Virus record (IMG/VR): IMGVR_UViG_3300034190_001120
Coordinates: 1 to 26,097 of that record
Origin: a virus
DNA: 26,097 nucleotides
Strand: one strand, 5' to 3'
Made by a program: the position numbers and the translations under genes. The notes under the pieces were generated by a model. The model was given only the letters and a program-made list of their open reading frames with translations, searched no databases and was not told the DNA's origin. Of this stretch, positions 1 through 26,097 are shown in pieces (position 1 is the stretch's first letter; the number at the start of each line of letters is the position of its first letter).

Positions 1-2
1 AA

Positions 3-203
3 GAAGCCCGTAAATATATCAAAGTATTCACTAATGGTGGTGGCACTATCTGGGGTTTCATCATGAAAGAAGATGATAATAAGTTCAAGAAGGGTGATCT
101 TCTCAAAGCCGCTAGTTGGTCTGCTCCTGCTCGAAACAAAGCACGAGGAAACATTCTGACTGATGATTATGAAATCCGATGGACAGGACCTTTATACTTA
201 TGA
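3..203 (+). CDS. Conserved small phage protein, 5' end cut by window edge
   Basis: The reading frame is open from base 3 and ends at TGA 201-203, so only the last 66 residues are present. Visible signatures are a basic start (EARKYIKVF), the stretch KFKKGDLLKAASWSAPA and the ending RWTGPLYL. The 'GD-LKAASW-APA--ARGNI' pattern resembles a small family I recall from T4-like marine phages that has no assigned function; this is recognition by eye, not a search. The stop overlaps the next start (ATGA, 200-203), suggesting coupled translation with the following gene. Confidence 0.7.
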   Translation, partial: EARKYIKVFTNGGGTIWGFIMKEDDNKFKKGDLLKAASWSAPARNKARGNILTDDYEIRWTGPLYL

Positions 204-403
204 GTCTAAGAGTAAAGCTAATCCAACGCATGGATGCGTTACAACAAATGATGGAGTCTAATCTCCATCTTTCTGACCCTGAGACAGTCTTAGAGTTGTT
301 AAATAAAGTTAAGTTTGCTTGGCCTGCATTAAGCGAAGAAGATCGTGAATATATAGAAGGTGTAGAGTATGCAATTGAAGCCCAATCTGATTGGGATGTT
401 TAG
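200..403 (+). CDS. Small acidic protein of unknown function, 67 aa
   Basis: I chose the ATG at 200 because it overlaps the upstream stop as ATGA, the commonest junction in this genome; an upstream in-frame ATG at 179 would lie wholly inside the previous gene. The protein starts MSLRVKLIQRMDALQQMM and is mostly helical and acidic towards its end (EEDREYIEGVEYAIEAQ). It contains no motif I recognise. It stops one base before the tRNA-Arg gene, so the two are probably on one transcript and the tRNA is cut out of it. Confidence 0.65.
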   Translation: MSLRVKLIQRMDALQQMMESNLHLSDPETVLELLNKVKFAWPALSEEDREYIEGVEYAIEAQSDWDV

Positions 404-404
404 A

Positions 405-480
405 GCGCCTGTAGCATAACGGATAATGCAACGGCCTTCTAAGCCGTAGACTGTAGGTTCGAATCCTACCAGGCGCACCA
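405..480 (+). tRNA. tRNA-Arg (anticodon TCT)
   Basis: The 76 bases fold into a full cloverleaf: acceptor GCGCCTG/CAGGCGC, D arm GCAT/ATGC, anticodon stem ACGGC/GCCGT with loop CTTCTAA, T arm GTAGG-TTCGAAT-CCTAC, discriminator A and an encoded CCA. The anticodon TCT reads AGA/AGG. AGA is heavily used in the neighbouring genes (for example the AGA-rich genes at 742 and 3265), so the tRNA fits the usual role of phage tRNAs in supplementing codons rare in the host. Confidence 0.97.
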
Positions 481-498
481 TTAATAACAGGAGATACC

Positions 499-708
499 AT
501 GTCTGAAGATAATACTGAAATCCAACTTGAATTCGATTTAGAACCAGAAGCTGACATCGGAGCTGTGCTGACAAAGAAGTCAGATCGCTTGAATCGATCC
601 TTATCGGCTAGAGCTTCTAGAAAGAAAGCTAAGGCTATTCAGAAGTTGAAAGCAATCAAGGCTGAGATAGAATCATTCAGAATCTTTAATAAGAGTAATG
701 GCAAATAA
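499..708 (+). CDS. Small charged protein of unknown function, 69 aa
   Basis: ATG 499 follows a clear ribosome site (CAGGAG, 488-493). The first 24 residues are acidic (MSEDNTEIQLEFDLEPEAD) and the second half is strongly basic (LSARASRKKAKAIQKLKAIK), so the protein is polar and bipartite, perhaps nucleic-acid binding, but this is only inference. No known family is recognised. Its 3' end overlaps a tiny reading frame at 698. Confidence 0.65.
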   Translation: MSEDNTEIQLEFDLEPEADIGAVLTKKSDRLNRSLSARASRKKAKAIQKLKAIKAEIESFRIFNKSNGK

Positions 709-745
709 TGATCTGCCTGAAGAAGGAATGGATATAGTGCTATGA
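698..745 (+). CDS. Possible 15-aa coupling peptide
   Basis: ATG 698 opens a 15-codon frame (MANNDLPEEGMDIVL) whose TGA overlaps the next gene's start as ATGA (742-745), and which itself overlaps the end of the 499-708 gene. Such an arrangement could let ribosomes pass on to the metallopeptidase gene at 742, where I see only a weak ribosome site. It is too short to judge as a real product, and chance is a fair alternative. Confidence 0.25.
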   Translation: MANNDLPEEGMDIVL

Positions 746-1200
746 GTGATAGATGGATAAGATATTGCTTAATAGATAGCTATGTCAAGGAAGAACTTGT
801 GCGATACTATATCTGTAATTTGTTTCGTGAGCTAAACATACATAGATTATCCAGCAAGTGTGTTGATATAGAGTTTGTTGATGAAATAGATGATCAGTCG
901 CAGGGTGAAGCGATTGGTGATAAAGACGATGTGTCCATAAAGATTGCTAGAAACTCGTGCGGAGCAAGTATGAGTTTTCTCAATCAGATGCAGACATTAG
1001 CGCATGAGATGGTTCACACTAAACAGTTTCTTAGAGGAGAGTTAGGCTACGATTCTAAGGGAAACTTTAAATGGAAAAAAGAAGTCGTGGAAGGAAAGAA
1101 GTACACTGAGCAGCCTTGGGAGCTAGAAGCTACCAGTTTAGAGAGATCGTTATTTCTCAAATGCTTTCCTTTTGATGAAGAGAAAACAGAGCTATTATGA
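742..1200 (+). CDS. Zincin-like metallopeptidase (SprT-like)
   Basis: This 152-residue protein carries the zinc protease signature HExxH at residues 88-92 (TLAHEMVHTKQF), followed by a short spacer and the segment EQPWELEA (residues 123-130), where a glutamate (E127 or E129) is the likely third zinc ligand. This is the layout of the small SprT-like/zincin proteins of phages and bacteria. Bacterial and eukaryotic relatives cleave proteins bound to DNA; the phage substrate is unknown. No signal peptide is seen, so it should act in the cytoplasm. It starts in an ATGA overlap and ends in another (1197-1200), so it sits in a translationally coupled run. Zinc peptidase fold is secure; biological role is inference. 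Confidence 0.8.
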   Translation: MSDRWIRYCLIDSYVKEELVRYYICNLFRELNIHRLSSKCVDIEFVDEIDDQSQGEAIGDKDDVSIKIARNSCGASMSFLNQMQTLAHEMVHTKQFLRGELGYDSKGNFKWKKEVVEGKKYTEQPWELEATSLERSLFLKCFPFDEEKTELL

Positions 1201-1325
1201 AAATTGAAATAAGTGTATCAGTTGATACGATTGAAGATAAAGATATTGGAAAGGAACTTCTTGAGGTGCTAGTAGCATTGAAAGAACGACTTGACCAACT
1301 AAACTATGAAGAAGATGAATCTTAA
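1197..1325 (+). CDS. Short acidic helical protein of unknown function, 42 aa
   Basis: It starts at an ATGA overlap with the metallopeptidase stop. The sequence begins MKIEISVSVDTIEDKDIG, then continues as an amphipathic helix (LLEVLVALKERLDQLNY) and an acidic tail. The coupling to the protease gene suggests co-expression. I do not recognise the family. Confidence 0.55.
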   Translation: MKIEISVSVDTIEDKDIGKELLEVLVALKERLDQLNYEEDES

Positions 1326-1339
1326 CCAAGGAGAATGAA

Positions 1340-1621
1340 ATGAGTTATAATAAAGATGATGTTGTAAGTGTGATTACGAATGCGGGCGAGTATGTTGGTC
1401 GATTTAAAGATGAAAGCAATTCTACCTTTACGATCACAAAGCCAAGAATGTTAATTAGTGGTGAAGGTGGTGTGGGGTTCGCACGAGGTATTTGTGTGAC
1501 TGGTAAGGAAGATGTAGACGAACTTACTTTCTTCAAAACTGGTATTGTGTTCACCACACATACTAGCGATATTGTAGAAAAGGCTTTTGTTGAGTCTGTT
1601 AGTGGCATCGTCCTACAGTAA
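1340..1621 (+). CDS. Sm-like small beta-barrel phage protein, 93 aa
   Basis: ATG 1340 is preceded by the ribosome site AAGGAG (1328-1333). The N-terminal half alternates short beta strands (DDVVSVITNAGEYVGRF, then FTITKPRML), the pattern of Sm/LSm-type barrels, and continues GGVGFARGICVTG, a segment I recall from a family common in T4-like marine phages. No function is established for that family; RNA binding would be an inference from the fold only. It is the last gene before a strong promoter at 1628. Confidence 0.7.
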   Translation: MSYNKDDVVSVITNAGEYVGRFKDESNSTFTITKPRMLISGEGGVGFARGICVTGKEDVDELTFFKTGIVFTTHTSDIVEKAFVESVSGIVLQ

Positions 1622-1627
1622 TTTTAC

Positions 1628-1656
1628 TTGACAGACTCTGCCCGATGTGATATAAT
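1628..1656 (+). promoter_or_regulatory. Sigma70-type promoter, perfect consensus
   Basis: TTGACA (1628-1633), a 17-base spacer and TATAAT (1651-1656) with TGA just before the -10 box (extended -10). It lies 27 bases before the start of the 1683 gene. Confidence 0.9.
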
Positions 1657-1682
1657 TCTGACTGATTAGAGCTAAGGAATAT

Positions 1683-2114
1683 ATGATGAAAAACAAACTA
1701 GAGAAATTGTTTGATAGACTTAGACAAGAAGGCTGGTATTGTGGATGGGCAGAGTCTTGTTGTCAAACTTGTGCTTGGGCCGATCTACCGTTCGAGCATG
1801 AGATTGGCCCATTCAAAGGCGAAGATGTCGATTTCAGTAAGTGCCTATTCAATCACGAGCAAGACTGTGAGAATGAGGAGTGGTGCGTAGATGCGTCTGA
1901 TGATGAGTTTGACAACTACGTGTATGATGGTGAAGGTACAGTGGAAACATATTCCTCTGATGAGATGAGCAACTCCTCATTCTGTTTTGGTGGTGATAAG
2001 AAAGGCGTTAAGAACTTGAAAGAGATTCTTCCTATCATTGAAGAGATGGGATGTACTTATCGTTGGAATCAAAAGGGCGATCAAAGAATCAGTATAAACT
2101 GGGGTGATGAATGA
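1683..2114 (+). CDS. DUF6891-like cysteine-rich phage protein
   Basis: The protein begins with two methionines (ATG 1683 and 1686) after the ribosome site AAGGAA; either could be used. Residues 17-33 hold a cysteine cluster (GWYCGWAESCCQTCAW) typical of the family annotated DUF6891 in phages and bacteria, and the C-terminal part (LKEILPIIEEMGCTYRWN) also matches my memory of it. More cysteines at positions 58, 66 and 72 suggest metal binding or a redox role, which is unproven. It has its own strong promoter and starts a new operon; its stop overlaps the next start (ATGA, 2111-2114). Confidence 0.65.
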   Translation: MMKNKLEKLFDRLRQEGWYCGWAESCCQTCAWADLPFEHEIGPFKGEDVDFSKCLFNHEQDCENEEWCVDASDDEFDNYVYDGEGTVETYSSDEMSNSSFCFGGDKKGVKNLKEILPIIEEMGCTYRWNQKGDQRISINWGDE

Positions 2115-2551
2115 GTGAAGAAAAGAGAGAGAGTAAAGAAAAAGATGCGAAATTAGTAAAGAATTGTCTTGAAACACCAGACGGTACTGTGTTATACTCT
2201 CGTAGTCGCCATGATTATAAGACGCATCTAGATGCTAATGGTAAAACATATATGATCGATGGTGGTCTTGACTATGTGAGATGTTCTGCTAATGGCGATG
2301 AGATTCATCATTGCGTCTGGGATGACGATCCGTTTGACGAGGTGCGTAAAGCAGTCGAGTGGGGCACTTATGGAATTAATGGTGATCAGCCTTTGACGTG
2401 GGTAAAACTGTGTGATATGGAAACTGCTCATATCAACGCTGTGTTGAAGAATGTGCCATCTATCGGTGACTCTTATGCTAGAGCATTTAGATTAGAACTT
2501 GAATTAAGAGCAATTAGAGAAGAAGTCTCGTTTGTTACATCAAATAATTAA
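2111..2551 (+). CDS. Conserved phage protein of unknown function, 146 aa
   Basis: It starts at an ATGA overlap with the DUF6891-like gene. The core TPDGTVLYSRSRHDYKTH, then GKTYMIDGGLDYVR and WGTYGINGDQPLTWV, is a pattern I recognise from proteins shared by many large phages, without known function. A lysine/glutamate-rich N terminus (MSEEKRESKEKDAKLVK) precedes it. No signal peptide or membrane segment. It is soluble and probably expressed from the promoter at 1628 together with its upstream partner. Confidence 0.7.
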   Translation: MSEEKRESKEKDAKLVKNCLETPDGTVLYSRSRHDYKTHLDANGKTYMIDGGLDYVRCSANGDEIHHCVWDDDPFDEVRKAVEWGTYGINGDQPLTWVKLCDMETAHINAVLKNVPSIGDSYARAFRLELELRAIREEVSFVTSNN

Positions 2552-2565
2552 TATTGGAGAATAGT

Positions 2566-2832
2566 ATGAAAATGTTAGGCGGTTACGTGCTCGTTACTGA
2601 GGTTGAGAAAGAAACAACAACAGCAGGTGGTATTCTTCTTACCGCAGACACTAAGCTAGATAAAACGACTCAGCCAGGATTGGTATTGGTCGTAAGTAAG
2701 GATGTGCAAGAAACTGAAACCATTGATGTTGGCGATCAGGTGTATCTCACTTGGCCCGAGTCTCAGCCAGTCAATGTGGATGGTAAGAAAGCCGCAATCA
2801 TTCACTACAAGCACATCAAAGCAGTATTGTAA
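2566..2832 (+). CDS. GroES-like co-chaperonin
   Basis: At 88 residues this is slightly shorter than bacterial GroES (about 97). It follows the GroES plan: an N-terminal strand (LGGYVLVTEVEKE), the mobile-loop region TTTAGGILLTA with the hydrophobic GGILL tripeptide that contacts GroEL, then PGLVLVVSKD, IDVGDQVYLTW and a C-terminal strand ending HIKAVL. Phage co-chaperonins such as T4 gp31 and CocO replace host GroES so that GroEL can fold the major capsid protein. I place the start at ATG 2566 with GGAG at 2555-2558, not at an upstream TTG. The stop overlaps the following start (TAATG). Confidence 0.85.
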   Translation: MKMLGGYVLVTEVEKETTTAGGILLTADTKLDKTTQPGLVLVVSKDVQETETIDVGDQVYLTWPESQPVNVDGKKAAIIHYKHIKAVL

Positions 2833-3263
2833 TGAGTATCGTAAAGGATAAAATCTATGTGGTTAATTCTTCAAGATATAGTTGTGAAGAAGTAGAGCAT
2901 TGGGTTAATGGTGATAAGAAAGTTGTTGTGACTACTACATGGAAAGCAGGCACAGTTAACATTACTCCTCGTACTGACGAAGAAGTTGAACTGCTAGTCA
3001 AAGGACAAAGCCACACTCTTGCTGATAGATTTAAACCATATGAGTTCACTGACTGTGAGTTTGATGCTACATACGATGGTGAGACAGATGATGTTGACTA
3101 TCTTGGTTGGACTGAAGAAGAGGAACTCGAAGGCGTAATCGATGAGACTATGGATGGCTTTGATGAGCAGGGTGTTATCTACCTAGAAGAGAATGGCTTC
3201 TTTATCGAAGACTCTGAACTCGTGTTCATGGGCGAAGTTCATGTAGATGGTGAGGAAGAATAA
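2832..3263 (+). CDS. Acidic phage protein, paralogue of the 13183 gene
   Basis: It starts in a TAATG overlap with the co-chaperonin gene. The protein is 143 residues long and very acidic in its second half (TEEEELEGVIDETMDGFDEQ). It aligns along its whole length with the 143-residue product of 13183-13614: VNITPRTDEEVELL against VNVTPQNQEEVDIL, then FKPYEFTDCEF against FEPYQFEEFEF, and the ending YLEENGF against FLEERGY. The family is one I recall in phages without known function. The high acidity recalls DNA-mimic proteins, but nothing more supports that. Confidence 0.75.
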   Translation: MSIVKDKIYVVNSSRYSCEEVEHWVNGDKKVVVTTTWKAGTVNITPRTDEEVELLVKGQSHTLADRFKPYEFTDCEFDATYDGETDDVDYLGWTEEEELEGVIDETMDGFDEQGVIYLEENGFFIEDSELVFMGEVHVDGEEE

Positions 3264-3264
3264 A

Positions 3265-3495
3265 ATGGCTAAGAAGTTCATTCATGTGAATCAGCACAAG
3301 ATTCGATCTAATCTGAAGCATGGAACGAATGAGGCTGTAATCACTGTTAAAGAAGGTAGAAAGAATACTTACGGGCATTCAGTGGAAATACATGGCCCTA
3401 GTAAGATAGTGTATAGCGGTGGCGACAATAAACCATTACTATCTTGTGGGGCTAGAGTTGTGATCGAGACTGAATCAGAGATAACTATATCATGA
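3265..3495 (+). CDS. Conserved small beta-rich phage protein, 76 aa
   Basis: I chose ATG 3265 because AGGAAG (3253-3258) lies just upstream; an earlier in-frame start would overlap the previous gene. The protein begins MAKKFIHVNQHKIRSN and contains HSVEIHGPSKIVYSGG and SCGARVVIETES, a set of motifs I recall from a small family that is common in phages and some bacteria and has no assigned role. It is basic at the N terminus and beta-rich later. The stop overlaps the next start in ATGA (3492-3495). Confidence 0.75.
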   Translation: MAKKFIHVNQHKIRSNLKHGTNEAVITVKEGRKNTYGHSVEIHGPSKIVYSGGDNKPLLSCGARVVIETESEITIS

Positions 3496-3668
3496 AGTGG
3501 TGGCGCATTTGGGCTAAATCACTAGGAGAGAAGGTTGGAGAAACTAATAAGCAAGCTGACAGTGTTGCTGTTATCCGTACTATTTGGTGGGTGGTTCATA
3601 TGCTCACTTGTATATTCATTATACTTAATGCCATAGCAAATCATGGCTGGGCACTAATTGGATTATAG
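3492..3668 (+). CDS. Small membrane protein, 58 aa
   Basis: ATGA overlap with the previous stop. The N terminus is amphipathic and charged (MKWWRIWAKSLGEKVGE) and residues about 29-50 form one hydrophobic membrane segment (RTIWWVVHMLTCIFIILNAI). The general form, a KWWRIWAK start followed by one membrane helix, is one I recall in T4-like phages near lysis genes. It lies five small genes upstream of, and in the same operon as, the spanin pair, so an inner-membrane role late in infection is possible but unproven. Confidence 0.7.
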   Translation: MKWWRIWAKSLGEKVGETNKQADSVAVIRTIWWVVHMLTCIFIILNAIANHGWALIGL

Positions 3669-3685
3669 TCCCACTACCTTGGGAC
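3668..3685 (+). other. Short perfect hairpin after a stop codon
   Basis: GTCCCA (3668-3673) pairs perfectly with TGGGAC (3680-3685) around a six-base loop. It begins at the stop codon of the small membrane protein gene. There is no T-run after it, so it is not a standard terminator; it may be an RNA processing or stability element between genes. Confidence 0.45.
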
Positions 3686-3738
3686 CGACCTGAGTATGTC
3701 ACGAAACTGCTCACTTAATTAAAACAGAGGTACGTAAT

Positions 3739-3906
3739 ATGAGCGCAACACATGGTGGAAAGGGTAGCAAACAGCGACCCACTGCTGATCAGAAGAAGTT
3801 TGATAATAACTGGGATGCTATCTTTGGCAAGAAAGATGCTCCTAGTGCTGTAGACGATTGTGCTACAGCCAAACAAGAGAGCGCCAGTAAGTCAAAAGAG
3901 AAGTGA
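3739..3906 (+). CDS. Small conserved phage protein, 55 aa
   Basis: ATG 3739 follows AGAGG (3726-3730) at a slightly long spacing. The sequence MSATHGGKGSKQRPT followed by KKFDNNWDAIFGKK matches a small, widespread phage family whose members share 'HGGKGS--RP' and 'NWD-IFG'; its role is not known to me. The C terminus is low-complexity Ser/Lys/Glu. It belongs to the same run of small genes as the spanins. Confidence 0.7.
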   Translation: MSATHGGKGSKQRPTADQKKFDNNWDAIFGKKDAPSAVDDCATAKQESASKSKEK

Positions 3907-3911
3907 GTATT

Positions 3912-4025
3912 ATGTTATTAGAATTTATGTATGGGTTTTTATTATCATTTGCTATGATACTATCAATCATCATAGCTACCATTATAGTTACTAAAACTTT
4001 TTTGTGGATTAACCGAAGATTATGA
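3912..4025 (+). CDS. 37-aa single-pass membrane protein
   Basis: The frame MLLEFMYGFLLSFAMILSI continues as almost wholly hydrophobic to about residue 28 and ends with a positively charged tail (WINRRL), the form of a one-helix inner-membrane protein with the tail in the cytoplasm. It resembles the 37-residue product at 24917 in length and in its MLL(E/D)-x-x-YG start. Located immediately before the i-spanin gene. A small holin-like role is conceivable but not shown. Confidence 0.55.
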   Translation: MLLEFMYGFLLSFAMILSIIIATIIVTKTFLWINRRL

Positions 4026-4046
4026 TAACCCAACTGGAGAAGTGAT

Positions 4047-4508
4047 ATGGGTACAAAATTAGCAGGAATCATGGCAGTAGTGACATTCATTGTATGTGGA
4101 TTGTTCTACTGGTACTACAGCGACACTCAAGAGCGTCTAGCTATCTTAAACATCAATAACGCTAAACTAGAGACAGCCGTTCAGCTTAGTGAAGAGGCAG
4201 TTGAATCGCTTCAGGCAGATTACGAGAAAGCTAGTGAGCAATTGAACATTCTCAACGAAGAGTTCGCAAGCATAAGAAAACAGAATCGTGTATTATCTGA
4301 CAAATTGGGCAGACACGATCTAGGTAATCTAGCTGAGAAGAAGCCTGGTCTAGTTCAGAAAGTGATCATTAAGGCTAGCGATAAAGCGAATAGATGTTTT
4401 GAAATTATATCTGGTTCAGACTTAACTGAAAAAGAAATGGAGGCTACAAATGGTAAATCGTTCAATAGTGAATGTCCTTGGTTGTTTACTGACAATAGTA
4501 CTGATTAG
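4047..4508 (+). CDS. i-spanin (Rz-like inner-membrane lysis protein)
   Basis: The 153-residue protein has a short N-terminal anchor (about residues 5-24, GIMAVVTFIVCGLFYWYY) and then a long periplasmic heptad-rich coiled coil (about residues 28-90), the build of Rz-type i-spanins. The segment RHDLGNLAEKKPGLVQKVI is one I recall from spanins of T4-like marine phages. The decisive context is the gene overlapping its 3' end in another frame, which encodes a lipoprotein. Together they bridge the inner and outer membranes and disrupt the outer membrane at the end of lysis. Ribosome site GGAG at 4035-4038. Confidence 0.85.
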   Translation: MGTKLAGIMAVVTFIVCGLFYWYYSDTQERLAILNINNAKLETAVQLSEEAVESLQADYEKASEQLNILNEEFASIRKQNRVLSDKLGRHDLGNLAEKKPGLVQKVIIKASDKANRCFEIISGSDLTEKEMEATNGKSFNSECPWLFTDNSTD

Positions 4509-4905
4509 TGGCTGTAGTAGTATGGACAAGCAGATCATAGTATCTGCAAAGCCTCTAGATAAGCCCAAGCTAGTCCTGCCTAATGCTGACGAACTTGATC
4601 TTAGAGGTGTAGAGTGGTACATTGTCACGATAGAAAACTGGGAAGAGCAGTACGAGAAATTAGTTGATAGTGGTAGATCCTTAGCATTCTTTTCTCTAAC
4701 TGATAAAGGATATGAAAATTTAGGATTAAACATATCTGATCTTAGAGCTTATATTCAGCAACAGAATGCTATTATAGGTGCTTATGATGCATACTATTTG
4801 CGGTCAGAAGAGACGTTTGATAAAGCAAATGCTGAAGCAGAAGAAGCTTTTGAAGAGCAAACAAAGAAAAGTGAGAAAGGGTTTTTCGGTAGACTAATAG
4901 ATTGA
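4450..4905 (+). CDS. o-spanin (Rz1-like outer-membrane lipoprotein)
   Basis: The gene overlaps the last 59 bases of the i-spanin gene in a different frame, the classical Rz/Rz1 overlap. The product has a lipoprotein signal: a short basic start (MVNRSIVNV), a hydrophobic core and the lipobox LISGC with Cys22 as the first mature residue. The mature part is 130 residues, longer than lambda Rz1 (about 40), with two helical stretches including a charged one near the end (KANAEAEEAFEEQTKK). It would be anchored in the outer membrane and bind the i-spanin coiled coil. Overlap plus lipobox make the call strong. Confidence 0.85.
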   Translation: MVNRSIVNVLGCLLTIVLISGCSSMDKQIIVSAKPLDKPKLVLPNADELDLRGVEWYIVTIENWEEQYEKLVDSGRSLAFFSLTDKGYENLGLNISDLRAYIQQQNAIIGAYDAYYLRSEETFDKANAEAEEAFEEQTKKSEKGFFGRLID

Positions 4906-4912
4906 GGTTATT

Positions 4913-5233
4913 ATGAGTAAAAAGTATGCGGTTGTGACTACAGTTCACACATTTAGACATAGATATGTTATCTCGGAAGAACGACTTCAGAGTCTAAACA
5001 CAGATGATCCTGTTGAGCTAGAGTGGGCAAATGATACTGTGTTGATGGAAGAGATAGATGAGTTTTCTCAAAAGTCTCTTGGTGAAACTATAGTCGATTG
5101 TGAGTGGATGAAAGAAGATGATGTTCTAGAACTATTTGACAAAGATAACGACTATCTGTCTAAGTGGACTAAAGAGCATAAATTAACATGGATTAATCAC
5201 GGCTTAAAGCTTGACAGAGACGATGAAGTCTGA
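4913..5233 (+). CDS. Conserved phage protein of unknown function, 106 aa
   Basis: ATG 4913 follows TTGAGG (4902-4907). The protein starts with a beta segment (KKYAVVTTVHTFRHRYVI) and is rich in Asp/Glu later (WMKEDDVLELFDKDND). The 'TVHTFRHRYV' start is familiar from small T4-like phage proteins, without function. Its last codons and stop contain the complete promoter for the next gene, so the C-terminal sequence is constrained by two roles. Confidence 0.6.
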   Translation: MSKKYAVVTTVHTFRHRYVISEERLQSLNTDDPVELEWANDTVLMEEIDEFSQKSLGETIVDCEWMKEDDVLELFDKDNDYLSKWTKEHKLTWINHGLKLDRDDEV

Positions 5234-5239
5234 TATAAT
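5211..5239 (+). promoter_or_regulatory. Sigma70-type promoter inside a gene end
   Basis: TTGACA (5211-5216), 17-base spacer, TATAAT (5234-5239). The TGA preceding the -10 box is the stop codon of the 4913 gene. It drives the glutaredoxin gene, 21 bases downstream. Confidence 0.9.
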
Positions 5240-5260
5240 ATACAAAATCTGGAGACAACC

Positions 5261-5512
5261 ATGGTAACTATATATGGATCAATGACGTGTTTTCATTGCT
5301 TAAGATGTAAGCAGATGCTAGAATCTCTAGAGATAGAGCACGAGTATCTTGAAGTTGAAGACGCTGAAGTTGGTAGAGCCTTTAGAGAGTTATTTCCAGA
5401 AGCAGAGGGAATACCTCAAATACTGTGGGAAGGGCAGCACTTAGGTGGATACACTGAACTGACTCATAAGATTGATGAATTTATACTTAATAATGAAGGA
5501 GAAACACCATGA
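5261..5512 (+). CDS. Glutaredoxin
   Basis: The 83-residue product fits the small glutaredoxin fold: strand VTIYGS, active site T-C-F-H-C (Cys10 and Cys13, with an extra Cys16), the cis-proline segment GIPQI, and the glutathione-site GGYTEL. T4-like phages carry such proteins (for example NrdC) to reduce ribonucleotide reductase during DNA synthesis; no reductase gene is in this window. The CFHC active site differs from the usual CPYC because the second position is not proline, which may shift its redox potential. It has its own strong promoter and overlaps the next gene by four bases (ATGA, 5509-5512). Confidence 0.88.
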   Translation: MVTIYGSMTCFHCLRCKQMLESLEIEHEYLEVEDAEVGRAFRELFPEAEGIPQILWEGQHLGGYTELTHKIDEFILNNEGETP

Positions 5513-5787
5513 AAAAATCTGAAGTAGTTGAGCAATTGGGTAGCGGCGTAGTGAATATTAAGTTCACTAAAGCTGATGGATCGTTAAGAGTTATGAAATC
5601 CACACTATCTTCCGAACACGTTATATCGGATGTCTCTAGCGAAAAGTCTGCTGGGGTTCAACGTATTGCTGAGAATGTTCAGCCAGTATGGGATGTCGAT
5701 GCGAAAGGATGGAGATCATTCAGATGGGCATCTATCACTGAAGTTAATGGCGTTAAGACTCCAAGCGGAGTTGATGTTAGCGCATAA
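5509..5787 (+). CDS. WYL_2/Sm-like SH3-fold phage protein
   Basis: A 92-residue protein starting in an ATGA overlap with glutaredoxin. It has the two halves typical of the phage family annotated WYL_2 (Sm-like SH3 barrel): VVNIKFTKADGSLRVMKSTL near the N terminus and PVWDVDAKGWRSFRWASI near the C terminus. Family members are common in T4-like phages; nucleic-acid binding is suspected from the fold but not shown. A candidate structured RNA begins three bases after its stop and may be its 3' untranslated region. Confidence 0.7.
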   Translation: MKKSEVVEQLGSGVVNIKFTKADGSLRVMKSTLSSEHVISDVSSEKSAGVQRIAENVQPVWDVDAKGWRSFRWASITEVNGVKTPSGVDVSA

Positions 5788-5790
5788 AGT

Positions 5791-5864
5791 TGTAAGTCCT
5801 CATCAGGCAGTAGGTAATCTAAATTCGCCAAAAGCGATACTTACAGCTTATTGACCTGATGGGG
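5791..5864 (+). ncRNA. Candidate H-type pseudoknot RNA
   Basis: Two perfect inverted repeats interleave. TGTAAGT (5791-5797) pairs with ACTTACA (5839-5845), and CCTCATCAGG (5798-5807) pairs over ten bases, with one G-U, with CCTGATGGGG (5855-5864). The order A-B-A'-B' is that of an H-type pseudoknot. A small hairpin TCGC/GCGA lies in the long loop (near 5826-5837). No reading frame uses this region convincingly. No T-run follows. It could be a 3' structured tail, a processed small RNA or a ligand-sensing element; I cannot match it to a known class. Confidence 0.55.
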
Positions 5865-5901
5865 CTAATTTGTTATTAAGCTATCTTTTGCTATATAAGT
5901 G

Positions 5902-5930
5902 TTGACAAGTGATAATTATTATGATACTAT
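5902..5930 (+). promoter_or_regulatory. Sigma70-type promoter
   Basis: TTGACA (5902-5907), 17-base spacer, TACTAT (5925-5930), TGA before the -10 box. It lies between the pseudoknot and the 383-residue protein gene. Confidence 0.85.
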
Positions 5931-5956
5931 GTGTTATTAAATTTGTGGAGTAGAAT

Positions 5957-7108
5957 ATGGCTAAAGTTAAGAAAAGAGTTGTTAGACGAGGCAATGAAGC
6001 TAAACTAGCTGAAGAGAAGAATGTAGGAAGTGAGATCATCGACTGGACAGACATTGCACCAGATCGATTCTCTAAATCAGTCTACGAAGCTATGAGACAC
6101 TACTCATACTTCTACGGTCAGAAAGATTATGTGTCTTGGACAGTAGACTGGGTTAAATCCAATCGACCCAACGATCTAAAATCATACAAAGCAGGCGAAG
6201 ACTGGAGAACATCTTCTACGCTTGGCTCTCTAGTTAAAATCCATTCTATGGGTGCGCCTATTCCTGAGTCATATGTGGACTTCATCAACAAACAAATCGA
6301 CATCGTAGTTAGTTCTGGTAAAATCAATATCGAGAATTCTATCGAAAAAGTCGAAGATAATGCTACTGTCGTTAAGAAGAAGAATCCGTCTGAGCTGTTA
6401 AAAGAGAAGACGCTAGGTGTTATGGGTGAGATAGAGGGATTTATTGACGAACACTTAGATGGTACGTTAGATAAGAACTTCTCTCTGTACACTCACTTAA
6501 AGGGTCTAGATGCCGCAGCTCAAACTGCTCATGACATCATCAAGGCTTACAGAGAAATGGAAGCTGAGTTGAGTGAACTGATCGTAGAGAAGACAGAGGA
6601 TCTAGTCGAAGGCTATAGCCACTTGACCCTATCGCAACAGAAGAAGTTGTTGAAGCTAGTCTCTGGATTCATTAGTGATAGTGAGAAGTTTGTGTTGAGT
6701 AAGAAAGCAACACGCAAGCCTCGTGCTAAGAGAGCTACTCCTGCAACTAAGCAAGCTGAGAAAGTTATATATCAGAAAGAATCTACAGACTATAAGATAA
6801 CCAGTACAAGTCCTGCTCATATTGTTGGTGCTACTGAAGTTTATCTCTTTAACACTAAGACAAGGGTTCTCAAGTATCTTGTTACTGATAAAAGAGAAGG
6901 CTTTATCATTAGTGGTACGTCAATCAAGAATTATGATAAAGAGTTGTCGTTCAAGAAGAAGCTACGCAAGCCTGAAGAGACTATCGACTCGGTAAATAAG
7001 ATGACTAAAATACGAGCACTGAAGGCACTTAAGGCATTGAAGACGGCTCAAAGTGAGACCGATGCTAGAATCAACGCTGATACTATCATACTAAAGGTGA
7101 ACAAATGA
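5957..7108 (+). CDS. Large phage protein of unknown function, 383 aa
   Basis: Starts at ATG 5957 after GTGGAG (5945-5950). The N terminus is basic (MAKVKKRVVRRGNEAK). Residues about 20-115 look globular (SKSVYEAMRHYSYFYG; WTVDWVKSN), residues about 135-235 are helical and charged, residues 245-268 form a very basic linker (KKATRKPRAKRATPATK), and residues 270-345 look like a beta domain (VYLFNTKTRVLKYLVTDK). The linker plus repeated LKALKALK near the end suggests contact with nucleic acid. I have a weak memory of similar proteins in T4-like marine phages with no function. It is the largest product in the window, with its own promoter and two coupled partners. Confidence 0.75.
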   Translation: MAKVKKRVVRRGNEAKLAEEKNVGSEIIDWTDIAPDRFSKSVYEAMRHYSYFYGQKDYVSWTVDWVKSNRPNDLKSYKAGEDWRTSSTLGSLVKIHSMGAPIPESYVDFINKQIDIVVSSGKINIENSIEKVEDNATVVKKKNPSELLKEKTLGVMGEIEGFIDEHLDGTLDKNFSLYTHLKGLDAAAQTAHDIIKAYREMEAELSELIVEKTEDLVEGYSHLTLSQQKKLLKLVSGFISDSEKFVLSKKATRKPRAKRATPATKQAEKVIYQKESTDYKITSTSPAHIVGATEVYLFNTKTRVLKYLVTDKREGFIISGTSIKNYDKELSFKKKLRKPEETIDSVNKMTKIRALKALKALKTAQSETDARINADTIILKVNK

Positions 7109-7488
7109 AGGATAATGTGGTAGATTTTAGCAAAGCCTCTGAGAAGCGAAATAAGCGAGACGAAGAGATAGAGGAACTCGTACTTGAAAGCAATAAGGAA
7201 GTCGCTGATATATTCGCTATAGTTAATGCTAGAGAAACTGTATGGGCACTAAGGGGAATGGGTATTGATGTAGAGAATGATCCTAAATCAATGCTTGATA
7301 TAATGACTATTATAGAGGCATCTAAGTCTCTTGTATATCGTTCTATCGGAGAGGAGTATCCTTTTCAACAGGTCTCTGGTGCTTTATTTGAAGATGCTGA
7401 GGATAAGATCGAACAGCCTATGCAGAAAATACTAGACGACTTTATTGAAAATATGGAAGAATACTTCGATGGAATTGACGATGATTGA
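7105..7488 (+). CDS. Acidic helical protein of unknown function, 127 aa
   Basis: Begins in an ATGA overlap (7105-7108) with the 383-residue protein gene, so the two are likely made in fixed ratio and may act together. The start VVDFSKASEKRNKRDEEIEE is highly charged, the middle (TVWALRGMGIDVENDP; MLDIMTIIEASKSLVYR) looks like a small helical domain, and the end is acidic (EEYFDGIDDD). No motif is recognised. The contrast with its basic upstream partner is notable. Confidence 0.65.
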   Translation: MKDNVVDFSKASEKRNKRDEEIEELVLESNKEVADIFAIVNARETVWALRGMGIDVENDPKSMLDIMTIIEASKSLVYRSIGEEYPFQQVSGALFEDAEDKIEQPMQKILDDFIENMEEYFDGIDDD

Positions 7489-7681
7489 TTATACGTTGAA
7501 GAAAAATTGGGATAGTTTAGATAGCCTCAATAAGAGGATCACTAGCGACTACAAGTCTAAAAAGACTAAAGAGAAAGTTAAGACGTATGACGGCATACAA
7601 GTTATCACCAATATGTTCACTTACGGTCTGTTTGACGGTGAGTTGACAAAGACTAAATCAAAGCCTAAAGTTAAAAAATAA
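7481..7681 (+). CDS. Small basic protein of unknown function, 66 aa
   Basis: I take ATG 7481, which overlaps the end of the acidic partner gene by eight bases; an upstream in-frame start (7445) would overlap much further. The product (MIDYTLKKNWDSLDSLNKR...) ends in a Lys-rich tail (TKTKSKPKVKK). It is the third gene in the 5957 operon. No family recognised. Confidence 0.6.
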   Translation: MIDYTLKKNWDSLDSLNKRITSDYKSKKTKEKVKTYDGIQVITNMFTYGLFDGELTKTKSKPKVKK

Positions 7682-7682
7682 C

Positions 7683-7711
7683 TTGACATGGCCAATTATC
7701 TATGTTACTAT
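7683..7711 (+). promoter_or_regulatory. Sigma70-type promoter
   Basis: TTGACA (7683-7688), 17-base spacer, TACTAT (7706-7711), TGT before the -10 box. It starts one base after the previous stop and drives the RNase H to HAD hydrolase gene run. Confidence 0.87.
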
Positions 7712-7742
7712 AGATGTTCATAAATTAAGTTAGGAGAAGAAG

Positions 7743-8594
7743 ATGATATTGGTAGATATGAACCAAGTCATGATCGCAAATATGATGATGCAAATAGGCA
7801 ATCATCAAAACGCAGAAATAGACGTGAATATGCTTAGGCATATGATTCTTAATACGCTACGCTCTAATCGTAAGAAGTTCGGTGACGAGTTTGGTGAACT
7901 GGTTATCTGCTGTGATGACAAGAATTACTGGCGTAGACAGATGTATCCATATTATAAAGCTAATCGTAAGAAGTCACGAGATAGCTCTGAATTAGATTGG
8001 AATGCTATTTTTCAAGCACTCAATACGATTCGTGATGAGCTAAAGACCTTCTTTCCGTACAAAGTTATTCAGATTGAGACCTGTGAAGCTGATGATATCA
8101 TTGGCACAATTGCTCACGAAGAAGGTACAGCACTAAACACCGGTGAGCCCATTCTTGTTCTCTCTGGCGATAAGGATTATGTACAGTTGCAAAGCTACGC
8201 AAACGTGAAGCAGTATGATCCAGTGAGAAAGCGTTGGATATCTAACTCTAATCCTGAGAAGTATTTGGCAGAGCATATTCTTAAGGGTGATGCTGGTGAC
8301 GGTATACCAAATGTCTTGTCTCCTGACAATTGCTTTGTTATGGGAATACGCCAGCGACCAGTTACACAGAAAAGAATAGCCGAATGGACAGATATAAATA
8401 ATATGCAGGAAGAAGTAAAGCGGAATTATATGCGAAACAAAGCATTGATAGATTTGACTGAAGTGCCTCAGGGTATGAAAGATGAAATCTTGAGTGCTTG
8501 GCGTGAAGAAGATGGTAGAGATAGAAGTCAGCTATTGAACTATTTTATCAAAAACAAACTAAGAAACTTAATGGAATGTATAGGGGAATTTTAA
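7743..8594 (+). CDS. rnh: T4-type RNase H / 5'-3' exonuclease (FEN-1 family)
   Basis: At 283 residues it is close to T4 RNase H (305). The metal-binding acidic residues of the FEN-1/5' exonuclease family are all visible: D5 (ILVDMNQ), D58-D59 (CCDDKNYWRR), the EADD cluster (E115, D117, D118), D143 and D145 (LSGDKDY), and the helix-hairpin-helix with D183 and D186 (KGDAGDGIPN). The arginine/lysine-rich helix after YYKANRKK would clamp the 5' flap. In T4 this enzyme removes RNA primers and short flaps on the lagging strand. Ribosome site TAGGAG at 7730-7735, with its own promoter upstream. Confident by motif order and spacing. Confidence 0.92.
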   Translation: MILVDMNQVMIANMMMQIGNHQNAEIDVNMLRHMILNTLRSNRKKFGDEFGELVICCDDKNYWRRQMYPYYKANRKKSRDSSELDWNAIFQALNTIRDELKTFFPYKVIQIETCEADDIIGTIAHEEGTALNTGEPILVLSGDKDYVQLQSYANVKQYDPVRKRWISNSNPEKYLAEHILKGDAGDGIPNVLSPDNCFVMGIRQRPVTQKRIAEWTDINNMQEEVKRNYMRNKALIDLTEVPQGMKDEILSAWREEDGRDRSQLLNYFIKNKLRNLMECIGEF

Positions 8595-8595
8595 G

Positions 8596-9066
8596 ATGTC
8601 TACAGTATCCTTGGCAGAGATAGTAAACACTGCTCGTGAAGCGGAAAGTAATGAAGAGAAAGTCTCAATTTTAAGAAAGAATGATAGTCGTCCACTCAGA
8701 GATATTCTAGCTCTAATGTGTGACGCAAGATGGACTTTTGATTTGCCCAGTACTCCACCACCATACAATGAGTCTGTGATCCATGAGTCCCATGGTATGT
8801 TGTATCGTGAAATGCGAAAGATGCCGTACCTCGTGACTCAGATGAACGAAGGCGCTAACTTAAATCGATTGAAGAAAGAAGCTATGTTTATTCAGATGCT
8901 TGAGTCTATTGATCCAGATGACGCTAAACTGCTATTGAGAACTATAGCAAAAGAGCCATATCCAGACCTTTCTCCTGAAGTTATTAACGAAGCATTTCCA
9001 GGTGGAATAGTTGAGCCAATAGCAGTTAAGCGAGGTCGTGGTCGACCAAAGAAGAACGAGTCATAG
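8596..9066 (+). CDS. DUF6433-like protein
   Basis: This 156-residue protein matches the pattern I recall for DUF6433, a family found in T4-like marine phages: an N-terminal stretch ending ILRKNDSRPLRDIL, then TFDLPSTPPPY, AMFIQMLESIDPDDAKLLL and ELPYPxLSPEVINEAFP-type segment (here EPYPDLSPEVINEAFPG). The extreme C terminus RGRGRPKK is an AT-hook-like motif, which would favour minor-groove DNA contact. It starts two bases after the RNase H stop, with GGGGAA inside that gene as ribosome site, so it may work with replication. Function is unknown; DNA association is inferred. Confidence 0.75.
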   Translation: MSTVSLAEIVNTAREAESNEEKVSILRKNDSRPLRDILALMCDARWTFDLPSTPPPYNESVIHESHGMLYREMRKMPYLVTQMNEGANLNRLKKEAMFIQMLESIDPDDAKLLLRTIAKEPYPDLSPEVINEAFPGGIVEPIAVKRGRGRPKKNES

Positions 9067-9075
9067 GAACGTAGC

Positions 9076-9219
9076 ATGAGTAAGGGTAAAAGTAAGAAAT
9101 TTCGTGAATGGGTTGATGAAGATTTTGATGTTAAAAAAGATACCAAAAGGTACGATAAAAGCAAGTCTGATATCCAGAAAGCGAGAAAAGAGAAGCGGAA
9201 GAGCCGAGACTCTTACTAA
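9076..9219 (+). CDS. Small basic protein, 47 aa
   Basis: ATG 9076 follows AGGAACG (9065-9071). The product MSKGKSKKFREWVDEDFD ends with a Lys/Arg-rich stretch (KARKEKRKSRDSY). It is highly charged, has no hydrophobic core, and is probably disordered alone. It sits between the DUF6433-like and cytochrome genes. Too short for family recognition. Confidence 0.6.
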   Translation: MSKGKSKKFREWVDEDFDVKKDTKRYDKSKSDIQKARKEKRKSRDSY

Positions 9220-9242
9220 CAATTATATAATTGGAGATTGAA

Positions 9243-9551
9243 ATGAAGCACCTTTCAGTAATGTTTTTATTATCAGTGATGTCACTATCTTCGTTCGCTA
9301 CAGCGGGTGATCCAGATGCGGGTAAAGCACGTTCTGCTTCCTGTGCTGGTTGTCATGGAGCATATGGAATCAGTAATAGTCCTATGTTTCCTAATCTAGC
9401 TGGTCAGAAAGAACTCTATCTTGTGTCTGCTCTTAAGCAGTATCGTGATGGAGTACGTAATAACCCTATGATGTCAGGAATGGCAAAAGGATTATCTGAT
9501 GCAGATATCGCTAACATAGCCTCTTACTATACAAACTTAAAGCAGGATTGA
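9243..9551 (+). CDS. Periplasmic class I cytochrome c
   Basis: The product is 102 residues. Residues 1-21 are a Sec signal peptide ([15 protein letters not shown] core, cut expected after ATA). The mature protein has one haem attachment site C34-A-G-C37-H38 and a methionine-rich segment M76-M-S-G-M80 holding the likely distal iron ligand, with the C-terminal helix [14 protein letters not shown] typical of c553/c4-like cytochromes. Such proteins carry electrons in the periplasm, usually from the bc1 complex to a terminal oxidase. Maturation would need the host Ccm system. I use ATG 9243, with GGAG at 9233-9236; an upstream TTG (9231) is rejected. All motifs are intact and base composition is like its neighbours. 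A cytochrome in a T4-like genome is unusual. Confidence 0.9.
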
Positions 9552-9553
9552 TT

Positions 9554-9763
9554 ATGAAAAATCGTAGAGCCGATTTAATCGCCACATCAATGTCATATAT
9601 GCAAGCTCAAGCGGGCAAGCACAAAATGAATATTGATGTATTATTAGACAATTCAGTTGGTGTAGCAGAGCATCCAGATATCATGGAAACCATTGAATCT
9701 GAGCTAGAGAAGATGACCGAGTACTGTGACAAGTACGAAATGTTAGAGAAGTACTTCAAATAG
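9554..9763 (+). CDS. Small helical protein of unknown function, 69 aa
   Basis: Starts at ATG 9554, two bases after the cytochrome stop. The sequence MKNRRADLIATSMSYMQAQ has a short basic start and then a helical, Glu-rich part (DIMETIESELEKMTEYCDKYEML). It is soluble, with no signal peptide. Close spacing implies co-translation with the cytochrome gene, but no functional link can be drawn from sequence. Confidence 0.6.
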   Translation: MKNRRADLIATSMSYMQAQAGKHKMNIDVLLDNSVGVAEHPDIMETIESELEKMTEYCDKYEMLEKYFK

Positions 9764-9771
9764 GAAGAGTG

Positions 9772-10350
9772 ATGAACAACAATATAATATTGGTAGACTG
9801 TGATGGAGTCCTAGTTGATTGGTTACATAGCTTTCGACTTTGGATGAAAGAGAAAGGCTACACTCAACAGGCAAAAATCGAAGAATATGACTTGGCTACA
9901 TCATACGGGCTAGAGAAGCCTGAGATGAAGAAGCTGATTCGCCACTTCAACGAAAGCGCAACTATGTGTTGCTTACCACCGCTTCGAGACGCTGTGAAGT
10001 ATGTCAAGAAGATTCACGAAGAGTTAGGATACGTATTCCACTGTATCACTAGCCTATCTACTGATCGATACGCTGTGCAGTTACGAGAGCAAAACATCAA
10101 GAATCTGTTTGGTGATACCGCTTTTGATATGATCGAATGTCTTGATACTGGTGCTGATAAGGATGATGCTTTACTACCTTACTTAGATAGTGGATGTCTC
10201 TGGATAGAAGATAAAATTTCTAACAGCGAGTTAGGTGATAGATTGGGACTAACATCAATCCTTATGTCCCATACTCATAACAAACATTATGAGAGTGAGA
10301 CTATTACGATTGTCCAGAACTGGAAAGAAATATACGAAATGCTTACCTGA
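9772..10350 (+). CDS. HAD-family hydrolase, 5'(3')-deoxyribonucleotidase-like
   Basis: The 192-residue protein has HAD motif I as ILVDCDGVLVDW, with nucleophile D9 and general acid D11, a motif II-like turn at HCITSLSTDR, and a later acidic motif at WIEDKISN. Motif I followed by 'VDW' and a helical cap is the layout of phage and bacterial 5'(3')-deoxyribonucleotidases, which remove phosphate from dNMPs; polynucleotide phosphatases and other HAD enzymes remain possible. The start ATG 9772 has AGGAAGAG directly upstream. It is the last gene of the operon started at 7683 and is followed by a late promoter. Confidence 0.8.
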   Translation: MNNNIILVDCDGVLVDWLHSFRLWMKEKGYTQQAKIEEYDLATSYGLEKPEMKKLIRHFNESATMCCLPPLRDAVKYVKKIHEELGYVFHCITSLSTDRYAVQLREQNIKNLFGDTAFDMIECLDTGADKDDALLPYLDSGCLWIEDKISNSELGDRLGLTSILMSHTHNKHYESETITIVQNWKEIYEMLT

Positions 10351-10362
10351 GGTATCATGTAG

Positions 10363-10370
10363 TATAAATA
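10363..10370 (+). promoter_or_regulatory. T4-type late promoter (TATAAATA)
   Basis: A perfect TATAAATA box stands 63 bases before the FmdB-like gene, and no -35 box is near. T4 late promoters have this -10 box, read by gp55. The start site would be near 10376, so the transcript would begin with the hairpin at 10378-10408. A second box with seven of eight matches occurs at 10411-10418. Confidence 0.65.
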
Positions 10371-10377
10371 TGAATAT

Positions 10378-10408
10378 AGTAGGGGGTGATCTAGTATTGC
10401 TCCCTACT
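10378..10408 (+). other. Hairpin at the expected 5' end of a late transcript
   Basis: AGTAGGGGG (10378-10386) pairs with CTCCCTACT (10400-10408) over nine base pairs, one of them G-U, with a 13-base loop. It lies just downstream of the late promoter and could protect the late mRNA. No T-run follows; it may alternatively end upstream transcripts. Confidence 0.5.
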
Positions 10409-10433
10409 TCTATAAATCGGAGAAACTAATATA

Positions 10434-10667
10434 ATGCCTATATATCAATACAAAAATGAAGATACTGGTGAAATAAGTGATCATTATATGTCTATTGCTG
10501 CCATGCAACAGTTCGACATAGACAATCCTAATATGAAGAAAATCATCCATGCGCCAGCAATTGGTGATCCCATTCGCTTGGGAATTACGAAGACTCCAGA
10601 TAGCTTTAACGATATGCTAAAGACGATTAAGAAGAATAATGCGGGGTCTACAATAGAAACCAGATAA
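10434..10667 (+). CDS. FmdB-like T4-phage small protein
   Basis: At 77 residues, it opens MPIYQYKNEDTGEI, like the start of FmdB-type regulators (MPIYEY...), but lacks the CxxC zinc ribbon of true FmdB proteins. The rest, HAPAIGDPIRLGITKTPDSF then MLKTIKKNNAG, is the form seen in a T4-like phage family often labelled 'FmdB-like'. In such phages it usually lies beside structural or PhoH genes, as here. The late promoter upstream suggests late expression. Ribosome site CGGAGAA at 10418-10424. Function unknown. Confidence 0.7.
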   Translation: MPIYQYKNEDTGEISDHYMSIAAMQQFDIDNPNMKKIIHAPAIGDPIRLGITKTPDSFNDMLKTIKKNNAGSTIETR

Positions 10668-10677
10668 GGAATTATGA

Positions 10678-11433
10678 ATGCCTGCAAAACAACAAGAACG
10701 ACTAACTAAAAGGCAGAGACGAGTACTAAGACAGCAAGGAGTCTTAGACACAGATAATCAACTTTCATCAGGATTTTCAGTTCAGAGTGATATTGCTCCA
10801 TTGACTGATAATCAGGCTTCAGCCTTTGAGTCTTGGGATGAAGGTCAGAACTTAATGTTACACGGTATTGCAGGAACGGGTAAGACGTTTCTAGCACTCT
10901 ACTTCGCTCTCAAAGAGACGTTGAAGACGAATACGCCGTATAAGAAAGTGTTCATCGTTCGATCAATTGTTCCAACTAGAGATATTGGATTTCTACCCGG
11001 TAGTCAGAAAGATAAGATGAAGGTGTACGAAGGTCCATACTATGACATATGTAACAAGCTTTTAGGCAGAGGCGATGCATATGAGATACTCAAGCAACGG
11101 AACAACATAGAGTTTATATCTACTTCTTTTCTTCGAGGATCTACGTTCGATGACTGTATCATTGTGGTCGACGAAATGCAAAATATGAGTGATCAAGAAT
11201 TGCACACCGTAATGACTCGTGTTGGTGAGAACTGTAGAATCATATTCTCTGGTGATGTAAAGCAGGATGACCTTACTAGCGAGAGAAAGAAAGAGCTTTC
11301 TGGACTCAAGACGTTTATGCGGATTATCAGTAACATGAAGCAATTCGACTTTGTAGAGTTTCTAGCCGATGATATCGTGAGAAGTGGTTTAGTGAAAGCA
11401 TACATAATAGAAAGAGATAAACAAGGTCTATAG
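10678..11433 (+). CDS. phoH: PhoH-like P-loop ATPase
   Basis: This 251-residue protein has a basic N terminus (TKRQRRVLRQQG), Walker A GIAGTGKT at residues 63-70, the motif FIVRSIVPTRDIGFLPG, Walker B IIVVDEMQN at 161-169 and the motif III-like SGDVKQ at 191-196. These define the PhoH family, related to the superfamily 1 helicase core and very common in marine T4-like phages. Bacterial PhoH2 proteins are RNA helicases when linked to an RNase; the role of phage PhoH is unsettled, and phosphate control is not proven. Placed between the FmdB-like gene and the tail spike genes in a late transcription unit. Confidence 0.92.
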   Translation: MPAKQQERLTKRQRRVLRQQGVLDTDNQLSSGFSVQSDIAPLTDNQASAFESWDEGQNLMLHGIAGTGKTFLALYFALKETLKTNTPYKKVFIVRSIVPTRDIGFLPGSQKDKMKVYEGPYYDICNKLLGRGDAYEILKQRNNIEFISTSFLRGSTFDDCIIVVDEMQNMSDQELHTVMTRVGENCRIIFSGDVKQDDLTSERKKELSGLKTFMRIISNMKQFDFVEFLADDIVRSGLVKAYIIERDKQGL

Positions 11434-11436
11434 AGA

Positions 11437-12291
11437 ATGTCAGCAACCGAGCCAGAAGGCACAGAAATATATCTAGTAACAGTGGGTAGACACGGCATCA
11501 GCTCGACTAATCAGGAACCTAACACGATTAGGACTGGACAAGAAAAGATTGGATCGTTTGCTGATGATCCCGAAACAGAAGATATCGATGAGACAATATT
11601 AGCAGATATATATTACGCTAACGGAGGGTACGTATATCCTACTCATGGAGCGGTTTATAGAAACTCCAATACTTTGGCCTCTAATCCAATACAACTTCCT
11701 CCTTGCTACATTTATGAGGGCACTTCATCTGCCACAATAATCGATGTGTATGATGAACGTCAGTCTCATGTGTTAGTTGAGTTCTGGCCAGAAGGTTATG
11801 CAAATCGTGCTACCACTGACTGGACTATAACGGATGTGACAGTTACTGGAAGTAATACTTCGAGTGGTAACGGCTATCTTCTTTCGCGCTACGGCTCGCT
11901 CCTGCCTGCCCCATCCGATCACTATCCACTCTCGGTTTATAATCGATTATGGTCTACATATCCATTTCAAGAACAATATGATTGCATCATGCAAGATAAT
12001 ACGAGAGTCAAGTTCAATAGTGTAGCAGAAGCGCAGGCAGCCACAAATCCATCTCTACTGTCTCTGGTAGAATTAGAATTGCCTAGCACTAATCAGTTTG
12101 CAGTCACTGCTACACTCAATATAACTTACGAACACACAAATTCAAATGTTTTTACTCAGTCGATTAATATTAATCAGACAGTGTACAACAGATTCAATAA
12201 GTATATAAGTAGAGTACAGACAATTGCTCCACCAGGCACTCAGCTAGGTCCAGGTAGTGCCGGATATCCAGATTTACCAGACGGAACTTAA
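11437..12291 (+). CDS. Putative tail/baseplate-associated protein, 284 aa
   Basis: The gene lies between PhoH and the PAAR gene, three bases from each, in a late transcription unit. The product has no signal peptide or membrane segment. It is rich in Ser, Thr, Asn and Tyr and poor in charge, typical of beta-rich virion proteins (TDWTITDVTVTGSNTSSG, then VTATLNITYEHTNSNVF). Its C terminus is Gly/Pro-rich (APPGTQLGPGSAGYPDLP). Contact with the PAAR spike tip, or a role at the tail end, is inferred only from position and composition. I recognise no family. Confidence 0.6.
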   Translation: MSATEPEGTEIYLVTVGRHGISSTNQEPNTIRTGQEKIGSFADDPETEDIDETILADIYYANGGYVYPTHGAVYRNSNTLASNPIQLPPCYIYEGTSSATIIDVYDERQSHVLVEFWPEGYANRATTDWTITDVTVTGSNTSSGNGYLLSRYGSLLPAPSDHYPLSVYNRLWSTYPFQEQYDCIMQDNTRVKFNSVAEAQAATNPSLLSLVELELPSTNQFAVTATLNITYEHTNSNVFTQSININQTVYNRFNKYISRVQTIAPPGTQLGPGSAGYPDLPDGT

Positions 12292-12294
12292 CAT

Positions 12295-12600
12295 ATGCCA
12301 GCACCCTCAGCAAGAGTAGGAGATGCAATTATCACAGGTCACGCTTGTAGTGCAACATCTACTATCGCATCCTCATTACAGGCTAAAGTAATCGTAGCAG
12401 GTTCGATTGCCGCAGTCACAGGCAGTCCTATCGCTCCTCATACAATTCTAGCAGGTTCTTCTTGTGTACCTCATGCCGCTAAAACACTAGCAGGATCACC
12501 AAAGGTGTTCTTTGGTGGAATCCCCGCAAATCGAATTGGAGATGGTGCTGATCAGGGCGCAATCATATCTGGCGCACCAAACGTCATCATCGGACCATAA
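12295..12600 (+). CDS. PAAR-domain tail-spike tip protein
   Basis: The whole 101-residue protein is a PAAR domain: a small alanine/glycine/proline-rich protein with repeats of short strands and buried His/Cys residues (GDAIITGHACSATS, SPIAPHTILAGSSCVPHAA, then GIPANRIGDGAD). PAAR proteins form a sharpened cone at the end of the contractile-tail spike and bind one metal ion; T4 gp5.4 is the phage example. Candidate zinc ligands are H16, C18, H48, C56 and H59. It ends the late operon, and a strongly palindromic promoter element begins four bases later. Confidence 0.85.
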   Translation: MPAPSARVGDAIITGHACSATSTIASSLQAKVIVAGSIAAVTGSPIAPHTILAGSSCVPHAAKTLAGSPKVFFGGIPANRIGDGADQGAIISGAPNVIIGP

Positions 12601-12603
12601 TTC

Positions 12604-12670
12604 CTTATAACTTCCAGTTATATGCTTATAACAAAATAGTCTTTGACTTTTCTCTCCAATCTGATATAAT
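12604..12670 (+). repeat. 67-bp regulatory repeat, copy 1
   Basis: This segment recurs at 13601-13667 with five mismatches and no gaps. It has half-sites TATAACT (12606-12612), AGTTATA (12616-12622) and TATAAC (12627-12632) in alternating orientation, giving two overlapping perfect palindromes, followed by a promoter. It looks like an operator-promoter cassette. Confidence 0.85.
12643..12670 (+). promoter_or_regulatory. Sigma70-type promoter
   Basis: TTGACT (12643-12648), 16-base spacer, TATAAT (12665-12670), TGA before the -10 box. Part of the 67-bp repeat; drives the 12702 gene. Confidence 0.87.
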
Positions 12671-12701
12671 ACTTGTATTGAATTGATAAAGAGAGAAGAC
12701 T

Positions 12702-12872
12702 ATGAATGTACAATTAGTAGACATCAAAGACGTTACCAGCTTCAAAGCAGGTTGGGAGCTAGTTGAGTACGAAGCAGGCACTGATCCGTTAGACGGGTTT
12801 TCTATTTTAGGTTTCGATGAGATTGGTAGTTTCGCTACCAACCCACTTTATGCTTTCGTTCAAGGAGTGTGA
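12702..12872 (+). CDS. Small acidic protein of unknown function, 56 aa
   Basis: ATG 12702 follows the GAGAGA ribosome site (12690-12695) of the leader. The protein starts MNVQLVDIKDVTSFKAGWEL and ends LYAFVQGV. It is compact and acidic, with a Gly/Phe-containing centre (DGFSILGFDEIGSF). No family recognised. The gene stands directly behind the first copy of the regulatory repeat and so may be its controlled target. Its stop is two bases before the next start. Confidence 0.6.
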   Translation: MNVQLVDIKDVTSFKAGWELVEYEAGTDPLDGFSILGFDEIGSFATNPLYAFVQGV

Positions 12873-12874
12873 TT

Positions 12875-13171
12875 ATGACTATATTTGATAAAGAAAAATT
12901 CACCTTTGATGGTTGTTTCCTCATGTATGAGGGTTCTTATGTTGGTTCTAAAAATATGGATGAAGTTCATCCAGATTGTCACCCGTCTTGGGTGGGCAAG
13001 ATGAAGCCAGCTTTCATCGCACGATTCAAGTACGGTTCTAAGCCTTGGAAATCGTGGGTTAACTTCCTAGTTAAAAACTCAACAGTTGAAGAGTTCTTGA
13101 GACTCTCTGAGGAAACTAGTCCGAAGCAAGCGATTGAGACTCTCGGATTCAAACCTCGAAAGAAATCTTAG
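12875..13171 (+). CDS. Conserved phage protein of unknown function, 98 aa
   Basis: I use ATG 12875 with the ribosome site AGGAG in the end of the preceding gene (12862-12867); an upstream GTG would overlap. The sequence has a His/Cys pair (HPDCHPSW), then KPAFIARFKYGSK, SWVNFLVKNSTVEEF and a basic end (GFKPRKKS). The middle 'FIARFK...F--KN-TVEEF' pattern is one I recall in cyanophage and other T4-like phage proteins of unknown role. Soluble. Confidence 0.65.
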   Translation: MTIFDKEKFTFDGCFLMYEGSYVGSKNMDEVHPDCHPSWVGKMKPAFIARFKYGSKPWKSWVNFLVKNSTVEEFLRLSEETSPKQAIETLGFKPRKKS

Positions 13172-13182
13172 GAGAAAAGATT

Positions 13183-13614
13183 ATGGAAATTGAAGTTGGC
13201 AAGACGTATTCAGTACAACCACTATATAAGAAGTGTTTCGTTGAGTCTGAAACATTTAGTCATCGTGATGATCCAGAGCAGAAAATGATTGTGAATATAC
13301 TTTGGCGCAATGGCTGTGTCAATGTCACACCGCAAAATCAAGAAGAAGTTGACATTCTCGAGGCAGCAAATTATGCTGAAGATGATGCTGAGTTTGAGCC
13401 GTATCAATTTGAGGAGTTTGAATTTGTTTCTACTTGGGATGGCGTTTCAGTAGACATTGACTTTGTTGGTAATCAAACCGATGAGCAAAAAGAATCTCTC
13501 GAAGAAGGATATGAAGAAGATGGTTTCTCTTTCCTTGAAGAGAGGGGATATGACAGTGATGAATCAAACGTAGTTATGTATGGCGAACTTGAGATATTTG
13601 CTTATAACTCCTAG
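13183..13614 (+). CDS. Acidic phage protein, paralogue of the 2832 gene
   Basis: A 143-residue protein aligned end to end with the product at 2832-3263 (see that entry for matched segments), so the genome carries two diverged copies. It begins MEIEVGKTYSVQPLYKK and is strongly acidic later (EEGYEEDGFSFLEERGYDSDE). The second copy of the 67-bp regulatory repeat starts inside its coding end: the last codons (FAYNS and stop) are written by repeat sequence. That implies insertion of the repeat trimmed or extended the protein. Ribosome site TAGGAG at 13170-13175. Confidence 0.75.
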   Translation: MEIEVGKTYSVQPLYKKCFVESETFSHRDDPEQKMIVNILWRNGCVNVTPQNQEEVDILEAANYAEDDAEFEPYQFEEFEFVSTWDGVSVDIDFVGNQTDEQKESLEEGYEEDGFSFLEERGYDSDESNVVMYGELEIFAYNS

Positions 13615-13667
13615 TTATGAGCTTATAACAAAATAGTCTTTGACTTTTCTCTCCAATTTGATATAAT
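13601..13667 (+). repeat. 67-bp regulatory repeat, copy 2
   Basis: Same length as the copy at 12604-12670, with 62 of 67 bases identical. The first palindrome is reduced to six base pairs (ATAACT/AGTTAT) and the second has one mismatch. It overlaps the end of the 13183 gene by 14 bases and contains the promoter at 13640. Confidence 0.85.
13640..13667 (+). promoter_or_regulatory. Sigma70-type promoter
   Basis: TTGACT (13640-13645), 16-base spacer, TATAAT (13662-13667), TGA before the -10 box. Drives the 13698 gene; part of the 67-bp repeat copy 2. Confidence 0.87.
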
Positions 13668-13697
13668 AGCTACATAAATTGAGATGAGAGAGAAAAT

Positions 13698-14102
13698 ATG
13701 AACGACCAAGATATTATGATGAATAACCTAGAAGCTCGTATAGCAAAAGCCATTAAGGAAAACACTTGTCCTTATACGACTGATGCTGATATTAGATACT
13801 TTGAAACTGAAGAGTATATCAGTGAAAATGCTGATATGTGTATCTGTGGTGAGCCTGATGACATTACATACTTCGAGCGTGAGGAGTATATCAGTGAAAA
13901 TGCTGATATGTGTATCTGTGGTAAGTCTCTAGAGAACACTGAAGAACTTTATCTTCAAGCTCAGTACGATAAAGAGATGGTCAACTATAGCGAGCCAGTT
14001 TCTTTTGATATGTGGAAAGCTGCCAAAGCAGTAATTGCTAGATATGAGATTGCTATGTCAGAGCGCATAGATATGACATCAAGGATAAGAAATGAAAAAT
14101 AA
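13698..14102 (+). CDS. Protein with tandem CICG-motif repeat, 134 aa
   Basis: The N-terminal half holds two copies of a 24-residue unit ending EEYISENADMCICG (residues 38-51 and 62-75). The Cys-x-Cys-Gly pairs could bind a metal together, four cysteines in all, but no full zinc finger is recognised. The C-terminal half (VSFDMWKAAKAVIARYEIA) is helical and unrelated to the repeats. A similar ELCICGE motif occurs in the 35-residue product at 25020. The repeat DNA is 41 of 42 bases identical in its core, showing a young duplication or conversion. Own promoter with the palindromic element upstream. Confidence 0.7.
   Translation: MNDQDIMMNNLEARIAKAIKENTCPYTTDADIRYFETEEYISENADMCICGEPDDITYFEREEYISENADMCICGKSLENTEELYLQAQYDKEMVNYSEPVSFDMWKAAKAVIARYEIAMSERIDMTSRIRNEK
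13809..13850 (+). repeat. Intragenic direct repeat, unit 1
   Basis: A 42-base segment repeated 72 bases downstream (13881-13922) with a single silent difference; flanking codons of the units are much less alike. Confidence 0.9.
13881..13922 (+). repeat. Intragenic direct repeat, unit 2
   Basis: Partner of 13809-13850, 41 of 42 bases identical and in the same frame; encodes the second EEYISENADMCICG. Confidence 0.9.
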
Positions 14103-14256
14103 TCGCATTTATACCCTTTCCTTAGCAGTATTCTCACTTATTGTTCTTATTGCTTCACCAATCTATGTGCCAATATGCTTATGTTGGGAACATCGTGGAG
14201 AGATTAAAGACTTCTATGTCCAATGCTTTAGAGCAATAACATTTCAAGAAATTTAA
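14092..14256 (+). CDS. Small membrane protein, 54 aa
   Basis: Starts 11 bases before the end of the CICG gene, in another frame. After a basic start (MKNNRIYT), residues about 8-31 form one hydrophobic segment (LSLAVFSLIVLIASPIYVPI) followed by CLCW and a polar tail. It may be one membrane helix or an uncleaved signal. No family recognised. The next promoter begins eight bases after its stop. Confidence 0.55.
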   Translation: MKNNRIYTLSLAVFSLIVLIASPIYVPICLCWEHRGEIKDFYVQCFRAITFQEI

Positions 14257-14263
14257 AAAAAGG

Positions 14264-14291
14264 TTGACTTTAGTTAGGAACCTGTTATAAT
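14264..14291 (+). promoter_or_regulatory. Sigma70-type promoter
   Basis: TTGACT (14264-14269), 16-base spacer, TATAAT (14286-14291), TGT before the -10 box, followed by the conserved leader at 14295-14328. Confidence 0.88.
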
Positions 14292-14294
14292 TAG

Positions 14295-14328
14295 TACTTA
14301 ATGAATTGAGAGAGAAATAGATTATGAG
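14295..14328 (+). repeat. Leader repeat, copy 1
   Basis: This 34-base leader, ending in the ATG of the 14324 gene, is repeated at 15975-16008 with one mismatch. It contains ATTGAGAGAG, the likely ribosome site. Confidence 0.85.
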
Positions 14329-14605
14329 TAAAGTTAAAACTAATATGTTAAAAGCAATCAACGACATTTCTTCTGTAGATGAGATGAATCAAGTTATTGA
14401 ATTGATTTCGTTTAAGCAGAAGTCTCTCCGCCATGAAGCCCAACTCAGAATTAAGTCGTCAGTACGAGCTGGCGATAAAGTTAGAGTGAGTGGTAGTAAA
14501 GCGAATGGCATTGGTCAGATCCTTGAAGTGAAACGTACCAAAGCTATCGTAGTGATCAACAGTGAGCGATGGAATGTGCCATTGACATTAATCGAGAAAG
14601 TATAA
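14324..14605 (+). CDS. KOW-like domain protein, 93 aa
   Basis: The N-terminal half is helical (NMLKAINDISSVDEMNQVIE). The C-terminal half, from about residue 46, reads RAGDKVRVSGSKANGIGQIL then KAIVVINSERWNVPLTLIEKV, which is the pattern of a KOW/SH3-like barrel as in ribosomal proteins and NusG: GDKV-V, a Gly near position 20 and a following hydrophobic strand. Similar phage proteins pair a short helical part with such a barrel. Binding to RNA or RNA polymerase is possible, not shown. Ribosome site GAGAGAG; the next gene begins two bases after the stop. Confidence 0.7.
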   Translation: MSKVKTNMLKAINDISSVDEMNQVIELISFKQKSLRHEAQLRIKSSVRAGDKVRVSGSKANGIGQILEVKRTKAIVVINSERWNVPLTLIEKV

Positions 14606-14606
14606 T

Positions 14607-15281
14607 ATGTTTAACCATGTAGAACACGGCTACGCTCTTCAAGAGTTGCAAGCTAATATTGTCAAGAAAGTCGGGCGTTTATATACAACGCCTGACGGCA
14701 AGAAACTCCCCTCTATCACAACTGTGCTAGGTGCAGTCGGAGACAAATCCGGTCTTGACGCTTGGCGCAAGCGTGTGGGTGAAGAGGAGGCTAATCGAGT
14801 CATGGTTCAGGCTTCTACTCGTGGTACTGCTGTGCATCAACTAGCAGAAGATTATGTCAACAACAAAGAAGACTGGAGCAAGGGTGCAATGCCCTCTAAC
14901 TTGTTCACCTTTAATACAATAAAAACTGTACTCGATAAGCATATGGATAACATATGGATTCAAGAGGCACCGCTATACAGCGAACGCTTAGAGGTTGCTG
15001 GTCGTGTTGATTGTATTGCTGAATGGGATGGTGTACTGTCTATCATCGATTACAAGACCTCCCGTAGACCAAAGAAGCGAGAACACGTTGAAGGATATTT
15101 CATCCAAGAAGCGGCTTATGCGGCCATGTTCCTTGAAAGAACTGGTGTTCCAATCAAGCAGATCGTAACTGTGATTGCTGTAGATGATAATGAACCACAG
15201 GTCTTTGTTGAGAAGACGATGGATCACCTGCATAAGTTTGTAGAAGCTCGAAAAAAATATCGTGAGAAATTTGGATTTTAA
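14607..15281 (+). CDS. RecB-like PD-(D/E)XK exonuclease
   Basis: The 224-residue protein has the ordered motifs of the RecB/Cas4/MGME1 branch of PD-(D/E)XK nucleases: H77 in TAVHQLAE, E120 in IQEAPLYSE, D135 in GRVDCIAEWDG, D148-Y-K150 in LSIIDYKTS, and the RecB-type QxxxY motif (Q167-Y171 in FIQEAAYA). Such enzymes trim single-stranded DNA ends; T4-like marine phages commonly carry one, and I expect a role in recombination or end processing. No helicase domain is fused. It follows the KOW-like gene at two bases and shares its promoter at 14264. Confidence 0.87.
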   Translation: MFNHVEHGYALQELQANIVKKVGRLYTTPDGKKLPSITTVLGAVGDKSGLDAWRKRVGEEEANRVMVQASTRGTAVHQLAEDYVNNKEDWSKGAMPSNLFTFNTIKTVLDKHMDNIWIQEAPLYSERLEVAGRVDCIAEWDGVLSIIDYKTSRRPKKREHVEGYFIQEAAYAAMFLERTGVPIKQIVTVIAVDDNEPQVFVEKTMDHLHKFVEARKKYREKFGF

Positions 15282-15293
15282 TAGGAGAAAAAA

Positions 15294-15440
15294 ATGATCG
15301 ACAAGAAAACCGAAAAGCGTATCGTCAACATCGAAGTGTTGGCTGATGAATGTCTAGTCAAATCGCAGGCTCTGGTAGACCTGGTTGATGAGCTATCTGA
15401 AAGGATATCTAAGTTAGAAAAAGATCAAAATAAAGGTTGA
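15294..15440 (+). CDS. Short coiled-coil protein, 48 aa
   Basis: ATG 15294 follows TAGGAG (15282-15287). The product MIDKKTEKRIVNIEVLADE continues as a helix with heptad spacing (ALVDLVDELSERISKLEKD) and should form a small coiled coil. Its last 15 codons, with the stop, coincide with the first copy of a 47-base repeat found again at 15766, so the gene end was the source or the target of a duplication. Its stop TGA lies inside a TTGACC sequence. No family recognised. Confidence 0.6.
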   Translation: MIDKKTEKRIVNIEVLADECLVKSQALVDLVDELSERISKLEKDQNKG

Positions 15441-15441
15441 C
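15395..15441 (+). repeat. 47-bp direct repeat, copy 1 (coding)
   Basis: Identical over 47 bases to 15766-15812. Here it encodes the C terminus of the coiled-coil protein and ends with TTGAC. Confidence 0.92.
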
Positions 15442-15501
15442 CAATCTAATAGTTGCGCGTAACATTCATTTTATCAACTACTTCTTGAAGGAGCACAAAT
15501 C

Positions 15502-15771
15502 ATGAACAACATTCAAGACAACCCCGCACGAGTAGAGCCACCTTTAGAGCCAGACTATAAAAAGTTAAGGTTCGAGTTTCTTAACAACTATCTGGAATCA
15601 GATAATATCGATTCTGATTTCCATGTAAAGATAGAAGAACACATACATAACAACGGATTAATCCATGTTTGGTTGCGTATGCTACACACTAAAGACCATG
15701 ATGAAGTCGAGTTAGATATGAAAGAACTTCTTTACTTTTTGGTATCCGACTACTTGGAGAATGAGATCTGA
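15502..15771 (+). CDS. Acidic protein of unknown function, 89 aa
   Basis: ATG 15502 has a good ribosome site, AAGGAG (15488-15493). The product has a proline-containing acidic start (NNIQDNPARVEPPLEPDY), then helices rich in His, Glu and Asp (FHVKIEEHIHNNGLIHVWL; VELDMKELLYFLVSDYL). Its stop codon lies in the second copy of the 47-base repeat, whose insertion probably set the current C terminus. I recognise no family. Confidence 0.6.
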   Translation: MNNIQDNPARVEPPLEPDYKKLRFEFLNNYLESDNIDSDFHVKIEEHIHNNGLIHVWLRMLHTKDHDEVELDMKELLYFLVSDYLENEI

Positions 15772-15812
15772 AAGGATATCTAAGTTAGAAAAAGATCAAA
15801 ATAAAGGTTGAC
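15766..15812 (+). repeat. 47-bp direct repeat, copy 2 (mostly noncoding)
   Basis: Identical to 15395-15441. Here it supplies a stop codon for the 15502 gene and the first five bases of the -35 box at 15808. Confidence 0.92.
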
Positions 15813-15835
15813 TTTAGTTCCAACTGTGTTATAAT
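15808..15835 (+). promoter_or_regulatory. Sigma70-type promoter
   Basis: TTGACT (15808-15813), 16-base spacer, TATAAT (15830-15835), TGT before the -10 box. The -35 box begins in the 47-bp repeat. Confidence 0.88.
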
Positions 15836-15869
15836 ATGTACTTAATTGATCGAGTTGAGAGAGTGAATT

Positions 15870-15989
15870 ATGCAGATAACGTACAAAGGATATTGTGCTC
15901 TAGGTGGTGCATCTAACCCCAGACTTTGGACTAGAAATGTGTATCTGGGTGAGTACTATATGCATACAAACTATTACTTAATGAATTGA
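15870..15989 (+). CDS. 39-aa protein ending in a neighbour's leader
   Basis: The frame MQITYKGYCALGGASNPRLW begins seven bases after a GAGAGAG-type ribosome site behind the promoter at 15808. Its final codons (YYLMN and stop) are formed by the leader repeat of the next gene, so the gene looks inserted between a promoter and a promoter-less leader. No family recognised. Position behind a strong promoter and leader supports expression. Confidence 0.5.
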   Translation: MQITYKGYCALGGASNPRLWTRNVYLGEYYMHTNYYLMN

Positions 15990-16008
15990 GAGAGAAATAA
16001 ATTATGAG
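15975..16008 (+). repeat. Leader repeat, copy 2, without its own promoter
   Basis: 33 of 34 bases match 14295-14328, but no -10 or -35 box precedes it. It supplies the ribosome site and ATG of the 16004 gene. Confidence 0.85.
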
Positions 16009-16210
16009 CTATCAACCTGCTACTTTTAACTACGCTACTTCTGACGACACTATGTCTTACTTCTACGAAGTTGACACTGATCGCTTTGTGAGCAAGATTA
16101 AGTGGTTAGATCAGAACAGAACTGTTGATCAGATTGTTGTTGATAAGACTGCGACTTCTCAAGAGATTGATGCCATTTTCAATGAACTCTATATCACTAC
16201 TGAAGCTTAA
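16004..16210 (+). CDS. Small acidic protein of unknown function, 68 aa
   Basis: Starts at the ATG of the leader repeat with GAGAGAG as ribosome site. The product is acidic and polar: MSYQPATFNYATSDDTMSYF, then DRFVSKIKWLDQNRTVDQIV. The middle looks like a beta-hairpin domain followed by a helix (SQEIDAIFNELY). Not recognised. Transcription must come from the promoter at 15808, since none lies closer. Confidence 0.6.
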   Translation: MSYQPATFNYATSDDTMSYFYEVDTDRFVSKIKWLDQNRTVDQIVVDKTATSQEIDAIFNELYITTEA

Positions 16211-16212
16211 TT

Positions 16213-16389
16213 ATGAATATGACTATGTGGAAAGAAGTCACTGACTGGGAATATCCCAATCACACTTATGTATTAGACGATAAGGGTTGGCTTATTGCTT
16301 ATATCAAGCAAGGCACTACTGATCTTATTCACTTCAGTACGCCTATGAAGCAGTTTTCAAAAACTCGTAGAAAATTTATTAAAATTTAA
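16213..16389 (+). CDS. Small protein of unknown function, 58 aa
   Basis: Starts two bases after the previous stop, without a strong ribosome site. The protein has aromatic and beta-strand content (MWKEVTDWEYPNHTYVLDD, then GWLIAYIKQGTT) and a basic end (KTRRKFIKI). No family recognised. Confidence 0.55.
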   Translation: MNMTMWKEVTDWEYPNHTYVLDDKGWLIAYIKQGTTDLIHFSTPMKQFSKTRRKFIKI

Positions 16390-16403
16390 AAGGCGAATAT
16401 ATA

Positions 16404-16589
16404 ATGTGGGTAGCAAAACCAAATCTTAACAACACCAAAAATATGAAAGAGTTTTCGGACGTTAAAGCGGCTGTGAAATATCTTGAAGAATTCACTGGAA
16501 TTGAGATGGCTTATGATAGAAATCGAAAAACTAAAGAGATCACTTACGACTGGGAAATCATCGGAAAACTCTATCAAGAAGAAGAGTAG
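16404..16589 (+). CDS. Small protein of unknown function, 61 aa
   Basis: ATG 16404 follows AAAGGCG (16388-16394). The product MWVAKPNLNNTKNMKEFSD has a helical centre (VKAAVKYLEEFTG) and ends acidic (YQEEE). The downstream 94 bases before the next gene carry an overlapping frame in +1 register (16513-16677) with a basic, plausible tail, so the real arrangement could be one frameshifted gene or two overlapping genes. Confidence 0.55.
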   Translation: MWVAKPNLNNTKNMKEFSDVKAAVKYLEEFTGIEMAYDRNRKTKEITYDWEIIGKLYQEEE

Positions 16590-16677
16590 AAAGAAAGACG
16601 TTACTTGGAAAGTCCATAAGGACGATAAGACCCCGCACCGTAAGTATAGTGCTGTGTATGAAGATCATTGTATGTGA
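16513..16677 (+). CDS. Possible overlapping basic protein, 54 aa
   Basis: From ATG 16513, inside the 16404 gene and +1 to it, the frame runs past that gene's stop to TGA 16675-16677. The unique part (KKDVTWKVHKDDKTPHRKY) looks like real protein: basic, with His and Trp, and it fills the otherwise empty gap before 16684. GAGATGG upstream could be a ribosome site. Alternatives: the end of a frameshifted 16404 product, or chance. Confidence 0.4.
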   Translation: MIEIEKLKRSLTTGKSSENSIKKKSRKKDVTWKVHKDDKTPHRKYSAVYEDHCM

Positions 16678-16683
16678 GGATGT

Positions 16684-17217
16684 ATGAATATATTTATTCT
16701 TTCGGAGAGTCCAGTTAAAGCGGCACGAATGCATTGCAATCGTCATGTGGTAAAGATGATAGTCGAGTCTGCTCAGATGTTATCTACGGCCCATCGTATG
16801 CTTGATGGAGTTATGGAACGCAGACCATCGAAGTCTGGCTCAATGATTCAATACTTTAAGCTAGACGATTCGAGAGAGAATACGCTGTATAAAGCCTGTC
16901 ACTTCAATCATCCATCAACTGTTTGGACTAGACAATCTAAAGCGAACTACGATTGGCACTACTGCTTATTTTCTGAGTTGTGTGAAGAGTATACACACAG
17001 ATATGGTAAGATTCATATGACAGAATCGAAGCTAATTAATACGCTTGCTAGATCACCAGACAGCATTCCCGATGGAGAACTTACTGCTTTTCCACAATGT
17101 ATGCCTGATGATTGTAAGAGGTCTGATCCAATTGAGGCTTATCGTGCATATTACATACAAGAGAAGAAGTACTTTGCCAAGTGGACTAAACGTGAAATAC
17201 CTGCATGGTTTTTGTAA
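16684..17217 (+). CDS. Conserved phage protein of unknown function, 177 aa
   Basis: ATG 16684 follows GTGAGGA (16675-16681). The protein opens MNIFILSESPVKAARMHCNR and continues HVVKMIVESAQMLSTAHR; further hallmarks are HFNHPSTVWTRQS, LCEEYTHRYGK and the ending FAKWTKREIPAWF. This ordered set of invariant His, Cys, Trp and Arg residues belongs to a family I have seen in many T4-like and marine phages, sometimes loosely named as a DNA repair enzyme; I see no evidence for that label and leave the function open. The conserved His/Cys/Glu residues would suit an enzyme. It is followed directly by a promoter. Confidence 0.75.
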   Translation: MNIFILSESPVKAARMHCNRHVVKMIVESAQMLSTAHRMLDGVMERRPSKSGSMIQYFKLDDSRENTLYKACHFNHPSTVWTRQSKANYDWHYCLFSELCEEYTHRYGKIHMTESKLINTLARSPDSIPDGELTAFPQCMPDDCKRSDPIEAYRAYYIQEKKYFAKWTKREIPAWFL

Positions 17218-17224
17218 ATAAAGC

Positions 17225-17252
17225 TTGACTTTCTTGTTCAGTGTGTTATAAT
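17225..17252 (+). promoter_or_regulatory. Sigma70-type promoter
   Basis: TTGACT (17225-17230), 16-base spacer, TATAAT (17247-17252), TGT before the -10 box. The last sigma70 promoter before the tRNA array, which it may also serve. Confidence 0.88.
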
Positions 17253-17283
17253 ACTTGTATAAATTGAATTAATGAGGTTGAAT

Positions 17284-17700
17284 ATGAAATTGATTATTGA
17301 TACTCAGCATAGAGAAAACTACGGTGCCCATGATTGGGATGGTACAGGTGAATGTCCGCAGTACTGGAAGAATAAGGGTGGCGCTATCTATGTGGTAGAA
17401 AACCTAAGTTCGGCTCAAGTTTCTAAAATCCGAAAGGGTGGTATTCCTACGCTTTCGAAATTGATCGAGTCTAGTGATGAGTTCTCTCAGGAGTTCATTC
17501 TCGACTTCTCTTTTGACGATGATGGTGCTACGCCTTGGGACGACTATGATCAACCTTGGATTCTCAAGTACGAGAATGGCAACTGGATTGCTACTCGTAG
17601 ACCCACCCACTGGGCAAAGCCAGTAGTGGAAAGCTACACTATGACTGCTGAAGGTGGTCGTGAAAATTATAAATGTGTTGTATTAGGAGAAGTTGCATGA
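17284..17700 (+). CDS. Conserved phage protein of unknown function, 138 aa
   Basis: ATG 17284 is preferred over the in-frame ATG at 17272 because GAGGTTGA (17274-17281) lies directly before it. The N-terminal segment MKLIIDTQHRENYGAHDWDG followed by GECPQYWKNKGG is a signature I recall from a phage family with no assigned role. The middle is acidic (FDDDGATPWDDYDQPW). The stop overlaps the next start (ATGA, 17697-17700). Confidence 0.72.
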   Translation: MKLIIDTQHRENYGAHDWDGTGECPQYWKNKGGAIYVVENLSSAQVSKIRKGGIPTLSKLIESSDEFSQEFILDFSFDDDGATPWDDYDQPWILKYENGNWIATRRPTHWAKPVVESYTMTAEGGRENYKCVVLGEVA

Positions 17701-17870
17701 AATATCTAACAGTTAATGAAATCCAAATGGCGTATGATTTGCTTGTTGGATCGAATCCTCAGATTAGGAACGATGCTCAGAACTTTGCTGAATTGCTAGT
17801 TGGTGTCTATGAGAAGACTGATGTTAAAGTCGGGTTCAATGAACTTCGTGTAGCAATGAGAGGCTTATAG
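17697..17870 (+). CDS. Small helical protein of unknown function, 57 aa
   Basis: Starts in an ATGA overlap. The product (MKYLTVNEIQMAYDLLVGS, then DAQNFAELLVGVYEKT) is helical and ends in a basic stretch (NELRVAMRGL). Its stop TAG shares its G with a GTG start for the next gene. No family recognised. Confidence 0.6.
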   Translation: MKYLTVNEIQMAYDLLVGSNPQIRNDAQNFAELLVGVYEKTDVKVGFNELRVAMRGL

Positions 17871-18091
17871 TGGCAAAGAAGAGTTTTGATGAAACAATTG
17901 TCTGGGCAAGTGGTTTTTATATGACCAAAGAGTTGCCTGATGACTGGAGTAAGATGGGAAATAATGAGTTGATAACTTATATAAAAGATCACGCATTAGA
18001 CGTTTATGATAGCTATGGTGCGTTCAGACTTTGGTCAGACATCCAGACTCTAGCCAGATCGTCTAAAGCGTTTTACAATCAGGTATTCTAA
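17870..18091 (+). CDS. Protein of unknown function with GTG start, 73 aa
   Basis: The only plausible start is GTG at 17870, overlapping the previous TAG by one base, which implies coupled translation. The sequence MAKKSFDETIVWASGFYMTK continues with a helical region (NNELITYIKDHALDVYDSY) and FRLWSDIQTLARSS. No family recognised. It is one of very few genes here with a non-ATG start. Confidence 0.6.
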   Translation: MAKKSFDETIVWASGFYMTKELPDDWSKMGNNELITYIKDHALDVYDSYGAFRLWSDIQTLARSSKAFYNQVF

Positions 18092-18092
18092 T

Positions 18093-18317
18093 ATGGAAAC
18101 AATCAGATCAAAGTCAAAAATGCCTACGACTAGAATCGTAGAAGAGTATCACGGCAAGAAGCATTGCGCTGATGTCTATGAGAAGACTGATGCAAATGGT
18201 AAGTCACATTATCTCTGTAGATTCTACGCTGAAGGTGAGTTTTGTTATGATGAGTTCTATCCTAACAAACCGATTGCCTTCGCAGAACAAGCCGCTAAAT
18301 TTTGGACTAGGAGTTAG
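18093..18317 (+). CDS. Small protein of unknown function, 74 aa
   Basis: Starts one base after the previous stop. The product METIRSKSKMPTTRIVEEYH has a likely beta domain with Cys residues (KHCADVYEKTDANGKSHYL, then FCYDEFYPNK), and a helical end (FAEQAAKFW). Family not recognised. Confidence 0.6.
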   Translation: METIRSKSKMPTTRIVEEYHGKKHCADVYEKTDANGKSHYLCRFYAEGEFCYDEFYPNKPIAFAEQAAKFWTRS

Positions 18318-18319
18318 TT

Positions 18320-18475
18320 ATGGAAGTAATTTTTCAAATTATTATATCTAGTGTTTTTGTAGTTGCCGCTGGTAGATTTTTGTACGGTATGACACTTGAG
18401 CACGATGAGCGTAGAAGACGCTTTATGGCAGGTGAGACCGATTACTATGGTAACGAATTAGAAGACGATAAGTAA
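18320..18475 (+). CDS. 51-aa single-pass membrane protein
   Basis: ATG 18320 follows AGGAG (18308-18312). Residues about 3-22 are a membrane segment (VIFQIIISSVFVVAAGRF), followed by a charged cytoplasm-like tail (EHDERRRRFMAGETDYYG). Located directly before the tRNA array. Not recognised. Confidence 0.6.
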   Translation: MEVIFQIIISSVFVVAAGRFLYGMTLEHDERRRRFMAGETDYYGNELEDDK

Positions 18476-18482
18476 AGATTCA

Positions 18483-18558
18483 GGGCCCATAGCATAACGG
18501 TTAATGCATCCGACTCATAATCGGCAGACTCTTGGTTCAAATCCAAGTGGGCCCACCA
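18483..18558 (+). tRNA. tRNA-Met or tRNA-Ile2 (anticodon CAT)
   Basis: Cloverleaf: acceptor GGGCCCA/TGGGCCC, D arm GCAT/ATGC, anticodon loop CTCATAA, T arm CTTGG/CCAAG, encoded CCA. With anticodon CAT it is either methionine or, if C34 is changed to lysidine by TilS, isoleucine for ATA codons. The GC-rich acceptor recalls tRNA-Ile2 but does not decide. The first anticodon-stem pair is mismatched (T-C). Confidence 0.93.
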
Positions 18559-18578
18559 TCTTTAAAATAGAGATTATT

Positions 18579-18782
18579 ATGTGTAAATATAGAATCATTA
18601 AGCATACTAGAGAATACCATAACACTTACTATGAAGTACAGAAGAAGTCCTTTCTAGGCTTTTGGTATAACTTCAATAACATTGATGGATGCACGACTGG
18701 ATTATATGAAAAAGAAGCGGATGCCCGACTAGCTATATCCATGCATCGATCAAGGAATGTCAAGACTGTTATCGACATATAG
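18579..18782 (+). CDS. Small protein inside the tRNA array, 67 aa
   Basis: I use ATG 18579; an earlier in-frame ATG (18504) lies inside the tRNA and is rejected. The product MCKYRIIKHTREYHNTYYEV is basic and aromatic, with a beta pattern (KSFLGFWYNFNNIDGC) and a helical end. The ribosome site is weak (AGAG, 18569-18572). No family recognised. It is the only protein gene between the tRNA genes. Confidence 0.55.
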   Translation: MCKYRIIKHTREYHNTYYEVQKKSFLGFWYNFNNIDGCTTGLYEKEADARLAISMHRSRNVKTVIDI

Positions 18783-18823
18783 CACTGGACCACCATTTTT
18801 TAAAGATATAAGTAAGTAACAAC

Positions 18824-18899
<76 letters not shown>

Positions 18900-18906
18900 A
18901 TTTATT

Positions 18907-18960
18907 CCCTAGCGTGGTAAAACACAATATAACGCAATCAGACGATCACTGGGGCTTTTT
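18907..18960 (+). terminator. Possible terminator-like structure between tRNA genes
   Basis: CCCTAG (18907-18912) can pair with CTGGGG (18949-18954), one pair being G-U, followed by C and a TTTTT run (18956-18960). The loop is long (36 bases), so termination is doubtful; it may instead be a decayed tRNA spacer. Confidence 0.3.
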
Positions 18961-18962
18961 AA

Positions 18963-19033
18963 GCGGGTATAGCATAGTGGTAATGCACTAGCCTTCCAAG
19001 CTAAGTAGTGGAGTTCGATTCTCCATACCCGCT
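18963..19033 (+). tRNA. tRNA-Gly (anticodon TCC)
   Basis: Acceptor GCGGGTA/TACCCGC, D arm GCAT/ATGC, anticodon loop CTTCCAA, T arm TGGAG/CTCCA, discriminator T. CCA is not encoded (CAA follows), unlike the other tRNAs here. One anticodon-stem pair (C27-A43) is mismatched. Reads GGA. Confidence 0.92.
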
Positions 19034-19128
19034 CAATTTTATGTTCCGTTCGTCTAGTTGGTTAGGACACCGGGTTTTCATCTCGGCAACAGGGGTTCGA
19101 ATCCCCTACGGAATACCATTTTCGGAGT
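19027..19128 (+). repeat. Tandem duplication unit 1 around tRNA-Glu
   Basis: Runs from the 3' acceptor of tRNA-Gly to the first six bases of a tRNA-Pro copy; repeated at 19130-19232. Confidence 0.9.
19043..19118 (+). tRNA. tRNA-Glu (anticodon TTC)
   Basis: Acceptor GTTCCGT/ACGGAAT with a G-U first pair, anticodon stem CCGGG/CTCGG with loop TTTTCAT, T arm AGGGG-TTCGAAT-CCCCT, discriminator A and encoded CCA. Reads GAA, a very common codon in this window. It is the first of two tandem copies. Confidence 0.95.
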
Positions 19129-19129
19129 C

Positions 19130-19232
19130 ACCCGCTCAATTTTATGTTCCGTTCGTCTAGTTGGTTAGGACACCGGGTCGTCATTCTCGGAAACAGGGGT
19201 TCGAAACCCCTACGGAATACCATTTTCGGAGT
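19130..19232 (+). repeat. Tandem duplication unit 2
   Basis: Second copy of 19027-19128, one base longer; the only differences (four substitutions and one insertion) are inside the tRNA gene. Confidence 0.9.
19146..19222 (+). tRNA. Remodelled tRNA-Glu duplicate, anticodon region GTC-like, possible pseudo-tRNA
   Basis: Same acceptor, D and T stems and CCA as the tRNA at 19043. The anticodon region became TCGTCATT: either an eight-base loop on the intact CCGGG/CTCGG stem, or a seven-base loop on a weakened stem. Either way the central triplet is GTC (Asp), but the normally invariant U33 is C. The T loop changed to TTCGAAA. It may be a decaying duplicate, a new tRNA-Asp in the making, or a frameshift-type tRNA. 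Confidence 0.6.
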
Positions 19233-19303
19233 ATAGCACAGCTTGGTAGTGCGCTCGCTTTGGGAGCGAGAGGTCGTAAGTTCGAATCTTACTACTCCGA
19301 CCA
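19227..19303 (+). tRNA. tRNA-Pro (anticodon TGG)
   Basis: Acceptor CGGAGTA/TACTCCG, D arm GCAC/GTGC, anticodon stem CTCGC/GCGAG with loop TTTGGGA, T arm GTAAG/CTTAC, discriminator A, encoded CCA. Reads CCA and others in the Pro box. Last tRNA of the array. Confidence 0.96.
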
Positions 19304-19366
19304 TTTATTCATATGTATATTGTTTAGATATTGTGCATATAATGACCATTCTTAGATCCCATATCT

Positions 19367-19374
19367 TATAAATA
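19367..19374 (+). promoter_or_regulatory. T4-type late promoter (TATAAATA)
   Basis: Perfect TATAAATA in an AT-rich intergenic region, 66 bases before the 19441 gene, with no -35 box. With the terminator at 21478 it delimits a three-gene late unit. Confidence 0.65.
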
Positions 19375-19440
19375 GAACTGTAAATTGATGTAAAAATTTT
19401 ATCATACCTTATATAATAACTATAATAATGGGATAAGATT

Positions 19441-20115
19441 ATGCAAAAATTTGCAGTCATACTCTTGTGCTTATTATTTGGGTCGATCACTTATGCTGAA
19501 ACTAGCGAGAATGGTCAAACTGGAGACTTAAACACAAACACTCAAGACTCCACAGTAAACTCAAATAACAACACTACTACAAGTAACAATACGACACAAA
19601 ATGTTGGTGCTGGTGCAGGTAAGCCCACACCACCGCCTACTGCTATATCTCCGTCACTGATGTCTTCAGGTAATGATACCTGTTTAAAGAGTAAGTCTGT
19701 TGCATTACAGATGGATATTCTTGGTCTTAGTGGAGGCGGTTATAAGCAAGATGAAGAGTGTAATCGTAGAAAAGATGCGAAAGTTCTAAAAGATTTAGGC
19801 ATGACGATAGCTTCTGTAGCTCGTATGTGTCAAAATCTAGACAACTGGAAAGCAATGTTTGCCGCTGGGACACCGTGTCCTGTATTGGTTAATGGTAAAA
19901 TGATCTTCGGCAAGAATGCCCTGATCGCTATGAAGACACGCCCAGAGCTATACATTCCTGATTATGAAGCAAAAACACTAACGGGTAAGTTTAAAAATAG
20001 AGAAAGATATAACTCATTACTAGGGATAGGAGTAACAACAGATGAAAGCGAAGACATTAATGGCGATAGCCTTAGCGTTTCTGAGCGTTTCCGCAAAAGC
20101 ACAACAGACGATTGA
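19441..20115 (+). CDS. Exported phage protein of unknown function, 224 aa
   Basis: Residues 1-19 are a signal peptide (MQKFAVILLCLLFGSITYA, cut expected after TYA). A low-complexity Asn/Thr-rich linker follows (residues about 20-55), then a proline stretch (GKPTPPPTAISPS). The compact part begins near residue 77 (DTCLKSKSVALQMDILG) and has four further Cys, including RMCQN and GTPCPVL, which could form disulfides in the periplasm. A similar 'C-x-S-x-A' start and 'GM-IASVARMCQ' are familiar from exported proteins of marine T4-like phages of unknown role. Late promoter upstream; its 3' end overlaps the next gene by 74 bases. Confidence 0.7.
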   Translation: MQKFAVILLCLLFGSITYAETSENGQTGDLNTNTQDSTVNSNNNTTTSNNTTQNVGAGAGKPTPPPTAISPSLMSSGNDTCLKSKSVALQMDILGLSGGGYKQDEECNRRKDAKVLKDLGMTIASVARMCQNLDNWKAMFAAGTPCPVLVNGKMIFGKNALIAMKTRPELYIPDYEAKTLTGKFKNRERYNSLLGIGVTTDESEDINGDSLSVSERFRKSTTDD

Positions 20116-20929
20116 TATAGGCCAGCTTGTAGAAACAAGCGGAAGTATCGTAACAACATTTGATCAGGGTATTCAGTATGTAGGTGGTGTCACTACTGCC
20201 ACAGTCAATGGAGATATTGTAGAAGTAGACTCTGCTTCTGGCGCACATTTAACATATGAACAAGCAGATGCGTATAATTCCGCTTTGACCGCCACACAGC
20301 AAGCAGTATACACAATGTCAGTTCAGGAGTATGTAGACGTTGCTCGCCAAGATGCGGCAGCAGATTTTGGAGTTGCGGTTGATTCATACATTGGGGCATC
20401 TAGTGTATTGATTGAAGCTGTTGCGGTAAATGACATGGCAAGCGAAGCCGAAAGCAGCGGTGATGCGGTACAGGCTCAAAATGTCCAAGCATACATTGCA
20501 ACAAATGATATAGTAATAACCAGCACTCATGTTGATGTGTATAACGATTCACTTGATGTTGTTGAAGAATCTGGTCAAGCGTTTGCCGCTTTTGTTGCGG
20601 TTGCCAATAACGGTGAGCTTATGTCACAGATGGAAAATGAGGTAGCGGCTGCTGGTGAAGACTTCTTAAATGCTGGTCAGCTAATGTTTGTAGCGGGAGT
20701 AGAAGGTCCAACTGTAGTATCACTTTTCAACACAACTTCGATGTTTATCTCATTCGATCTTGGAATGGGATATATCAACTCTGCTCAAATATATGGCGAT
20801 GGTGTGAATTCTGAGTTTTATCAGACTGGACCAACTGGCGGTGATCCTTGCTTCTTCGATCCAATGAGTATTGAGTGTAATGGTGAGATGTATGATCCGA
20901 TGGTAAACCCAGAACCCCCACAACCATGA
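20042..20929 (+). CDS. Exported alanine-rich protein of unknown function, 295 aa
   Basis: Overlaps the preceding gene by 74 bases in another frame; the start ATG 20042 has TAGGAG (20026-20031). Residues 1-20 form a signal peptide (MKAKTLMAIALAFLSVSAKA) with a predicted cut before QQTID. The mature protein is rich in Ala, Val, Ser and Asp, almost without Lys and Arg, and mostly helical in the middle (DAAADFGVAVDSYIGASSVL). The end is Gly/Pro-rich with two Cys (DPCFFDPMSIECNG). No family recognised. It should reach the periplasm or cell surface with its upstream partner. Confidence 0.7.
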   Translation: MKAKTLMAIALAFLSVSAKAQQTIDIGQLVETSGSIVTTFDQGIQYVGGVTTATVNGDIVEVDSASGAHLTYEQADAYNSALTATQQAVYTMSVQEYVDVARQDAAADFGVAVDSYIGASSVLIEAVAVNDMASEAESSGDAVQAQNVQAYIATNDIVITSTHVDVYNDSLDVVEESGQAFAAFVAVANNGELMSQMENEVAAAGEDFLNAGQLMFVAGVEGPTVVSLFNTTSMFISFDLGMGYINSAQIYGDGVNSEFYQTGPTGGDPCFFDPMSIECNGEMYDPMVNPEPPQP

Positions 20930-20947
20930 TAATAGGAAAGTAGAGCT

Positions 20948-21454
20948 ATGGAAAATATGGAGTTAGATGTAGGCGGAACTAAGATAAAGGGTGTATGGAT
21001 TGCTGTCCTTCTTAGTTTTGCAACAACAATCGGTGGTGGTATTTGGACAGCATCTGAGTTCTTCTCTCGCATTGAAGCAGTTGAAGACCTTGGAATAACT
21101 GTTCCGCTATTCATCGAAAACACTGGTAATGACCTTTCTGACTTCAAATCCAGAGTGGCTGTCATTGAGGAAGAACTCAAAGTAAGTGACATTGATAATC
21201 TACAAGGTAAGTTAGTCGAGTTAGGCACAAACCTTAAGACGATTATGGAAAGACAGTCTGAATTGGCTGCACTTCAAGAGCGTGTTGTCGAGGTTGAGAA
21301 GCTAGTCACCGAAATGGAGACAACAGTGAAAAAGGCTGAAATGGCTACAAAGGACAGTGAAGCAGTACAGAAGAGTCTGAAAATAGTGAAGAAAGAGATT
21401 CAAAATCTCTGGGACGGAATGGACTATCTAGCTAATCCTATGGGTGGCAAATAG
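20948..21454 (+). CDS. Membrane-anchored coiled-coil protein, 168 aa
   Basis: Residues about 14-36 (IKGVWIAVLLSFATTIGGGI) form one membrane segment, followed by FFSRIEAVEDLG and a long heptad-patterned coiled coil (about residues 65-155; SELAALQERVVEVEKLV, then KKAEMATKDSEAVQKS). This is the build of i-spanins and of membrane tethers, but no overlapping lipoprotein gene is present and the spanin pair is already at 4047. Ribosome site AGGAAAG at 20934-20940. It is the last gene of the late cassette; a terminator follows 23 bases after its stop. Confidence 0.7.
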   Translation: MENMELDVGGTKIKGVWIAVLLSFATTIGGGIWTASEFFSRIEAVEDLGITVPLFIENTGNDLSDFKSRVAVIEEELKVSDIDNLQGKLVELGTNLKTIMERQSELAALQERVVEVEKLVTEMETTVKKAEMATKDSEAVQKSLKIVKKEIQNLWDGMDYLANPMGGK

Positions 21455-21477
21455 GCTAATTTATACTCAATATGATC

Positions 21478-21502
21478 AAAGGGACTTTCGAGTCCCTTTT
21501 TT
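21478..21502 (+). terminator. Rho-independent terminator
   Basis: AAAGGGACT (21478-21486) pairs perfectly with AGTCCCTTT (21491-21499) around a TTCG loop, and TTTTTT closes it. Ends the late cassette. It is the only clear intrinsic terminator in the window. Confidence 0.93.
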
Positions 21503-21527
21503 GGGTCTAAAATAATGTGAAAAAGGG

Positions 21528-21556
21528 TTGACATTAGTGTCTAACCTTGATATAAT
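21528..21556 (+). promoter_or_regulatory. Sigma70-type promoter
   Basis: TTGACA (21528-21533), 17-base spacer, TATAAT (21551-21556), TGA before the -10 box, followed by the CTACTTAATTGA leader. Confidence 0.9.
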
Positions 21557-21583
21557 AGCTACTTAATTGATGAGAGTTTAATG

Positions 21584-21733
21584 ATGAGCAACGAAGTAAA
21601 CCAAGCCCTGCTTGATAAACTGTACGAAGATGCGTTAGAAAACCTTCAGAAATATAAGAGTCTGAGTGATGAAGAGAAAGAAGAGATCGCTCTTGAGACT
21701 GCTGAAGAACTATTTTATGAGATGAGTGTTTAA
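21584..21733 (+). CDS. Small acidic helical protein, 49 aa
   Basis: Two ATG codons stand in line (21581, 21584); GAGAG (21572-21576) serves either. The product MSNEVNQALLDKLYEDALEN is acidic and fully helical (KSLSDEEKEEIALETAEEL). No family recognised. First gene of a strong-promoter module. Confidence 0.6.
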   Translation: MSNEVNQALLDKLYEDALENLQKYKSLSDEEKEEIALETAEELFYEMSV

Positions 21734-21736
21734 ATT

Positions 21737-21919
21737 ATGGCTACATTTTTAGGTTACATTGGTACTTGCTTTATGATTGCATTTGCTTACACGATGGTGA
21801 TTCCGTTCGCTATCATTGGTCTGACGCTGATGACGTTTCAGCTAGTGAAAGCTAGTCTTTGGAATCTAGTCTTTCTGAACATCGTTTCTATCATTGGTTT
21901 TGCTTCTAACTTTACGTAA
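21737..21919 (+). CDS. Two-helix membrane protein, 60 aa
   Basis: Starts three bases after the previous stop. Nearly all residues are hydrophobic, with membrane segments at about 5-34 (GYIGTCFMIAFAYTMVIPFA) and 40-57 (LWNLVFLNIVSIIGFA). Very few charges are present. Not recognised; a small membrane effector is possible. It is followed at once by another promoter. Confidence 0.6.
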   Translation: MATFLGYIGTCFMIAFAYTMVIPFAIIGLTLMTFQLVKASLWNLVFLNIVSIIGFASNFT

Positions 21920-21922
21920 AAA

Positions 21923-21976
21923 ACCCTTGACTTTCTGCTCCACTGTGTTATAATAGTTACTTAATGAATTGAGAGA
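21923..21976 (+). repeat. 54-bp promoter-leader repeat, copy 1
   Basis: Identical to 22126-22179 except at one base; includes the promoter at 21927 and its leader to GAGAGA. Confidence 0.9.
21927..21954 (+). promoter_or_regulatory. Sigma70-type promoter
   Basis: TTGACT (21927-21932), 16-base spacer, TATAAT (21949-21954), TGT before the -10 box. Confidence 0.88.
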
Positions 21977-21982
21977 TATATT

Positions 21983-22126
21983 ATGAAAAGAGCTGATTAT
22001 AGAGTGTCTGATGACAAATTCGTTGGTTATAGTTACCCACACTTCAATCAACATGAACAAAAGTATGTCTTTTTACCGCTAAACGAACACTTTTACGGTA
22101 AGATTATTAAGAATACTTCAAAATAA
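21983..22126 (+). CDS. Small basic protein of unknown function, 47 aa
   Basis: Framed by two nearly identical promoter-leaders. ATG 21983 follows GAGAGA (21971-21976). The product is polar and aromatic (MKRADYRVSDDKFVGYSYPH, then KYVFLPLNEHFYGK). Its stop's last base is the first base of the next promoter repeat. Not recognised; a minimal one-gene module. Confidence 0.55.
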   Translation: MKRADYRVSDDKFVGYSYPHFNQHEQKYVFLPLNEHFYGKIIKNTSK

Positions 22127-22179
22127 CCCTTGACTTTCTGCTACACTGTGTTATAATAGTTACTTAATGAATTGAGAGA
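22126..22179 (+). repeat. 54-bp promoter-leader repeat, copy 2
   Basis: Second copy, 203 bases downstream of the first, 53 of 54 bases identical. Confidence 0.9.
22130..22157 (+). promoter_or_regulatory. Sigma70-type promoter
   Basis: TTGACT (22130-22135), 16-base spacer, TATAAT (22152-22157), TGT before the -10 box. Confidence 0.88.
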
Positions 22180-22189
22180 AAACTATACT

Positions 22190-22411
22190 ATGAGCTTTTA
22201 TACTACTACCCAATTAGCTAATCTTTTAAACTTTCCTATTGATGCTTTAGGCACGAAAGGTTTCGCTGATACCGAAGCCCCAGCCGAGGGTAAAGAAATC
22301 CTCTATACTGGTTACGATATCATCACTCACTCTGAGTTAGAGCGTTTGTATGCAATCGAAGCTGAAAGGCAAATCGATGCGGCAGACCGTTCGGAGGCAT
22401 CATTAGTATGA
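22190..22411 (+). CDS. Small protein of unknown function, 73 aa
   Basis: ATG 22190 with GAGAGAA upstream; an earlier in-frame start falls in the leader and is not used. The product begins MSFYTTTQLANLLNFPIDAL, a segment like a short helix-turn-helix or cap, then a Glu-rich helical end (HSELERLYAIEAERQID). No family is recognised. The stop overlaps the next start (ATGA, 22408-22411). Confidence 0.6.
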   Translation: MSFYTTTQLANLLNFPIDALGTKGFADTEAPAEGKEILYTGYDIITHSELERLYAIEAERQIDAADRSEASLV

Positions 22412-22722
22412 ATGATTATACGAAAGAACTGCAAGGAGAATTGAACGATTCAGGTAAGATTCCTATGTTCGAGATAGAAGTCATAGACTCTGACCTTGCT
22501 CGTGAATGGATAAATTGCGATGTATACTTTCAAGGAAATTCTATTGTAGCTGAAAGGGATGCAGTTAGTAGTGCCGAAGAGCGTTCAGACTTTATAGCCA
22601 AGACTAGCATATCAGTGGATTCCTTTTTCGGTTTACAAGAGCATCTTGAGTGGTTGCTTGAGAAAGTTGAGGGAGAGATTATGGATGGCGACTTATACGA
22701 CTTAGCTTTGGAGACAGTATGA
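22408..22722 (+). CDS. Acidic protein of unknown function, 104 aa
   Basis: Starts in an ATGA overlap and ends in another. The protein is acidic, with an alpha/beta pattern (MFEIEVIDSDLAREWINC, then QEHLEWLLEKVEGEIMDG). Not recognised. Coupling on both sides suggests co-translation with the 22190 and 22719 products. Confidence 0.6.
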   Translation: MNDYTKELQGELNDSGKIPMFEIEVIDSDLAREWINCDVYFQGNSIVAERDAVSSAEERSDFIAKTSISVDSFFGLQEHLEWLLEKVEGEIMDGDLYDLALETV

Positions 22723-22823
22723 ATAAAGAGTTTGTATCGTGTATAATCGTGATCGTATCTGCCAGTATTCTAGGCATAACCGTTAACGCTCTTATGTATA
22801 ATCAATTGACATTAATCGCTTGA
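22719..22823 (+). CDS. 34-aa single-pass membrane peptide
   Basis: ATGA overlap with the previous stop. Residues about 6-27 are one membrane segment (VSCIIVIVSASILGITVNAL). The stop TGA lies within the -35 box of the next promoter, so gene and promoter are fused. Very short but positionally supported. Confidence 0.5.
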   Translation: MNKEFVSCIIVIVSASILGITVNALMYNQLTLIA

Positions 22824-22847
22824 CATTTCCATCCAGTGTGTTATAAT
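22820..22847 (+). promoter_or_regulatory. Sigma70-type promoter overlapping a stop codon
   Basis: TTGACA (22820-22825), 16-base spacer, TATAAT (22842-22847), TGT before the -10 box. The stop TGA of the 22719 gene is bases 2-4 of the -35 box. Confidence 0.9.
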
Positions 22848-22876
22848 AGATACTTAATTGAGCGGAGAGAGAAAGT

Positions 22877-23089
22877 ATGACATATTTGACATATTCTGAA
22901 AAACGTGATATAGCCAAATCTGCTGTAGCAAAGATGTTATCGAGCCTATCTGAAAAGGGCGATAGTCCCCATTATATGTTGGGTTATCTTGAAGAAATGC
23001 TTACGGGTTGGGCTGCTAATGATGAGATTCTTCTTGAAAATGTCATCAAAACCACTGATTTCCTAAATGCAAAGGAGACTGTAAAATGA
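22877..23089 (+). CDS. Small helical protein of unknown function, 70 aa
   Basis: ATG 22877 follows GGAGAGAG. The product (MTYLTYSEKRDIAKSAVAKM, then HYMLGYLEEMLTGWAAND) is helical. Not recognised. ATGA overlap with the next gene (23086-23089). Confidence 0.6.
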   Translation: MTYLTYSEKRDIAKSAVAKMLSSLSEKGDSPHYMLGYLEEMLTGWAANDEILLENVIKTTDFLNAKETVK

Positions 23090-23445
23090 AATATAAAATC
23101 ATCCAAATGAAGCTCACTGATGAGCAGTTCAATATTGTGAATCGGCGTAAAGAGGGAGAGCCTATGGCTGACTTCTACAAGATTTATCAAGATGCGAATA
23201 TGTTTCCCAACAAAGAAAAGATCGAGACTGCTCTTGCGGCAGATATGTACGATCATGTTGCGAACATCGAAGCCGATAACTTGAACGCTGTTTTCCATAT
23301 TGGTAATCAGGGCCCTTGGGATAGAGTTGAATATCTTGAGAATAAGTTCAATCGAACTATGCACTCGATCAGTGTTGGTGATATTGTCGAAGGTGAAGAC
23401 GGTAATCGATACTTCGTTGACTTTTCTGGCTTCGGAGAGCTATGA
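23086..23445 (+). CDS. YodL-like domain protein, 119 aa
   Basis: Starts in an ATGA overlap. The N-terminal part (MKYKIIQMKLTDEQFNIVNR) begins with a short strand, the middle is alpha-helical, and the C-terminal 35 residues read NRTMHSISVGDIVEGEDGNR then YFVDFSGFGEL, which matches the YodL-type ending I recall ('HS-SVGDI-...G-YYV--FGF-E-'). YodL-like domains occur in phage and plasmid proteins and sometimes beside antirestriction genes; the biochemical role is unknown. I call the domain by eye only. Ends in an ATGA overlap with a membrane protein. Confidence 0.6.
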   Translation: MKYKIIQMKLTDEQFNIVNRRKEGEPMADFYKIYQDANMFPNKEKIETALAADMYDHVANIEADNLNAVFHIGNQGPWDRVEYLENKFNRTMHSISVGDIVEGEDGNRYFVDFSGFGEL

Positions 23446-23591
23446 GCGCCTGGCTGATCGCAGTCACTGGTCTAATCTATCTTTATGTTGGGTTAGAGCA
23501 GTGGCTTAAATTTCAAAATCTTCCTATGTTGCTGACGTACATCGGCTATGCTTTCGCCAACATAGGACTTTATATGCTTGCGAGTAAGTAA
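23442..23591 (+). CDS. Two-helix membrane protein, 49 aa
   Basis: Starts in ATGA and its stop joins the gp4 start as TAATG. Membrane segments lie at about residues 4-18 (WLIAVTGLIYLYVG) and 27-46 (LPMLLTYIGYAFANIGLYML), separated by a short polar loop (EQWLKFQN). This pattern recurs in small phage membrane proteins I recall, with no function. Positioned directly before a head completion gene. Confidence 0.65.
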   Translation: MSAWLIAVTGLIYLYVGLEQWLKFQNLPMLLTYIGYAFANIGLYMLASK

Positions 23592-23971
23592 TGAAGAGAT
23601 CCCATTTCAAGGGCAAGTTCACGCCCAAAAATTCACAGAAATATCAAGGTAACTCTAAACAGATAATATATCGTAGCAGTTGGGAAAGATTGTTTATGGT
23701 TTACTGTGACAAGAAAGCAGATATATGGAACTGGTCAAGCGAAGAGATTAAGATTCCATATATGTTTGAAGATAAGAACCGAACATATTATCCAGACTTC
23801 TGGGTTGATATGATGGACAAGAACGGAAGAAGAGTTCAGAAGATCGTTGAGATCAAGCCACACTATCAGCGCACGATGAAGGTTAATAAGGCTAAGTGGG
23901 CTGCCGCTACTAAATATTGCCAAGACAACAATATGGAATTCATCGTAATGACAGAGAAGGAGTTGTTCTGA
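23591..23971 (+). CDS. 4: Head completion protein, T4 gp4-like nuclease fold
   Basis: The 126-residue protein matches the T4 gp4 (also called gp50/gp65 region head completion) pattern: KGKFTPKNSQKYQGN, IIYRSSWERLFMVYCD with E32, the PD-(D/E)XK-like pair D69 (YYPDFWVDM) and E87-I-K89 (KIVEIKPHY), then KWAAATKYC and FIVMTEKEL. T4 gp4 joins filled heads at a late step and has an endonuclease-type fold; its DNA cutting role is not firmly settled. Length agrees with T4 gp4 (about 150). Here it lies among tiny early-type genes with no TATAAATA box nearby, so its late expression would need another promoter. Confidence 0.87.
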   Translation: MKRSHFKGKFTPKNSQKYQGNSKQIIYRSSWERLFMVYCDKKADIWNWSSEEIKIPYMFEDKNRTYYPDFWVDMMDKNGRRVQKIVEIKPHYQRTMKVNKAKWAAATKYCQDNNMEFIVMTEKELF

Positions 23972-24177
23972 TGCGTATGTTAAATCGGTTAAAAGGTAAG
24001 CTATTCAGAAAGTTGGTGAACTTCGCAGATAGAGTTGACATTTGGTTTCGAACCAAGTATAATGTAAATCTTAAACAAAAAGCTCTTGAGTTGTCTCAAG
24101 ATAATCTGCCCATGAGTCGTTTAGATAAAACGATAGGCGTTAACCTTAATATAGTTGAGAGTACTGATAATGAGTAA
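23971..24177 (+). CDS. Small basic protein of unknown function, 68 aa
   Basis: ATG 23971 overlaps the gp4 stop by one base; ATG 23977 is an alternative. The product is strongly basic at the start (MRMLNRLKGKLFRKLVNFAD), with amphipathic helices and a polar end. It contains within its coding sequence a consensus sigma70 promoter (24035-24063). Not recognised. Confidence 0.6.
   Translation: MRMLNRLKGKLFRKLVNFADRVDIWFRTKYNVNLKQKALELSQDNLPMSRLDKTIGVNLNIVESTDNE
24035..24063 (+). promoter_or_regulatory. Intragenic sigma70 consensus promoter
   Basis: TTGACA (24035-24040), 17-base spacer and TATAAT (24058-24063), perfect in all twelve positions but without the TGn extension and leader seen in the other promoters. 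It lies inside the 23971 gene and would drive 24170 onwards. Confidence 0.6.
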
Positions 24178-24475
24178 ATGGAAATATGATGAAAAGGCTG
24201 ATACTCGTAACTACGATCTAGAAGCCCGAGAGCTAGTAAAAGGCTTGCGTGGCTCACAACTATACGATATGTATGGTATTGTCAATAAGCAGTTGCAAAG
24301 GTCAGTTAGTCCTAAGCGAGAACGAGAGCTTCAAGCAGTAAAGAAAGCAATTGAAAACTATCCAAGTATTGATAAGTATCGTCTTGACTTTACTCTTAAC
24401 GGATATAAGTCCGAGATGGCACAAACAGGTAACCCGAAAGACGGCAAAGCGTCAATTCATAGAAAGAAGGTATAG
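24170..24475 (+). CDS. Basic protein of unknown function, 101 aa
   Basis: Starts eight bases before the previous stop. The protein has a charged alpha-helical region (YDLEARELVKGLRGSQLYDM) followed by a Lys/Arg/Glu-rich middle (SPKRERELQAVKKAIENY) and a basic end (ASIHRKKV). Not recognised. A role with nucleic acid is possible from charge alone. Confidence 0.6.
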   Translation: MSKWKYDEKADTRNYDLEARELVKGLRGSQLYDMYGIVNKQLQRSVSPKRERELQAVKKAIENYPSIDKYRLDFTLNGYKSEMAQTGNPKDGKASIHRKKV

Positions 24476-24477
24476 GT

Positions 24478-24678
24478 ATGACCAGTTACGGAAATGCGTA
24501 TAATAACTATAAAAGTGAGCCAATTACAGTCGATGTGGTGGACTTGGACGGCGATCAGGTAATACAATTCACAGAAGAGCAGATGAAAGCCCTCAACTTG
24601 AAAGCTGGTGACACGATAGTTTGGGATAAAAATGATGAGACTGGAGAAGTTAGTTTCACGGTAGAGAATGCCAAATGA
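24478..24678 (+). CDS. AbrB/MazE-like swapped-hairpin protein, 66 aa
   Basis: ATG 24478 follows AAGGTATAGG. After a variable start, residues about 28-62 read VIQFTEEQMKALNLKAGDTI then VWDKNDETGEVSFTVE, the pattern of AbrB/MazE-type domains: a hydrophobic strand, a helix with 'LNLKAGD' turn and a second strand. Such domains bind DNA as dimers in transition-state regulators and antitoxins. No toxin-like partner lies next to it, so a regulator is the better guess. Domain call by eye. Confidence 0.65.
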   Translation: MTSYGNAYNNYKSEPITVDVVDLDGDQVIQFTEEQMKALNLKAGDTIVWDKNDETGEVSFTVENAK

Positions 24679-24863
24679 AAATAAGATCAGAGTATTCGCC
24701 ATATGGTCATCCCGACCATCGTCCTTTAGAAGATCATTTTAGTTATTACTGGGAAGATAGCTCTGGCGTAGTAATGAGCCCTAGATTCCGCAAAGAAGAA
24801 CTTGCTATGACTTGGTATAAAATGCATGAACAGTGGATAGAAGATCCTCTAGAAGATAGTTGA
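24675..24863 (+). CDS. Small aromatic protein of unknown function, 62 aa
   Basis: Starts in an ATGA overlap. Rich in His, Tyr and Trp (MKIRSEYSPYGHPDHRPLED, HFSYYWEDSSG, then TWYKMHEQWIEDP). Its TGA stop is bases 2-4 of the next promoter's -35 box. Not recognised. Confidence 0.6.
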   Translation: MKIRSEYSPYGHPDHRPLEDHFSYYWEDSSGVVMSPRFRKEELAMTWYKMHEQWIEDPLEDS

Positions 24864-24888
24864 CTTTGACGAAATAGTGTGTTATAAT
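24860..24888 (+). promoter_or_regulatory. Sigma70-type promoter overlapping a stop codon
   Basis: TTGACT (24860-24865), 17-base spacer, TATAAT (24883-24888), TGT before the -10 box. The stop of the 24675 gene lies in its -35 box. Confidence 0.88.
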
Positions 24889-24916
24889 ATAATCTAATTA
24901 AGCAACGGAGAATACA

Positions 24917-25030
24917 ATGTTATTAGACGCCTTGTACGGAATACTTTTAGCAGTAGGTAGTTTAGTCGTAACTGTCGTGATATTTGAGATGCTATCAATA
25001 GCATTAAAGAATTACAACGATGAGCGATGA
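24917..25030 (+). CDS. 37-aa single-pass membrane protein
   Basis: ATG 24917 follows CGGAG. The product MLLDALYGILLAVGSLVVTV is hydrophobic to about residue 31 and ends with a charged tail (KNYNDER). It matches the 37-residue product at 3912 in length and in an MLL(E/D)-x-x-YG-x-LL start, hinting at a paralogous pair. Overlaps the next gene by 11 bases. Confidence 0.55.
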   Translation: MLLDALYGILLAVGSLVVTVVIFEMLSIALKNYNDER

Positions 25031-25127
25031 AACTGTCGATAAGCCTTCGCAAGAAGAAGTTGAGCTATGTATCTGTGGCGAAATATTAACCGCAGAGCAT
25101 TATGAGCATATGACTAATGGATATTAG
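25020..25127 (+). CDS. 35-aa acidic protein with CICG motif
   Basis: Starts inside the end of the membrane gene. The product (MSDETVDKPSQEEVELCICG, then EILTAEHYEHMTNGY) shares its Cys-x-Cys-Gly motif with both repeat units of the 13698 product. Too short to bind a metal alone unless it dimerises. No known family. Confidence 0.5.
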   Translation: MSDETVDKPSQEEVELCICGEILTAEHYEHMTNGY

Positions 25128-25242
25128 TGATCCTGGTGAAAAAAAGCCTGAACTTGATTGGACCGATGATGAGTTCTATGAAGGCGCTTGGAGTTGGGTA
25201 GACGAGTGTGAACTCGAAGATAAGGAAGATAAAGATGAGTGA
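25117..25242 (+). CDS. 41-aa acidic protein
   Basis: Overlaps the end of the CICG gene. The product MDISDPGEKKPELDWTDDEF is very acidic, with Trp residues (GAWSWVDECELEDKEDK). No ribosome site of note, and it overlaps genes on both sides, so translation would be coupled. Weakest of the gene calls in this run. Confidence 0.45.
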   Translation: MDISDPGEKKPELDWTDDEFYEGAWSWVDECELEDKEDKDE

Positions 25243-25429
25243 TTTTACTGTAGGTCATTTAAAGGAATTAATTCAAGGTCTTGACGATGACATTGGCATT
25301 GAAGTAAATCATGAAAGTGATTATTACAGCATTGATAATGGAATTTTATTGTGGAATCAAGGAAAAGATAATGAGACTTTGCTTAGGTTTACACTTCTTG
25401 TAGAGGAAGATAAAGATGAACACTCCTGA
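25235..25429 (+). CDS. Small acidic protein of unknown function, 64 aa
   Basis: I use ATG 25235, eight bases inside the previous gene, with AAGGAAG-type sequence (25222-25227) before it. The sequence has a hydrophobic strand-helix start (DFTVGHLKELIQGLDDDIG), followed by HESDYYSIDNGILLW and TLLRFTLLVEEDKDE. The pattern 'L-ELI-GLDDD--I' is common in small phage proteins of unknown role. Overlaps the following gene by 14 bases. Confidence 0.6.
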   Translation: MSDFTVGHLKELIQGLDDDIGIEVNHESDYYSIDNGILLWNQGKDNETLLRFTLLVEEDKDEHS

Positions 25430-25733
25430 TAGTTGGGTCGTGCTGAAGATAACCACAGAGACTGAGGTCATACACAAAGTCTTAGCAGGATGGAGTGGTG
25501 GATATCTTTATGGTGATTCATGGCGATTGAATAGTGGCATCACCATAGTCTTTGAAAGAGAAGATAGTGTAGACTTCTACGGTAATAGTGGATCATTATA
25601 TCATTGTCGTAAAGGTTCTTACGGACTAAGAATGGGCACATCAGGAATCTACAATGATCTAGTATCACAATTTGGTGACAAAATAGAGATGATGCCTGAA
25701 GACACAGATTGGAAAAAGCTGGTGAATCTATGA
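25416..25733 (+). CDS. Conserved phage protein of unknown function, 105 aa
   Basis: The core VLAGWSGGYLYGDSWRLNSG then YGNSGSLYHCRKGSYGLRMG is a signature I recall from many T4-like and other large phages; the next gene is often the same partner. The product is beta-rich with several Trp, Tyr and Gly residues, and no function is assigned. It starts in an overlap and ends in ATGA (25730-25733). Confidence 0.75.
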   Translation: MNTPDSWVVLKITTETEVIHKVLAGWSGGYLYGDSWRLNSGITIVFEREDSVDFYGNSGSLYHCRKGSYGLRMGTSGIYNDLVSQFGDKIEMMPEDTDWKKLVNL

Positions 25734-26095
25734 TAAACTATTCGGTCAACTGGATGGGACCAATCTCTACTCGTTGGTATGAAGAAAGAAATATTCCGTT
25801 TGAGATCAGAGAAACTTCAGGTAAAATACTGCCTAAAACTGAGTACAAACACTTCTTAGAGTCGTACTCATGTGGGCGCATAGACATCTATGGGTTAGAT
25901 GAAAGTGAGCATTGGGGTGGTAAGTCTGAGTACAGTGTTTCTCCAATGAGAACTGAAGATTGGAATGCATTTGGTGGATGGCTAGATAAATTAGAGTCGT
26001 CAGTTCTCCTAACATATAGAGAACTGATCAGTGATTTTGAAAAAGAATATGGTCAGAGAATAGAATGGTTTATAGAACTCAATAAGGAACAATAA
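25730..26095 (+). CDS. Conserved phage protein of unknown function, 121 aa
   Basis: Starts in an ATGA overlap with its neighbour. Signatures are MINYSVNWMGPISTRWYEE, SYSCGRIDIYGLDESEHWGG and NAFGGWLDKLESS, which I recall as a widespread phage family found beside the preceding protein. No known function. Its stop at 26093-26095 forms TAATG with a further gene start at 26095-26097, cut by the window edge. Confidence 0.75.
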   Translation: MINYSVNWMGPISTRWYEERNIPFEIRETSGKILPKTEYKHFLESYSCGRIDIYGLDESEHWGGKSEYSVSPMRTEDWNAFGGWLDKLESSVLLTYRELISDFEKEYGQRIEWFIELNKEQ

Positions 26096-26097
26096 TG

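What the first reader, a model, noticed from the sequence alone, without database searches (positions are those of the whole stretch)
9243..9551. A c-type cytochrome encoded in a T4-like phage genome
The gene has a signal peptide, an intact CAGCH haem site, a methionine-rich distal-ligand segment and the usual C-terminal helix, so it looks functional and not a remnant. It sits inside a phage replication operon (RNase H, DUF6433-like, HAD hydrolase) with a good ribosome site. If made during infection, it could sustain electron flow from the bc1 complex to a terminal oxidase, as cyanophage plastocyanin does for photosynthesis. Phage cytochromes of this kind are rare as far as I know.
Basis: partly seen in the sequence, partly recalled or inferred. 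Interest (0 to 1): 0.82.

Follow-up and report, generated by a model that had tools for sequence, protein, structure and literature searches.

The report
Respiratory cytochrome c in marine phages
A group of T4-like marine viruses of bacteria carries an intact gene for a cytochrome c, the small haem protein that shuttles electrons in bacterial respiration; it was probably taken from SAR92-type (Porticoccaceae) bacteria, and it suggests that such viruses support their host's breathing chain during infection, much as cyanophages support photosynthesis.

Summary
Window 9243-9551 (+) encodes a complete 102-aa monohaem cytochrome c552: signal peptide, C34-A-G-C-H38 haem site and an invariant Met77. 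Its predicted fold lies 0.6 Å from solved Colwellia c552. It is not contamination: ten other viral contigs, from ten metagenome datasets, carry it at 97-99% aa identity between the same phage genes, and a diverged T4-like phage carries a 76% version. It has phage-like composition and is under purifying selection.

The phage proteins form one clade (100/100) inside a Porticoccaceae/SAR92-related bacterial clade (100/97). In those bacteria the orthologue lies directly after the haem A synthase gene, and the genomes encode bc1, a caa3-type oxidase and cytochrome c maturation. Best reading: the phage protein tops up the bc1-to-oxidase electron shuttle.

New here: the gene occupies an exchangeable slot. 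Close relatives (RNase H at least 83% identical) hold the cytochrome (11 contigs with the window), an AhpC-type peroxiredoxin (21) or nothing (10). Sister phages carry a second, distant cytochrome c elsewhere, twice beside another peroxiredoxin. A peroxide or redox-poise role remains a serious rival.

No match was found in 50,697 phage records, PHROGs or BFVD. Expression, haem attachment and host remain untested.

The parts
9243..9551 (+). phage cytochrome c552 gene, 102 aa (mature about 81 aa, net charge about +1)
9233..9236 (+). ribosome-binding site GGAG, 6 nt before the ATG
   Evidence: sequence; present in all contigs with the window-type gene
9243..9305 (+). predicted signal peptide (residues 1-21, cleavage after ATA)
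   Evidence: sequence; low pLDDT for residues 1-20 and a folded domain from about residue 21
9342..9356 (+). covalent haem site C34-A-G-C37-H38 (proximal ligand His38)
   Evidence: invariant in 44 homologues
9471..9473 (+). Met77, predicted distal axial haem ligand
   Evidence: invariant in 44 homologues; Met76 and Met80 are not
9225..9763 (+). near-invariant exchange cassette: cytochrome plus the phrog_1811 gene
   Evidence: 97-100% DNA identity across contigs whose flanks are 72-82% identical
9554..9763 (+). phrog_1811 gene, unknown function, travels with the cytochrome
7743..8594 (+). T4-type RNase H / 5'-3' exonuclease, upstream marker of the block
8596..9066 (+). DUF6433 protein (phrog_461)
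9076..9219 (+). 47-aa basic protein, left border of the variable slot
9772..10350 (+). NT5C / HAD-type 5'-nucleotidase (phrog_420), right border gene
10678..11433 (+). PhoH-like protein, end of the syntenic block

Best explanation
This is an auxiliary metabolic gene: a periplasmic, haem-carrying monohaem cytochrome c552 captured by T4-like marine phages from a Porticoccaceae/SAR92-related gammaproteobacterium. It is now kept as an exchangeable cassette. During infection the pre-protein would be exported by Sec, loaded with haem by the host Ccm system, and added to the pool of soluble cytochrome c that carries electrons from bc1 to the caa3-type terminal oxidase. That would keep respiration and ATP supply running while host genes are shut off. 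Shown: intact gene, conserved ligands, predicted fold, phage context in many contigs, purifying selection, bacterial origin, linkage of the bacterial orthologue to haem A synthase, and presence of the partner complexes in the candidate host group. Inferred: expression, export, haem attachment, redox partner and benefit to the phage.
For: Ligands and fold: (also the c4 domain in the P. aeruginosa bc1-cbb3 supercomplex 8smr). Phage location in 11 contigs including the window, plus L096. Selection: window versus L096 dN 0.136, dS 0.93 (ratio about 0.15), pooled pN/pS 0.24 among close copies. Origin: phage clade 100/100 inside a Porticoccaceae-containing clade 100/97. Composition: GC3 0.28 against a phage mean of 0.37 and 0.40-0.60 in the bacterial orthologues, so long resident in phages. 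In all nine bacterial loci of that clade the orthologue follows COX15/CtaA directly on the same strand. Candidate host genomes: bc1 Rieske 9/9, COX1 8/9 with a CxxCH domain in the subunit II gene of all six loci checked, CcmH 7/9.
Against: No expression or haem data. Host is inferred from gene ancestry only. Close relatives do well with a peroxiredoxin or nothing in the slot, so the gene is not essential and may serve redox defence instead. Net charge falls from +3 to +5 in bacterial orthologues to 0 or +1 in the phage proteins, which could change partner preference.
Confidence: 0.6

Rival explanations
1. Peroxide defence: the phage cytochrome feeds electrons to the host's periplasmic dihaem cytochrome c peroxidase, or lowers reactive-oxygen formation by keeping the chain oxidised. 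It would thus be an alternative to the peroxiredoxin that other phages carry in the same slot.
For: The same slot holds an AhpC/TSA peroxiredoxin in 21 close relatives. A second phage cytochrome c lies directly after a redoxin-family peroxiredoxin in two distinct contigs. Five of nine candidate host genomes encode CCP_MauG.
Against: The second cytochrome also occurs without the peroxiredoxin (L317). The three smallest genomes of the candidate clade show no CCP_MauG (MAGs, may be incomplete). The bacterial orthologue is linked to haem A synthase, not to a peroxidase. The phage peroxiredoxins show no obvious export signal, so they would act in a different compartment. Sharing a slot does not imply sharing a function.
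Confidence: 0.2
2. Electron donor to another periplasmic enzyme such as a nitrite reductase, as proposed for Marinobacter c552.
For: Close sequence and fold match to Marinobacter (P. nautica) c552 1cno.
Against: No cd1 nitrite reductase (PF02239) in any of nine candidate host genomes.
Confidence: 0.05
3. Interference: the phage cytochrome competes with or diverts the host cytochrome pool, for example to shut down respiration or block a second phage, rather than supporting it.
For: Reduced net charge relative to bacterial orthologues; small optional cargo genes in phages often act as takeover or exclusion factors (general knowledge).
Against: All ligand residues are kept and selection is purifying, which fits a working carrier better than a decoy.
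Confidence: 0.1
4. Passenger: a recently acquired host gene, or an assembly or contamination artefact, with no role in infection.
For: Accessory distribution, absent from many close relatives.
Against: Ten further contigs from ten metagenome datasets with the same synteny, phage-like composition, purifying selection and a diverged copy in a phage with 52% RNase H identity.
Confidence: 0.05

Closest known systems
Marine gammaproteobacterial monohaem cytochrome c552 (Colwellia 4o1w, Marinobacter/P. nautica 1cno)
   Same: Same length, signal peptide, haem site, distal Met and fold (0.6-1.0 A); 56-59% identity over the structural alignment
   Different: Encoded by a phage; lower net positive charge than the nearest bacterial orthologues
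Cytochrome c4 (dihaem), including the c4 in the P. aeruginosa bc1-cbb3 supercomplex
   Same: Each c4 domain has the same fold and motif order
   Different: The phage protein has a single haem domain
Cyanophage photosynthetic electron-carrier AMGs such as plastocyanin
   Same: Small electron carrier carried by T4-like phages, thought to keep electron flow during infection
   Different: Copper protein in photosynthesis versus haem protein in respiration of a heterotroph; this comparison rests on general knowledge
Phage soxC/soxD auxiliary genes (PMC8190135)
   Same: SoxD is a c-type cytochrome subunit found on viral contigs
   Different: Enzyme subunit for thiosulfate oxidation; both reported copies lack the second haem motif and one lacks the first as well; not a mobile shuttle
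Cytochrome b5 of Nucleocytoviricota (PMC11814380)
   Same: Virus-encoded haem electron carrier
   Different: Eukaryotic viruses, b-type haem, unrelated family

Membership tests
Class I monohaem cytochrome c (c552 / c4-domain type) | CxxCH haem-binding motif near the N-terminus of the mature protein | tested here: met
   C34-A-G-C37-H38, invariant in 44 sequences
Class I monohaem cytochrome c (c552 / c4-domain type) | C-terminal-side Met as distal haem ligand | tested here: met
   Met77 invariant and aligned with the P-x-M of c552
Class I monohaem cytochrome c (c552 / c4-domain type) | Class I fold with N- and C-terminal helices | tested here: met
   AlphaFold helices 24-38, 57-69, 75-81, 86-97; 0.6 A to 4o1w
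Class I monohaem cytochrome c (c552 / c4-domain type) | Single haem domain with an N-terminal export signal | tested here: met
   One CxxCH in 102 aa; signal peptide read from sequence, no dedicated predictor
Class I monohaem cytochrome c (c552 / c4-domain type) | Covalently bound haem and redox activity | not testable with these tools
   needs expression with Ccm, haem stain, spectroscopy
Phage auxiliary metabolic gene | Lies between viral genes in independent assemblies | tested here: met
   window plus ten contigs
Phage auxiliary metabolic gene | Host-derived metabolic gene, intact and under selection | tested here: met
Phage auxiliary metabolic gene | Expressed and beneficial during infection | not testable with these tools
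   no isolate or transcript data
T4-like phage (carrier of the gene) | T4-type replication genes in conserved order | tested here: met
   RNase H, DUF6433, NT5C order shared with Sinorhizobium phage phiM12; PhoH beyond
T4-like phage (carrier of the gene) | T4-type major capsid protein gp23 | tested here: inconclusive
   not searched in the window itself; PF07068 found in two relatives on long contigs, L136's and L198's

The most novel reading that the evidence does not exclude
T4-like phages of marine heterotrophic bacteria carry a dedicated, exchangeable redox slot (respiratory cytochrome c or peroxiredoxin), so phages tune aerobic respiration and peroxide stress of non-photosynthetic hosts as cyanophages tune photosynthesis; this would be the first soluble respiratory electron carrier shown in phages.
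Probability: 0.4. Interest if true: 0.82.

Novelty: new variant of a known kind. Interest (0 to 1): 0.66.

Why it matters
Phage support of host energy metabolism is well documented for photosynthesis but hardly for aerobic respiration, the main energy source of heterotrophic marine bacteria. A study of marine phages with denitrification genes states that it saw no cytochromes among its phages (PMC8115048). An intact, selected c552 shared by a phage population that probably infects SAR92-like bacteria makes the question directly testable: does infection need a fresh supply of cytochrome c? The cytochrome/peroxiredoxin/empty slot is a natural experiment for asking what redox problem infection creates.

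Tried and rejected
Contamination or chimera: rejected by ten further contigs with the same junctions. Known phage relatives: tblastn of 50,697 phage records at E 0.01, PHROGs and BFVD folds gave none. cd1 nitrite reductase as partner: absent from nine candidate genomes. T4-like late promoter (TATAAATA) directly before the gene: none; the motif occurs three times in the window, at 8393 (inside the RNase H gene), 10363 and 19367, so timing stays open. Assigning Met76 or Met80 as ligand: rejected by conservation. Obligatory cytochrome-peroxiredoxin pairing: rejected, since L317 has the second cytochrome without the peroxiredoxin. A scan with the L096 cytochrome found no further lineage.

Full report
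What is there. The ORF at 9243-9551 (+) encodes 102 residues, [42 protein letters not shown]...[30 protein letters not shown], with GGAG six bases before the ATG. Pfam assigns Cytochrom_C (E 2.4e-9). The nearest solved proteins are cytochrome c4 and the monohaem c552 proteins of Marinobacter and Colwellia. In an alignment of 44 phage and bacterial proteins the invariant positions include C34, C37, H38 and M77, so both haem thiols and both axial ligands are intact. The AlphaFold model (mean pLDDT 86.7; 94-98 over residues 21-100) matches Colwellia c552 with rmsd 0.6 Å and TM 0.98, and the c4 domain of the P. aeruginosa bc1-cbb3 supercomplex.

It is a phage gene. The flanks are T4-type: RNase H, DUF6433, a 47-aa basic protein, then phrog_1811, NT5C 5'-nucleotidase and PhoH. 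Sinorhizobium phage phiM12 shows RNase H, two small genes, NT5C and PhoH in the same order without a cytochrome. Ten IMG/VR contigs from ten metagenome datasets carry the protein at 97-99% identity over full-length copies, two of them (L009, L010) cut well inside the gene by the contig end, in the same gene order as far as each contig reaches. A further contig (L096) of a different T4-like phage, RNase H 52% identical, carries a 76% identical cytochrome a little further downstream of its own RNase H and DUF6433 genes. Nothing similar was found in 50,697 phage records, PHROGs or BFVD.

It is selected and old in phages. Window versus L096: dN 0.136, dS 0.93. Pooled pN/pS among the close copies is 0.24, from few changes. 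GC at third positions is 0.28, against a phage mean of 0.37 and 0.40-0.60 in the bacterial orthologues. Between window and L096 the RNase H genes are saturated at synonymous sites while the cytochromes are not, which suggests exchange between phage lineages.

Origin. In an IQ-TREE tree of 90 rows the ten phage proteins form one clade (100/100) inside a clade (100/97) with nine bacterial proteins whose records are named Porticoccaceae, SAR92, Cellvibrionales or uncultured Pseudomonadales. In all nine the gene lies directly downstream of COX15/CtaA, haem A synthase. These genomes encode the bc1 Rieske protein (9/9), COX1 (8/9) and CcmH (7/9). In all six COX1 loci examined the subunit II gene carries a CxxCH, i.e. 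a caa3-type oxidase. None has cd1 nitrite reductase; five have a CCP_MauG peroxidase. The bacterial protein is therefore most simply a bc1-to-oxidase shuttle, and the phage copy is most simply the same. The step from ancestry to present host is an inference.

The slot. Among contigs with RNase H at least 83% identical to the window, the space between the 47-aa gene and phrog_1811 or NT5C holds the cytochrome (11 with the window), an AhpC/TSA peroxiredoxin of 170-171 aa (21) or nothing (10; gaps of 18-69 bp), with three cut by contig ends. On an RNase H tree the three states need five changes against a minimum of two, so the content has turned over among close relatives. The stretch 9225-9750 is about 95-100% identical in sliding windows, and the cytochrome gene as a whole 97-99%, between contigs whose flanks are often only 72-82% identical on one or both sides: the cytochrome and phrog_1811 appear to move as a cassette by recombination.

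A second cytochrome. Two sister-phage contigs (those of L147 and L149, RNase H 77%) encode another monohaem cytochrome c, 105 aa, 39-41% identical over the core, at a different place (between the homologues of window 742-1200 and 1340-1621). In L149's contig it directly follows a redoxin-family peroxiredoxin; L147's contig starts inside that gene. A related contig (L316) has the same pair at 95% and 92% identity, whereas L317 (75%) has the cytochrome without the peroxiredoxin. The proteins of L147's and L149's contigs are identical, so there are three distinct instances, two with the peroxiredoxin. Cytochrome and peroxiredoxin thus share a position twice. This is suggestive of a common redox problem during infection but not proof, and the pairing is not obligatory.

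Function. The leading reading is support of respiration. The main rival is peroxide defence through cytochrome c peroxidase or redox poise. The drop in net charge from +3 to +5 in the bacterial orthologues to 0 or +1 in the phage proteins may alter partner choice and deserves a direct test.

Literature. Within the held open-access papers I found no soluble cytochrome c reported from a phage. PMC8115048 states that no electron carriers such as cytochromes were observed in its phages. Phage soxD in PMC8190135 is a c-type cytochrome subunit, but both copies lack the second haem motif and one lacks the first too. PMC3474794 reports cbb3 oxidase sequences in a viral size fraction. Cytochrome b5 is known from Nucleocytoviricota (PMC11814380). 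Most subscription literature and preprints were not searched, so priority is not claimed.

Limits. The window is a 26-kb fragment; host, expression, haem loading and benefit are untested. The distribution counts rest on IMG/VR contigs, some of which may be reassemblies of the same samples, and on searches capped at the best 80 loci. All candidate host genomes but possibly a few are metagenome-assembled, so absences there are weak evidence.

Noticed in passing
L104:7522-8037, L131:4490-5002 and 19 other viral contigs: AhpC/TSA peroxiredoxin of 170-171 aa in the exact slot that holds the cytochrome in the window; best match in the phage records only 38% identical.
   Followed up: yes
L307:219-536 and L308:5312-6173 (contigs 3300018417_000945, 3300018416_000098); L316, L317: A second, distant phage cytochrome c (CASCH) at another genome position, directly after a redoxin-family peroxiredoxin in two distinct contigs and without it in a third.
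   Followed up: partly
window 23442-23591; L096:8305-8454: A 49-aa hydrophobic protein lies directly downstream of the cytochrome in L096, while its 90% identical homologue lies 14 kb away from the cytochrome in the window; it may be another exchanged small membrane protein.
   Followed up: partly
window 18483-19303 and 405-480: Cluster of tRNA genes (Met, Thr, Gly, Glu, one undetermined with a 4-base anticodon call 'gtca', Pro) plus a separate tRNA-Arg(TCT).
   Followed up: no
window 2554-2832: Cpn10/GroES-like co-chaperonin (Pfam E 1.9e-13).
   Followed up: no
window 12295-12600: PAAR-motif protein at the Pfam cut-off, possibly a tail spike tip.
   Followed up: no
L096:9362-10789: Nol-like carbamoyltransferase (phrog_1601), a known auxiliary gene, shortly downstream of the L096 cytochrome.
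   Followed up: no
L001-L007 against window 7743-11433: Strong mosaicism: RNase H/DUF6433 and NT5C each occur in diverged allele types that recombine around conserved cytochrome and PhoH genes.
   Followed up: yes
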